Origin: Bifidobacterium breve
GTDB taxonomy: Bacteria; Actinomycetota; Actinomycetes; Nanopelagicales; Nanopelagicaceae
DNA: 64,000 bases
Reading direction: 5' to 3'
NCBI GenBank assembly: GCA_945883755.1
Contig: CAMCXX010000003.1
Location: 1 to 64,000, forward strand
Shown here one piece after another: positions 1 to 64,000 of the stretch. Each line of letters starts with the position of its first letter. The first letter of the stretch is position 1. Below the pieces are notes generated by a model, which worked only from the letters and a program-made list of their open reading frames with translations, was not told the origin of the DNA and searched no databases. The translations under genes were made by a program, and so were the position numbers.

Positions 1-188
1 CTATCAAAGGCTGTGGCGCGACGACGGGGTGTGGTGCGAACAGCGGTTGATTTGCCCTTAGCTATTGCTGCAAGCTGAGCAACTGCCTCAATCTCATCAA
101 CATTTTCACGTGCTGATGGAACCGCACTTAAGGTTGCGGTGTTTCGAAACAACTCATCTGCTCCAGGCAGACTTACGCGACGGCTCAT
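1..188 (-). CDS. Partial conserved hypothetical protein (N-terminus MSRRVSLPGADELFRNTATLSAVPSAREN...), runs off the window start
   Basis: Open frame from ATG at 188 to the window edge; ATGA overlap with the parA stop. Confidence 0.6.
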   Translation of the reverse strand, partial: MSRRVSLPGADELFRNTATLSAVPSARENVDEIEAVAQLAAIAKGKSTAVRTTPRRRATAFD

Positions 189-1126
189 TTGGATCCTCCA
201 CGGGTAATTAACTCTCGGGCTAAGCGACGATAGGCCGCTGAACCTGTACTGCTGCTTGCATAAACTGTGACCGGTTGTCCAGCGACATTTGATTCAGAAA
301 AACGCACGGTACGTGAAATAATGGTGTCAAATATTTCATTTGGGAACTCTTTATCAATTAGCTCTAGCACCTCGCGTGAGTGACCAGTCTTCTTCTCGAA
401 CATGGTTGCCAAAATTCCGTAGATCGCAAGCTCTGGATTTGTATTCTCTTGAATCTTTTGAATGGTTTTCTTTACCAGAGATAAGCCAAGTACTGCAAAG
501 TACTCGCACTCCATAGGGATAATTACGCCATTTGATGCGGTTAATGCATTGACCGTCAAAGTACCTAGCGATGGTGAGCAATCAATTAAAACAACATCAT
601 ACCTATCTAAAACCGGTGCCAATAATTTACGTAATTTGTGCTCCTTTGCGATCTCAGATACAAAGGCAGCTTCAGCTGCAGCTAAATCCTCATGACCTCT
701 TATGAAATCCAGCCCCGGCACTGATGATTTTAAAATGAAATCTTCAAGCCTTGCTTCATTATCATTTAATAGGTACCAAATTGATCCATACTGCTCACGT
801 AGAGCTGCACCTTTGATTCCTAACCCAGTAGTCATGGAGGCTTGAGAATCAAAATCTATTAGCAACACTCGGCGACCCGTTTCAGCAAGAGCGGCCCCCA
901 GATTTATTGCGGTAGTGGTTTTGCCAACTCCACCCTTTTGATTTACAACTGAGATAACTCGAGCTGTGCCACCTTCAGTTATCTTTGGTGGTTCCGGAAA
1001 ATTTTTAATTTTTCGTCCAAGGACATCAGCTGTGGTAGCTAGCCCTTCCTCTCGAACCTTTGATTTATTGATACCCAAAGTCGATTTAACGTTTTGACGA
1101 GATGTCTGCGAAGCGTTTTTAGCCAT
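185..1126 (-). CDS. parA: ParA/Soj-family ATPase (orphan ParA next to scpAB)
   Basis: Deviant Walker A VVNQKGGVGKTTTAINLG, VLLIDFDSQ; ~50 aa N-terminal extension; next to scpA. Confidence 0.9.
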   Translation of the reverse strand: MAKNASQTSRQNVKSTLGINKSKVREEGLATTADVLGRKIKNFPEPPKITEGGTARVISVVNQKGGVGKTTTAINLGAALAETGRRVLLIDFDSQASMTTGLGIKGAALREQYGSIWYLLNDNEARLEDFILKSSVPGLDFIRGHEDLAAAEAAFVSEIAKEHKLRKLLAPVLDRYDVVLIDCSPSLGTLTVNALTASNGVIIPMECEYFAVLGLSLVKKTIQKIQENTNPELAIYGILATMFEKKTGHSREVLELIDKEFPNEIFDTIISRTVRFSESNVAGQPVTVYASSSTGSAAYRRLARELITRGGSK

Positions 1127-1184
1127 GTGCGCAACCTATGACGGCGTATGTGCAAAGGCAAGGATGTTGAAGTATCTTTTGCGC

Positions 1185-2072
1185 ATGTCGCAGGAAAATT
1201 TACTTAAACCGGAGAGCCAATCTCCATCAATCACCGATGGTCGGGTAGCGGGATTCTCCGTTCATTTAAGTAACTTTGATGGTCCCTTTGACCTATTACT
1301 GCAGTTGATTTCCCGTCATAAGATGGATATCACTGAGGTCTCACTAGGGGCTGTTACCGATGAGTTCATTGCCTATATCCGTCAGCTGGAGAGTTCAGCG
1401 CAGGGCTGGGATCTCGACAAAACCACTGAATTTCTAGTGGTTGCGGCGACCCTGCTTGATCTAAAAGCTGCAAAACTGCTCCCATCAGGTGAGGTGGATG
1501 ATGAATCTGATCTAGCTCTGCTTGAGGCTAGGGATCTGCTCTTCGCAAGATTGTTGCAGTATCGAGCCTTCAAAGAGATCGCCGCAATCTTCCTAGATCG
1601 AATCGATCGCGAGGAGAAGAGCTTCCCGCGTACAGTTTCATTGGAGCCGCATTTCGCTGAGTTATTACCAGAGGTATTAATCGGTGTCGGGGCGCAGCGT
1701 TTCGCTGCGATCGCTAATCGGGTACTAACTCCAAAAACCGCCCCAACCTTTAAAATCGACCATCTTCACCGACCACTTGTTAGCGTGGCAGATGAGGCGG
1801 TCGGAGTTGTCGAACACCTGAGAAAGAGTGGAAGAGCGACCTTTAGAGCCTTGATAGAGGGGGCGCAATCCACATTGGTGATCATCGCTAGATTTTTAGC
1901 CTTGCTTGAACTCTATAAAGAGGGTGTTGTTAGGTTTGAACAGGTAGTCTCACTAGGCGAGCTTCAAATAACTTGGGTAGGTACCACTTCAGGTGAGGTT
2001 GCGGTTAGTGATGAGTTTGACCAACCTGTGGTGCCAATTGATGAGATAGAGAGTGAGACCGATAATGTCTGA
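1185..2072 (+). CDS. scpA: Segregation and condensation protein A
   Basis: FSVHLSNFDGPFDLLLQLISRHKMDITEVSL motif; ORF opens at 1125, but ATG 1185 looks more likely. Confidence 0.92.
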   Translation: MSQENLLKPESQSPSITDGRVAGFSVHLSNFDGPFDLLLQLISRHKMDITEVSLGAVTDEFIAYIRQLESSAQGWDLDKTTEFLVVAATLLDLKAAKLLPSGEVDDESDLALLEARDLLFARLLQYRAFKEIAAIFLDRIDREEKSFPRTVSLEPHFAELLPEVLIGVGAQRFAAIANRVLTPKTAPTFKIDHLHRPLVSVADEAVGVVEHLRKSGRATFRALIEGAQSTLVIIARFLALLELYKEGVVRFEQVVSLGELQITWVGTTSGEVAVSDEFDQPVVPIDEIESETDNV

Positions 2073-2622
2073 AGTTGAACTTCACCGTTGCCTAGAGGCG
2101 ATTCTTATGGTGGTAGAAGAGCCGGTTTCTGAAGTAATTCTGGCTCAAATTATTGAACGGCCAACCGATGAGATTAAGCAAGGGCTTATCAATATGGCGC
2201 AGAAATATCAAAGCGAGGATCGTGGTTTTGAGTTACGACAGGTTTCAGGAGGTTGGCGTTTTTATAGCCACCCAGATATGGCCTCTTTGGTCGAGAGGTT
2301 TGTTTTGGATGGTCAACAAGCACGATTGACTCAAGCAGCCCTGGAAACCCTCTCTGTTATTGCATACAAACAGCCGGTTTCACGAGCTCGTGTATCCGCC
2401 ATCCGAGGAGTTAATGTTGAAGCGGTTATGAAGACCTTAGTGACCAGAGGATTGGTAGAGGAAGCAGGGATAGAGGGGGAGAGCGGGGCGGTTCTTTACC
2501 AAACAACCTCCTTTTTTCTCGAAAAATTGGGATTAAACTCCACCAGCGATCTGCCAGCACTTGCCCCATTTTTGCCAGATATTGATGGATTAGATGAACT
2601 GCTAGCAAATTTAACTGAGTAG
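2065..2622 (+). CDS. scpB: Segregation and condensation protein B
   Basis: ScpB winged-helix, TQAALETLSVIAYKQPVSRARVSAIRGVN; overlaps the scpA 3' end. Confidence 0.93.
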   Translation: MSEVELHRCLEAILMVVEEPVSEVILAQIIERPTDEIKQGLINMAQKYQSEDRGFELRQVSGGWRFYSHPDMASLVERFVLDGQQARLTQAALETLSVIAYKQPVSRARVSAIRGVNVEAVMKTLVTRGLVEEAGIEGESGAVLYQTTSFFLEKLGLNSTSDLPALAPFLPDIDGLDELLANLTE

Positions 2623-2664
2623 AGTTCGGTTTTATTAAAGTTTTTATGGGGTTAAACTTTAAGG

Positions 2665-3399
2665 GTGGCACTCACTAGGTTAAATAAAATCATCGCCGAT
2701 GCTGGTATTGCCAGCCGTAGAGCGGCAGATCAATTAATTCTTGATGGTCGAGTCACCGTTGATGATCAGATCATAATTGAGCTTGGTGGTAAGTATGATC
2801 CGCAAATTAATAAGATTGCGGTGGATGGTGAGAGATTAAATGCCAAAAAGTCTAACTCTTATATAGCGTTCCATAAACCGGCAGGCATTATTTCCACCAT
2901 GTCAGACCCAGAGGGTCGAGCTAATCTTGGGGATTACTTTAAAGACAGGGGTGATCGCCTTTTCCATGTAGGCCGCTTAGATCGTGAATCTGAAGGGCTA
3001 ATTCTGCTAACAAATGATGGGGAGTTAGCCCATAGGGCTACCCACCCTTCTTATGGATTGGAGAAGCGTTACCTTGTTGAGATGGAGGGTGAGTATCTCA
3101 AATCAACCACCGATCAACTGCTCCAAGGGGTTCGGCTTGAGGATGGTTTGGCGAGAGCGCTGAAGGTACTTCTGATTCGATCTACCTCAAAAAACCATCA
3201 TTGGATTGAGATAACCATTCATGAAGGTCGCTATCACATAATTCGAAGATTGATCGAAGCATTAGGAATGAAGGTTCTCAGGTTGGTCAGAATTGATTTT
3301 GGACCAATCAATCTGGGAGATATGAAGGAAGGTCGTCACAGAACGCTAAATGAGGTAGAAGTACTAAATCTATTTACCCTTTTAAAGTTAAATAAATAA
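2665..3399 (+). CDS. rluB: 23S rRNA pseudouridine synthase (RluB family)
   Basis: S4 domain plus HVGRLDRESEGLILLTNDGELAHRATHP; GTG start. Confidence 0.9.
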   Translation: MALTRLNKIIADAGIASRRAADQLILDGRVTVDDQIIIELGGKYDPQINKIAVDGERLNAKKSNSYIAFHKPAGIISTMSDPEGRANLGDYFKDRGDRLFHVGRLDRESEGLILLTNDGELAHRATHPSYGLEKRYLVEMEGEYLKSTTDQLLQGVRLEDGLARALKVLLIRSTSKNHHWIEITIHEGRYHIIRRLIEALGMKVLRLVRIDFGPINLGDMKEGRHRTLNEVEVLNLFTLLKLNK

Positions 3400-3644
3400 A
3401 TAGACATACGTAAAACAGATATATAAATAAACCGTTTTTATATTACAAGCAAATAATCGATAAATACCCTTTTTTATGCCTAGATTTATACCGATAAATG
3501 TATTTATCGATAATCTTGATTGACCCCCCATGACCTTTTATCGATAAATAGATCTGATTTAAATCGAGATACCAGTAAAGCGACACAACCACTTGTAACT
3601 TTATATCTAAACATGATTTCTCTCGCTCTCGCTACCATAGTGGG

Positions 3645-4007
3645 GTGAGAACTAGGGGCATAAGAGGGGCAACTCAGGTTGCTAGCAACTCCCAAGAAGA
3701 TATCACCAGCGGAGTACTTGAATTAGTGAAAAAAATGCTGATAGAGAACTCGGTGAACCATGAGGATCTCATCTCCGTAATCTTCACCGCCACTGTAGAC
3801 CTAACCGCTCAATTTCCAGCTGTTGCCGCCCGTGAAGCCGGGCTAGGCAATGTGCCTTTGCTGTGCAGCGTTGAAATAGATGTTCCAAACTCGCTAGCCA
3901 GGGTTGTTCGTGTGTTGATGCATGTCAACTCTGATAAAGGGTTGGCTGAGATCAAGCATATTTATCTGCATGGAGCGGTTGCGCTTCGGCGTGATATCGC
4001 CCAATGA
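3645..4007 (+). CDS. aroH: Chorismate mutase, AroH type
   Basis: RGIRGAT...FTATVDLTAQFPAVAAREAGLGNVPLLC...; GTG start; precedes tyrA. Confidence 0.88.
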   Translation: MRTRGIRGATQVASNSQEDITSGVLELVKKMLIENSVNHEDLISVIFTATVDLTAQFPAVAAREAGLGNVPLLCSVEIDVPNSLARVVRVLMHVNSDKGLAEIKHIYLHGAVALRRDIAQ

Positions 4008-4062
4008 GCCTTAACCGCTCATTAATTACGGTTTCAGCCGCTGTTAAATTGCAGGATCAGGG

Positions 4063-5118
4063 ATGAAGATTCGAGTAATTGGTTCAGGCTTAATCGGCAC
4101 CTCAATCGCCTTAGCTTTAAAACAATCTGGCTGCTCGCTACAAATGGTGGATACCGATAAAAAAGCTGAGCAACTAGCCAATAAATTAGTTGATGGCGAG
4201 ATATTTGATTTAGTTGATCTGATTATTATCGCAGTAGATATTGCCAGTAATAAATCATTAATTGTTAGTGCGTTGAATGAGAATCCGCACTCGATAGTTA
4301 TCGATGTAGCGAGTGTTAAGTCTAATCTTCTACAAGAGGTTGCTAAGTTATCAGATAATGCGGCAAATTTTGTCTCCTCCCATCCGATGGCGGGTCGAGA
4401 GGTTGGGGGAGGACACTCAGCTCGATCAGATTTATTCAGAGGTAGAGCCTGGATCGGAATTGAGTCCGAGACAATCACTGGTAAAGCCAAGGAAGGGCTC
4501 GAATTTTTAGTAAAAAGTTGTGGGGCAACTTTGTACTGGTATTCGGCCCGCAATCATGATGAGATTGTTGCAAGAATCTCTCATCTTCCGCAATTAATCA
4601 GTAGTGCTTTAGGTTCAGTTGTTAATCAATCCAATGAAGCGGATTTAAATCTGGCCGGCCAAGGATTAAGAGATGTTTTGCGATTGGCGGGATCTGACGC
4701 AAATCTATGGTCGCAATTACTCATAGAGAATTCAGAACCGGTAATGGCGAATTTGCAATTAGTAATCAGTAAATTGCAGATGATTAAGGAGATGATTTCA
4801 AATGGAGATCGGAAGGAGTTGCAACAATTTTTAATTGATGGAAATAATGGTTTAAGAAAAATACCTGGTAAACATGGACTCGTTCAGCGTAATTACGCCT
4901 CTTTGTCTATAGTTATAAATGATGAAGCTGGTCAATTAGCAAAAATATTTAATGATTGCGCCAAAGCCGATGTAAATATTGAAGATCTCAGTATCGAGCA
5001 TTCTCCAGGTCAATTAACCGGTTTAATCACCCTGTCTGTTTCAGAAAAGGATGAAGTAAAATTATTTGATCATTTGTCATCATGTGGCTGGGATGTTTTC
5101 CAAGTAAAAAGTCGATAA
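4063..5118 (+). CDS. tyrA: Prephenate dehydrogenase with C-terminal ACT domain
   Basis: [25 protein letters not shown]-terminal ACT-like segment. Confidence 0.9.
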
Positions 5119-5165
5119 ACAAACTTAACCGCTTTGAATCACTGATTAATAGATACAATTTAGCC

Positions 5166-7130
5166 ATGAACAGCTTGGTGCTCGCTATTGATGGTCCTAG
5201 TGGTTCTGGTAAATCATCAACCGCTAAAGCGCTAGCGATCAGGGCAAACTGGTCATATTTGGATACCGGAGCTCTTTATCGGGCGGTAACCTTCCTGGCT
5301 TTACGAGATTCAACAACATCTGAGGAAGAGCTTTTTGATCTGCTCAAAAGAAGTGAGATCCGATTTTCTTGTTCACCCAAAGATCCAAAGATCTATCTGG
5401 ATCAAGTTGATATAACAGATGAGATTAGATATCAGCGAATCAATGAGGCGGTGAGTATTTACAGTGCAATGCCATCAATTAGGCATTACCTGTTAGAGCT
5501 GCAACAAAATTACATAGAAACTGCCCCAGTTGGAATAGTGGTTGAAGGTCGGGATATTGGAACGGTTGTTGCACCAAACGCACCTTTAAAAATTTATCTA
5601 TACGCTGATATCGAAGAGAGGTCTATTCGCCGCGAGAGTGAGTTGATCGAAAGCATTTCCACTACCGATATATCTAAATCTCTCTCTAAGCGGGATGAGA
5701 TGGACTCCACTCGTCAATTATCCCCGTTAGCAAAAGCATCAGATGCGGCAGAGATTGATTCCACGAGATTGTCCCTTCAGGAGGTTGTGGATCAAATTTG
5801 GAAGTGGATGTTGCAGCGAAATTTATTGGGTTTACCAACAATTGCGGTAATTGGACGGCCAAATGTTGGTAAATCAACTCTAGTAAATCGAATGATTGGC
5901 AGACGCGAGGCGATTGTTGAAGATACTCCGGGCGTCACCCGTGATCGGGTTAAATATGAAGCTGAATGGAATGGTAGAAGTTTTTTTCTAGTGGACACAG
6001 GTGGGTGGGAGGTAAAACCGGAAGGTATTTCAGAGAAAATTACCGCTGGCGCAGAAGCTGCCATAGCTGAATCAGATTTAGTTATGTTTGTAATTGATGC
6101 ACAAATCGGCGCTCTTGATGAAGATCAATCACTAGTTAATTTACTGCGCAAAAGTAATAAGAAGGTAATTTTGGTGGCAAACAAGATAGATAATGCTGCG
6201 GATGAATCGGATGCGTACGCACTTTGGAATTTGGGTTTAGGTGAGCCGAGATTTGTTTCAGCATTACATGGTCGGGGCAGTGGCGATCTTCTTGATTTAT
6301 TGATTTCAGAGCTGCCGGAAGTTGGTTCGCAACCAGCAGATGATGGCTATCGAAGAGTTGCCCTTGTCGGTAGACCTAATGTTGGTAAGTCATCATTATT
6401 AAATGTCTTGGCTGGAGCACCTCGTGTGCTCGTAGATGATGCAGAGGGCACGACGCGGGATGCAGTAGATGAGTTAATTGATTTTGGTGGATCAACTTGG
6501 CGCTTTATCGACACTGCCGGTATCAGAAGAAGAGCTCATCAATCCAGTGGCACCGATTATTACGCCTCTCTACGAACGCAGATCGCATTAGAACGAGCAG
6601 AGGTTGCCTTAGTTATCCTGGATGCATCGCAAATTATGACGGAGCAGGATATTCGAATTGTTTCAATGGCTGAAGAGGTTGGGAAAGCTCTCGTGATCGT
6701 GATGAATAAATGGGATCTAGTAGATGAAGAGCGGCAAATAGTGTTGGAGCGGGAGATGGAGCGACAATTAGAACGATACCCATGGGCACAACGAGTTAAT
6801 TTGTCCGCCAAAACAGGTTGGCATCGTGATCGGTTAGCCCCCGCGCTTAGAACCGCATTAAGCAGTTGGGAAAAACGCATACCGACCTCGAAATTAAATG
6901 CATTTTTAGGAGAGTTAGTAGGTGCCAATCCACCCCCGGTTAGAAGTGGAAAGCAGCCAAAGATTAAATTTGCCACTCAGGCTGGCATCTGCCCACCCAA
7001 ATTCGTAGTATTTGCGACAGGTTTTCTAGAGGATGCTTATCGACGATTTATTGAACGTCGATTACGGGAAGAGTTTGGTTTCGCTGGTTCGCCAATTGAG
7101 GTTGCGGTCAAAATAAAGGAGCGGGATTGA
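5166..7130 (+). CDS. Bifunctional cytidylate kinase / GTPase Der
   Basis: N-terminal Cmk ([29 protein letters not shown]) in frame with tandem EngA G domains ([20 protein letters not shown]). Longest ORF opens at 5082, but the cmk start is ATG 5166. Confidence 0.93.
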
Positions 7131-7675
7131 TGCTCACCATACCAAATGCAATTACAGCCCTTCGAGCCCTTGGTGTTCCGGCTTTCCTATACTTTTTCTT
7201 GGTGGCGGATCAGCCGGTCATTAGCTTTTTCATCATTATGTTTGGTGGATTAACCGATTACTTTGATGGCAAGGTTGCTCGAGCGTTAAATCAAAGCTCA
7301 GATTTTGGAGCTAAATTTGATCCAACTGTTGATCGTTTGTACATATCAGCGATCGTGATAGCACTTGCGATTAAAGAGTATCTACCGTGGGCCTTGGTCA
7401 TCTCCTTGTTGCTTCGCGATCTAATTCTCCTGATTTTGGTGGTTATCCAACGGATAAGAAATCTGCCATACGCTGAAGTAACCTTTTTAGGAAAGGCAGC
7501 AACCTTTAACCTGTTATACGCCTTTCCTATCCTGCTATTGGATCAGGTAGCGGCGATTTCCCGCTTTACCAATCCGATCGGTTGGGCATTTGCTATATGG
7601 GGATTGGCCTTGTATTTTTACACAGGTTTTCAATACCTAATAACTGGTATTCAAGGTATGAGGAGAGTTTGCTAA
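7127..7675 (+). CDS. pgsA: CDP-alcohol phosphatidyltransferase family protein (PgsA-like)
   Basis: [17 protein letters not shown]...[31 protein letters not shown] motif; SD aaaggag. Confidence 0.85.
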
Positions 7676-8058
7676 TGAGTATCGCCCCAGATCATCTTTT
7701 TTATACCAAAGAGCATGAGTGGGTTGAAAATTTGGGAAGCAATCGCTACCGCATCGGTATTACTGATTACGCACAATCGGCGCTCGGAGATATTGTCTAT
7801 ATCCAGTTACCGAAAATGAACTCTGAGTTGACCGCTGGCGCAGTTTGCGGTGAGGTAGAGTCAACAAAATCAGTCTCTGAAATTTATGCTCCGATATCTG
7901 GCAAGGTTGTCGCTGTAAACCAATCTTTGGATAAAACTCCTGAAAGTATGAATCAGGATGCATATGGGGCAGGTTGGATTGCCGAAATTGAGGCAGGAGC
8001 AAATTTTGACCAAAGTGCCTTAATGAGTGCGGCCCAGTACCAAGAAATCACCGCTTGA
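7675..8058 (+). CDS. gcvH: Glycine cleavage system H protein
   Basis: FYTKEHEWVE...GITDYAQSALGDIVYIQLP...VESTKSVSEIYAPISG; ATG 7675. Confidence 0.95.
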   Translation: MSIAPDHLFYTKEHEWVENLGSNRYRIGITDYAQSALGDIVYIQLPKMNSELTAGAVCGEVESTKSVSEIYAPISGKVVAVNQSLDKTPESMNQDAYGAGWIAEIEAGANFDQSALMSAAQYQEITA

Positions 8059-8113
8059 CCGCTTTGATTTTGGGCAATAGTGTCAGCCTCTAGTTGAACC
8101 TGAAGGAGATTTT

Positions 8114-8557
8114 GTGGCTGATAAAGCTTTACCACCAAAAGATCTAACCTCAACTCTTAATCTGCGTCAGTTAAGAAGTATTCCTGAGCCTAAGCAAAAT
8201 CAATCTCTTTTAAACACCCTCTCCGAACCGGAGCGCGAAGTTGTTGCAGCCCTACCTAAAGATGCAGGAATCCTGATCATTTTAAGTGGCGCGGGGCTTT
8301 CATCCCGATATTTATTAGATTCAAATAATGTGAAAATTGGCCGAGATTTAAACAATGAAATTTGTTTTGATGACATCACAGTATCTAGATCACATGCTTT
8401 AATCGAGAAGATTGATGGTTCTTACTTGATAAAGGATCTTGGCTCTTTAAATGGCACTTACGTAAATGCAGTTGCCGTGAAAAATGGTGTGCTTAAAGCT
8501 GGCGATGAGATTCAGATTGGCAAGTATCACCTGACTTTGTTTGTAGGGGAGAAGTAA
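8114..8557 (+). CDS. garA: FHA-domain protein, GarA/OdhI-like
   Basis: GRDLNNEICFDDITVSRSHA...DLGSLNGTYVN; GTG start with SD gaaggag; gcvH-garA-merR synteny as in mycobacteria. Confidence 0.88.
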   Translation: MADKALPPKDLTSTLNLRQLRSIPEPKQNQSLLNTLSEPEREVVAALPKDAGILIILSGAGLSSRYLLDSNNVKIGRDLNNEICFDDITVSRSHALIEKIDGSYLIKDLGSLNGTYVNAVAVKNGVLKAGDEIQIGKYHLTLFVGEK

Positions 8558-9267
8558 TGGCTGTTCCAGTTCGCGCCTATCTGAGTATCGGTGAAGTTTT
8601 ATCTAAATTACGAAGTGAATTCTCCGATATCACCATTTCAAAGATTCGCTTCCTCGAGTCAGAAGGTTTGATTGAGCCACAGCGTACGCCTAGTGGATAT
8701 CGTAAATTTACTAATTCAGATTTAGAGAGATTAAGGTTTGTTCTGTTAGCTCAACGAGATCAGTATTTACCGCTGCGGGTTATTAAAGATAATCTCGATG
8801 CACTAGACAGAGGTTTAGTGCCTTCACTTACTGTTGGCGGTATCGCAACACCGCGGCTAGCCACATCAGATGGGGTTGCAAGTGATATATCTGCCGTTGA
8901 GCAGGATTTACGTTTAACTAGAAATGAATTAATTTCAGCTGCTCAAATCTCAGAAGAGCAACTAACCGAGTATGAGTCATACGGCTTAATTTCAATTCGT
9001 GGACGTCATTACGATGGTGATGCTTTGGCAATTGCTAAAAACATTGTTGCAATCTCTGAATTTGGAATTGGTGCACGGCATTTACGTGCCTTCAAAACAG
9101 CAGCTGATCGAGAGGTTGGGTTAGTTGAGCAGGTAACAACTTCGATCAGACGTCAAAAGGGTACTGAATCTAAAGCTAAAGCAGATGAGGTTGAAAGAGA
9201 GTTAGCCTCCTTGTCAATCAAGTTACATGCCAGCTTGGTTCGCGCCGGGCTACACAGATCCAAGTAA
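8557..9267 (+). CDS. ftsR: MerR-family regulator (FtsR/Rv1828-like)
   Basis: ITISKIRFLESEGLIEPQRTPSGYRKFTNSDLERLRFVLLAQRDQYLPL; synteny. Confidence 0.82.
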   Translation: MAVPVRAYLSIGEVLSKLRSEFSDITISKIRFLESEGLIEPQRTPSGYRKFTNSDLERLRFVLLAQRDQYLPLRVIKDNLDALDRGLVPSLTVGGIATPRLATSDGVASDISAVEQDLRLTRNELISAAQISEEQLTEYESYGLISIRGRHYDGDALAIAKNIVAISEFGIGARHLRAFKTAADREVGLVEQVTTSIRRQKGTESKAKADEVERELASLSIKLHASLVRAGLHRSK

Positions 9268-9279
9268 TTATCGCTCTTC

Positions 9280-9753
9280 ATGACTGAGTACTGTTTGGTC
9301 GAGGTAATTGGCGTTCGCGTTGAAATGCCATCTAATCAACCAATTGTTCTTTTGAAGGAGATCGAAGGTGTCAGATATTTGCCGATTTGGTTGGGTAGCG
9401 CAGAGGCAACAGCGATAGCTTTTGTGCAACAGCAGGTTAAACCACCTAGACCATTAACTCATGATCTCTTTAAAACTGTTTTAGATGATTTTAATATTGA
9501 TTTAGAAAGTGTTTATCTAACTAAGTTAGAGGATGGAATCTTCTACGCTCAATTAAATTTTGCTAATTCAAAAACCATCTCAGCTCGACCAAGTGATGCG
9601 ATATCTCTGGCCCTAAGAAGTAACTCGCCAATCATGGCCAGCCTTACCTTGTTAGATGAGGCTGGGATAGAGATTCCAGATCAAGCCGAGGATGAGGTAG
9701 AACGGTTCAAGGAGTTTCTAGATCAGATCAACCCCGAAGATTTCCTCGCCTAA
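9280..9753 (+). CDS. Bifunctional nuclease (DUF151/BFN) family protein
   Basis: VLLKEIEGVRYLPIWLGSAEATAIAF...RPSDAISLALRSNSPI. Confidence 0.87.
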   Translation: MTEYCLVEVIGVRVEMPSNQPIVLLKEIEGVRYLPIWLGSAEATAIAFVQQQVKPPRPLTHDLFKTVLDDFNIDLESVYLTKLEDGIFYAQLNFANSKTISARPSDAISLALRSNSPIMASLTLLDEAGIEIPDQAEDEVERFKEFLDQINPEDFLA

Positions 9754-9810
9754 TCTGCACGTGGGAAGTGAAAACCCTAAAGGTCAGCCTGAGATATTCG
9801 TGTCTAACCA

Positions 9811-9838
9811 TTGAAATGAGCCGCTCAACTTCTACAAT
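9811..9838 (+). promoter_or_regulatory. Candidate sigma70-type promoter for the 9868 merR gene
   Basis: TTGAAA - 16 bp - TACAAT, 30 bp before the ATG. Confidence 0.4.
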
Positions 9839-9867
9839 TAAGCCTTCCCCGTAGAATCGAGTCTGCC

Positions 9868-10374
9868 ATGAGCATTTCCCCTGACATCGGATATCGAGGC
9901 GCAACTGCATGCGTCGCCGCTGGAATTTCCTATCGACAATTGGATTACTGGGCTCGTACTGGTCTAGTTGAGCCAAGTGTTAGAACAGCAGCAGGCTCTG
10001 GATCCCAACGGTTATATGGCTTTCGCGATATTTTAGTTTTGAAAATTGTTAAACGACTTCTTGATACCGGCGTATCACTACAAAATATTAGAACTGCAGT
10101 TGAGCATTTAAGGAGTACAGGTATCTCAGATCTTGAGCGAATTACCTTAATGAGTGATGGCGCATCTATCTATGAGTGCACGAGCCCCGATGACATAGTA
10201 GATCTTTTGCAAGGCGGGCAAGGTGTTTTCGGTATCGCGATCGGCAAGGTTTGGCATGAGGTTGAAGGCTCATTATTGAATCTACAGGGTGAGAACACAC
10301 TGGATGGCAGCGCTGTAGTAAGTGGTGCAAATAACGATGAACTATCAGAACGCAGAAAGCGCAAAGGCGCCTAG
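9868..10374 (+). CDS. MerR-family regulator (Rv1830-like)
   Basis: AGISYRQLDYWARTGLVEPSVRTAAGSGSQRLYGFRDILVLKIVKRLLDTGVSLQNIR; synteny. Confidence 0.85.
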   Translation: MSISPDIGYRGATACVAAGISYRQLDYWARTGLVEPSVRTAAGSGSQRLYGFRDILVLKIVKRLLDTGVSLQNIRTAVEHLRSTGISDLERITLMSDGASIYECTSPDDIVDLLQGGQGVFGIAIGKVWHEVEGSLLNLQGENTLDGSAVVSGANNDELSERRKRKGA

Positions 10375-10421
10375 TAAGTAATACTCTTCCCCTCAGAGCG
10401 GCAAGATACGTGGGGGATTAG

Positions 10422-13265
10422 ATGGATTTGCGTTCGACCTTTATTGATCGACATATTGGTCCAAATGGTTACCAGATTAACTCCATGTTGCTTGAACTTG
10501 GATATAAAAATCTAAAGGAATTTATCCAAGCTGTGGTTCCAAAAAATATTTTGATTAATAATGAGATCGAGCGTGTTCTACCAGTAGGAATCTCAGAGAA
10601 CGCAGCTATCGCTGAGTTAAGATCAATCGCAAATGAAAACACTTTGATTAAAAATTTTATTGGTGGTGGGTATGTTGGAAATATAACGCCACCGGTAGTT
10701 TTAAGAAATGTTCTCGAGAATCCGGCTTGGTATACCGCCTATACACCGTATCAACCAGAGATTAGTCAGGGCAGATTGGAAGCGATCTTCGCCTTTCAAA
10801 CGGTAATTGCAGATCTAACTGGTCTGCCAGTGGCCAACGCTTCAATGCTGGATGAGGCAACCGCAGCAGCTGAGGCGATGACATTATGTAGACGTGTCTG
10901 GCAAGGTTGCGATGAAGCGATCTTTTTGGTTGATCAAGATCTCCATCAACATGTTAAAGCGGTGATTTCCACCCGAGCTAAACCATTAAAAATTGAGATT
11001 AAGGAGATTGATACCGATAAATATGATTTCACCGATGATTTCTTTGGCGCAATCTTTGCCTATCCCAGTGCTGGGGGTGAGATTAAGGATTTAAAGAGGG
11101 CGGTAATTAAAGTTCATGAGAAGAATGCGCTAGCCATCATCGATTGCGATCTTTTGTCGCTGACCTTAATTGAAGCACCAGGTGAGTTTGGTGCTGATGT
11201 GTCGGTAGGTTCCGCTCAAAGATTTGGTGTTCCTGTCGGCTTTGGCGGTCCACACGCCGGATTTATGTCAGTAAGAGAAGGCTTAGAACGTTCAATGCCT
11301 GGACGATTGGTTGGTCAGTCAATAGATTCACATGGAAACACTGCATTTAGATTGGCGTTGCAAACTAGAGAACAACATATCCGCCGTGACAAGGCAACAT
11401 CAAATATATGCACAGCTCAAGTTCTATTGGCTGTAATTTCAGCTTTTTATGCAATGTGGCATGGTCCGCAAGGCCTGGTTCAGATAGCTAATCAGATAAG
11501 TACGCGGGCGAATTCTCTCCGGCAAGAGCTTAAAAGTGCTGGTTATAAGGTGGGGGATAAGCCGGTTTTTGACACGGTGAAGATTTCAGATGTTGCTGCT
11601 GAAGAGTTAGTTGGTAAATTTTTAAAGATAGAAATGAATATTAAATTAATCAATAAGTCAGAAATTTCGATTACCTTTGATGAGTTAACGACAGATGATG
11701 ATTTAAAAAGGATCTACCAGCTGTTTAATTTGAACAGCTCGCAGGAAGCGGTGAAAACCGCCACAGGGCGAAGTAGCAAGTTTTTGACCCATCCGATGTT
11801 TAACTCTTATCACTCTGAAACGGCGATGCTTCGTTATATTCGCAGTTTATCTGATCGGGATTTAGCTCTTGATCGCACGATGATTCCATTGGGTTCATGC
11901 ACAATGAAATTAAATGCGACCTCTGAAATGATTCCAGTCACTTGGCCTGAGTTTGCAAATATTCATCCATTCGCCCCATTAGATCAATCTCGTGGATACA
12001 AAAAGATGATCAATCAATTATCTAACTGGTTAATTGAGGTGACCGGTTATGATGCTGTTTCTTTGCAGCCTAACGCCGGTTCGCAGGGTGAATTCGCTGG
12101 CTTATTAGCAATTAGAAACTACCTTGATCATAAGAGCCAACATCATCGAAATATCTGCTTAATCCCATCAAGTGCTCATGGTACAAATGCAGCAAGTGCT
12201 GTGATGGCCGGTATGAAGGTAGTTGTTATAGAGTGCGATGATTTAGGAAATGTTTCGATTGCTGATATTAAGGCGAAGATAACGCAGTATCAAGATTCAT
12301 TAGCTGCTTTGATGGTTACTTATCCCTCTACCCACGGTGTTTTTGAGGAAGCGATCTCAGAGATTTGCCAACTCATCCATGATGCAGGGGGACAGGTTTA
12401 TGTTGATGGTGCAAATCTAAATGCTCTAGTTGGGTTAGCAAAACCTGGAAAATTTGGAGCTGATGTTTCGCATCTAAATCTCCATAAGACATTTTGCATA
12501 CCGCATGGTGGGGGCGGACCTGGGGTAGGTCCAGTAATAGCACGCGCACACCTCGCACCATTTTTGCCTAATCACCCTGCTGATCCGCACGCTGGTCCAA
12601 CTACCGGACCTGGCGCAGTTTCAAGCGCACCATATGGATCGGCTTCCATTTTGCCAATTAGTTGGATGTACATCCGAATGATGGGTGGTGCGGGTTTAAC
12701 CAAGGCGACGCAAACCGCTATTTTATCCGCCAATTACTTAGCTAAAAAATTAGATCCATTTTTTCCAATTCTTTATAAGGGCAAGAATAATTTAATCGCT
12801 CATGAGTGCATTATTGATATCAGAGATATCACCAAAAATACTGGCGTAACTGTGGATGACATCGCTAAGCGATTAATGGATCACGGCTTCCATGCACCAA
12901 CTGTTTCATTTCCAGTTGCCGGAACTATGATGATCGAGCCTACTGAATCTGAGGATATGCGTGAGTTGGATAGATTTATTGCCGCTCTAGAATCAATTCA
13001 TCAAGAGATTATCGATATTTCTCAAGGTAAAATTTCTATCGAGGATTCACCACTTCGCCATGCACCTCACACCATGGGGGATTTAGTTAGAGATGATTGG
13101 GATCGTAAGTACGCCCGATCTAAAGCGGCTTTTCCAAGGGGTCAAAACCATGGAATTGGGGCCACTGGTAAGTATCTACCAACAGTTGGAAGAATTGATG
13201 GAGTGCATGGAGATCGCAATCTGATCTGTAGCTGCCTGCCGATCGAGGAGTTGGCGATCAACTGA
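10422..13265 (+). CDS. gcvP: Glycine dehydrogenase (decarboxylating), P protein
   Basis: 947 aa; RHIGP, YHSETAMLRY, PLGSCTMKLNA, DVSHLNLHKTFCIPHGGGGPG PLP-lysine region. Confidence 0.96.
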   Translation: MDLRSTFIDRHIGPNGYQINSMLLELGYKNLKEFIQAVVPKNILINNEIERVLPVGISENAAIAELRSIANENTLIKNFIGGGYVGNITPPVVLRNVLENPAWYTAYTPYQPEISQGRLEAIFAFQTVIADLTGLPVANASMLDEATAAAEAMTLCRRVWQGCDEAIFLVDQDLHQHVKAVISTRAKPLKIEIKEIDTDKYDFTDDFFGAIFAYPSAGGEIKDLKRAVIKVHEKNALAIIDCDLLSLTLIEAPGEFGADVSVGSAQRFGVPVGFGGPHAGFMSVREGLERSMPGRLVGQSIDSHGNTAFRLALQTREQHIRRDKATSNICTAQVLLAVISAFYAMWHGPQGLVQIANQISTRANSLRQELKSAGYKVGDKPVFDTVKISDVAAEELVGKFLKIEMNIKLINKSEISITFDELTTDDDLKRIYQLFNLNSSQEAVKTATGRSSKFLTHPMFNSYHSETAMLRYIRSLSDRDLALDRTMIPLGSCTMKLNATSEMIPVTWPEFANIHPFAPLDQSRGYKKMINQLSNWLIEVTGYDAVSLQPNAGSQGEFAGLLAIRNYLDHKSQHHRNICLIPSSAHGTNAASAVMAGMKVVVIECDDLGNVSIADIKAKITQYQDSLAALMVTYPSTHGVFEEAISEICQLIHDAGGQVYVDGANLNALVGLAKPGKFGADVSHLNLHKTFCIPHGGGGPGVGPVIARAHLAPFLPNHPADPHAGPTTGPGAVSSAPYGSASILPISWMYIRMMGGAGLTKATQTAILSANYLAKKLDPFFPILYKGKNNLIAHECIIDIRDITKNTGVTVDDIAKRLMDHGFHAPTVSFPVAGTMMIEPTESEDMRELDRFIAALESIHQEIIDISQGKISIEDSPLRHAPHTMGDLVRDDWDRKYARSKAAFPRGQNHGIGATGKYLPTVGRIDGVHGDRNLICSCLPIEELAIN

Positions 13266-13292
13266 TCACTGTTTTACTTTACATAATGTGGA

Positions 13293-14018
13293 TTATCGGC
13301 GAAATATCATACGGCGTAAACCCCAAAAAGTAACCATAAACCAAGCCTCCCAAACGATAGCTAGGCTCATTTTAGATAAACCATTCTCTCGTTCCACAAA
13401 GGTAATTGGCACCTCCTTGATTACAAACCCTAATTTGTTGGCCAACATCGCCATCTCAATTTGAAATCCATAACCCTTTGTTTCGATTGAATCAAGATTT
13501 ATCTGCTGTAAAAAGGATCTTGGAATAACTCTATAACCGGAGGTTAGATCCCTAAATGGTAAACCAAGGGCAAAGGCTGCGTACTTTGTGCCCATCTTTG
13601 ATATCAATTGCCGCTTTTTCGGCCAATTAACAACACTGCCACCATTCATCCATCTGGTGCCAATCACAAAGTTCTGAACTGAAATCATTTCTAGTAACTT
13701 TTTCAACTCTTCAGGTTGATGACTTAGATCAGCATCCATCTCTACAAAGTATTCGTAATCTTTCTCTAGCCCATACTTAAAACCAGAAATATAAGCAGGT
13801 CCCAGACCACCTTTTACTTCCCTATGCAAAATACTTAATCTTTTAATATCCAGCGATTTAGCGATGCGAGCTGTTCCATCTGGTGATTTATCATCAATAA
13901 TCAAGATATCTAGGGTCATTTCAGCTAATAAAGAACAGGCTTGATCCAGTCGGATCAGTAAATTGCTGATGCTTTCAGCCTCATTATATGTCGGAACTAG
14001 AACCAGAATTTTGCTCAT
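13293..14018 (-). CDS. Polyprenol monophosphomannose synthase (DPM1-like GT2)
   Basis: VPTYNEAESI...IIDDKSPDGTA...MDADLSHQPEEL; adjacent to lnt. Confidence 0.87.
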   Translation of the reverse strand: MSKILVLVPTYNEAESISNLLIRLDQACSLLAEMTLDILIIDDKSPDGTARIAKSLDIKRLSILHREVKGGLGPAYISGFKYGLEKDYEYFVEMDADLSHQPEELKKLLEMISVQNFVIGTRWMNGGSVVNWPKKRQLISKMGTKYAAFALGLPFRDLTSGYRVIPRSFLQQINLDSIETKGYGFQIEMAMLANKLGFVIKEVPITFVERENGLSKMSLAIVWEAWFMVTFWGLRRMIFRR

Positions 14019-14019
14019 C

Positions 14020-15417
14020 TTAACTCCGTACTCGCTTTACCAACAACAAGAGTAGCAAGAAAATTGCGACAAGCTCTGGATAAAACTGCAACTTTTGCAC
14101 CACAGTTTGACCTTCATGCATATTTATACTTTCAGTCAAAGTACCCGCTTCAAACTTCGGGATAATCTTCCGTAATTCGCCATTAGTGCCAATCACAGAG
14201 GTTACTCCAGTTGTAGACACATAAGCAATCTCTCGGCCAATTTCTGCAGCTCGCACCCTTGCAATATTTAACTGCTGATCAAGTTGAGCAGTATCTCCAA
14301 AAGTGGCGTTATTAGTTTGCAATACCAGAAAATTCTCCGACATCTCATCCCTGAAAGCATCATTGATGATCTCATAGCAAATCAAAGTTTGAAAAGTGTG
14401 ACTGTTTATTGTAAAAACAGTTCTCTCACTTCCTGACGAAAAATCCTTTACCTCTGAAACGTAAGGAGAAAGGTTTTGGAAGACAGAACGCAGCGGAATG
14501 TATTCGCCAAAAGGCGTTAAATAACGTTTTGCATAAATTTCGGTAACTTTGGGATTAAACAAGACAGAGATGTTTTGTAAATCGCCACTAAATCTTGATA
14601 TTCCACCAATTAAAATGGGGCTTTGTAGCTCTAGAGATAAATCAGATATTTCGGATTTGATACTTGGATTGCTAAAAACATCAATATCTACGGCATTCTC
14701 TGGCCAAACAATAAGATCGACTGATTCTCGTTTGATGGATATTTTGCTCTGTTGTAGATGATTTCTATAGACCGCAAGAGGTGTGGCATTAAATTCTAAG
14801 CCTAATTGCGGCACTCCCCCCTGCACTAAAGCGACCTTCATATCACCAAGATTACTCAATCCAGTTGGGAGTAAGTTGAAAAATACAATTACCAACGAGG
14901 CGGCAATTAAAGCTTTGATGCTCCGAAGTGATGAGAAAATAGCTATAAAGAAAGCAACTCCGGCAACTCCAATGATTGGGTATATGGCGGCGAGTGGTGA
15001 ATCGATCTGGGTAAAACTCAACCGACTCCAACCAAATCCAGTAAAGGGTATTGTGCGCATTAAAAACTCACTAAAAACTAATGCGCAACCAAAGATCAAG
15101 GCATTTGATAACTTATTTTTTCTACCGACCAATGCCAGTGGTGTGAAAAAAAAGGCCTGCATAAAAGCCAAAGCCAAAAAAGGCGCATTTCCCACATAAA
15201 CACCGGTCCAGCTTTGAGAAACGATTAAAAGCCCTAACCCAAAGAAATAGGTAATCCACAACCGATTGATCGCAGAGTTTCTGATTAGTACCTCATATAA
15301 GAAAAATAAAGTTACAAAAGGCAAAATCCAAAGTGAAAGTGGAGCAAAACTTAAAGATGCAATCGCGCCTAAAATAAAACCAAGGATCAAATAACCCGTG
15401 CGCATATTTAAACCCAC
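14020..15417 (-). CDS. lnt: Apolipoprotein N-acyltransferase
   Basis: Hydrophobic N-terminus plus nitrilase domain (IVWPENAVD, YLTPFGEYIPLR, LICYEI); start may be the second Met. Confidence 0.88.
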   Translation of the reverse strand: MGLNMRTGYLILGFILGAIASLSFAPLSLWILPFVTLFFLYEVLIRNSAINRLWITYFFGLGLLIVSQSWTGVYVGNAPFLALAFMQAFFFTPLALVGRKNKLSNALIFGCALVFSEFLMRTIPFTGFGWSRLSFTQIDSPLAAIYPIIGVAGVAFFIAIFSSLRSIKALIAASLVIVFFNLLPTGLSNLGDMKVALVQGGVPQLGLEFNATPLAVYRNHLQQSKISIKRESVDLIVWPENAVDIDVFSNPSIKSEISDLSLELQSPILIGGISRFSGDLQNISVLFNPKVTEIYAKRYLTPFGEYIPLRSVFQNLSPYVSEVKDFSSGSERTVFTINSHTFQTLICYEIINDAFRDEMSENFLVLQTNNATFGDTAQLDQQLNIARVRAAEIGREIAYVSTTGVTSVIGTNGELRKIIPKFEAGTLTESINMHEGQTVVQKLQFYPELVAIFLLLLLLVKRVRS

Positions 15418-16310
15418 CGCAAAGCTGCTAGAAGACGATCAACGCTTGCACCTAATCCATAGCTTTCCTGTAAATCATTAATCTTCGCCAAAGAATTAGG
15501 TTTTTTTGGCATATCTATGCTCATCGATGGAATGGGAACATCGGTTGCACAATTAACTAACTTTGGTGCGATTTTCGCATAATCCCTACTTGCTATAACC
15601 TTTTTGGCAAGATTTTTTGGTAGCAAATCACTCTCACTTTCAGCCGCCTCAACAACTGATCCCATATCTGGAAACAAATTAGCAATCAAAGCGGCCCCCT
15701 TCTCGCCGATCCCTTTCAATCCAGGCAGGCCATCTGAAGCATCTCCGCGAATCATTGCGAAAAGTGCATAACGTTCACCAGGAATCTCATATTTTTTACT
15801 GATCCAATCTGTATCAACTAGATCATGGTTACTCAAACCTTTGGCTAAGTAAACGATTTTCACATCTTTTCTGTCATCAACCAACTGAAATAGATCGCGA
15901 TCTCCACTTACTACCCGGATTGGTCCGCTTTCTGATTTACTTAAAGTGGCAATAACATCATCGGCTTCGTAATCATCTACCCCAAGGGATGCGAATCCAA
16001 AGGCATCAAGAACATCGAGAAGTATTGGTATCTGTGGTGATAATGTGTCCGGTTCAGCCTCCTCCCCTGAATCATCAATTCGATTTAACTTATAATCAGG
16101 AAAGAGATCAACCCGCCAAGAAGGGCGCCAATCCCCCTCTAAACACGCGACAAATCTATTTGGCGAATAAATATTGATCAATCTCGCCGACATATCTAGA
16201 AAGCCTTTCACAGCATTTATTGGCTCACCCTTAGGCGACAACAAGGTATCTGGCATACCAAAGTAAGCGCGGTACCAAAGCGATGCACTATCCAATAACA
16301 ATAAACTCAT
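15408..16310 (-). CDS. 5'-3' exonuclease (PolA N-terminal/FEN-like)
   Basis: LLLDSASLWYRAYFGMPD...DDYEADDVIATL...VVSGDRDLFQLVDD...DGLPGLKGIGEKGA. Confidence 0.9.
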   Translation of the reverse strand: MSLLLLDSASLWYRAYFGMPDTLLSPKGEPINAVKGFLDMSARLINIYSPNRFVACLEGDWRPSWRVDLFPDYKLNRIDDSGEEAEPDTLSPQIPILLDVLDAFGFASLGVDDYEADDVIATLSKSESGPIRVVSGDRDLFQLVDDRKDVKIVYLAKGLSNHDLVDTDWISKKYEIPGERYALFAMIRGDASDGLPGLKGIGEKGAALIANLFPDMGSVVEAAESESDLLPKNLAKKVIASRDYAKIAPKLVNCATDVPIPSMSIDMPKKPNSLAKINDLQESYGLGASVDRLLAALRWV

Positions 16311-18649
16311 AAGGATGCTCCCGCGTAAACCACAACTCCTCGATCAATTTTGCTTAACGCCTGGTCGATTAATGGCTCCAATTCAGTGACCGCACCACGT
16401 AACTGTCGTAATAAATCAACGATCTGTTTCATGTTACGAACAAAATCACCCACCGTTAAATCATTATCTTTAAGAACTGCGGTGAGTGAATTACCACTTG
16501 CCCATCTTTGAGCCACCCAACTAAAACCAAAATCTGGCGCCCTCATTGGTTCCAAGTTATGATCATTCTCAATTGCAAATATCTCGCCGCAGATTTTCGA
16601 GATTTGAGCTAGCGCAATTGCAACATCTCCCCTTGGCACCTTAGCTGCCTCCTCATTTCGAGATTCATAAATGAAGCAGGAGATCACCGATACTAAATCC
16701 ACAGCGGATAATTGCGCGAAAACTCCTCTTCGAATTGATTCTGCAATTAGTAAATCAGTTTCGCCATAGATCTTGGCCAGCATTTTTCCAGAAGGTGCCA
16801 CCTCACCCTTTGAGATGTATCCCAATTGATCTAAAATAATTTGTATTCGATCAAATCGTTTGGCAATAACATTGGTGCGAGAGTTTATTCGCTCCTTTAG
16901 CCCATCAATTTCTCGCTGTAACCGATGAGCTTTCTCGGTAAATCTGGCGTGGTTCTCCCTATCCGGACAGGCATGGGAGGAGTGATTACGCATTCTTTTT
17001 CGAATAGAAGCTATCTCCTCCTCAGACTCCATTCGGCGGCGGCGATCGCGCTTGCTGACCACCTCAAGTTTCTTAATATCAGCACGCATTTGGGCGTAAT
17101 CGACAAAATCACCGAGATGGCATTGACTCTCTCTAAACAATTCATCACGCGCAATCTCATTTTTTCGAATCTGTTTTGCTAATCCAACTACCGCCTTATC
17201 CGCTTGAAACTGAGCTAATGATGACTCTAGTGATGATCTAGCCTTATCTGATCCAAATTGGGATATCAAATTAATACTCATGTTATAGGTAGGTTTAAAG
17301 GAACTTTTCAATGGGTAAGTACGAGTTGATGCTAAACCAGCGACAGAGTTTGAATCGAGATCATTATTCCAAAGGATTACCGCATTACCCTCTATATCTA
17401 TTCCTCTGCGACCAGCTCGACCAGTTAGTTGCGTGTATTCACCGGCAGAGACTGCAACATGCCCTTCACCATTCCATTTTGATAATTTCTCCATCACCAC
17501 AGTTCTTGCCGGCATATTAATTCCCAAAGCTAAAGTTTCTGTTGCAAAAACCGCCTTCACTAAACCAGATTGAAACAACTCTTCAACAGTACTTTTAAAG
17601 GCAGGAAGCAGTCCAGCATGGTGTGCGGCAATACCTCGTTCTAATCCATCTGCCCACTCATAAAATCCGAGAACAATTAAATCCTCCTGGGCTAAATTAC
17701 TAATGTTCTTATTAATTATCTTGCGAATAATCTGTCGATCATTTTCATTTGTTAATCTGATTCCGGCTTGCAGGCACTGCTTAACTGCTGCATCACAAGC
17801 TTTTCGTGAAAAAATAAAGGTAATTGCCGGCAATAATCCCTCGCGATCAAGTTTTTCAATCACTTCCGGTCTGCTCAAACTTTTTGGCGACTTTGGTTTA
17901 TCACGCCAACTGCCACGAACCTGTCGGTAGGTGTCTCGCTCTAGCTTACTTAACTCTGGATTTAACTTGAGATTTTCATCAAACAAATCTAGTAATCTAT
18001 TTCCAAATAAAACATGTTGATAAAGCGGAACTGGCCTGATCTCCGAGACGATCACCTCGGTTTCACCTCTGACCGTTTGAAGCCACTCGCCAAACTCCTC
18101 CGCATTAGAGACAGTTGCTGACAGAGAAACAACTTGCACAGAATCGGGCAAGTGGATCAAAATCTCCTCCCAAACAGCGCCACGGAACTTATCTGCTAAG
18201 TAATGAACCTCATCCATCACTACATATTTCAAACGTTTGATGGTGTGAGAGTTTGCATAGATCATGTTTCGAAGAACTTCAGTAGTCATAATTACTATGT
18301 CAGCCTCTGAGTTAATAGAGGTATCGCCAGTTAATAAACCGACCTTTGCTTCGCCGTATCGAGCAACCAACTCCGAGTACTTTTGGTTGGAAAGGGCTTT
18401 AATCGGTGTTGTATAAAAACATTTAGATCCAGATTGAACCGCAAGTTCAACCGCAAATTCACCAACAATAGTTTTTCCCGCTCCCGTTGGTGCGGCGACC
18501 AAGACGCCTTTACCTTTTTCTAAAGAACGACATGCTGCCACTTGGAAATCATCTAATTCGAAATCTAAGGTAGCTGTGAATTTGCGCATTTTTGGGAATG
18601 CATTTAGCTCTTTATTTCGCTGGTAATTCTCCGAAGCAGATATGCTCAT
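16307..18649 (-). CDS. helY: Ski2/Mtr4-like DEAD/DEAH-box helicase (HelY-like)
   Basis: APTGAGKTIVGEFA, DEVHYLADKFRGAVWEE, TETLALGINMPART, QLTGRAGRRG. Confidence 0.92.
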   Translation of the reverse strand: MSISASENYQRNKELNAFPKMRKFTATLDFELDDFQVAACRSLEKGKGVLVAAPTGAGKTIVGEFAVELAVQSGSKCFYTTPIKALSNQKYSELVARYGEAKVGLLTGDTSINSEADIVIMTTEVLRNMIYANSHTIKRLKYVVMDEVHYLADKFRGAVWEEILIHLPDSVQVVSLSATVSNAEEFGEWLQTVRGETEVIVSEIRPVPLYQHVLFGNRLLDLFDENLKLNPELSKLERDTYRQVRGSWRDKPKSPKSLSRPEVIEKLDREGLLPAITFIFSRKACDAAVKQCLQAGIRLTNENDRQIIRKIINKNISNLAQEDLIVLGFYEWADGLERGIAAHHAGLLPAFKSTVEELFQSGLVKAVFATETLALGINMPARTVVMEKLSKWNGEGHVAVSAGEYTQLTGRAGRRGIDIEGNAVILWNNDLDSNSVAGLASTRTYPLKSSFKPTYNMSINLISQFGSDKARSSLESSLAQFQADKAVVGLAKQIRKNEIARDELFRESQCHLGDFVDYAQMRADIKKLEVVSKRDRRRRMESEEEIASIRKRMRNHSSHACPDRENHARFTEKAHRLQREIDGLKERINSRTNVIAKRFDRIQIILDQLGYISKGEVAPSGKMLAKIYGETDLLIAESIRRGVFAQLSAVDLVSVISCFIYESRNEEAAKVPRGDVAIALAQISKICGEIFAIENDHNLEPMRAPDFGFSWVAQRWASGNSLTAVLKDNDLTVGDFVRNMKQIVDLLRQLRGAVTELEPLIDQALSKIDRGVVVYAGASL

Positions 18650-19527
18650 CTTAAGACCCAGGTCGTTACAGCTTTTGGGATTACCTGAACATTCACTGGA
18701 AGATCTCCAACCAACTCACCATCTGCATACGCGCGAGTTCTCGCTATCATGCTGAATTGGTTTGATCTAAGTATCTTAACCTTTGGATGGTTTATATGTG
18801 ATCCAGTAAATACCTTTGGAAATATTGATAACAAAGTTACTCTTGAAACCGGTTCAATATAAATTAGATCAAGAACACCATCTTCATATGAAGAGTTTGG
18901 CGAAATTCTCATACCACCTCCATATGTAACTCCATTAGCTACCAGAGCCAACATGGCTGACACTATTCTCTTCTCATCATTAAATATAATCTCATATTCA
19001 ATTGGCTTGAATTTAGCGAGGATAATCAACATCGCAATTGTGTATCTAGCCCGTCCCCTAGGCCATTTTATTTGATTTGCCAGAGCATTAACTTGTGCAT
19101 CAAAACCAGTGCTCATTATTTGCAAATACCATCTTTCGCCACTTAAACACTTAGCCTTGGCCCCGTCTATTTGCCTGGCCTGGCTCTTTGTAATCAGATC
19201 AAAGATCTCTTGCTCAGATTTTCCAAAAACGCCAATACCTCTTGCAAAATCATTGCCGGTTCCGGTCGGCACTACCATCAAACCAATCTGTTTCATCGCA
19301 ACAGCCTGTAGGCAAAGCGAAACCAATCCATCCCCACCGAAGGCAACAACTACTGAGATAGAACCTCCAAGCAAAGCTGTTTTGATGCGATCTTGTGTTG
19401 CTTCTGCATCAATTTCAGAAACTCTTTGAAAGGCTATGTTGTTCACCTGGCAAATGGACTCAAACTTAACTAAACGAGATAAACCATCACCCTTACCCGC
19501 ACTTTGATTTAAAACCAACAACCACAT
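18646..19527 (-). CDS. Diacylglycerol/lipid kinase family protein
   Basis: NQSAGKG..., VVAFGGDGLVSLCLQAV, VPTGTGNDFARGIG. Confidence 0.88.
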   Translation of the reverse strand: MWLLVLNQSAGKGDGLSRLVKFESICQVNNIAFQRVSEIDAEATQDRIKTALLGGSISVVVAFGGDGLVSLCLQAVAMKQIGLMVVPTGTGNDFARGIGVFGKSEQEIFDLITKSQARQIDGAKAKCLSGERWYLQIMSTGFDAQVNALANQIKWPRGRARYTIAMLIILAKFKPIEYEIIFNDEKRIVSAMLALVANGVTYGGGMRISPNSSYEDGVLDLIYIEPVSRVTLLSIFPKVFTGSHINHPKVKILRSNQFSMIARTRAYADGELVGDLPVNVQVIPKAVTTWVLR

Positions 19528-20330
19528 CAGATTGGTTGCGCAGGATCTATCGGCCCCACCTCAAGTGAATGATTAACTGATCTCTTAGCTCTGCGCTTAT
19601 CTATAAAAAGAGCGATTACGCCGGCTGCGAAGTACAGAATACAAAGTGGGATAGCCAATACTGTCATTGTGATTGGATCTGGAGTGGGAGTAAATGCTGC
19701 AGTAAAAAGAAATATTAAAAAGACCGCTATCCGCCAAGGTTTCAGTAGTGATCGACCGCTGATCAAACCGAGGATATTTAAAGAGAGCAGGAGTAGCGGG
19801 AGAACAAATGCAATACCGAAGAGCAGAATCAATCTCATAACAAAATCTAGGTATTCGTCAAATCTAATGAGATTTCCCAAATCATTCGGAGTGAAACCCA
19901 GCAGAATTTTTACTGCATGCGGCAGAATTAAATATGCGCAGGTAGCGCCCAAGGTAAATAACGGAGTCGCTGCAGAAACAAAAAATATCGCAAAACGACG
20001 CTCCTTTTTATGTAAGGCAGGGGTGATGAAGGCCCAAATTTGATAGAGCCAAAATGGCGCCGACATTAAAATTCCAGAGATAAAGGCAACCTTTAATCGC
20101 AGAGTAAAAGGCCCAATTAACCCATTTATATAAAGATCTCCGCAATACTCTTGTGTTTGAGATTGGCCAAGAGAACAAAATGGAGCGGCCAATTGTTTGA
20201 TAATGGAATCGTAAAAAATCCACCCAGCTATTGCCGCAATTGACGCAGCTAACAAGGATTTTAGAAAACGATTGCGAAACTCTTTGACATGTTCAAGAAG
20301 AGGCATCGACCCACTACGCATCTTTCGCAT
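19527..20330 (-). CDS. tatC: Twin-arginine translocase subunit TatC
   Basis: MPLLEHVKEFRNRFLKSL..., FWLYQIWAFITPALHKKERRF; multiple TM segments. Confidence 0.93.
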   Translation of the reverse strand: MRKMRSGSMPLLEHVKEFRNRFLKSLLAASIAAIAGWIFYDSIIKQLAAPFCSLGQSQTQEYCGDLYINGLIGPFTLRLKVAFISGILMSAPFWLYQIWAFITPALHKKERRFAIFFVSAATPLFTLGATCAYLILPHAVKILLGFTPNDLGNLIRFDEYLDFVMRLILLFGIAFVLPLLLLSLNILGLISGRSLLKPWRIAVFLIFLFTAAFTPTPDPITMTVLAIPLCILYFAAGVIALFIDKRRAKRSVNHSLEVGPIDPAQPI

Positions 20331-20351
20331 GGAATCAAAAAATCTTACTAA

Positions 20352-20540
20352 TTATTTGTCAGTGGATGAGTTGCCGTCTTTATCTTTTTTATCATCATTA
20401 TTTAACTCTTTCATCTCACTTTTAAAAATACGAAGAGATCGCCCCAGTGAACGTGCTGAATCTGGCAATTTCTTAGAGCCGAACAAAACTAAAATAACGA
20501 TCAATAAAACAACAATATGCCAAGGGGCGAATGAGTTCAT
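20352..20540 (-). CDS. tatA: Twin-arginine translocase subunit TatA
   Basis: Single TM plus LFGSKKLPDSARSLGRSLRIFKSEMKE; upstream of tatC. Confidence 0.9.
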   Translation of the reverse strand: MNSFAPWHIVVLLIVILVLFGSKKLPDSARSLGRSLRIFKSEMKELNNDDKKDKDGNSSTDK

Positions 20541-20585
20541 GCCCTAAGCCTACCCCAAAGCTGGAATATTCCTGTAGCGATTCAA

Positions 20586-21494
20586 TTATTGGTATAAGGC
20601 AAGATTCCTTTGGGCTCTCTCCCCTATCTCCTGTTTTAAGTGTGCTGGTTCAACGAGTTCGATATCCGGTGCGTTGCTGATAACCAATCGTTTTAGCCAT
20701 TCAGGATTATTCATCCTGCCTTGCGCATGATAAATCTCCCCTTGCTGAGATACATCCGTGAACAGCTCACTATACCTTTCAGTTAAATACTTATTTCTCG
20801 TGCTAATCTTAAAGTCAAATAGATCTAAATCTTCCTTGATTACTGAAGTATGGACCTCTATAGCATCCGCTGGTTTGCAACTCATTACTAGATCCATACG
20901 GAAGTGCCGATCCTGATTACTCTTTTGATCAATAGCAATAAAATAAAAATTACCTTGTGCTAGATAAGTTTTTTTCGGAGCCACAATTCGCTGCGAGATT
21001 TCATCTCGAGATATTGAGTTGTAGGTCAAATCAAGAGATCCTCCCTTACTTATGACATCGCTGATCAGATCATAAAACTGTGGTTTGTTACTCGTTGTAA
21101 AGGAAATATCATCAACCGCGGCGAATTTAGCAGCAATCTTCTCCTGTAAATTAGTGATACTTTCTAATTTTTTAGCATCATTGATCGCATTTTTCATAAT
21201 GGAAAGTCCTAGGTTGATCACCACAGCTTCAATCTCATTAAACAATCTTGGTTTATCTAGAACTTGGGGGTCGATCACCGTCACTATTCCATCCTCGAAG
21301 GTTAAATCGATTAACTCGTAGGGGGTGTAACCAGGTAAACCACAAAGGAAGATAAGTTCTAGATCGGCAAGTACCTGTTTCTCGCTAATATTAAATTTTT
21401 TTGCTAGCGAAGAAATTTCAATCCCTGGATTTTCAAGGATAAATGGCACAAGATCAAGAACTCGTGTTACCCGATCTACAGCAGATTCACTCAT
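20586..21494 (-). CDS. pafC: WYL-domain regulator PafC-like
   Basis: HTH plus WYL-like C-terminus; overlaps pafB; next to tatA. Confidence 0.85.
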   Translation of the reverse strand: MSESAVDRVTRVLDLVPFILENPGIEISSLAKKFNISEKQVLADLELIFLCGLPGYTPYELIDLTFEDGIVTVIDPQVLDKPRLFNEIEAVVINLGLSIMKNAINDAKKLESITNLQEKIAAKFAAVDDISFTTSNKPQFYDLISDVISKGGSLDLTYNSISRDEISQRIVAPKKTYLAQGNFYFIAIDQKSNQDRHFRMDLVMSCKPADAIEVHTSVIKEDLDLFDFKISTRNKYLTERYSELFTDVSQQGEIYHAQGRMNNPEWLKRLVISNAPDIELVEPAHLKQEIGERAQRNLALYQ

Positions 21495-22423
21495 TTAACC
21501 AACCTCTTTAATCGATCGAGTAGCTCGTTTTTCAAGGTAGCCGGTGCGATAACCTGAACATCATCACCATTCCAGAGTAAATCTCTAATCATCTGTTCTT
21601 GGTCGGTAAAGCCCAATTCAAGACTCTCCCATTCGCCATCTTGTGGTTTAACCAACCCATTTTTTCGGAGATTATTGCACTTACCAATTCGGATCAACGC
21701 TTGTAACTTTTGAGAAATCATCTCTGTACTATCTGCCAACTTAGAATTTTTCATCAATAGATCCTTGTCAAAGGGCTCTCTATCGGTAAGAGAAATCACC
21801 GATGATTCAAATCTAATTACTTTAAAGCTCTTCAACCACTTGTTCTCGATTGCAGATAGGTACCAAAATCCTTGTATGTTCTCTAACTTGATGGGGGCGA
21901 CCGTTCGCTCTAATGATTTATAGATGAACTTAATGTACCGTCGAGAACTAACCGCATTAATTAAAGCTCTTAACTGAGAAACCTCATGATTAAAACTCTG
22001 TACTAATAATTGCCCACTATTTGAGTCAACTCCCCCTGCTACATCTGAATCAATTGATGCGATTTTTAGAAGTGCATTCTTGGCAGAGTCATCTAAATTT
22101 GATTGCGACCAGTAATTTGCTGCCAACACCATCAGGATCAACTCTGCTTTTGAAAAATCATTGGGTTGAATCTGAATTTGCGAGCTTCGAATTAAATACC
22201 CCTGTTCATCCTCAAACAATGGATCTAATCCACCAACTTCAATTATGATGCCAGCGCTACGTAACTCATCCTTATCGCGTTCAAACATTCTCTCCATACT
22301 TTCAGGAGTGCCCGAGTACCCAGCGATAGTGCGGAAAATCTCATTTTTAGTTAAGTATCGTTTGCTTGCGAGCAGGCCTAAAGTGAGGTTGATCAACCTT
22401 TCGGTTTTCTCCGCACTCATCAC
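21491..22423 (-). CDS. pafB: WYL-domain regulator PafB-like
   Basis: ERLINLTLGLLASKRYLTKNEIFRTIAGYSG...ERMFERDKDELRSAGI. Confidence 0.87.
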   Translation of the reverse strand: MMSAEKTERLINLTLGLLASKRYLTKNEIFRTIAGYSGTPESMERMFERDKDELRSAGIIIEVGGLDPLFEDEQGYLIRSSQIQIQPNDFSKAELILMVLAANYWSQSNLDDSAKNALLKIASIDSDVAGGVDSNSGQLLVQSFNHEVSQLRALINAVSSRRYIKFIYKSLERTVAPIKLENIQGFWYLSAIENKWLKSFKVIRFESSVISLTDREPFDKDLLMKNSKLADSTEMISQKLQALIRIGKCNNLRKNGLVKPQDGEWESLELGFTDQEQMIRDLLWNGDDVQVIAPATLKNELLDRLKRLVK

Positions 22424-22487
22424 CGTAGATTAACCATTTTTCAACCCTTTGATAGACTTGGTTGTGATTAGAAAAGAGATAAGTTCA

Positions 22488-23006
22488 ATGAGAAAAGTAT
22501 TATCCACATTATTAATTTTGGCACTTCTCACCTCCTGTTCGACCGATGGCGGTTTGGATTCCATGCCGGGAGCATTAGTGACCACCGAAGAAACACCTGG
22601 AGATAAAATGGGCGCATTTGAACTTCCCTCTGTAACTGCCAATGCTGGTGCTCAGCCAAGTATTGGTGAATTAATAGGGGCCGCCCCTGAAACTTTGCAA
22701 ATCAAAGATGTCATCGTTGGAACTGGAGCGCAAGCTAATGCAAGCTCTACCCTCGAAGTTCACTACACCTTGATTTCATATAGCAATGGCGCCTTAGTTG
22801 AATCTTCATGGAGTTCAAATCAAACAGCTACTTTTCCATTAAATGAAGTAATTGCTGGTTGGCAAGAGGGAATTCCGGGCATGAAAGAGGGCGGACGAAG
22901 ATTATTAATTGTTCCACCATCACTAGGTTACGGAGAGATGGGATCTGGGCCTATCGCACCTAATGAAACTTTGGTCTTTGTGGTCGACCTGATAAAGGTT
23001 TCTTAA
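22488..23006 (+). CDS. FKBP-type peptidyl-prolyl isomerase, predicted lipoprotein
   Basis: Lipobox MRKVLSTLLILALLTSC; FKBP core VIAGWQEGIPGMKEGGRRLLIVPPSLGYGEMG. Confidence 0.9.
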   Translation: MRKVLSTLLILALLTSCSTDGGLDSMPGALVTTEETPGDKMGAFELPSVTANAGAQPSIGELIGAAPETLQIKDVIVGTGAQANASSTLEVHYTLISYSNGALVESSWSSNQTATFPLNEVIAGWQEGIPGMKEGGRRLLIVPPSLGYGEMGSGPIAPNETLVFVVDLIKVS

Positions 23007-23012
23007 AAAAAC

Positions 23013-23858
23013 TTATTCGAGCACGCCGTAGCTACCCTTAGATGGGCGTCTACGGCGTTGCAAAACAGAAACTCCAGGCGCCATTCTTCTTGCAACTGTT
23101 AGAAATCCTGTATGACCAATCATTCTATGTTGGGGTCTGACCGCCAGCCCTTCATGGTGCCAACCGCGCACAATACTTTCAGTACTTTCTGGTTCAGTGA
23201 ATAAATCACTATCTTTTAAGGCCTCTGCAAACTTTGATAATTGTGTCGTTGTAGCGACGTAGGCAAGAATCACACCTCCTGGCACCAACGCATCAGCTGC
23301 AGTTTGTACGCAATCCCAAGGCGCCAACATATCTAAGACAACTCGATCCCAATTAGCCTCATACCGTTGTTCTTGAAAAGCGCCGACAACTAACTCCCAA
23401 TTTTTTGGCTGCGTTCCAAAGTAATTGATTACATTACTCTTAGAAATTTGAGCGAAATCATCTCTGATTTCAACAGATTGCAAACTTCCACTCTCTCCAA
23501 TTGCGCGTAACAACGCTAATGTCAGAGCTCCTGAACCAACCCCTGATTCAAGTACACGGACGCCAGGTTTAATATCAGCTACACCTAAAATCATCGCTAA
23601 ATCTTTAGGATAAATGATTGTTGCACCACGTGGCATAGATAAAACATAATCGGCGAACAGTGGCCGAAAAGCTTGGAATTTTAAATCACCATTAGTCACA
23701 AAGATGCTGCCTTCTGGTTTTCCGACAATTTCATCATGTTTGAGCCAACCCTTATGAGTATGCCACTCACCACCCGCTACCAAAGTTATTGAGTACAACT
23801 TGCCTTTAGGATCTGTAAATTGAACTCGATCTCCATACTGAAAGGTACGATCAACCAT
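23013..23858 (-). CDS. trmI: tRNA (adenine-58-N1)-methyltransferase
   Basis: GARVLESG-like SAM motif (GVRVLESGVGSGALTLALL); start taken as MVDRTFQYGDRVQ (longer ORF opens at 23927). Confidence 0.9.
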   Translation of the reverse strand: MVDRTFQYGDRVQFTDPKGKLYSITLVAGGEWHTHKGWLKHDEIVGKPEGSIFVTNGDLKFQAFRPLFADYVLSMPRGATIIYPKDLAMILGVADIKPGVRVLESGVGSGALTLALLRAIGESGSLQSVEIRDDFAQISKSNVINYFGTQPKNWELVVGAFQEQRYEANWDRVVLDMLAPWDCVQTAADALVPGGVILAYVATTTQLSKFAEALKDSDLFTEPESTESIVRGWHHEGLAVRPQHRMIGHTGFLTVARRMAPGVSVLQRRRRPSKGSYGVLE

Positions 23859-24525
23859 GATTGCGAACCTTAACTTGATTGAGAAAGGGATACCAATCAA
23901 CAAGTTTTGTAACTGATAACTCCGCAAGAGTATTCACAATTCGCAAATTTTCATGATCCGGCAAGGAAACCAGATGCGGTATTCCAATCACCTGTGCCCC
24001 AGAACTGAGACCAGCAGTAACACCGGTAATGGAGTCCTCTACCACGACACAATCTTCAATCTTTACACCCAAACGATCTGCCGCTAGTAAATATGGTGCG
24101 GGATCTGGCTTGGATCTCTCCACATCATCCGCTGAAATTGTGACATCAAAAAAATTGATAGGAAAGTGAGTTAACACAGTTCGCATTAATTGCCCACCAC
24201 TCGCTGTAACTAACGCGATCTTTAATCCAAAATTTCGGCACTCATTTATCAGATCCAATGCATTAGGCAGAATTTGCAATTGGGTTTGCAGCTTTTTTAA
24301 CATTAAAATATCCAATTGATCACCAAAGAAACCGTAAGGTTTAACATTATTTGATTTCTCCTGCATAATTTTTTCATTTCGTTCCCTAGGCCCACCTAAA
24401 GTTGATAACTGATCTTGCGCACTCCACGAAGCCCCAACCGACTCCATAACCTCACATTCAGCCTCTAACCAAAGCGGCTCTGAATCAACCAGAGTGCCAT
24501 CCATATCAAAGAGAATTGCACTCAT
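23851..24525 (-). CDS. HAD-family phosphatase (beta-phosphoglucomutase-like)
   Basis: ILFDMDGTLVDSEPLW...SKPDPAPYLLAADRLG...VVEDSITG. Confidence 0.88.
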   Translation of the reverse strand: MSAILFDMDGTLVDSEPLWLEAECEVMESVGASWSAQDQLSTLGGPRERNEKIMQEKSNNVKPYGFFGDQLDILMLKKLQTQLQILPNALDLINECRNFGLKIALVTASGGQLMRTVLTHFPINFFDVTISADDVERSKPDPAPYLLAADRLGVKIEDCVVVEDSITGVTAGLSSGAQVIGIPHLVSLPDHENLRIVNTLAELSVTKLVDWYPFLNQVKVRNHG

Positions 24526-27500
24526 GAGGCGTTAAAGTATTTGGCTTCAGGATGGTGCAACACTATGGATGATGTTGATTGCTCAGGGTGCAATTGAAAC
24601 TCTTCAGATATTTCAACTCCGATTTTTTCCGGCTCTAATAACTCCATCAGGGCAATCTGCTGCGCTAAATCTGGACAAGCTGGATAACCAAAGGAGTATC
24701 GGGATCCTCGGTACCCCTGCTTTAGAATCTCATCAAATTCTGGATTATCCTCATCGGCAAAACCAAGCTCTAAGCGTGTTCTGGCATGCCACATCTCAGT
24801 TAAGGCCTCCGTTAATTGCACAGATAATCCATGTAGCTCTAGATACTCTCGGTACAAATTTTTGCTAAACAACTCGGTAATTGCATCTGAAACCGATTGA
24901 CCCATAGTAACAATCTGGAAGGAGACCACATCTATCTCTCCACTCTCCTTACTCCTAAAGAAATCTGCCAAACACAATCTTCTATCCCTTGATTGTCTTG
25001 GAAAGGTAAAACGAGTTCGCTCTTGACCCAATAGATCACCCTTATGATGTAAGACAACTAGATCATTACCTTCGCTGTAACATGGAAAGTATCCATATGT
25101 AACCGCTGCATTTAACCAACCATTTGATTGAATATCATTAAGCAGTGCACGCAATCGCGGGCGGCCCTCCTCATCAACCATCTTTGAATACTCCTGGTTT
25201 TTTAATCCCCATTGACCAAGAAACAGTGCGCGCTCATCAATCATCGTTGCATAATCATTTAATGCAACCCCCTTTACGACTCGAGAGCCAAAAAATGGTG
25301 GTTTGGGGATTACATTTTTATCCTGAACATCACTTCTTTTAGTATCTATCTCCGTATTTGAAACCGGCTTTCTCGCAGGAGTTACTCGTTTTTTCAAAGG
25401 TGGCAGCTCAACACCTGGCACTCCTTTTTTAATTCCCATGAAGGTATCCATCAACCTTAAGCCTTCAAATGCATCCTTGGCATATCGGACTGTGCCAGTG
25501 TAATTATCTGCTAGATCTTGCTCAACAAATGATCGGGTTAATGCTGCACCACCTAAAACTACTGGCCATTTTTTCGCTAAACCTCGTAATTCAAGCTCAG
25601 CAAGATTCTCCTTCATGATCACCGTTGATTTGACTAATAGACCACTCATACCAATTACATCAACATCATTGGATTGGGCAGCATCAATAATCTGATTAAC
25701 AGTTTGTTTAATTCCAATATTTACTGTGTCATAACCATTATTGGATAAAATAATGTCAACTAAATTCTTGCCGATATCGTGAACATCACCTTTAACAGTA
25801 GCAAGCAGTATTTTGCCCCTACCCTGATCATCTGTTTTCTCTATAAACGGCTCCAGAATAGCCACCGCACTCTTCATTACCTCAGCTGATTGAAGTACGA
25901 ATGGCAACTGCATTTCACCCTTACCAAATAACTCCCCGACCGTTTTCATTCCCTGCAATAAATGATCATTAATAAGGGATAACGCAGTATGTTTCTCAGA
26001 TAATGCTTGTTTAAGGTCATCTTCCAAGCCAACCTTTTCACCATCAATAATTCGTCGCTGTAATCTTTCGAGCAACGGCAACGCAGCAAGATCAGCCGCC
26101 CGGCTCTCCTTTGATGAGGTGATTTCCACTCCTGAGAAGATCTCAAGCAATTTAGTTAGTGGATCGTAAAGTAATTCACCATCTTCGGCGTATTGGCGCC
26201 GGTCATAGATTAAATCCAACGCAACTTTTAACTGCTCATCATTTATTTTATGGATCGGTATGATCTTTGATGGATGAACAATTGCAGAATCTAGGCCATT
26301 TTTTACCGCTTCAGAGAGAAAAACTGAGTTCAAAACAATTCGGGCAGCAGGATTCAAACCAAATGAAATATTTGATACCCCTAAAGTAGTTTGAACCTTT
26401 GGATGTTCCTTCTTTAATTGTGCAATGGCATTCAAAGTTTCAATTCCATCACGCCTAGTCTCTTCTTGACCAGTGGCAATTGGAAAGGTCAACATATCTA
26501 TAATGATGTCGCCAGCTTCCAGCTCCCAATTCTCTGTAAGATCCTTAATTAACCGTCGGGAAACCTTCATCTTCCAATCGCAATCCCGTGCTTGACCCTC
26601 TTCATCAATTGTTAAAGCAATTACAGATGCACCGTGTTCAGCTACCAACGGCATAATCTTCATATACCTTGAGTTAGGGCCATCGCCATCCTCGAAATTA
26701 ACTGAGTTAATTACAGAACGGCCTCCTAATTGCTTTAGACCCGCTTCAATAACCGCTGGTTCGGTGGAATCAATCACGATTGGTAATGTTGAAGATGTAG
26801 CAAATCTATGAGCTAGCTCTTGCATATCTGCAACACCATCACGTCCAACATAATCAACTGAGAGATCAAGCATATGTGCACCATCTCTTATTTGATCACG
26901 CGCAATCTCTACGCAACTTTGCCAATCATCATTAAGCAATGCATCGCGAAAAGCCTTTGAACCATTGGCATTAGTTTTCTCACCAATCGCCAGATAGGTA
27001 TTTTGCTGTCTAAACGGCACAAACTGATACAGAGATGAGGCACCCGATTCGATATCTACTTTACGTTTTGATACCTGATAGCCACTAAGAGTTTTAACAA
27101 CCTCCGCCAAGTGCTCTGGCGTAGTTCCACAACAACCACCAACGATCTGAACCTGATAATCCTTAGCAAAATTAAGTAGTGATGCAGCTAATTCTTTTGG
27201 TGATAATGGATAATGAGCGCCACCATCAACCAACACCGGCAAACCCGCATTTGGCATAACTGATATTCCAATATTGGAACTTATGCTTAAGGTCCGCAGA
27301 TGTTCACTCATCTCAAGTGGACCCGTTGCGCAGTTCAAACCAATTAAGTCAATCTGCAACGGTTCTAATGCATTTAGTGCAGCACCGATCTCTGAGCCCA
27401 GCAACATCGTTCCATTGGTTTCGACAGTTACTTGAGCGATTACCAAAATATCTTTTTTATGAGAAGGCTGATCTGAGTTATTAAATTCGGCGATCGCCTC

Positions 27501-28019
27501 CCGCGCGCCATTTATCGCAGCTTTCGCCTGCAACAAATCCTGTGCGGTTTCGATCAATAATGCGTCAGCTCCACCTTCGATTAATCCCTTGGCATTTGCC
27601 GAGTAAGCCCTCTTTAAATGATCATAAGTTGTATGTCCAAGGGTAGGCAATCTTGTACCTGGTCCCATCGAACCAAGAACCCATTTTGGTTTTAACTCTG
27701 TCGCATACTTATCAGCAGCTTTTCTTGCAATCTGAGCTCCAGCAAGTGATAACTCATAGATTCGCTCTTCAATCCCATACTCAGCTAGATTTGCAAAATT
27801 TGCCCCAAATGTATTTGTTTCGATTGCATCAACACCCACCTTTAGGTACGCCTCGTGAACTGATTCAACAATATCGGCTCTTGTAACATTGAGAATCTCA
27901 TTGCACCCTTCAAAATTTTGAAAATCATCTAATGAAGGATTGGCAGCTTGCAGCATTGTTCCCATCGCGCCGTCGGCAATCAAGACATGATTTTGCAAAT
28001 ACTGGCGAAGGGTAATCAT
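24522..28019 (-). CDS. metH: Cobalamin-dependent methionine synthase
   Basis: 1165 aa; GGCCGTTPEH, KGDVHDIGKNLVD (B12 DxHxxG), activation domain. Confidence 0.97.
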   Translation of the reverse strand: MITLRQYLQNHVLIADGAMGTMLQAANPSLDDFQNFEGCNEILNVTRADIVESVHEAYLKVGVDAIETNTFGANFANLAEYGIEERIYELSLAGAQIARKAADKYATELKPKWVLGSMGPGTRLPTLGHTTYDHLKRAYSANAKGLIEGGADALLIETAQDLLQAKAAINGAREAIAEFNNSDQPSHKKDILVIAQVTVETNGTMLLGSEIGAALNALEPLQIDLIGLNCATGPLEMSEHLRTLSISSNIGISVMPNAGLPVLVDGGAHYPLSPKELAASLLNFAKDYQVQIVGGCCGTTPEHLAEVVKTLSGYQVSKRKVDIESGASSLYQFVPFRQQNTYLAIGEKTNANGSKAFRDALLNDDWQSCVEIARDQIRDGAHMLDLSVDYVGRDGVADMQELAHRFATSSTLPIVIDSTEPAVIEAGLKQLGGRSVINSVNFEDGDGPNSRYMKIMPLVAEHGASVIALTIDEEGQARDCDWKMKVSRRLIKDLTENWELEAGDIIIDMLTFPIATGQEETRRDGIETLNAIAQLKKEHPKVQTTLGVSNISFGLNPAARIVLNSVFLSEAVKNGLDSAIVHPSKIIPIHKINDEQLKVALDLIYDRRQYAEDGELLYDPLTKLLEIFSGVEITSSKESRAADLAALPLLERLQRRIIDGEKVGLEDDLKQALSEKHTALSLINDHLLQGMKTVGELFGKGEMQLPFVLQSAEVMKSAVAILEPFIEKTDDQGRGKILLATVKGDVHDIGKNLVDIILSNNGYDTVNIGIKQTVNQIIDAAQSNDVDVIGMSGLLVKSTVIMKENLAELELRGLAKKWPVVLGGAALTRSFVEQDLADNYTGTVRYAKDAFEGLRLMDTFMGIKKGVPGVELPPLKKRVTPARKPVSNTEIDTKRSDVQDKNVIPKPPFFGSRVVKGVALNDYATMIDERALFLGQWGLKNQEYSKMVDEEGRPRLRALLNDIQSNGWLNAAVTYGYFPCYSEGNDLVVLHHKGDLLGQERTRFTFPRQSRDRRLCLADFFRSKESGEIDVVSFQIVTMGQSVSDAITELFSKNLYREYLELHGLSVQLTEALTEMWHARTRLELGFADEDNPEFDEILKQGYRGSRYSFGYPACPDLAQQIALMELLEPEKIGVEISEEFQLHPEQSTSSIVLHHPEAKYFNAS

Positions 28020-28071
28020 CGCTTAACTTTACCTTAGATGCGTATCAACGCCCTATTGATGAGCTTACCGA

Positions 28072-29310
28072 TTAAAGGGTTAATCCAAGCAAAGCATCTA
28101 ACGCACGTGACATTTCACCAGATTCATTTACCAATAAGTGAGAATTTTCACCATCTAATGATTGCCGAGCCCACTTTAAAATAATAGACAAAGCACGCGG
28201 GGTATCTAGGTTATTTGATAGAGCATCTATCAATTCAGATAAATGCCCTGCTACTGGATAAACCTCAGATTTAGCCAACGCTTGCCTAACTAATGCCACA
28301 TCGGAGGATGCACGAGTAAGTAAATCACTACTCCACTCACGATAACTTTGATAATGATCGATCATAAGCGCCCATCTGATGATCATGGGGTCTACGCCAT
28401 CTTTTAATAATTGGGAAACAAAAACTAGATTGCCTTTTGATTTACTCATCTTCTCGCCTTGGTAACCCATCATTCCAGTGTGCACATAAAACTTTGAGAA
28501 ATTGCGATCAGTAACCGCCTTAATCAGAGCAGCGCTCATAAAATGATGTGGAAAGATCAAATCCTCTCCCCCACCTTGTAAATCAATAACACAATCACTC
28601 TCTTCCCGATCTAAAAACTCCAACGCAATCGCGGTGCATTCAACATGCCATCCTGGTCTGCCGAAACCAAAGGGTGAATCCCAGCCCGGTTCTCCAGCTT
28701 TATTACCTAGCCATAACAATGGATCAAGCCGATGTCGCTTACCAATCCGATCGGGATCGCCACCTCTTTGCGCAAAAATACTTATCGCTTCCTCTTCGCT
28801 GATAGAAAGATCAACAAGAGACGGCGCAACATCAAAGTAAAGATCATCTTCGATTTGATACACATGATCTTTCTCTTTCAGTCTTGCAATGAAAGAAATG
28901 ATTAGTTCGATTGAATCAGTTACTTTGATAAAATCACTTGGAGGCAAAACCCGTAATGAGCTCATATCTTCAATAAATAAATCAATTTGAGATGAAGCTA
29001 GATCACGCCAATCAACCTGATCACGATTTGCACGTTCAAGTAATGGATCATCTACATCGGTGATGTTTTGTGTGTAGTGGAAATGGGTATGGCTTAGAGT
29101 TAAATAACGATTAATCAGATCGTAAGCAAGATAGGTTGCAGCATGACCTAAATGTGTAGCATCATATGGAGTGATTCCACAAACATAAACGCTGAAGAAA
29201 CGAGTTGCCGGCAATTTAACCTGCGCCTTAAATGTATCCACAAGTTGTAGTGGTTGATTCTTCAAACTTACTTGCGGCAACATTACCGCTGGCCAACTAT
29301 TCACCCGCAA
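28072..29310 (-). CDS. mshC: Cysteine-1-D-myo-inosityl 2-amino-2-deoxy-alpha-D-glucopyranoside ligase (mycothiol)
   Basis: CysRS-like VYVCGITPYDATHLGHAATYLAYDL, KMSKSKGNLVFVS; N-terminus xNSWPAV... typical of MshC. Confidence 0.9.
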   Translation of the reverse strand: MRVNSWPAVMLPQVSLKNQPLQLVDTFKAQVKLPATRFFSVYVCGITPYDATHLGHAATYLAYDLINRYLTLSHTHFHYTQNITDVDDPLLERANRDQVDWRDLASSQIDLFIEDMSSLRVLPPSDFIKVTDSIELIISFIARLKEKDHVYQIEDDLYFDVAPSLVDLSISEEEAISIFAQRGGDPDRIGKRHRLDPLLWLGNKAGEPGWDSPFGFGRPGWHVECTAIALEFLDREESDCVIDLQGGGEDLIFPHHFMSAALIKAVTDRNFSKFYVHTGMMGYQGEKMSKSKGNLVFVSQLLKDGVDPMIIRWALMIDHYQSYREWSSDLLTRASSDVALVRQALAKSEVYPVAGHLSELIDALSNNLDTPRALSIILKWARQSLDGENSHLLVNESGEMSRALDALLGLTL

Positions 29311-29350
29311 ACCTTACTTCCAATAGTGTCAATAACCTCATGATTAACTC

Positions 29351-30037
29351 TTATACCGGGGGCCATGGAATCGCTGGTCGATCGGTAGCGGGTAGTGGAA
29401 AGAATGGTTCATTTAACAATCTGATCGCTCGACCTCTAATTCCATTAATTTCATCATCCTGTAAAAGAGATTGAAACTCATTTTTCAAATCATGGGTAAT
29501 AACTTTTCGCAATGTTGCCATCTCCGCATCGGAGAAACTTTCACCTGCAAATTGCCATAAAACACTTCGTAATTTATCCTCAGTATGAAAACAAACTCCA
29601 TGATCACAGCCTTGGATGCTGCCATCATCAAGAATCAATAAATGTCCATACTTTCGATCAGCATTGTTAATTAAACAATCAAATAAAGCTATCCGGCGAA
29701 GATCGGGGTGTTCACTTTGACCTATTTCGATCAAATTACTTGGCTGGGAGTTGCTGCGCCATAACTGCACCATACCTTTTCCATATGGGCCCTCTCGCAT
29801 AACAGTCGGCGGTACAAGATTAAAATCAAAGATCTCGCTGAACCTATATGCAGCTACCTCTCTGCTGGCAAGATTGCCACTAGTGAAATCCCACAACGGT
29901 CTCTCCCCCGCAATTGGTTTGTAAATTACCTTTAGATTTTCATCATTTTTTATATGACCATACAAGGTGGCATTTGAGGCATCAACCAATCTTCCTGTAA
30001 CAACAACCTCACTATCCATCAAGTCAACAGAACTCAT
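29351..30037 (-). CDS. SCO1664-family protein, PI3/4-kinase/HipA-like fold
   Basis: KVIYKP, LFDCLINNADRKYGHLL, GCDHGVCFH kinase-like motifs; start MSSVDLMDSEV overlaps the upstream TGA by 1 nt. Confidence 0.82.
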   Translation of the reverse strand: MSSVDLMDSEVVVTGRLVDASNATLYGHIKNDENLKVIYKPIAGERPLWDFTSGNLASREVAAYRFSEIFDFNLVPPTVMREGPYGKGMVQLWRSNSQPSNLIEIGQSEHPDLRRIALFDCLINNADRKYGHLLILDDGSIQGCDHGVCFHTEDKLRSVLWQFAGESFSDAEMATLRKVITHDLKNEFQSLLQDDEINGIRGRAIRLLNEPFFPLPATDRPAIPWPPV

Positions 30038-30576
30038 CAGCGTCGATATCCATTTGCGCGAGGACATAAATGCCCTGAAGAATTTACTGGTAATCCACAG
30101 AATGGACAAACACTTCTTCCAGCGTCAATAATCGATTTTGCTCTTAATGAAAATCTTGCGACAGTCAATGCATCTAGGGTCAGAATTAGTAGATCTGGGC
30201 CGCTATCGAGGTCATCAATAAGTAATACATCCTGATTAGATATTGCCTGAAAGGTGAGTTCAAGTAAGAGATCATTAACCTTTATCCCAACAATTCCTAC
30301 TTGAAAATCAGCTTCAATCGGAAGCTCGAGTGGATCCATGTCTAGATCTTTTTCAATCTCCAACCTTGTAATCGTAAGAGTTTTACTTCTTCTTAGGTCA
30401 GTTAATATCTCATCAAATCGAAGTACTAAAGCCCTTACCTGCTCCTTTTCAATCTTTACTGTATTTATACCCTCGCTGGATCTGGCTTGGATGAAAAACT
30501 CTCTCTCGCCTGGTTCGCCGATAGCGCTGACAATGAATCTTTCGACTGACGCATGACGATAAACAATTCTAGGCAC
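30037..30576 (-). CDS. DUF3090 family protein with C-terminal zinc ribbon
   Basis: GEPGEREFFIQARSS...CPFCGLPVNSSGHLCPRANGYRR; GTG start at 30576 (longer ORF opens at 30663). Confidence 0.85.
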   Translation of the reverse strand: MPRIVYRHASVERFIVSAIGEPGEREFFIQARSSEGINTVKIEKEQVRALVLRFDEILTDLRRSKTLTITRLEIEKDLDMDPLELPIEADFQVGIVGIKVNDLLLELTFQAISNQDVLLIDDLDSGPDLLILTLDALTVARFSLRAKSIIDAGRSVCPFCGLPVNSSGHLCPRANGYRR

Positions 30577-31216
30577 TCTCGCCCCCAAGTATGAATCTAC
30601 TAGCTCTGCTGATGAACCCTTTTTCGGCCGCCCTCTGGTTTGTGGAAATGATTGATTTACCATTTTCCGAGTAATTAATTGACGAGATAGAGGCAGGAGA
30701 AATTATAAAATTTTGAAATTTATTTAACGGTAGATCTAAGGTAATCGCAAGCGCCATTTTGATTACATCACCATGGGAAACCAGCAAAATTGGCCCTTCC
30801 TCTTTAATTAGGGAGTTCAGAAAGCTCTTAACTCGTCTACGCATCTCTTGAAAACTTTCGCCATTGGGAAAGGTAAAATCACTCGGTTGATTTTGGATTA
30901 ACATCCACTCTTTCTTCTTACTTAAAGCGGATAACTTCTTACCACTCCAACTGCCATAATCCATCTCAATCAAGGAGTCGGTAATTTTCAAATCAATTTT
31001 AGAGTGAGTTTCAAGGTACGGATTGATTGTTTGCAGGCATCTGGTAATTGGCGAAGAGTAAACAGAGGTAAATTCAATATTCGCCAAAATTGAATTTAAG
31101 TGACGACTATCTTTCCTCCCTTTGGTGGTTAAATTCACCGAATTATCTCTGCCGGCGAGCACACCCTTCGCATTTGCCTCAGATTCGGCATGACGCAAAA
31201 GGTAGAGTTGTGGCAT
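30569..31216 (-). CDS. Histidine phosphatase family protein (MSMEG_4193-like phosphomutase)
   Basis: LYLLRHAESEANAKGVLAGR...YSSPITRCLQT...ILLVSHGDVIKM. Confidence 0.87.
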   Translation of the reverse strand: MPQLYLLRHAESEANAKGVLAGRDNSVNLTTKGRKDSRHLNSILANIEFTSVYSSPITRCLQTINPYLETHSKIDLKITDSLIEMDYGSWSGKKLSALSKKKEWMLIQNQPSDFTFPNGESFQEMRRRVKSFLNSLIKEEGPILLVSHGDVIKMALAITLDLPLNKFQNFIISPASISSINYSENGKSIISTNQRAAEKGFISRASRFILGGESA

Positions 31217-31265
31217 TTGGCAAGGTTACCGATCTTTGGATGCCAATGTTGATAATGTGCCCACC

Positions 31266-32204
31266 ATGGAAGGTCGCAGATTAGGTGGGCTTGAGGTATC
31301 ACGCCTTGGTTTAGGAACCATGACTTGGGGTCGCGATACCGATGAGAATGAAGCCGCTCAACAATTGCAAAGTTTTATTGAAGCTGGTGGAAATTTAGTT
31401 GATACCGCTTCCGTGTACGGCGATGGCGACGCTGAGCGTGTTTTAGGTGGCTTTATCGGAACATTAATTAAAAGAGAGAATGCAATCATCGCAACTAAAG
31501 CTGGTGTAAGCCTCATTGATGGTGTTCGTAAAATTTCTAATTCAAGAAACTCATTGATCTCAGATCTGGACAAATCCCTTAACCGATTAAATGTTGATCA
31601 TATTGATCTGTGGCAGATCCACACTTGGGATGGTTCAACACCCTTAGAGGAGAGTTTGTCGGCAATTGATTATGCAGTTAGTTCCGGAAAGGTTAGATAC
31701 GCCGGAATTTGCAACTTTAACGGTTGGCAGATCGCTCGGTCAGCCACATTGCAAAATCCACTTTTTGGTAAGAGTGCAATCACCTCGGTTCAAAATGAGT
31801 ACTCATTGCTAAATCGCAAGGTTGAAGAGGAGATAATTCCTGCTTCAACCTCTTTATCCTTGGGTTTTCTCGCTTGGTCGCCACTGGGACGTGGCGTGTT
31901 AACTGGCAAATACAGAGATGGGGTTCCATCTGATTCGCGTGGCGCTAGTCCACACTTCGCCAATTTTGTTGAACCATACTTAACTACACGAAGTAAAAAA
32001 ATAGTTGAAGCGGTTTGTGTTGCCGCTGAAGGCCTAGGCTTCTCTCCATTAGAGGTTGCACTTTCGTGGGTTAGGGACGCACCAGGTGTTACAGCCGCAC
32101 TCATTGGGGCTCGCACCGGTGCGCAATTACGCGGAATACTTACCGTTGAACAGATAACTTTGCCGGAACAGGTGCGTATTGCCTTAAATGAAGTTTCAGC
32201 TTAA
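31266..32204 (+). CDS. Aldo/keto reductase
   Basis: RLGLGTMTWGRDTDENEA...DTASVYGDGDAERVLG...VDHIDLWQIHTWD; ORF opens at 31236, start probably 31266. Confidence 0.88.
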   Translation: MEGRRLGGLEVSRLGLGTMTWGRDTDENEAAQQLQSFIEAGGNLVDTASVYGDGDAERVLGGFIGTLIKRENAIIATKAGVSLIDGVRKISNSRNSLISDLDKSLNRLNVDHIDLWQIHTWDGSTPLEESLSAIDYAVSSGKVRYAGICNFNGWQIARSATLQNPLFGKSAITSVQNEYSLLNRKVEEEIIPASTSLSLGFLAWSPLGRGVLTGKYRDGVPSDSRGASPHFANFVEPYLTTRSKKIVEAVCVAAEGLGFSPLEVALSWVRDAPGVTAALIGARTGAQLRGILTVEQITLPEQVRIALNEVSA

Positions 32205-33524
32205 TTAAACATTCTCCAAAAACTCATACATAACCCGAACTCCAAATTTCAATCCGTCGATCGGCACTCTCTCATCTACTCCGTGAAACAACGCAAAAAA
32301 ATCCAGATCCTTTGGTAACTTAAGTGGACTAAAGCCATAACCAGTAATTCCCAACTCACTTAAGGCCTTGTTATCGGTGCCGCCACTCATCAAGTAAGGA
32401 ACTGGGATTCCATCGGGATCCTGCGTTGCAATCGCGGCCGCCATCGCTTCAACTAATTTTCCAGAGAAATCAACTTCCAGTGCAATATCCTTCGCAACAA
32501 ACTCAATTTCAATATCATCGCCAGCAAGTTCTTTAATTGTTTCATACAACTGCGCCTCATAACCTGGTAAAAATCGGCCGTCAATAACTGCGCTGGCAGT
32601 TTGCGGAATAACATTGGCCTTATATCCAGCTTCCAACATCGTTGGATTAGCGGTGTTCTGGATGGTGGCCCCCAACATTTTGACCGCCGGACCTAGATGT
32701 TTTAAAAGGTGTTCATAATTTTTTGGATTATAAATTTCACCGGTTAACTCTGCAATTTTGCGAAAAAATACCTCTCCAGTCTTGGTTTCAAGTTGTGGCC
32801 ATTGATAATTTCCGATCCGAGCGACCGCCTCTGAAATCTTTGTTACCGCATTATCTGGGTTTACAAATGAGCCATGTCCAGCGGATCCATGAGCTGTTAA
32901 CTTCAACCATAAAATACCTTTTTGGGCAGCTTCGATCAGATATAGACGATGATCACCAGTAATGGTCACTGAGAAACCACCAACTTCAGAAACTGCTTGG
33001 CTATACCCAGTGAATAAATCTGGTCTATTTTTTACCAGCCATCGAGAACCAAAAGTACCAGAGGCCTCTTCGTCAGCGAAGAAAATTATTAAAATATTTC
33101 GTGGTGGAATGATTTTATGTTTCTTCCAAGAACGAACACAAGCCAAAATCATGGCATCAATATTTTTCATATCAACCGCACCACGGCCCCAGATGAATCC
33201 ATCTTTAATCTCACCGCTGAAAGGATCTACCGACCAATCTTTTGAATCGGCTGGTACAACATCAATATGGCCGTGCAAGATTAAACCAGGCCTGCTTTGA
33301 TCAACACCAGCAATCTTTGCGACAACATTTATTCGATTAGGCGCTGTTTCTATCAACTCATACTCAATCCCTACTTCGGCAAGCTTTCCTGCTATGTACT
33401 CCGCAACCTTTTTCTCATCCCCGCGCCCTTCCCCATGATTTACGCTGGGAATACGAATTAAATCCTGACACAAGGTGATCGTCTCATCTTCAAGTTCACG
33501 TATTTGATCGGGGTTTAATATCAT
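32205..33524 (-). CDS. M20/M25/M40 family metallopeptidase
   Basis: LHGHIDVVPADSKDWSVDPFSGEIKDGFIWGRGAVDMKN...FFADEEASG. Confidence 0.92.
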   Translation of the reverse strand: MILNPDQIRELEDETITLCQDLIRIPSVNHGEGRGDEKKVAEYIAGKLAEVGIEYELIETAPNRINVVAKIAGVDQSRPGLILHGHIDVVPADSKDWSVDPFSGEIKDGFIWGRGAVDMKNIDAMILACVRSWKKHKIIPPRNILIIFFADEEASGTFGSRWLVKNRPDLFTGYSQAVSEVGGFSVTITGDHRLYLIEAAQKGILWLKLTAHGSAGHGSFVNPDNAVTKISEAVARIGNYQWPQLETKTGEVFFRKIAELTGEIYNPKNYEHLLKHLGPAVKMLGATIQNTANPTMLEAGYKANVIPQTASAVIDGRFLPGYEAQLYETIKELAGDDIEIEFVAKDIALEVDFSGKLVEAMAAAIATQDPDGIPVPYLMSGGTDNKALSELGITGYGFSPLKLPKDLDFFALFHGVDERVPIDGLKFGVRVMYEFLENV

Positions 33525-33575
33525 TGAAGTATTCTCCTACAACTTCGATCAAACCGGCTCATAATTCTCATCCTA

Positions 33576-33614
33576 CAAATAGGTTGATCAAATAGGTTAA
33601 TCAAATAGGTTAAT
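33576..33614 (+). repeat. Three 13-bp tandem repeats CAAATAGGTTRAT upstream of tRNA-Leu
   Basis: CAAATAGGTTGAT-CAAATAGGTTAAT-CAAATAGGTTAAT, directly read. Confidence 0.95.
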
Positions 33615-33631
33615 ATTGCTGAATTCAACCG

Positions 33632-33715
33632 GTCCGGGTGGCGGAATTGGCAGACGCGCTAGCTTGAGGTGTTAGTGCCCGCAAGGGCTTAGGGGTTCAA
33701 CTCCCCTCTCGGACA
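33632..33715 (+). tRNA. tRNA-Leu(GAG)
   Basis: Acceptor GTCCGGG/CTCGGAC, D arm GCG...CGC, anticodon arm CTAGC-TTGAGGT-GTTAG, long variable arm, T arm AGGGG-TTCAACT-CCCCT; no encoded CCA. Confidence 0.96.
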
Positions 33716-33759
33716 CGTTTACATAATAAATTCTGCAGAGCGAAGATAGAGTTCATCCC

Positions 33760-34284
33760 ATGTTAGCTATAGATAAATCTTTGATCCGGGTGATCAAAGA
33801 TTTCCCCAAAACTGGCATCCTTTTCAAAGACATAACACCGCTAATTGCTGACCAAGAATCTTTCGCAAAGATATGCCGCTCCCTTGCGGAAATATCGGCT
33901 GGGGTTGATCTAATCGCGGGCGTGGAATCAAGAGGTTTTATTTTTGCAGCTGGTGCAGCAGCGATGGCTGGCAAAGGAGTACTACCAATCCGAAAATCGG
34001 GAAAATTACCCGGCCCGGTGATGACTCAGCAGTATCAACTTGAGTATGGTTACGCCCAATTAGAGATTCACTCCGATATTTATGACAAAGGAAGCAAGGT
34101 TTTAATTATTGATGATGTCTTAGCAACCGGAGGAACAGCTATTGCCGCAATCTCGCTGTGTCAGAAGATAGGCTTAACTGTGACCGGTACAGTCTTTCTT
34201 CTTGAAATAGAGGGTTTGCCAGGCCGCTCTGAAATTTCTAAATCCTTTCCACAATTATCAATTACGACCTTACTGGAAAGATAA
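33760..34284 (+). CDS. apt: Adenine phosphoribosyltransferase
   Basis: IRVIKDFPKTGILFKDITPL...VLIIDDVLATGGTAIA. Confidence 0.92.
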   Translation: MLAIDKSLIRVIKDFPKTGILFKDITPLIADQESFAKICRSLAEISAGVDLIAGVESRGFIFAAGAAAMAGKGVLPIRKSGKLPGPVMTQQYQLEYGYAQLEIHSDIYDKGSKVLIIDDVLATGGTAIAAISLCQKIGLTVTGTVFLLEIEGLPGRSEISKSFPQLSITTLLER

Positions 34285-34288
34285 AAAA

Positions 34289-34927
34289 ATGGCTGAATTA
34301 ATCTATTACTGCGGAACTATGGATAGCGGTAAATCAACCCTAGCTCTGCAGACTGTCCATAATCATCGATCTCGAGGACGTGATGGAGTAATTTTCACCA
34401 GCAAGGATCGCGCCGGAAAAGGGATCATCTCTTCAAGATTGGGTTTGCAAACGGAAGCGTTAGAGGTTGATGCTGATCTAGATTTACATAAATTACTGGT
34501 TGAACGTTTATCAATTGGCGGCAAAATCAATTTTGTCATCTGTGATGAAGCGCAGTTCTACCAACCGGAACAGATAGAGCAATTAGCCAGGATTGTGGAT
34601 GGGCTTGGTATCGATGTTTACGCCTTTGGTATTTTGGCTGATTTTCGTACCAAACTCTTTCCCGGTAGTGCTCGCTTAGTTGAGTTAGCTGATCGAGTTC
34701 AAACCCTTCAAGTAGAGGCTCTGTGCTGGTGTGGAGCCAGAGCAACACACAACGCTCGTACCATAAATGGCAAGATGGTTACAGAAGGTGAACAGGTTGT
34801 GGTTGGCGATGTATCTTCACAATCTGACATATCTTACGAGGTGCTTTGCCGAAGACACCATATGCGAAATGTCACCTCTCGAGTATCCAATCCCGCTACC
34901 GAACAATCACTACCATTTAACAATTAG
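34289..34927 (+). CDS. tdk: Thymidine kinase
   Basis: YYCGTMDSGKSTLALQ...FVICDEAQFYQPEQIEQLARIVD. Confidence 0.92.
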   Translation: MAELIYYCGTMDSGKSTLALQTVHNHRSRGRDGVIFTSKDRAGKGIISSRLGLQTEALEVDADLDLHKLLVERLSIGGKINFVICDEAQFYQPEQIEQLARIVDGLGIDVYAFGILADFRTKLFPGSARLVELADRVQTLQVEALCWCGARATHNARTINGKMVTEGEQVVVGDVSSQSDISYEVLCRRHHMRNVTSRVSNPATEQSLPFNN

Positions 34928-34996
34928 AACTGATCCAGCAATTAACGATCTGATGTTGCGTAGATTCGGTAAACCAACTAGAGAGATGAGCCAGGA

Positions 34997-36037
34997 ATGA
35001 AGGTTAAAGGTTACGCTGTTGAATCGGCTAAAGCTAAATTAAAGCCATATGAATTTACCCGTCGAGAGCTACTACCAAATGATGTTGCGCTAGATATTCT
35101 CTTTGCTGGAATCTGCCACTCAGATATTCATCAAGCTCGCGAGGAGTGGGGAGCTGCAATATTTCCAATGGTTCCCGGGCATGAAATTGTAGGTCGAGTA
35201 ACCGCTGTTGGAAGTAATGTTTCAAAGTTTAAAGTTGGAGAGATTATAGGTGTAGGAGTATTTATTGATTCTTGCCGAAGCTGCACCAGCTGCTCGGCAG
35301 GATTGGAGCAGTATTGTGTTGAAGGTATGACTGGAACTTACAACACCCTAGAGCGAGATGGAGTTACCGTTGCAATGGGGGGTTACAGCGATAAATTCGT
35401 AATAAACGAAAAATACGCAGTACATGTTCCAGAAAAATTAGATCTACCTGGAGTTGCGCCGCTGATGTGCGCCGGTATTACTCTCTATTCCCCACTAAAA
35501 AATTGGAAAGCTGCGCCTGGCAAAAAAATAGGAATTATTGGTTTGGGCGGATTAGGGCATATGGGAGTGAAATTTGCAGTAGCAATGGGAGCGGAAACAA
35601 CTGTTTTCTCTCACTCTCCCGAAAAAGAGGCAGATGCTAAGCGAATGGGTGCTCATCACTTTGTAAGTACAAAAGAGATTAAGAATCTACAATCTTTAGA
35701 GAAAAAGTTTGATCTATTGCTAAATACCGTCTCCGCCGATCTTGATCTAGAGCCATACTTGCAGATGTTGAAATTAGATGGCACTTTAGTTGTAATCGGC
35801 CTTCCTGGAAAACCTTATTCAATCAATGCTGGCACATTGCTGGGCCAACGCAGATCCTTGGCCGGATCTATGATTGGTGGCATTGCTCAACTTCAAGAGA
35901 TGTTAAATTTTTGTGGTGAGAAAAACATAACCTCAGATGTTGAAGTAATTGATGCTACCTATATCAATCAAGCTTACGATCGAACTGTAGCTAGCGATGT
36001 GAAGTATCGTTTTGTGATTGATGCAAAAAGCTTTTAA
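34997..36037 (+). CDS. Zinc-dependent NAD(P) alcohol dehydrogenase
   Basis: GICHSDIHQARE...PMVPGHEIVGRVTAVG...CRSCTSCSAGLEQYC...GLGGLGHMGVK. Confidence 0.9.
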   Translation: MKVKGYAVESAKAKLKPYEFTRRELLPNDVALDILFAGICHSDIHQAREEWGAAIFPMVPGHEIVGRVTAVGSNVSKFKVGEIIGVGVFIDSCRSCTSCSAGLEQYCVEGMTGTYNTLERDGVTVAMGGYSDKFVINEKYAVHVPEKLDLPGVAPLMCAGITLYSPLKNWKAAPGKKIGIIGLGGLGHMGVKFAVAMGAETTVFSHSPEKEADAKRMGAHHFVSTKEIKNLQSLEKKFDLLLNTVSADLDLEPYLQMLKLDGTLVVIGLPGKPYSINAGTLLGQRRSLAGSMIGGIAQLQEMLNFCGEKNITSDVEVIDATYINQAYDRTVASDVKYRFVIDAKSF

Positions 36038-36046
36038 AGCGAGTAT

Positions 36047-36781
36047 TTAAACAAAGCTGTGGGCAATAAAGGCAAGGATTGGTGCTACTGCAATAGCTGG
36101 CAGTAAATTGCCCACTGCAATCTGTTTTAACTTCAATAAGCGCAAGGCAATTCCAAGTAGCAAAATGCCACCTACTGACGTCATCGCTAATACCTGATAA
36201 TCAGCCAAAATGGCGCCTAGAAATAAACCTACGCCAGTCCATGCAAATTGGTAAATACCAACTGGCAGCGCCGAGACCGCAACTCCCCACCCAAGAGTGG
36301 CAGCAAAAGCCATTGCTGCAAAAAAATCCAGTGTGCTTTTCAAAACCAGTTGATCCAAACCGGTTTGCATTCCATCACTGATGCTGCCAAGAATTGCCAG
36401 CGGTCCTATTGCAAATATCAATGAGGCAGAGACAAAACCTTCGACAAAATTAGACTCTCCTTTTGCGGAAAATTTACTCTGTAATGAATTACCAAATCTC
36501 TCTAACCGATCTTCAATCCTGAGCAAGGAGCCAATTAATGCCCCCAGCAGTAATGAAAAAATCAAAACTAGCATGGTCGCGCCAGCTGGTAAGGCATTAA
36601 CTAAATCATCACTCCAGTACGCCGCTATGGCATCAGCTGCCGAGATCACAGTTACACAACCCAAAACTTGGGTTATTAACTCTTTCAGATCCTCTTTGAA
36701 CTTACTGCCTAGGGCTACTCCTATCGCACCACCTGCCACGATGGCAACAATATTTAGAACGGTACCGAAACCAACAAACAT
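36047..36781 (-). CDS. DUF554 domain membrane protein
   Basis: GTVLNIVAIVAGGAIGVALG...ISDGMQTGLDQLVLKSTLDFFAAMAFA; TAATG overlap with the uppP stop. Confidence 0.85.
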   Translation of the reverse strand: MFVGFGTVLNIVAIVAGGAIGVALGSKFKEDLKELITQVLGCVTVISAADAIAAYWSDDLVNALPAGATMLVLIFSLLLGALIGSLLRIEDRLERFGNSLQSKFSAKGESNFVEGFVSASLIFAIGPLAILGSISDGMQTGLDQLVLKSTLDFFAAMAFAATLGWGVAVSALPVGIYQFAWTGVGLFLGAILADYQVLAMTSVGGILLLGIALRLLKLKQIAVGNLLPAIAVAPILAFIAHSFV

Positions 36782-37644
36782 TAATAAAACCTGATGAAAG
36801 AGAGCGCTCCGGCAACAAGGCAATAGATCGCAAACGGGTAAAGGGTCTTGGTTTTAAACCAACGTACCAAAAATTTAACACTGAAATATGTAGCGGTAAA
36901 TGAAACAACACAACCGACAAGTATCTCCCCTAAAATTGTATTTGTTTCAGAGGTAAATAATTCTGGTAATTTAACGATTGATGCCCCAATGATGACCGGT
37001 AGTGCCATCAGGAAAGCAAAATCAGAGGCCACAGAGTGATTTAATTTACGAAGCAGACCAGCACTCATTGTGATACCAAATCTACTAATGCCAGCAAATA
37101 AGGCTAATGATTGCCCAAAACCAATTAGAACCGCTGTTTTGGCATTAATTCGATGATCTATCTCAGCATCGGAATCTGCAAACTCATGCGGAATGTCGCG
37201 TCGCGATAATCTCTCTGCAGCAATCAAAATTAAACCATTAATTGCCAGAAATGCAGCGGAGAATTTTGGTTTACCAAAAATACTTTGAAAATAATCTTCA
37301 AAAAGTAGACCCAAAACTCCAACTGGAATAGTCGCAATCACAATGTAGCCAAGTACTCGAAACTGAGTTGTTTGAAAATCACGCTTAATAATTGATCTAG
37401 TAGCTCCGACAAGTAGATTGCTCCAGCGTTTGCGGAAAACAATAAACAAGGCGATGGCACTAGCAAAGTGCATGGCAATAGTGATGAGCAGATACGCCTG
37501 ATTCTCCTCATTCATAAATGTCGCAAATCCACCACCCAGCCATGCTGGGATCAAAATTGCGTGACCAAGACTTGATATCGGGAAGAGTTCAGTAGCCCCT
37601 TGTATCAACCCAATAATGATTGATTGGCCGTAGGTGAACTCCAT
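36781..37644 (-). CDS. uppP: Undecaprenyl-diphosphatase (BacA/UppP)
   Basis: GLIQGATELFPISSLGHAIL; GISRFGITMSAGLLR. Confidence 0.92.
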   Translation of the reverse strand: MEFTYGQSIIIGLIQGATELFPISSLGHAILIPAWLGGGFATFMNEENQAYLLITIAMHFASAIALFIVFRKRWSNLLVGATRSIIKRDFQTTQFRVLGYIVIATIPVGVLGLLFEDYFQSIFGKPKFSAAFLAINGLILIAAERLSRRDIPHEFADSDAEIDHRINAKTAVLIGFGQSLALFAGISRFGITMSAGLLRKLNHSVASDFAFLMALPVIIGASIVKLPELFTSETNTILGEILVGCVVSFTATYFSVKFLVRWFKTKTLYPFAIYCLVAGALSFIRFY

Positions 37645-38391
37645 TTATTTACACTGCCCATCATGATAAGTTACAAAAGTAAACAGGGGTATAGTTTAAC
37701 AGTGCGTATAACATTTTCCTCGCTCTTGAACTTGGTAAAACCTCATAAAACCATTCCAAAAACCCACTGGTGCGCAGATAATCAATGGGATTTGGGTAGA
37801 TCCAAGGATGATCTATATCGATTTTTTATTTTGATTGCTGGGTTAACATTATTTGGCCTTGGGGAGTCCATGCTCGTCTCTTCAACACTGGGCAACTCAC
37901 CTTGGGTGGTCCTGGCTGAAGGCGTTTCCAATTATTCGCCTTTTAATATTGGTGAAGCTACATTTTTGATCAGCTTAATTGTTCTGCTGCTGTGGATCCC
38001 ATTAAAACAAAAACCCGGATTTGGTACTTTGATGAATATTTTGGTGATAGCCGCAGCCATAGAGCTGGGTTTATATATATTTCCCACTAGCAACGAAATC
38101 TCCTGGCAAATCTTGTACTTGGTTATCGGAACTGCACTTGTCGGAGCGGGTTCTGCCTTGTACTTAACCTGTGGTTTAGGCGCAGGTCCTCGGGATGGCT
38201 TAATGACTGGCCTTCATGATCGAACTGGCGTTCGGGTAGGCCGCGTCCGCTTAGGGATTGAGTTATCTGCTTTAAGCGTAGGAGCGCTTTTGGGTGGCAC
38301 GCTAGGTATAGGCACCGCCTTTTACGCCCTGTTTATCGGGCAATCTGTAGCGGTTTTTCTAGGTGTCGTAGCCCGTCATACCTCTCAGTAA
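37624..38391 (+). CDS. YczE/YyaS/YitT-family membrane protein
   Basis: LFGLGESMLVSSTLGNSPWVVLAEG...LTCGLGAGPRDGLMTGLHDRTGVRVGRVRLGIE; start uncertain, probably downstream of 37624. Confidence 0.8.
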   Translation: MAVGELHLFTLPIMISYKSKQGYSLTVRITFSSLLNLVKPHKTIPKTHWCADNQWDLGRSKDDLYRFFILIAGLTLFGLGESMLVSSTLGNSPWVVLAEGVSNYSPFNIGEATFLISLIVLLLWIPLKQKPGFGTLMNILVIAAAIELGLYIFPTSNEISWQILYLVIGTALVGAGSALYLTCGLGAGPRDGLMTGLHDRTGVRVGRVRLGIELSALSVGALLGGTLGIGTAFYALFIGQSVAVFLGVVARHTSQ

Positions 38392-38482
38392 CCCTTAAGT
38401 TTGAGCCACTCCCCTCAGTTTGTTGGACTGCATTCAACAACATGTCGAAAACACCATGTTAAAAAAACAGAAGGGTAAAACC

Positions 38483-39913
38483 ATGCTTGATAGCTTCTTT
38501 AAAATCAGTCAACGTGGCTCAACCGTAGCTCGTGAAGTCCGTGGCGGAGTTGTCACATTTTTCACAATGGCCTACATAGTTGCGCTAAATCCACTAATCA
38601 TCGGTCTAGCAAAAGATGCCGATGGTAAATATATTGGCGGCGGAGATGCCCCAAACCTTGCACTAGTTGCAGCAGCCACCGCGCTTATCGCGGGCGTAAT
38701 GACCATTCTCATGGGAGTTGTTGCTAACTTCCCACTTGCAATCGCAACCGGCCTTGGTTTAAACACCTTTGTTGCAGTTGGTATTGCATCAAAAATGAGC
38801 TGGGCAGATGCCATGGGCCTTGTGGTCCTAGAAGGAATAATAATTTTGATTCTGGTTTTAACTGGATTTAGAGTTGCTGTATTCCGCGCAGTTCCTACCC
38901 AATTAAAGATTGCTATCTCAGTTGGTATTGGCTTGTTTATCGCCTTAATCGGATTAGTAGATGCGGGCTTTGTTCGCAGAACTGGCCAGGGTCCTGTACC
39001 TGTTACTTTAGGCGACAACGGAAACCTGATTGGTTGGCCGGTAGTAGTTTTTGCCTTCGGACTTTTCCTAATGATTGGTCTTACTGTTAAGAAGATTAAG
39101 GGCGCACTCTTAATTGGTATAACAGTTACAACCATTGTTGCAATCGCAATTGAATCAGCCTTCAAAATTGGTCCATTTGTTGGACCAGATGGCGTAAATC
39201 CAAAGGGATGGAATCTAAATGTACCTGCGCTGCCAGATGCAGTAGTTGCTACACCTAACTTCAGTATTCTCGGTGATTTCAACCTACTAGGTGGATTTGA
39301 TCGCATTACCTTAGTTGCAGCCAGCTTGCTAGTTTTCACATTACTGCTAGCTGACTTCTTTGACACTATGGGAACAATGACTGCAATTGGTCAACAAGCC
39401 GGATTGGTAGATCGCGATGGCAACATTGAGGGAGCTAATCGAATTCTTCTTGTCGACTCATTAGCTGCTACAGCTGGAGGCGCTGGCTCTGTTTCATCCA
39501 ATACCTCTTACATTGAATCTGCTGCAGGTGTTGGTGAGGGTGCAAAGACTGGTTTAGCCTCTGTTGTCACCGGTTTGCTGTTCTTGCTAACTACCTTCTT
39601 GGCACCATTAGTTGCAATTATCCCTTATGAAGCTGCGGTGCCGGCATTAATCATCGTCGGTTTCATGATGATGACTCAGATCAAGGGTATTGATTGGGAT
39701 GATCTTGGAATCGCCATTCCAGCATTCCTAACAATTATCTTGATGCCATTCACATATAACATCTCAGTTGGTATTGGAGCTGGCTTTGTTACCTACGTGG
39801 TTATCAGAGTCGTACAAGGTCGTCGTCGTGAAATTCATCCATTGATGTACGTTGTCTCTGGCTTGTTCATGATCTACTTCCTGCAATCACCAATTAATAT
39901 CTGGACTGCATAA
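38483..39913 (+). CDS. NCS2-family nucleobase permease
   Basis: VRGGVVTFFTMAYIVALNPLI...ADFFDTMGTMTAIGQQAGL; SD-like agaaggg before ATG 38483 (ORF opens at 38420). Confidence 0.9.
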   Translation: MLDSFFKISQRGSTVAREVRGGVVTFFTMAYIVALNPLIIGLAKDADGKYIGGGDAPNLALVAAATALIAGVMTILMGVVANFPLAIATGLGLNTFVAVGIASKMSWADAMGLVVLEGIIILILVLTGFRVAVFRAVPTQLKIAISVGIGLFIALIGLVDAGFVRRTGQGPVPVTLGDNGNLIGWPVVVFAFGLFLMIGLTVKKIKGALLIGITVTTIVAIAIESAFKIGPFVGPDGVNPKGWNLNVPALPDAVVATPNFSILGDFNLLGGFDRITLVAASLLVFTLLLADFFDTMGTMTAIGQQAGLVDRDGNIEGANRILLVDSLAATAGGAGSVSSNTSYIESAAGVGEGAKTGLASVVTGLLFLLTTFLAPLVAIIPYEAAVPALIIVGFMMMTQIKGIDWDDLGIAIPAFLTIILMPFTYNISVGIGAGFVTYVVIRVVQGRRREIHPLMYVVSGLFMIYFLQSPINIWTA

Positions 39914-39924
39914 CGATATAAAGT

Positions 39925-39960
39925 AAATAGTGGGTAACTTCGGTTACCCACTATTTTTTT
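39925..39960 (+). terminator. Rho-independent terminator
   Basis: aatagtgggtaac-ttcg-gttacccactatt followed by a T tract; UUCG tetraloop; sits between convergent genes. Confidence 0.95.
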
Positions 39961-40640
39961 TACCAATTTATCGGCTGATCAGCCTGTTTAATAAGAATCT
40001 GATTCACCTTTGAGAATGGTTTTGACCCAAAAAAACCGCGGTAGGCAGATAATGGACTTGGGTGCGCTGAAGTAATTAACTTATCATCGCTAAAAAATGA
40101 GCGCACCTCTTGGGCATCATTACCCCACAAAACGCCGATTGCACCATTATCAGCCACGCACTTAATAATTCGTTCCGTTATCTCACTCCACCCTTTTTTG
40201 CGATGCGACTCTTTACCATCTATACCGATACTTAAACTTCGATTTATTAGCATGACACCTTGATTAGCCCAATCCGATAGATCTCCTGATCTGCGTTTAA
40301 TATTTAAATCTGAGAATAACTCCTGGTAAATATTTTTTAGTGAAGCGGGAAGTTTCTTTAACTCCTTTGGAACCGAGAAAGCTAGGCCAGTTGCGTGATC
40401 TACATTTGGATATGGATCTTGACCTAAAATTATTACCTTTATTTGTTCTGGAGGTTTACACAACGCTGCAAAGATTTTCGGTAGAGATGGTTGATAATTT
40501 TGGCCAATCGCTTGCCAAACTCGATCTACCTCCTCTTTATCGAGGTGGCGTTGCCAGAAAGTTGGCACCTGTGACCAAAGATTAGATCGCTCGAGCAAAG
40601 TACCTGCCTTGATCATGGTGAATAGTAATCGGCAAGCCAT
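39960..40640 (-). CDS. ung: Uracil-DNA glycosylase
   Basis: IILGQDPYPNVDHATGLAFSV...GVMLINRSLSI...SAHPSPLSAYRGFFGSKPFS; start uncertain. Confidence 0.93.
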   Translation of the reverse strand: MACRLLFTMIKAGTLLERSNLWSQVPTFWQRHLDKEEVDRVWQAIGQNYQPSLPKIFAALCKPPEQIKVIILGQDPYPNVDHATGLAFSVPKELKKLPASLKNIYQELFSDLNIKRRSGDLSDWANQGVMLINRSLSIGIDGKESHRKKGWSEITERIIKCVADNGAIGVLWGNDAQEVRSFFSDDKLITSAHPSPLSAYRGFFGSKPFSKVNQILIKQADQPINW

Positions 40641-41364
40641 AAGCTTCGGACATAAAGGCGTTGGTGATAACTCGATCTACCGCTCCTTGCGCAATTACTT
40701 CACCATCTTTTAAAAGTAAGGCATGAGTAGTTCCGATAGGGATCTCTTCTACATGGTGAGTAACAATTACAGTTGCTGGTGAAAGTGGATCTTTAGCTAA
40801 TCTTTCTAGCCTAACGAGAAGATCCTCCCGACCACCAAGATCTAAAGATGATGCCGGTTCATCCAATAACAGGAGTTCGGGATCTGTCATCAATGCTCTT
40901 GCGATCTGTACGCGTTTCTTCTCTCCTTCACTAAGGGAAGAGAATAATCTGGAAGCTAGATCCCTAACCCCAAGTGCAGTCAGTAAACCTTTTGCACGAG
41001 ATTCATCCCATAAATCGTAACTTTCTTGCCAACGACCGAGCATTGCATATGCGGCGGTTAAGACAACATCCATAACAATCTCATCCTCCGGAAAATCCTT
41101 TACAAAAGCTGATGATGTGATTCCTATCCTGGTGCGTAACTCAAATACATCTATTTTACCCAATTGTTGACCAAGTATTTTTACATCCCCGGAAGTTGGG
41201 TGAATCAATGTTGCGCAAAGTTGGAGCAAGGTAGTTTTACCGGCACCATTTGGACCGAGAATTACCCATCGCTCTCCATGATTAACTGCCCAATCAATAG
41301 GCCCCAAGATATTTTTATCGCCTCTGCGCACACTTACATTATTAAACTCATATATGGCGCTCAC
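40582..41364 (-). CDS. ABC transporter ATP-binding protein (no adjacent permease)
   Basis: LGPNGAGKTTLLQL, SLSEGEKKRVQIARAL, LLLDEPASSLDLG. Confidence 0.92.
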   Translation of the reverse strand: MSAIYEFNNVSVRRGDKNILGPIDWAVNHGERWVILGPNGAGKTTLLQLCATLIHPTSGDVKILGQQLGKIDVFELRTRIGITSSAFVKDFPEDEIVMDVVLTAAYAMLGRWQESYDLWDESRAKGLLTALGVRDLASRLFSSLSEGEKKRVQIARALMTDPELLLLDEPASSLDLGGREDLLVRLERLAKDPLSPATVIVTHHVEEIPIGTTHALLLKDGEVIAQGAVDRVITNAFMSEAYGLPITIHHDQGRYFARAI

Positions 41365-41413
41365 AATGAGAAAAGATACCCGCTATCGCAGATATAACCG
41401 ATAATCTGCGCAT

Positions 41414-42577
41414 ATGAGCGTCGACAAAGATGGGGAGTTTAGTGGCCTGATTCTGGTCTCAGGAGTTGATGAACCAGGAATCACCTCCAAGGTGCTTAGC
41501 AAACTAGCAGAATTTTCCGTAGAGATTATCGACATTAAACAGATCGTTACCGGTGATCGGTTGCTTCAAACCATACTAATCAAATTACTTCCAGATCACG
41601 CCTTAGCGGTTGAATCTGACCTATTGCAGTTGGCAGGTAATTCATCATTTGATCTAGCTATAGATTTTTCACAATATACCAAGAATCAAGATCTGCCAGA
41701 ACATGCCTTCATTTCAATAGTTGATCTTCACTTGGATCCTAAAAAAATTGCCACCGTGGCAAAATACATTCACCAAATAGGTGCCAATATCCTGGATATT
41801 AAATTAAGTCGCTTATCTAATTTGAACGCAATAACATTTCAAATTGGTAAATCTGGTTTAAACCATCTGCAGATGCAAGATCAGCTGAAAGAGATTGGAT
41901 TGGCAGAAGGAATCGATCTTTGTTTAACAACTCAAGCATTTCAAAAAGTAAAGAAATTATTTGTATTCGATATGGACTCAACCTTAATCGCCCAAGAGGT
42001 TATAGATTTACTCGCGATCAAAGCAAATAAGGCTGAAGAGGTTTCAGAGATAACTGAAATGGCCATGAATGGTGAGCTAGATTTTGAACAATCCCTTCGA
42101 AAGAGAGTTGCATTGCTGGCGGGAGTTTCTGAAAGTGCTTTGCAAGAAACTGCTGAAGCCCTGACCTTTAATCCTGGGGTGATTGAAACAATCAGAAGTA
42201 TTAAAGAGATGGGTCATAAGGTGGCGGTTGTTAGCGGTGGTTTTACACAAGTGATAGAAAAATTCTTAGCTCAAATCGATATTGATTATGTATTTGCAAA
42301 TACACTGGATATTGCAAACTCCTCTCTCACCGGTAAGTTAGCAGGTGAGATTATTGATGGTTCAGGCAAAGCTGAATCAATGCGTAAAGCTGCTCAATTA
42401 GAATCAATACCGCTAATAAACACAATCGCCGTTGGAGATGGCGCCAATGATCTGAAGATGATGGCGATCGCCGGATACAGCTTTGCATTTCTTGCTAAAG
42501 AGGTTGTGAAACAAGGTGCAAAATCAACTATCTCTCACTCTGATATGCGGGCTTTACTTCTGCTGCTCAATCTTTAG
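41414..42577 (+). CDS. serB: Phosphoserine phosphatase with N-terminal ACT domains
   Basis: VFDMDSTLIAQEVIDLLA...AVVSGGFTQVIE...AVGDGANDLKMMAIAG. Confidence 0.93.
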   Translation: MSVDKDGEFSGLILVSGVDEPGITSKVLSKLAEFSVEIIDIKQIVTGDRLLQTILIKLLPDHALAVESDLLQLAGNSSFDLAIDFSQYTKNQDLPEHAFISIVDLHLDPKKIATVAKYIHQIGANILDIKLSRLSNLNAITFQIGKSGLNHLQMQDQLKEIGLAEGIDLCLTTQAFQKVKKLFVFDMDSTLIAQEVIDLLAIKANKAEEVSEITEMAMNGELDFEQSLRKRVALLAGVSESALQETAEALTFNPGVIETIRSIKEMGHKVAVVSGGFTQVIEKFLAQIDIDYVFANTLDIANSSLTGKLAGEIIDGSGKAESMRKAAQLESIPLINTIAVGDGANDLKMMAIAGYSFAFLAKEVVKQGAKSTISHSDMRALLLLLNL

Positions 42578-43253
42578 TTAATTCTAGGTTTGCTAAGGAG
42601 CGCAATCTCTTCACCATTTGTGCGGGATCATCACTACGATAAACCGCACTTCCTGCAACAAAACAATCAGCGCCAGCTTTAGCAGCAACAGCGATAGTTT
42701 CCTCTGAAATTCCGCCATCGACCTGTAGCAAGGTTTGATTCAAACCCTTTTTGGTAAGTGCCTGTCTTGCAGCCGAAACTTTATCCATCTGATCGGCCAT
42801 AAAACTTTGACCACCAAAACCAGGCTCTACCGTCATAATCAGTAACATATCAATCTGGTTCAAATACTTTTCAATCTCCGCAAAGGATGTTTTTGGCTTG
42901 ATTGCCATACCAACCTTTGCACCATTGGATCTTATATTTGCAATTACGTCAGGTACTGAGGTGGCGGCCTCGAAGTGAAATGTAACTGAGATACAGCCAG
43001 CCTGCGCGTACTTTGGCGCTAATTCATCGGGATTTTCAATCATTAAATGAGCATCTACGCCAATGCTTGAGGAGGCAATTATCTCTGATGCTCGCTCAAA
43101 GGTGAAAGTTTGGTTTGGTACAAATTTATTATCCATAATATCTAAATGGAGTAAATCCGAAACAGCGGCAATCTTTTTAATCTCATTCTCAAGATTATTG
43201 AAATCGGCATTTAAAATGCTGGGATTTATATGGGCACTCAAACCACTACTCAT
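42567..43253 (-). CDS. rpe: Ribulose-phosphate 3-epimerase
   Basis: INPSILNADFNNLENEIKKI...HLDIMDNKFVPNQTF...MTVEPGFGGQSFM. Confidence 0.93.
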   Translation of the reverse strand: MSSGLSAHINPSILNADFNNLENEIKKIAAVSDLLHLDIMDNKFVPNQTFTFERASEIIASSSIGVDAHLMIENPDELAPKYAQAGCISVTFHFEAATSVPDVIANIRSNGAKVGMAIKPKTSFAEIEKYLNQIDMLLIMTVEPGFGGQSFMADQMDKVSAARQALTKKGLNQTLLQVDGGISEETIAVAAKAGADCFVAGSAVYRSDDPAQMVKRLRSLANLELTKD

Positions 43254-43261
43254 CTTTTACC

Positions 43262-44620
43262 CTACCCAACCTTTTGCAAGAGTGCCATAAACATACTGTC
43301 AGAGTTATCGCGGTGGCTCCACAATTGAACTGTGCCATCTGGTAAGTGTCCAGCAATATTTGCTCCAGGTAGGCTTCCGATATCAAGTAAGCCCATATCG
43401 GGGTAATCCGCGAGGAAATTCATAACTTGGGCTTTACTCTCGCTTAGATGAGGCGAACAGGTAACGTAGGCAATTATCCCACCTGGATTAAGTAACTCTC
43501 TTGCACTGCTTAGTAACTCTCGTTGGATAACAACCAACTCCTTCAAATCCTTTAATGTTCTGCGCCATCTAGCTTCCGGACGCCTACGTAAAGCACCGAG
43601 CCCAGAACATGGTGCATCAACTAAAATACGATCAAATTTGCGATCAAAGTTTTGAGGTACCCGTCCATCAAGAGATATCACCTGTTGATTATTAACAACC
43701 CGTTTCACTAATTCAGCGCGATGGGCAATAGGTTCATTAGCGAGAAAATCAGCCATCGGCTCGCGCTCACTCAAGGAGTAAAACAGATACGCAGCTTTAC
43801 CGCCAGGGCCAGCACACATATCTAACCATCCCAAGTTTGGTTTCCAAGTTGCTAGAAAATTCTCAACCACAATCTGTGATCCACGATCTTGGACACCAGC
43901 TCTTCGTTCAATAATTGGCGTAAATTCAGAGGGAATTACCTCAATTTGATATCCATTTACAACACCGGAGATCGGCTGCGCACCAAACTGCTCAAACTCT
44001 TCAACTGATGATTTGCCTGGCCAGCGCACAATATCTGGCTTGGCCGCTTTATTATCTGCTTGTAATAACTCCTCTACCTCAGCCCAATTTTTTAACTGAT
44101 CATAAAATGAATTTACTATCCAGATTGGATGGCTGTATTCAATGCTCAGCCTTTGCGCTATTGGAAAATCCTTTATCTCCTCTTCAATCTTTGAATCAAT
44201 CGCAACCTTACGTAACACCGCATTTACATAACTAGCCTTGGAATCACCAGCCACATATCTGGCCACTTCAACCGTCTCTCCCACCGCGGCATGATCTGGG
44301 ACTCGCATCTGGGTAAGTTGATGTATTCCCATACGAAGTAGATCTTGAATCTGCGTATCTAAACTTTCAAAATCTCGATCTATATATTTTTTGGCAATAA
44401 AATCATGCCTGTGCTGCATTCGTAATGTTCCGTAAGAGATCTCAGTAGCAAGATTTCGATCTATTGGCAGCAATTTACTTTTACGTAAAAGCTCTGGCAA
44501 TCTAATGTTGGCAAATGCACCTTCACGATTAACCTGAGTAATTAACTCATAAGCTAGTAATCTAGCTTTGCTGGGTGATGGCTTACGCAAAAGAGAGCTC
44601 AGCCTTGCTTCGCAAACCAT
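43262..44620 (-). CDS. rsmB: 16S rRNA (cytosine-967-C5)-methyltransferase
   Basis: NusB-like N-terminus; WLDMCAGPGGKAAYL; VDAPCSGLGALRRRPEARWRR; CSPHLSESK. Confidence 0.92.
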   Translation of the reverse strand: MVCEARLSSLLRKPSPSKARLLAYELITQVNREGAFANIRLPELLRKSKLLPIDRNLATEISYGTLRMQHRHDFIAKKYIDRDFESLDTQIQDLLRMGIHQLTQMRVPDHAAVGETVEVARYVAGDSKASYVNAVLRKVAIDSKIEEEIKDFPIAQRLSIEYSHPIWIVNSFYDQLKNWAEVEELLQADNKAAKPDIVRWPGKSSVEEFEQFGAQPISGVVNGYQIEVIPSEFTPIIERRAGVQDRGSQIVVENFLATWKPNLGWLDMCAGPGGKAAYLFYSLSEREPMADFLANEPIAHRAELVKRVVNNQQVISLDGRVPQNFDRKFDRILVDAPCSGLGALRRRPEARWRRTLKDLKELVVIQRELLSSARELLNPGGIIAYVTCSPHLSESKAQVMNFLADYPDMGLLDIGSLPGANIAGHLPDGTVQLWSHRDNSDSMFMALLQKVG

Positions 44621-45500
44621 TAAAGAAGTCGGCCCCGCTCATCTCCTTGCGACCTTCAGGAGTAACCGAAATTAACTCCACAGCAAAATCATTTGTCGCA
44701 ATCAATAATTTACCATCGATCAGGCTGCCAACTCCCCTGCCTGCCATAGATCGGTTGCTTACTGCCAAGCGATTAATCCGAATGCGTTGCCCATTTAGTT
44801 CGGTAAAAATACCTGGATTTTCAGATAATGCTCGATACTGATTGTAGATACTCGCTGCTGATGAGCTCCAATTAACGCGGCCAGCTTCCTTCAATATCTT
44901 TGGCGCAACAGAGGCTTTTATATTTGATTGAGGCAATCCTTTCTCGCCACTCTTGATGGCAAGAATGCTCTCCTTCAGTAAATCACCGCTTAGAGCACTT
45001 AATTTTTTAAGAAGTGAGTTTGTTGAATCATCTGTATCTATATCAACAAGTTGCTGTCTAAGAATTGGTCCAGTATCCATTCCTTCATCAAGACTGAATA
45101 CAGTTATTCCAGTTTTAGTGTCTCCATTCAAAAGCGTCCATTGCACAGGTGCTGCACCCCGATACTTTGGTAAAAGTGAGAAATGCAGATTAATGCAGCC
45201 ATACTTTGGAGTTTGCAAGACTGGTAAGGAAAGAATATGGCCGTACGCAATTGTGATCAAAAGTTCGATCTCATTTGTTCGAAGAAAATGGAGCAACTCT
45301 GCTTGATCGCTGGGTTTAAATACTTTTAACTCTTTTGATCCCGCCCATTGAGCAAATAGATTCTCTGCAAATTTCTGCCCTCTTCCAGAGGCTTTATCTG
45401 GATTAGTGAAAATTGAAACAATCTCAACATCTGCCCAACCTAATAAGCTTTCTATCGCATCAGTTGAAACCAATGAGGAAGAGGCGATCGCTATCTTCAA
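44583..45500 (-). CDS. fmt: Methionyl-tRNA formyltransferase
   Basis: INLHFSLLPKYRGAAPVQWTLLNGDTKTGITVFSLDEGMDTGPI. Confidence 0.94.
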   Translation of the reverse strand: MKIAIASSSLVSTDAIESLLGWADVEIVSIFTNPDKASGRGQKFAENLFAQWAGSKELKVFKPSDQAELLHFLRTNEIELLITIAYGHILSLPVLQTPKYGCINLHFSLLPKYRGAAPVQWTLLNGDTKTGITVFSLDEGMDTGPILRQQLVDIDTDDSTNSLLKKLSALSGDLLKESILAIKSGEKGLPQSNIKASVAPKILKEAGRVNWSSSAASIYNQYRALSENPGIFTELNGQRIRINRLAVSNRSMAGRGVGSLIDGKLLIATNDFAVELISVTPEGRKEMSGADFFNGLRSKAELSFA

Positions 45501-45503
45501 TGG

Positions 45504-46064
45504 CTAAAACCCAGCGCCAAATGTCTGGTGAGGTGAAATTTTAATACGAGGGGTTAAACCACTCTCTGCCGCTACGCCAAACCACTCTGACTCACGAATC
45601 TCTTTCATCGCGGCTTTGCGATTAACCTGACTCAAACGATCAATAAATAAAATACCATCTAAGTGATCAGTTTCATGTTGCAGAGCACGCGCTAATAACT
45701 CACTGCCTTCAATTGTAATTGGATCACCATGCATATTAAATCCTTTAGCTACTACCCGAAGAGCTCTTGGGGTTTCATAGGTAAGCTCTGGAAAAGATAA
45801 ACATCCTTCCAACCCTTCCTGTAACTCATCACTTAAATCTAAAGATGGGTTGACCAGATGCCCAAGCTCGTCATCAACATCCCAAACAAAGACTCGCAAC
45901 TGCACCCCTATTTGTGGCGCAGCTAAACCTGCCCCAGGTGCGTTTTGCATGGTTTCCGTCAAATCCTTCACCAATTTGCGCAACTCTTTATCAAAATCCA
46001 CAACTGGTGCAGCGGGTGAAAGAAGAACTGGATCTCCAAATAGCCTTATTGGTTGGATGCTCAT
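45504..46064 (-). CDS. def: Peptide deformylase
   Basis: GAGLAAPQIGVQLR, EGCLSFPEL, LQHETDHLDGILFIDRL. Confidence 0.95.
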   Translation of the reverse strand: MSIQPIRLFGDPVLLSPAAPVVDFDKELRKLVKDLTETMQNAPGAGLAAPQIGVQLRVFVWDVDDELGHLVNPSLDLSDELQEGLEGCLSFPELTYETPRALRVVAKGFNMHGDPITIEGSELLARALQHETDHLDGILFIDRLSQVNRKAAMKEIRESEWFGVAAESGLTPRIKISPHQTFGAGF

Positions 46065-46100
46065 GAGTTAATGATACGACACAATAAGGTCGAGAACTCG

Positions 46101-47993
46101 CTATAAATTGTAGGTATCAAAACGAATATCAAAGATTGTTCTACCTTTGACTCCCTGGACCCTTACCACATCATCTAGTAATTCAACCAGGGTTGCTGCT
46201 GAAAGTATATCTGCTCTGATTATCAGATAACTTTTAAACTCATCAATTGAAATTGGTCCAGAAAGTAAAAATGAGTATTTACCTCTTAAGTTTTCCGCAA
46301 ACTTTGCGAGTTCATGAGACTCACCTTTAATGGTTGCCGTCCGATAAAAAGGTGGCAGGTGAGATTGCTCGCGAGCCAGCAAATCATCCATGTTAAAGCT
46401 TTGCCTTCTTAATACTTGTTGGGTTGCGGGATGATTATTTGGAAGCGACAGATAGTAATCGCCACCATCCTTTACTCGTGATAAAAGATCAAACCAAAGA
46501 TGCTTAGACTCCTCTTCAGCACGCAATGTTGCTTGGTTATAAATCCGTTCACAATCAAGCAAGATCACAGCTGAATAAAGCGTGAATGGCTCAGACCCTC
46601 GAGTTGCTATGACAATCTGATTTTGGTTGGGATCAAGTAAGGCCACTTGATCTTTCTTCGAGGTCATAACCTTTATGCCCGACACTGCCTTTCCAATCTC
46701 TTCGGCGGTCCTGTCTATTCCCTTGCTAATAACAAATGGGGATGCATTACCGCAATGATCGCATCGCCATTGCTGGTCAATCTTTGCGCACAAATAACAT
46801 GAAGGAGCAGCATTTTGTTTTTCAATTCTTAGCTTACCGCCACAATTGCATCTAGCCATATTTTTACATTTACTACACAAAAAAACATTGGCATAGCCCT
46901 TCTCGGCTACAGATACTAAAACATTGCCCGATTTGACTGCATCTTTGATCACTGAGATATATGAAGTAGCAGAATCAACATTGTGGAAATTACATTTGAT
47001 GCTTTCTGTAAGATTTAATCTATCCATCCAACCTATTGAGATTAATCTATTGATTTCTAAGGAATGATATGAGTTTAAGAAAATGAGAGATGTGCTGGTT
47101 GATCGCAATAAGGTAACATCACGCGTATTCCAACCGGGAGATCTCTGCTCATAATGCGAAAAATCATTATCATTAACGACAATTACTGTTGAGTTCACTG
47201 GTAATTTAGTAAATGCACCGCTGCGGTTTGCCAAAATAACTACCTGTTGATCACCATTTGCTGCTAAGAAAGATTGATATCTGGCATCTCTATCAGCTCT
47301 TGTATCCAAAGCAACAAAGAGTGATTTAAACTCATTGGCCAAATACTCTTTATAATAATCAAACTCCCGAAAGTCAGAAACTAGGATTAAAACCGAGCCA
47401 AGATTAAATCGGAGCTTGGTTAACTCAACCAAAACCTTGAATTTAAGCACGCCAGCAGGGGGCGATATTGCACATTTTAAATTCAAATCATTTGTAACTT
47501 TTCCATAATCCTCATTCTTAATAAACGGTAAATATTCACTCGTAACTTTTTTGGGAGCATACGAAGTAGAAAGTTGGATAATCCGTTTTGGCTTAGCTGG
47601 GATTGGCGGAATATGATTGTTTAACAAACTCCAAAGATTTCCACCAAATCTATCCCTAACCTTCTGGAAATGAGCCAGATGGCTCTCATCAATCATTCCG
47701 GGATTGCCAATTACCGATAACAGATCCTTGTGCTTTCTGGATTCTTTATCTGTGACGAAACGAAGAATTAAACCTTTTGTAACAGTATGTCCATACTCAA
47801 TCTTTACTAAAGATCCCACGATTGCAGTATCGACGAGATCAGCTGGGACGCGATAGGTATAAATCTGCTCTAAATATGAAACTGGAGTTTCAACAAGAAC
47901 CTCCACCAATAAGCCATCTAATTGATCGCTGCTAGAGAGCTTTATCTTTTTGCTTGGGCTTTTCTGGCGCTTTAGCTTTAGTGGCGCAACCAC
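46101..47993 (-). CDS. priA: Primosomal protein N' (PriA), degenerate helicase motifs
   Basis: N-terminal PriA domain, zinc Cys pairs CSKC/CNCGG/CYLC/CDHC, C-terminal PriA domain; Walker A and DEEH not recognisable. Confidence 0.82.
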   Translation of the reverse strand: MVAPLKLKRQKSPSKKIKLSSSDQLDGLLVEVLVETPVSYLEQIYTYRVPADLVDTAIVGSLVKIEYGHTVTKGLILRFVTDKESRKHKDLLSVIGNPGMIDESHLAHFQKVRDRFGGNLWSLLNNHIPPIPAKPKRIIQLSTSYAPKKVTSEYLPFIKNEDYGKVTNDLNLKCAISPPAGVLKFKVLVELTKLRFNLGSVLILVSDFREFDYYKEYLANEFKSLFVALDTRADRDARYQSFLAANGDQQVVILANRSGAFTKLPVNSTVIVVNDNDFSHYEQRSPGWNTRDVTLLRSTSTSLIFLNSYHSLEINRLISIGWMDRLNLTESIKCNFHNVDSATSYISVIKDAVKSGNVLVSVAEKGYANVFLCSKCKNMARCNCGGKLRIEKQNAAPSCYLCAKIDQQWRCDHCGNASPFVISKGIDRTAEEIGKAVSGIKVMTSKKDQVALLDPNQNQIVIATRGSEPFTLYSAVILLDCERIYNQATLRAEEESKHLWFDLLSRVKDGGDYYLSLPNNHPATQQVLRRQSFNMDDLLAREQSHLPPFYRTATIKGESHELAKFAENLRGKYSFLLSGPISIDEFKSYLIIRADILSAATLVELLDDVVRVQGVKGRTIFDIRFDTYNL

Positions 47994-47996
47994 TGA

Positions 47997-49187
47997 TTAA
48001 TTAACTAAACCTTTCAGTTGATTTACTCGGTCTGTTTTTTCCCAAGTGAAGGTATCTATGTTGCGACCAAAGTGACCATATGCTGCCGTTTGTGAGTATA
48101 TGGGCCTTAACAATTGAAGATCTCGAATAATCGCTGCTGGGCGCAGATCAAAAACAGTACTAACTGCAGTACTGATCTTTCCTAAATCATATTTATTTGT
48201 GCCAAAGGTTTCGATAAATAAACCAACTGGTTGCGCCTTTCCAATTGCGTAAGCGACCTGAACCTCGCATCTATCAGCTAAACCAGCCGCCACAATATTT
48301 TTAGCCACCCAGCGCATCGCATAGGCTGCTGATCTATCCACCTTAGATGGATCTTTTCCGCTAAATGCTCCGCCGCCATGACGAGCCATGCCGCCATAAG
48401 TGTCAACAATAATTTTCCTTCCGGTAAGTCCGGCATCTCCCATCGGACCACCAATTACAAATCGCCCAGTTGGATTTATTAATATCTTCATCTTTGATAG
48501 ATCTAAATCTAAACTTTTTAATATTGGTTCAATTACAAACTTCTTAATCTCCGGCGCTAATTTCTTCTCTAGATCAATATCAGGTGCATGCTGTGATGAG
48601 ATGACTATTGTGTCTAGCGCTACCGCTTTATCACCTTGATACTCAATAGTGACCTGAGTTTTGCCATCGGGCCGCAGGTAGTTCAACTCGCCGCTTTTTC
48701 GAACATCTGTTAACTGCTTAGCTAGTTTGTGCGCAAGTGATATGGGTAGTGGCATTAGCTCAGGGGTGTCATTGCACGCGTAGCCGAACATCAAACCTTG
48801 ATCACCAGCACCTTGCAGATCTAATGGATCTACTGAGGAGCCCACTCTATTTTCAAAGGCATCATCAACGCCTTGAGCGATATCTTGAGATTGCTGACCA
48901 ATTGAAATAGAAACTCCACAACTATTCCCATCAAAACCTTTTTCGGATGAGTCGTATCCAATTCGCAAAACTGTATCTCTGACTATGTTCATTACATCTG
49001 CGTAACCATCAGTTGTTACTTCACCTGCAACATGCACCTGTCCAGTTGTAATTAAGGTCTCTACCGCTACCCTGCTTTTTGGATCTTGCGCAAGTAATGA
49101 ATCCAAAATTGCATCAGAGATTTGGTCCGCGATTTTATCTGGATGACCCTCAGTTACCGATTCAGATGTAAATAAACGATTCTCCAT
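47997..49187 (-). CDS. metK: S-adenosylmethionine synthetase
   Basis: [44 protein letters not shown]. Confidence 0.97.
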
Positions 49188-49191
49188 CTGC

Positions 49192-50391
49192 TCAGCCTAA
49201 CTCAACCAGCAATTGATCAAGCAATATTTCAGAGAGCGTGTCCTTAGAGATAATTGGAATATCAATTACGGTTCCTGATTTGGCGATCAACATCCCGGTT
49301 GTTTGATCTGAACCAAACACTTTTCCATCTGAAACATCATTTACATATATAAGATCTAAGCCCTTAGCAAGAAGTTTATCTCGGCCAGCAGATTGTAATT
49401 TTTGCAGCTCAATAGATGTTTCAGCGGCAAAGCCAACAACTATCTGTCCTTTTTGTTTCATCATTCCTACACCTGCGACAATATCGGGATTTAACACGAT
49501 ATCAATCGGCTGGATCTCTTGCTTGTGCAATTTATGATCTGAACTCTGAGCCACCTTAAAATCTGAGACCGCTGCACTCATAATTAATGCATCCGAGAAT
49601 GGAAATTCAGCTTTTACGACGGTATCCATTTCATCAGCTGTTTCAACAAAGGTGGTAGTAATTCCATCAATTACCGGTAGTTGAGTATTTGCAGCAATCA
49701 AATGTACTTGTGCTCCTCGTTTTGCTGCGGCATATGCCAATGCAAATCCCTGCTTGCCGCTGGATCTATTGCCGATAAACCTAACTGGATCGATATTTTC
49801 ACGTGTTCCACCCGCGGTTATTAATATTTTCTTCCCAAGTAAATCTGCATTTCGAAGTAAATGCTGGTTGATCTCATCAATTATGCGTGCCACCTCTGGG
49901 TATCTGCCGACACCAACATCATCTCCCGTCATTCTTCCGTGATCTGGTTCAATGACGAGGAAGCCTCGTTGGCGCAGGATATTTACATTGGAAATAGTCG
50001 CTGGGTTTGACCACATCTCTGGATGCATAGCCGGAACTAAAATCTTTGGTTTAGTTGATGCTAAAACAATATTTGTTAACAAATCATCGGCTCGACCTTG
50101 TGCCAATCGTGACAAGAGATCGGCGGTGGTTGGAGCAATGACAATCGCACTACAATTTTGAGCTAAAGCTATGTGAGGAACATCTTCCACATCACTCCAG
50201 AGATCGGTATAAACCTTTCTTCCGGAGAGCGCTGCCCATGTAGAAGCTCCGACAAAATTTAAACTAGATTGTGTTGGAACTACTGAGACAACAAAGCCAT
50301 TATCTTGTAACCGTCTTACCAGTTCACAGGATTTATAGGCTGAGATTCCACCACCAATGCCTAAAAGTATCTGCCGACCACGAACAAACAT
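49192..50391 (-). CDS. coaBC: Bifunctional phosphopantothenoylcysteine decarboxylase/synthetase
   Basis: [43 protein letters not shown]. Confidence 0.95.
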
Positions 50392-50400
50392 GGCGATTGG

Positions 50401-50685
50401 TTATTTTGAATTGGTTGGTGCTTGTGGTTCTAAATTTTCGATTGTAAGCAAACCTTCATTTATCTCGCGCAACGCGATTGATAATGGTTTTTCATGAACA
50501 TATGTCTCAACAAGAGGGCCAACATACTCAAGTAATCCCTCACCTAGTTGTGAGTAGTACGCATTAATTTGACGAGCTCGCTTAGCCGCATAGAGAACTA
50601 AGCTGTACTTTGAACCAGCTTTATCTAATAGGGCATCTATTGGTGGATTTGTGATCCCATCGAGTGCTTGATTGCTCATCTTCAA
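50401..50685 (-). CDS. rpoZ: RNA polymerase omega subunit
   Basis: [48 protein letters not shown]. Confidence 0.9.
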
Positions 50686-50721
50686 ACTCCAATTTTCATC
50701 TTTTTATCTATCTTGCTTAAT

Positions 50722-51588
50722 CTAATGAAGGGCTAAAGATACCAGTTCCTGGACAACCTGCTCTACCTTTGTATTTACCAGCACAAAATCAAACTCAGAA
50801 GCGGCCTTCAACTCCTCCTTTGCCTTATTTAAGCGCATTTCCAGTGATTGGCTAGATTCAGTTCCTCTATTTACTAATCGGCTCTCTAGCTCTATCCAAG
50901 AAGGTGGTTCAATAAAGATTAAAACCGCCTCCTTTACTTTCTTTCTGATCTGTCTGGCACCATTTAATTCAATCTCGAGCACCACATTTAAACCTTGTTC
51001 TAAAGCTTTGGTAACTGGTAATGCTGGGGTTCCATACTTTGCGCCAGTGAACTCCGCCCACTCCAAGAACTCATTATTTTCAACCATCTGATCAAATCGT
51101 TCATTGGTCACAAATAGATAATCTTTTCCATCTACTTCACCTTGGCGCAGAGCACGAGTTGTGGCAGAGATTGATACCCAGAAATTATCAAAGTTTCGAA
51201 GCCCTTTTGTAATGGTGCTCTTGCCAACCCCGCTAGGACCTGAAACAACTAAGAGCTTGCCTGGTATAGGCGCAGTTTTCATAAGCAAAAACTCCTCCCT
51301 AAGTAGCTCGCGTTGTTTCTTACCAACGCCACCAATTCTACGCGATCTCGATATTCCAGTTCGCTCAAATATGATATTTACTCTTTTCTCACCAACACCT
51401 GGAACGCAGTTCAATGCTTCCATTAACTTCATACGCTGTATACATTCGCGCTGATCATTGAACAGGTCGAAAAATGACAAGGCGCCATCTGAGATGGATT
51501 TCTTAACAACCGCCCTATCTTGCCTAGCCTTAACCGCCTTCATACCAGCAGCAGATCTAGCCTCATTACTTAATTTTGGTGGCAACAT
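50722..51588 (-). CDS. Fusion: actinobacterial integration host factor (mIHF) N-terminus + guanylate kinase C-terminus
   Basis: mIHF-like MKLMEALNCVPGVGEKRVNIIFERTGISRSRRIGGVGKKQRELLREEF in frame with Gmk GKLLVVSGPSGVGKSTITKGL...SATTRALRQGEVDGKDYLFV. Confidence 0.88.
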   Translation of the reverse strand: MLPPKLSNEARSAAGMKAVKARQDRAVVKKSISDGALSFFDLFNDQRECIQRMKLMEALNCVPGVGEKRVNIIFERTGISRSRRIGGVGKKQRELLREEFLLMKTAPIPGKLLVVSGPSGVGKSTITKGLRNFDNFWVSISATTRALRQGEVDGKDYLFVTNERFDQMVENNEFLEWAEFTGAKYGTPALPVTKALEQGLNVVLEIELNGARQIRKKVKEAVLIFIEPPSWIELESRLVNRGTESSQSLEMRLNKAKEELKAASEFDFVLVNTKVEQVVQELVSLALH

Positions 51589-51593
51589 AAGCT

Positions 51594-52283
51594 TTAAATT
51601 GATTGGTGAATCTCTGTGATCTTATCCTGCATAGCTTGTTCACTATCACCTGAAAATGAAGTTATGGATCTTCCAATAACTACAAAGTCAGCACCGTTGC
51701 TTAATGCTTCCTTAGGTGTCATCACACGATTTTGATCATTAGCTGGTTCACCAAGTAAACGAACCCCTGGAGTAATAATCGTAGAATTTGGCGCGATACC
51801 CTTCATCTGCTTAGCCTCAAATGGTGAACAAATTAATGATGTTGCTCCTGCTGCTACCGCCTGGTCTGCCCAACTTCTTGCCGTTCTTGAAATATCCTCT
51901 GAGTAACCCAAAGATGAGAACTCATTCTCAGAAAAAGAGGTTAGAACTGTAACTGCGGCGATTGAACCACCTGGCAAAGCTTCGGCAGCGGCACGGATCA
52001 TCTTCGGACCGCCAGCTGCATGCACCGTTAAAAACTTTGGATTAAGTGAGGCAACAGATTCAACCGCCCCTTTCACAGTATTTGGAATATCATAAAGTTT
52101 AAGATCGAGGAATAATTCAAAGTCAAACTCTTTCTGTAAAGCAACAACCGACTCTTTCCCATTTAATAGAAAGTATTCAAGCCCTATCTTGAAGTGATTG
52201 ATTAATGGCCTTGATATCTTGATCCAATTACGCGCTTGGCTTGGATCTTTCGTATCGAGCGCCAAGATTATTGGTGAGTTCAT
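51594..52283 (-). CDS. pyrF: Orotidine 5'-phosphate decarboxylase, type 1
   Basis: LALDTKDPSQA...FLDLKLYDIPNTVKGAVE...TPGVRLLGEPANDQNRVMTP. Confidence 0.93.
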   Translation of the reverse strand: MNSPIILALDTKDPSQARNWIKISRPLINHFKIGLEYFLLNGKESVVALQKEFDFELFLDLKLYDIPNTVKGAVESVASLNPKFLTVHAAGGPKMIRAAAEALPGGSIAAVTVLTSFSENEFSSLGYSEDISRTARSWADQAVAAGATSLICSPFEAKQMKGIAPNSTIITPGVRLLGEPANDQNRVMTPKEALSNGADFVVIGRSITSFSGDSEQAMQDKITEIHQSI

Positions 52284-53215
52284 GCGCTTTGCCGATGTGC
52301 GTAACCAATAGCTGATTTAAAATCAGTAAAGCCTCTTTCGATTAAAAGTGATTTAAGTTCGTCGCGAATCTTAATAACTGCGGTCGGATCACTAAATGTT
52401 GCGGTACCTACTGAAATCGCAGTTGCCCCTGCAAGTACAAGCTCTAGCGCATCTCTACCGTTACTAACACCACCCATTCCAACTATTGGTGTATTTGGAA
52501 AAGCTTGATGTACTTGGTAGATAGCGCGTACCGCTATTGGTCTAATCGCCGGTCCAGATAAACCACCTGTTTTGCCACCTAATTTAGGTTGCATTGTATT
52601 TAAATCGATAACCATTCCCAGCAAGGTATTGATCAAAGCCAACCCATCTACACCAGCCTTTATTACCGATGCTGCGATCTCAACTATGTCTGTTACATCA
52701 GGAGATAATTTGGCAATTATTGGGAGCTCTCCACCAATATTTCTTCGAACAGTTTCAATTACCGCACTTGCGGTGTCTGGTTGGCAGGCAAAAACTTGCC
52801 CGCGATTTTCAACATTTGGACATGAGATATTCACTTCAATCGCACTTATTCCTTGAACGGCACGTAATCTCCTGGCTAAAACTCCGTACTCGTCAACGCT
52901 CTCACCAGCAATCGATACAACTACTTTCGCTTTATTCTCAACTAACCAAGGAATATCTCTCTCTAAGAAAAGATCGATTCCTGGTCCTTGTAATCCAATT
53001 GAATTAAGCATGCCACTAGGTGTTTCCGCCATCCGAGGAGTAATTCGACCCGTTCGTGGTTTATTCATAATTGATTTTGTAACTATTGCACCAATCTCTG
53101 AGAGCGGAAAAAATTGGGATAACTCTTGCCCAGAACTGGCGCAACCGCTTGCTGTGAAGATTGGATTTTCAAATCTTTTGCTAGCAATCTTTGTTGAAAA
53201 ATCGAAAGAGTTCAT
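52280..53215 (-). CDS. pyrD: Dihydroorotate dehydrogenase, class 1B catalytic subunit
   Basis: NPIFTASGCASSGQEL...NISCPNVENRG...GGKTGGLSGPAIRPIA. Confidence 0.92.
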   Translation of the reverse strand: MNSFDFSTKIASKRFENPIFTASGCASSGQELSQFFPLSEIGAIVTKSIMNKPRTGRITPRMAETPSGMLNSIGLQGPGIDLFLERDIPWLVENKAKVVVSIAGESVDEYGVLARRLRAVQGISAIEVNISCPNVENRGQVFACQPDTASAVIETVRRNIGGELPIIAKLSPDVTDIVEIAASVIKAGVDGLALINTLLGMVIDLNTMQPKLGGKTGGLSGPAIRPIAVRAIYQVHQAFPNTPIVGMGGVSNGRDALELVLAGATAISVGTATFSDPTAVIKIRDELKSLLIERGFTDFKSAIGYAHRQSA

Positions 53216-54075
53216 TTAGTCAATCTATCTTTCAAACTCTCTTTATCCCAGATAATTGAGGATCCATCCATTACTGGGCCATCAATACAGGTGCGCAACA
53301 TCTTGATATCATCATTAACCTTTACTGGGACAACACAGGTCATACAAACACCAATCCCGCAGGCCATAGACTCTTCGACAGAACATTGATGAACTAGATC
53401 GAAATCTTGCGCGATCTTGTTAATGCTATTGAGCATTGACATCGGACCACATGAATAAATCACCTCTGTATTGAACTCGCGAATTAATCTTGGGATTGAT
53501 TCAGTGATCTGACCATGAACCCCAGCGGTTCCATCATCAGTAGTTAAGGTTAAGGAGGAGACACTGCGCTTGCCCTCAAGAGGTGCATAAATCTTGCTTG
53601 CAGTACTTGCGCCAAGAACCATATCCACTCGGCAACCTCGATTTTTTAATAATTCAGCTAAGGCAAACAAGGGAGCTGAACCATATCCGCCACCGATCAA
53701 CATGGTATTTGCTGCAGTTGTAGGTATTCCAAATGCAGTTCCCAATGGACCAATCAGATTTACAAAATCGCCAATCTGCAATGAACACAACCACTTACTT
53801 CCTGCACCATGTGGTGCAACTACTAACTCAATGGTTCCGCCCAATAAACCCTTATCTGTTGCGCGATAGATAGCAAAGGCGCGTCTTAAAACTGAGGCTG
53901 AGTTTTCACCGCCAACAGATAGCGCAACAAAATTACCGGGCCGAGCAGAAGCTGCGATCTCACCAACGGCAAAGACCATATGGTGGTAGGGACCAACCTT
54001 TTTGTTGCTGATAATCTCCGCATCAATCTGCTTGGCATTTCGATTAATTTTTAACTGATTCAAATCCGCATCCAT
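53212..54075 (-). CDS. pyrK: Dihydroorotate dehydrogenase electron-transfer subunit (FAD/2Fe-2S)
   Basis: [16 protein letters not shown]...[11 protein letters not shown]...[19 protein letters not shown]. Confidence 0.9.
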
Positions 54076-57000
54076 TCTTGAAGGGATTTGATCTCAAAAT
54101 CTGAGTTTTGTAGCGCTGAGATGGCAGATACCGCTGCTCTGAAGCCAGCAATAGTGGTGATACATGGAACGCCCCTTGAAACTGCAGCACTCCTGATCAT
54201 CCAACCATCTTGCTTAGATCCCCTACCTAATGGCGTATTAATAACTAGTTGTACCAAGCCCTGGGTAATTATCTCATTTGCAGATAATTGAGAGTTTTGA
54301 GGGTCTGAGTTTTTGCGAACTAACTCTGAATCGATATTTTTAGATTTTAAGAATTCATGAGTACCTTGAGTTGCATAAATCTTAAACTTCAACTCCGCTA
54401 ACCCACGAGCGCTACGCCAAGCACTCTCTTTATCCCGTTCAGAGAGGGAGATAAAGACTGAACCATTTTTAGGTAAGGGACCAAAAGCTGCGCTCTGACT
54501 CTTTGCAAAAGCCATGCCGAAGTTTGAAGATATTCCCATAACCTCACCAGTTGATTTCATCTCTGGGCCAAGAACCGAGTCAATTCCGGAGCCATCAACT
54601 CTGCGGAAACGATTCCATGGCAAAACCGCCTCTTTCACTGAAACACCATTGGCTTTTCCATCACCGGAAGCTGGTAGCAAACCAGTTGTTCGTAGATCCT
54701 TAATCTTTTGACCAGCACAAATTAAAGCCGCCGCCTTGGCTAGCGCTACTCCCGTTGATTTCGCAACAAAGGGAACTGTTCTTGACGCCCGCGGGTTGGC
54801 TTCAATTACATAAAGTGTGTTGTTAGCCAGCGTTACTGCAAATTGAATATTTATTAAACCTCGAACATCAATCGCCTTAGCTATTTTAGTAGTTGCAGAT
54901 TTAATCTCCTGCAATTGATCTTTATTTAGCGAGATACTTGGCAGTACACATGCTGAGTCACCGGAATGAATTCCAGCCTCTTCTATATGCTCCATTACAC
55001 CAGCGAGAAATACTTCTTCGCCATCAACTAATGCATCCACATCAATTTCTATAGCATCATCAAGAAATTTATCAATTAAAACTGGGTGATTTGGCGTGAT
55101 CGCTGTAGCCGCCGTTATAAATCCTTGCAAGGTATCGGCATCATAAACAATCTCCATGCCTCGACCACCTAAAACATATGAGGGTCTAACTAAAACTGGA
55201 TAACCGATGCGATCAGCAATGACTACCGCCTCTTCGAAGGAGTTGGCCATACCAAACTCAGGCGCCTTCAAATTACTATCCATCAAAATCTTTGCAAATG
55301 CACCACGTTCTTCAGCGAGATCAATGGCATCAGGAGATGTACCTAAGATATTGACTCCCGCCTCTTTTAAACCACGAGCTAATCCAAGCGGGGTTTGACC
55401 GCCAAGTTGGGTGATTACACCAAGAACTGGACCAGCAGCGATCTCTGCATTTATAACTTCTAGTACATCTTCAAGGGTTAATGGTTCAAAGTACAATCGA
55501 TCTGAAGTGTCGTAATCGGTGGAGACTGTTTCTGGATTGCAATTAATCATTACTGTCTCAAAACCGGCCGCCCTCAAAGCAAATGAGGCGTGTACACAAG
55601 AGTAATCAAACTCGATTCCTTGACCAATCCGATTAGGTCCACTGCCTAAAATAATTATCGCCTCTTTACTTCTAGTAAGTACCTCACTCTCCTCTTCATA
55701 ACTTGAGTAATAGTAAGGAGTAATCGCTGCAAACTCACCGGCGCAGGTATCAACTGTTTTATACACTGGCTGCAGAGAAAATTTCTGACGTAGCGCGTAA
55801 ATTTCAGCAATTGATACACCTCTAATCTCTGAGATCTGTTCATCAGAGAAACCCATCTGTTTTGCGGCACGCAATAACTCTTTAGTTAATTCACCTTTGG
55901 CATTCAACTCCTTTGCTAACTCATTTATTACAACTATCTGACCTAGAAACCATGGATCTATCTTTGTCGCATTAAAAACCTCATCAATACTTGCTCCAAG
56001 ATGCAACGCTTGCTGAACTTGCTGCAATCTCGATTGGGTTGGAACTCGCATCTGCTTCATTAAACTCGCTAAATCCCCATCTTTCCAAGAGAAGGAGTAA
56101 CCTGATTTTTCAACTGAGCGTAAAGCTTTCTGCAACGCTTCGGGAAATGATCTGCCAATTGCCATCGCTTCGCCAACACTCTTCATCGTTGTAGTTAAAC
56201 GATCATCAGCTTCCGGAAATTTTTCAAATGCAAATCTCGGTACCTTTACAACGACATAATCAAGTGCCGGTTCAAAAGAGGCAGGGGTAGATTTTGTAAT
56301 GTCATTCTCAATCTCATCTAAGGTATAGCCAATCGCTAATTTTGTTGCAATCTTGGCTATTGGAAATCCGGTTGCTTTCGAAGCTAGTGCTGAAGATCTT
56401 GACACTCTTGGATTCATCTCAATGACAATGATTCGCCCATCAGCTGGATTGACCGCATACTGAATATTGCAGCCACCTGTTGCAACACCAACCTCGCGAA
56501 TAATTGCAATTGAAAGATCGCGAAGTTTTTGATACTCATAATCAGTTAATGTCATGGCTGGAGCAACGGTTATTGAGTCTCCAGTGTGCACACCCATTGG
56601 ATCTATGTTTTCGATACTGCAAACAATTACTACATTATCCTTATGGTCCCGCATGACCTCTAGCTCGTACTCTTTCCAACCAATAATTGATTCCTCAAGC
56701 AATACCTCTGTAGTTGGACTGTGTCGCAATCCTGCGCCCGCAATCTGTTGTAAATCTCCTTCATTGTAAGCAATTCCTGACCCAAGACCACCCATTGTGA
56801 ATGAGGGGCGAACAACAACTGGGTAATTTAATTCCTTTGCCGCTGCCAAGCACTCTTTCATAGAATGGGCAATAATTGATTTAGCTGAATCGCCACCAAT
56901 TTTTGCGACAATTCCTTTAAATATTTCGCGGTCCTCTCCGCGTTTAATCGCATCAATATTTGCGCCAATTAACTTAGTACCAAATTTTTCAAAAGATCCA

Positions 57001-57314
57001 CGTTCATGCAATGCCATCGCAGCATTTAAAGCAGTTTGTCCGCCAAGTGTTGCTAATACCGCCGATGGTCGTTCTCTCTCTAGAATTTTCTCAATTACCT
57101 CCGGAGTTATCGGTTCTATATAGGTTGCATCTGCAAACTCTGGATCGGTCATTATCGTGGCAGGATTTGAGTTAATTAAAATAACTCTGATCCCCTCACT
57201 TTGTAGAACTCGACAAGCTTGGGTGCCAGAGTAATCAAATTCGCAAGCCTGACCGATAATTATGGGTCCGCTACCAATAACTAAGACGCTTTCAATGCTG
57301 GTATCTCTAGGCAT
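54060..57314 (-). CDS. carB: Carbamoyl-phosphate synthase large subunit
   Basis: 1084 aa; [25 protein letters not shown]; two ATP-grasp halves; C-terminal MGS-like domain. Confidence 0.97.
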
Positions 57315-58465
57315 TACTTAACCAAATCCTCTTTGAAAGGCAATCGCGGTTCTAGCATTAGATCTACAAATCTTTGAAATAAATAGGTGGAATCATGCGG
57401 ACCTGCTGCTGATTCTGGGTGGTATTGCACAGAGAATGCCGGAGTATCACTCATAGCTATTCCCTCAACAACTGAATCATTTAAAGATATATGGGTTACA
57501 TGGCCTGAACCATAAACTGTATTAAAGGTACTTTCTTTTGGTGCTGCGACCGCGAAGCCATGATTGTGGGAGGTGATTTCAACCTTTCCAGTGGTTAAAT
57601 CAATAACTGGTTGATTAATTCCGCGATGACCAAAAGGTAATTTATATGTATCGAAGCCGAGTGCCCTACCAAGAATTTGATGACCGAAACAGATACCAAA
57701 CAACGGAATGCCGGCATTTAAAACTGTACGAACCAAAGAGATTACATCTGTCATAGTGGCGGGATCGCCTGGTCCATTTGATAAGAACACACCATCTGGT
57801 TTAATTTGTTGAATCTCTTCAAATGTAGAGTTCATTGGCATAACATGAACCTCCACGCCCAACTTTGCTAAGTATTTTGGCGTAGCTCCTTTAATACCCA
57901 GATCGATCGCCGCAACCCTTAATATCGTTTTTATACCATCGGGTGGTTTTACAATATAACTTTTCTTTGTACTTACATCAGCAGCTAAGAATGATCCCTC
58001 CATTTGCGCGCTTTTGCGAACACGAACGACCATCTCTTCACGAGTTAAGGTGGTGTTGCTGAAAATACCAACCCGCATTGCGCCTCGATCACGAATATGC
58101 CTAGTAAGGGCTCGAGTATCTACGCCGGCAATTCCTACGACATTAGCATCAATCAATGTCTGCTCTAATGAAGCATTACTTCGCCAATTGCTTGGTGCTG
58201 GGGATGGGTTGCGAACTACAAAACCTGAAACCCAAATTTTTTCAGATTCATAATCCTCTGGATTAACTCCAGTATTGCCGATGTGGGGCGCTGTCATGAT
58301 AACTATTTGCTTGTGATACGAGGGGTCGGTTAAAGTCTCTTGATAACCGGTCATGCCAGTTGTAAATACCGCTTCACCAAAGGTCTCGCCATCTTTGGCC
58401 CAGGCATAACCTTCAAAAATTCGACCATCATCTAATACCAAAAATGCATTTTTCTGATCCAGCAC
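57314..58465 (-). CDS. carA: Carbamoyl-phosphate synthase small subunit
   Basis: [56 protein letters not shown]. Confidence 0.97.
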
Positions 58466-59832
58466 TAATTCAGATCCTTACCTTGATGCAAAAAGTTTAA
58501 ATTCAGAGAGTTGGAAATCGGTACTGGAACAACCTTTGAATCGGAGATGGTTTGAATTCCATTGTAAAAAACATCGGTAATCACAGCTGGCAGCTCCATT
58601 CCTTCAAAAGGTGTGTTCTTGCTCTTGGAGTTGAGCCTATCCCGTCTGACCAGCCATTTTGCTGAAGGATCTAATAAAAATAGGTTCGCCGGTGATCCAA
58701 CTGTTAGATCTCTTCCCTGTTTCTCATAACCAGCAATCTGCGCTGGCTTGGTAGACATCCGCTCAACCAAGGTGCTCCAACTCATTAACTTGCTATCGAT
58801 CATACTTTTTACAACCACTGAGAGCGAAGTTTCAAGACCCACCATGCCAAAGGCTGCTGCCTGCCACTCACAATCCTTATCCTCGCTTGGGTGCGGGGCG
58901 TGATCTGTTGCGACAATATCTATAGTTCCATCAGCTAACGCTTCGCGAAGCGCCCAAACATCCTTTTCAGTTCGAAGAGGTGGGTTGACTTTATAAATCG
59001 GATCATAATTTTCAACTAAATCATCGGTCAGCAGTAGATGGTGAGGCGTTACCTCAGCTGTTACTTGGATGCCTCTTTGTTTTGCCCATCTAATTAAAGC
59101 AACTCCACCAGCTGTGGTTACATGACATATATGTAAGCGAGAGCCAACATGATCCGCTAACAAAATATCACGGGCAATTATTGATTCCTCTGCCACTGCT
59201 GGCCAGCCAACTAAACCAATTCGAGAGGAGATAACTCCCTCATTCATCTGCGAATTAATAGTTAATCTTGGATCCTGCGCATGTTGAGCAATTAATCCAT
59301 TAAAGGTTTTTACATACTCTAACGCTCTTCGCATTAAGAGCGGATCCGATACGCACTTACCATCATCACTAAAGATTCGAACTCGAGCAATCGAATCAGC
59401 CATCGCACCCAATTCAGCTAATTGTTCTCCATTTAAACCTTTAGTTACCGCTCCAATCGGATTAACTTCACAATAACCAGCTTCTACACCCAACCGATAT
59501 ACCTGTTCAACGACGCCGGCAGTATCAGCGACTGGATTGGTGTTTGCCATTGCCGAGATTGCCGTGTACCCCCCGGCGGTGGCAGCTTTTGAAGCCGATG
59601 CAACTGTTTCAGAATCCTCGCGGCCAGGTTCACGTAAATGAGTATGTAGATCAACTAATCCCGGTAATATCAATTTACCTTTCGCGTTAATTGCATTAAT
59701 TGCATTAATTGCATTTAAGCCATTTTTTTCATCAATAGCACTTGATTCAGTAACTTTGGAGATGAGATGGTTCTCAATCTCTAATGAAATTATTTTTCCA
59801 TCTACAGTTTTAGCATTTGAAATTTTCATCAT
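58465..59832 (-). CDS. pyrC: Dihydroorotase
   Basis: [38 protein letters not shown]. Confidence 0.96.
59687..59713 (+). repeat. In-frame 9-bp x3 tandem repeat (TTAATTGCA) in pyrC
   Basis: Encodes [11 protein letters not shown] on the minus strand; perfect copies. Confidence 0.95.
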
Positions 59833-60791
59833 TTTTTCTCACCTGCCTCAACATTAATCGGTGCTCCCCCAAGCAACTCATATAAAACTGCCATTCTGAC
59901 TGACACGCCATTTTTCACCTGATCAACCACCACAGATCGAACATCATCAGCACTATCAGCTGAAATTTCAAGCCCTCTATTCATCGGACCTGGATGCATA
60001 ACAATTGCGGTTGATTTCAATCTACTCAGACGATTCGAATTTAAACCGTACCTTCTTGCATACTCTCGTTCTGTTGGAAAGTATGAATCCTGCATGCGTT
60101 CTAGCTGAATTCGCAACATCATAATCACATCACACTTATCAATTACATCATCTAAATTGTATGAAACTTCAACTGGCCATTCCGTCACACCAACTGGTAG
60201 CAACGTCGGTGGCGCTACCAAAGTCACTTGTGCGCCAAGTTTATCTAGTAGCAGAACATTGCTTCGTGCCACCCTTGAGTGCAAAATATCTCCGACAATC
60301 ACAACATGTACTCCGGATAGATCCTGTGCATCTGCTCTTAGGTGCTCTTTGATAGTAAATGCATCTAATAGAGCTTGGGTTGGATGTTCATGAGTTCCAT
60401 CTCCGGCATTAATTACAGTAGCTGAGATCCACTGGGTATCCGCTAATCGCTTAGCTGCACCAGAACTACCATGTCTGATAACTACTGCATCTGCTCCCAT
60501 GGCTTGCAATGTTTGGGCAGTATCTTTCAGACTCTCACCCTTACTTACACTAGAACCTTTGGCTGAGAAATTAATTACATCAGCTGATAGGCGTTTGGCT
60601 GCAGTTTCAAATGAAATACGTGTTCGGGTTGAATCTTCAAAGAAGAGATTAACGATGGACTTACCCCGCAGTGTAGGAAGTTTTTTATTTGGGCCATCTG
60701 TGATTCGTGCTAACTCTTTAGCGGTTGACAGTAAACCCAGAGCTTGTGCCTTTGAAAGATCTTGGACTGAAATCAAATGTCTTGAACTCAT
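59829..60791 (-). CDS. pyrB: Aspartate carbamoyltransferase
   Basis: [67 protein letters not shown]. Confidence 0.97.
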
Positions 60792-61309
60792 TTGATAACC
60801 TCCACCGAATCCTCGGTATCAATCTCAATCAGATTAACCTTCACACTTTCATGCAAAGAGGTCGGGATATTTTTCCCAACATAATCAGCTCTGATCGGTA
60901 ATTGGCGATGACCTCGGTCAACCAATACCGCTAGCTGAACAGATTTAGGTCTTCCAATCTCACCTATCGCGTCCAGCGCCGCTCTTATGGTTCGGCCAGA
61001 AAATAAAACATCATCAATTAAAACAACATTTTTTCCCTCAATGCCACCTTCTGGTATTTGAGTAGGTAGTAGAGGTTTTGGTGGTCGCATACGAAGATCA
61101 TCTCTATGTAAAGTGATATCTAGAGAACCGACCGGGGTTTTAGATTCAATCTCAGAGATAAAGGCTGCAATGCGGTGAGCCAGAAATGAGCCCCGAGTAG
61201 GTATTCCCAGAAGAACTAGATCGGTAACACCATGGTTGTGTTCAATAATTTCATGAGAGATGCGTTTAATAGCGCGATCGATATCAGCGCTCGATAATAA
61301 AATTGCCAT
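60788..61309 (-). CDS. pyrR: PyrR bifunctional pyrimidine regulatory protein/uracil phosphoribosyltransferase
   Basis: [41 protein letters not shown] aaggag before ATG 61309 (longer ORF opens at 61396). Confidence 0.93.
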
Positions 61310-61323
61310 TTGCAACTCCTTCG

Positions 61324-61339
61324 CCGCCTCTCGGGACGG
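61324..61339 (-). promoter_or_regulatory. Candidate PyrR-binding RNA hairpin in the pyrR 5' leader
   Basis: Minus strand CCGTC-CCGAGA-GGCGG: 5-bp stem, hexaloop fits CNGNGA, core UCC-nGAGAGG; just upstream of the SD. Confidence 0.8.
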
Positions 61340-61416
61340 ATCGTTAAAGGAACGGGCAGAGATTACCATCAAATCTGTGGATAAGAGAAATCTCAAATAC
61401 TCGGAGTGGCTACTCT

Positions 61417-61887
61417 TTGAATATGACAGATAACCAAGAAAGTACCTCAGCTAAATTAAGATCAATTCGCAAATCTAAAGGCTGGTCCCTTCAGGATGTA
61501 GAGCGATTATCCCGTGGTAGGTGGAAGGCGGTAGTAGTCGGCTCCTACGAGCGGGGCGACCGAGCAATCTCTCTGAAAAAATCGATCGAATTAATGAATT
61601 TTTATCAAGTGCCTATTACCGCCCTATTCACCCACACTCCAGCCAATATGGGTGCAGACAAATCATTAAATTTGATACTAGATCAACGTAAAATTTCTGC
61701 AAGCAATGACATTGAATTGCTCGGCATCAAGCGAATGATCGCTTACATCTGCGCCAAGAGAAGGGATTGGAATGGTGAGCTCTTATCACTGCGTCGCGAT
61801 GATCTCTCATTTCTAGCTATCCTGCAGGACAGAACACCCGAAGAGAGTCTTAAATACTTAGAGGATAATAAGTACCTGCTCAAGTAA
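61417..61887 (+). CDS. bldD: BldD-like XRE-family global regulator
   Basis: SIRKSKGWSLQDVERLSRGRWKAVVVGSYERGDRAISLKK; C-terminal RRDWNGELLSLRRDD. Confidence 0.92.
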   Translation: MNMTDNQESTSAKLRSIRKSKGWSLQDVERLSRGRWKAVVVGSYERGDRAISLKKSIELMNFYQVPITALFTHTPANMGADKSLNLILDQRKISASNDIELLGIKRMIAYICAKRRDWNGELLSLRRDDLSFLAILQDRTPEESLKYLEDNKYLLK

Positions 61888-61911
61888 AGGGTGACGGAGG
61901 CTTTGAGGCAA

Positions 61912-62322
61912 TTAGATAGCTAAAGAATCCTTGATTTTTACAACTCGTCCGAGCACTCCATTTATATATGCTGAAGAGTCATCTGTAGATAAACTCTTAG
62001 CTAGCTCGACCGCTTCATCAATACAAACCTCTACCGGTATTGCACCTCCCCATAAAATTTCAAAGAGTGATAATCGGAGAATATTTCGATCTATGGGTGG
62101 CATCCGATCCATATCCCAACCCTGAGCGTAAGTGATAATCAGCTCATCAATTTTTTCGATATGTTCAGCGACACCCGCTATTAAATCTCCTACATACTCC
62201 TCTTGGGACAACTCACTTGCACCTCTAAGAGTGAATAACTCTCGAGCAGAAACATTCTTAATATCAGCTTCATAGAGAAAATCTAAGGCCCGTTTGCGAG
62301 CTTTGCTACGGGCAGAACTCAT
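61912..62322 (-). CDS. nusB: Transcription antitermination protein NusB
   Basis: SKARKRALDFLYEADIKN...PIDRNILRLSLFEILWGGAIPVEVCIDEAVELAK. Confidence 0.94.
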   Translation of the reverse strand: MSSARSKARKRALDFLYEADIKNVSARELFTLRGASELSQEEYVGDLIAGVAEHIEKIDELIITYAQGWDMDRMPPIDRNILRLSLFEILWGGAIPVEVCIDEAVELAKSLSTDDSSAYINGVLGRVVKIKDSLAI

Positions 62323-62882
62323 TAATTTGCTCGGCCGAGATATGAACCATTGCGAGTATCAACGAGAACCTTCTCATCCTGCTTGATAAACAATGGAACT
62401 TGAACTGTAATTCCGGTTTCAAGTGTGGCAGGTTTTGTTCCACCAGATGATCGATCACCCTGAATGCCTGGTTCGGTATAAGTGATCATTAACTCAACCG
62501 AGGCTGGTAATTCAACGTACAGAGCGTTGCCCTCATGCATTGCGACAATTACATCCGCATTCTCAAGCATATAGTCAACTGCATCACCAACGGTCACCTT
62601 TGAAATTGAAATCTGATCAAATGAGGTTGAATCCATAAACATGTAATCATCACCATCTTTATACAAATACTGCATGTCCCGCTTTTCAACTACCGCCACA
62701 TCAACCTTAATTCCTGCATTAAATGTTTTTTCGACAACCTTGCCCGTCAAAACCTGCTTCATCTTTGTTCGAACAAAAGCTGGACCTTTTCCAGGCTTCA
62801 CATGTTGGAATTCAACTACCGTCCATAATTGTCCATCGAGATTTAAGGTCATGCCATTCTTCAGATCATTAGTGGTTGCCAT
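62322..62882 (-). CDS. efp: Elongation factor P
   Basis: [54 protein letters not shown]. Confidence 0.97.
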
Positions 62883-62945
62883 CTAGATATCCATTCAAGT
62901 TAAAAAGTCGAGTTCAGATCGATTGAAGGTCGTAATTCTACCCTG

Positions 62946-63377
62946 TTAATTAAGTAAGTTTTGCATTGCGTGCAAAGCCAGAATGTAACTTTGTACTCCA
63001 AAGCCGGCAATCGTTCCGTTTACTACTCCAGAAACTACTGAAGTATGTCGGAACTCCTCTCTGCTCAACGGATTAGATAAATGCACCTCAATAGCTGGAG
63101 CTTTTAACATCGAAACTGCATCTCTGATTGCATATGAGTAATGAGTGAAAGCTGCTGGATTGATAATAAGTGGTTGTTTGCTATCTGCGGCTTCATGGAG
63201 CCACTGAATAATCTCACTTTCGCTATCACTCTGCCGAATATCAACCAAGATGCCCAGCTTCTCTGCCGCTTTAGTCACAAGATCACTTAGCTCTGGGTAG
63301 GAAAAACCACCATAGATGTCAGCATCTCTTAAATCTAATCGTGCCAGATTTGGTCCATTGATAATGAGGATTTTCAC
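62946..63377 (-). CDS. aroQ: 3-dehydroquinate dehydratase type II
   Basis: IINGPNLARLDLRDADIYG; INPAAFTHYSYAIRDAV; EVHLSNPLSREEFRHTSVVS. Confidence 0.94.
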   Translation of the reverse strand: MKILIINGPNLARLDLRDADIYGGFSYPELSDLVTKAAEKLGILVDIRQSDSESEIIQWLHEAADSKQPLIINPAAFTHYSYAIRDAVSMLKAPAIEVHLSNPLSREEFRHTSVVSGVVNGTIAGFGVQSYILALHAMQNLLN

Positions 63378-64000
63378 TTGGTAATTCTCTCATAAGCCTT
63401 CGCGATATCAGCCTTACTAACCTCTTCTAGCCAAACCGGTCTTGCAATACCATCTAAACCAATAAACCTTATGCGCCCATTCTTAACCTTCTTATCCACC
63501 TGCATATTCTTTAATAGATTTGGAAACCTACTTTTTGGATAGGAGATAGGAAGATTAAATGATTGCAAAATCTCTCGATGCTCAGAGACTACCTCTTGAT
63601 CAAGTCCGCGGAGAATCTGGCTAAGCTCAGCAGCAAATACCAATCCAATTGATACCGCCTCGCCATGTCTTAATTTGTATTTCGAATCGCTCTCAATTGC
63701 ATGACCAAGCGTATGACCATAATTTAGTAGCTCTCGCTCTTTGCTCTCTTTAAAATCACTACCGACAACTTTGGCTTTGACTCTAACAGATCGATAAATG
63801 ATATCTTCAAAATCAATCACATCTCTTCGAAGAGAGGTGAGAATCTCTTTATCTTTAATAAAACCACATTTAATAACCTCTGCTAGGCCAGCTGATATAT
63901 CTCGCTTTGGTAAATGTTGTAGAAAATCAAGATCAATTATTACCTTGCGTGGAGAGTAAAAAGCACCTATTAGATTCTTGCCACTGGGTGCATTAATACC
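63374..64000 (-). CDS. aroB: 3-dehydroquinate synthase (C-terminal part; gene continues beyond window)
   Basis: Frame stays open to the edge (GINAPSGKNLIGAFYSPRKVIIDLDFLQHLPKRDISAGLAEVIKCGFI...NYGHTLGHAIES); the 148-aa ORF in the track is a fragment of it. Confidence 0.94.
   Translation of the reverse strand, partial: GINAPSGKNLIGAFYSPRKVIIDLDFLQHLPKRDISAGLAEVIKCGFIKDKEILTSLRRDVIDFEDIIYRSVRVKAKVVGSDFKESKERELLNYGHTLGHAIESDSKYKLRHGEAVSIGLVFAAELSQILRGLDQEVVSEHREILQSFNLPISYPKSRFPNLLKNMQVDKKVKNGRIRFIGLDGIARPVWLEEVSKADIAKAYERITK

Follow-up and report, generated by a model that had tools for sequence, protein, structure and literature searches.

Whether a nucleoid protein and a metabolic enzyme can be made from one gene, and whether the enzyme is also made on its own, is the question raised by a locus on the minus strand of the DNA stretch analysed here (the window, 64,000 nucleotides). 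In Mycobacterium tuberculosis, gmk and rpoZ lie downstream of mihF, and deletion of mihF is polar on both; mIHF is an essential protein there and one of the ten most abundant (PMC6155035). In the window, positions 50,722–51,588 form a single uninterrupted frame of 288 aa, with an ATG start at 51,588 and a TAG stop ending at 50,722. A covalent link between an essential nucleotide kinase and a global DNA-binding protein would not be expected. The coordinates of the locus are collected in Table 1.

Table 1. Coordinates and properties of features at the mIHF-gmk locus (positions in the window).
Feature	Position	Strand	Remarks
mIHF-Gmk fusion ORF, 288 aa	50722..51588	-	stop-free across 11 genera
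Actinobacterial IHF domain, about residues 1-100, helix-two-turn-helix	51289..51588	-	NF041260, PF22525, PDB 4itq/6tob
Guanylate kinase domain, residues 110-288, P-loop GPSGVGKST and GMP-site motifs	50725..51261	-	TIGR03263, PDB 1znw/1s4q
Internal Shine-Dalgarno AGGGAGGAG	51292..51300	-	anti-SD duplex -10.4 kcal/mol
T5 run at junction, not conserved	51287..51291	-	11/21 in genus, 0/34 in g37, g7, g6
Internal ATG, proposed free-Gmk start	51280..51282	-	ATG/TTG in 21/21 genus; NTG 52/55, four genera
rpoZ (omega subunit), ATG at 50679	50401..50679	-	next gene in conserved mihF-gmk-rpoZ cluster; SD-strength yardstick
Upstream pyrF, orotidine-5'-phosphate decarboxylase-like, named from sequence	51594..52283	-	stop just before fusion start

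One frame encodes two complete domains

The N-terminal part of the frame matched the curated model NF041260 (actino_IHF) at residues 4–100 with 83 bits against a cutoff of 60, covering positions 3–101 of the 102 in the profile, and Pfam PF22525 (S13-like H2TH) matched residues 46–100. Its sequence matches in the PDB were 4itq (sIHF) and 6tob (mIHF). Residues R22, R25, R83, G87 and G89 of this domain are invariant, and it is predicted to bind DNA. NF041260 is typed as a domain by NCBI, so the curators may already have seen IHF inside larger proteins and the mIHF-Gmk architecture is possibly visible in databases.

The remainder of the frame matched TIGR03263 at residues 110–285 with 225 bits, which is above the curated cutoff of 160, and covered positions 1–177 of the 180 in that profile; the Pfam Guanylate_kin match was 164 bits. 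The motifs SGP-GVGKS, S-x-TTR-x-x-R, E and YGT are invariant among 42 fusions, and GMP kinase activity is predicted. This half is 48% identical to M. tuberculosis Gmk, which is the closest match by fold as well as by sequence (PDB 1znw/1s4q). An AlphaFold2 model of the fusion (mean pLDDT 91, pTM 0.75) has two well-formed domains joined by a short linker of ~10 residues at about residues 98–111. With both profile models above their cutoffs, the sequence-only reading was correct that one frame holds a complete mIHF-like protein and a complete Gmk.

The genome itself is a 998 kb assembly in 38 contigs, 81% complete, and the single gmk found in it is the fusion locus. In single-contig relatives, one match spans both the mIHF and the Gmk domains. 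Both domains keep their motifs and neither was found in a second copy, so the gene content implies that the fusion locus must supply all of the mIHF and all of the GMP kinase activity.

The fusion occurs in many genera of the family

We searched 296 genomes of the family and read 118 fused loci in detail; most of the compared genomes are multi-contig drafts, many probably metagenome-derived. The genes are fused in 11 of 17 genera (g1, which is the genus of the present genome, and g2, g3, g4, g6, g7, g8, g11, g13, g37 and g40) and separate in the other six (g5, g9, g10, g12, g38 and g39). Most likely, the group corresponds to freshwater acI actinobacteria (order Nanopelagicales). Within g1, the fusion is open in all 21 genomes with a readable junction, including the single-contig genomes G001, G005 and G013. 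Because the frame is stop-free in 11 genera, the fusion is beyond chance, and the comparison indicates that it is genuine and not a sequencing error.

In several genomes with separate genes, mihF and gmk either overlap by ATGA or have an in-frame stop between them. Loci L130 and L131 (genomes G110 and G102, g39) and L133 (G096, g38) have mihF and gmk in the same frame, parted by an in-frame TAG; in g39 a fusion may have been split again. The fused genera are not a single clade in an rpoB tree (AU p 0.001), and the distribution of fused and separate genes needs three changes. The earliest branches are the unfused g5, g38 and g9. The fused g4, g3 and g40 form one group, and a second group holds the unfused g39 and g10 together with the fused g8 and the fused g11, g13, g1, g37, g6 and g7. 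A single fusion followed by re-splitting and repeated fusion both fit this tree. A longer linker in g8 hints at a separate fusion event in that genus.

We also examined a class-wide sample of 395 genomes for proteins with mIHF plus guanylate kinase. The same architecture was found throughout family f36 (16 genomes fetched), which we suspect to be the Microbacteriaceae, and in genus g103 of family f34. The f36 fusions (L214–L229, in G634, G559, G492, G405 and others) have no internal start codon. Because f36 is a different family of the class, its fusion is probably independent. In g103, L230 (G475) reads as one frame and is possibly a third, isolated fusion; L231 (G506) was one open frame in the search, although re-anchoring of the domain failed. 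G054 and G336 looked like fusions at first and were rejected, as the gmk frame there opens only after the mIHF domain. A nucleoid protein tethered to a GMP kinase had been called unusual from the sequence alone; this is only half right because the architecture recurs across the whole of a second actinomycete family. With 11 fused genera, re-splitting or repeated origin and a second fused family, there is a natural test of whether the mihF-gmk-rpoZ neighbourhood reflects function.

An internal start codon looks selected

On the minus strand, the junction has a CTT codon, then AGGGAGGAG-TTTTTGCTT-ATG, then AAA. This places GGAG 9 nt ahead of an internal ATG whose first base is 51,282, exactly as the sequence-only reading had described. 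If the ATG is a start for free Gmk, it should be conserved beyond what the protein requires. An NTG codon (ATG, GTG or TTG) lies at codon 3 or 4 after the conserved junction Glu in 21/21 members of g1, 13/13 of g37, 15/18 of g7 and 3/3 of g6; the other three g7 members have lost it. This retention is not protein conservation, because the two junction columns hold varying residues (M, L, V, I or others) and in the rest of these genes TTG makes up only 22% of Leu codons and GTG only 20% of Val codons.

To allow for kinship, codon changes were counted on a tree from which the junction had been left out. Although the two junction columns changed codon 46 times, NTG is present in 95% of the sequences (52/55, four genera). 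As a comparison, 199 other pairs of adjacent columns with no fewer changes reach at most 47% NTG, with a mean of 9%. Within g1, the start also appears to move rather than disappear: 11 members have the ATG, and TTG stands one codon upstream in 10/10 members without the ATG versus 1/11 with it (Fisher 3e-5, uncorrected for kinship). On independent branches every differing pair goes in the predicted direction, with only 4–6 supported pairs, which is too few for a decisive sign test. Together, these data indicate that the internal start codon looks selected beyond protein-coding need.

Pairing at the ribosome-binding site was computed with a generic anti-SD sequence, and by this measure the internal site of the present gene is in the top 3% of codon positions in its own gene and beats both the fusion's own site and that of rpoZ. 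Across genomes, the median rank of the internal site is in the top 5% of codon positions in g1 and the top 3% in g7. Across 20 genomes of g1 the mean pairing is -7.8 kcal/mol at the internal site, compared with -6.3 at rpoZ and -2.3 at the start of the fusion itself, some of the fusion starts having been taken one codon late. Thus the site is comparable to those of real genes in g1 and g7, and pairing in g37 and g6 is weak. Within the Shine-Dalgarno sequence, Glu is encoded by GAG in 52/55 sequences, as against 42–87% at other conserved Glu columns and 11/26 at the same position in fused relatives without the start. AAGGAG is present also in fused members of g40 that lack a start codon, so the Shine-Dalgarno sequence alone proves nothing and the start codon carries the case.

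A true fusion that may also make free Gmk

We favour a true fusion that would also yield free Gmk from an inherited internal start kept by selection, with a probability of roughly 0.7. The sequence-only reading had offered this as one of three possibilities, and the clade-wide fusion and the start and Shine-Dalgarno sequence kept beyond coding need in g1 and g7 support it. In g37 and g6 the start codon is likewise retained, with a weak Shine-Dalgarno sequence.

To judge from unfused relatives, the ancestral mihF and gmk were probably neighbours with an NTGA stop/start overlap. Joining in frame, which is seen in many genera, would let read-through give an mIHF-Gmk protein. Selection would then have preserved the former ribosome-binding site and start of gmk within the fused frame in g1 and at least g7, as the codon conservation suggests, and g37 and g6 would have retained the start codon with a weak Shine-Dalgarno sequence. 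Ribosomes would initiate twice, at the mIHF start for a ~32 kDa fusion and at the internal ATG, TTG or GTG for a ~20 kDa free Gmk, and the internal start would let Gmk exceed the DNA-binding form and be untethered from it.

A fusion keeps Gmk from being made in smaller amounts than mIHF, and an internal start would tip the ratio further to Gmk. For a nucleoid protein that is abundant elsewhere, such a ratio is surprising; it suggests that these streamlined cells need little mIHF or that the tether is of use to them. A more speculative proposal, which we regard as rather unlikely, is that the fusion was selected for tethering a GTP-making enzyme to the chromosome or for nucleoid binding responsive to guanine nucleotides, with several origins in actinomycetes, and that some genera divide Gmk between tethered and free forms through a selected internal start.

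Other explanations of the junction

The strongest competing explanation is that only full-length mIHF-Gmk is made and that the Shine-Dalgarno-like sequence and the NTG are an unused relic of the gmk start. Fused g3, g4, g13, g2, g8 and part of g40, as well as f36, have no internal start, so a working fusion does not require one; a fusion alone suffices, and the fused kinase alone can apparently serve in these genera and families. Yet an unused relic should decay, whereas NTG has persisted, with exchange among ATG, GTG and TTG, through the codon changes counted above, and 10 members of g1 have the start one codon earlier instead of having lost it. We therefore consider this explanation unlikely. 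Members of g40 (L072–L119) offer a further observation: in rows reading EFMK, ~30 members have ATG (three have TTG) right after the junction Phe codon, always followed by A and mostly without a Shine-Dalgarno sequence, which could be a relic or a weak start.

Two proposals involve a change of frame at the junction. The sequence-only reading had suggested a slippage-controlled locus that makes two proteins. A conserved slippery run was not found among the 55 sequences compared: five Ts follow the Glu codon in about half of g1 and in none of the g37, g7 and g6 sequences (Table 1), so slippage is unsupported and was rejected as a conserved mechanism. What does persist in some genera is NTGA, with TGA in the +1 frame, which is present in 20/21 members of g1, 13/13 of g37 and only 6/18 of g7 and looks like the scar of an ancestral stop/start overlap.

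In the second of these proposals, a +1 frameshift would bring some ribosomes to the TGA overlapping the NTG, where they would stop to give free mIHF and re-initiate to give free Gmk, while the rest make the fusion. The NTGA of g1 and g37, the A that also follows ATG or TTG in the EFM and EFL rows of g40, and a Phe TTT codon just before in 21/21 members of g1 are all consistent with this, and it would account for a DNA-binding protein in excess of the enzyme. However, g7 retains the start with NTGA in a minority of members, the T5 run is not conserved, TTT is in any case used for 78% of the Phe codons of the genus, and NTGA is also explained if A is favoured right after a start codon. We consider a frameshift improbable.

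Lastly, an assembly or homopolymer error in a genome that really has four Ts and separate genes, also suggested from the sequence alone, has practically no chance of being correct: one T fewer does give GAG TTT TGC TTA TGA, as had been noted, and restores an ATGA overlap as in unfused relatives, but the nearest species (G018/L038; L003), with 97% identity across the fusion, likewise has five Ts and an intact frame, single-contig relatives are fused, and the fused members of g1 and of the 11 genera mostly have differing junction sequences. When the locus was aligned across related genomes, the close relatives were fused and the four-T split was not seen in the 21 readable genomes of g1.

Relation to known systems

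The N-terminal half resembles mIHF (Rv1388) and sIHF (SCO1480) in matching NF041260 above its cutoff, in its H2TH fold and in its position just before gmk and rpoZ. By contrast, the solved and studied members are free proteins of ~100 aa and here the domain is the N-terminal part of a 288 aa enzyme fusion. Likewise, the kinase half is like Gmk (Rv1389, PDB 1znw/1s4q) in having a complete TIGR03263 match, P-loop and GMP-site motifs, the sequence identity given above and the same fold, and unlike Rv1389 it is preceded N-terminally by a DNA-binding domain, ~10 residues ahead of the first strand. No paper describing an mIHF-Gmk fusion was found in the open-access literature.

The proposed expression resembles that of Salmonella spaO, where an internal in-frame start lets one frame give a full-length and a shorter C-terminal product (PMC13059759). 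The difference is that the short product here would be a complete metabolic enzyme that was ancestrally its own gene. Conservation of the NTG suggests that a fused gene may still be expressed on its own, and as a caution, start-site annotation may list just one of two products.

The fusions of f36 and of g103 in f34 have the same domain order in a single open frame but differ from the present locus in having another linker, G+C-rich codons and no internal start codon. In the window, translations read by eye place the fusion in a compact cluster of same-strand genes at 46,101–57,314 (minus strand) that carries carB, a pyrD electron-transfer subunit, pyrD, pyrF, mihF-gmk, rpoZ, coaBC, metK and priA, so that the nucleoid gene is flanked by pyrimidine and purine steps.
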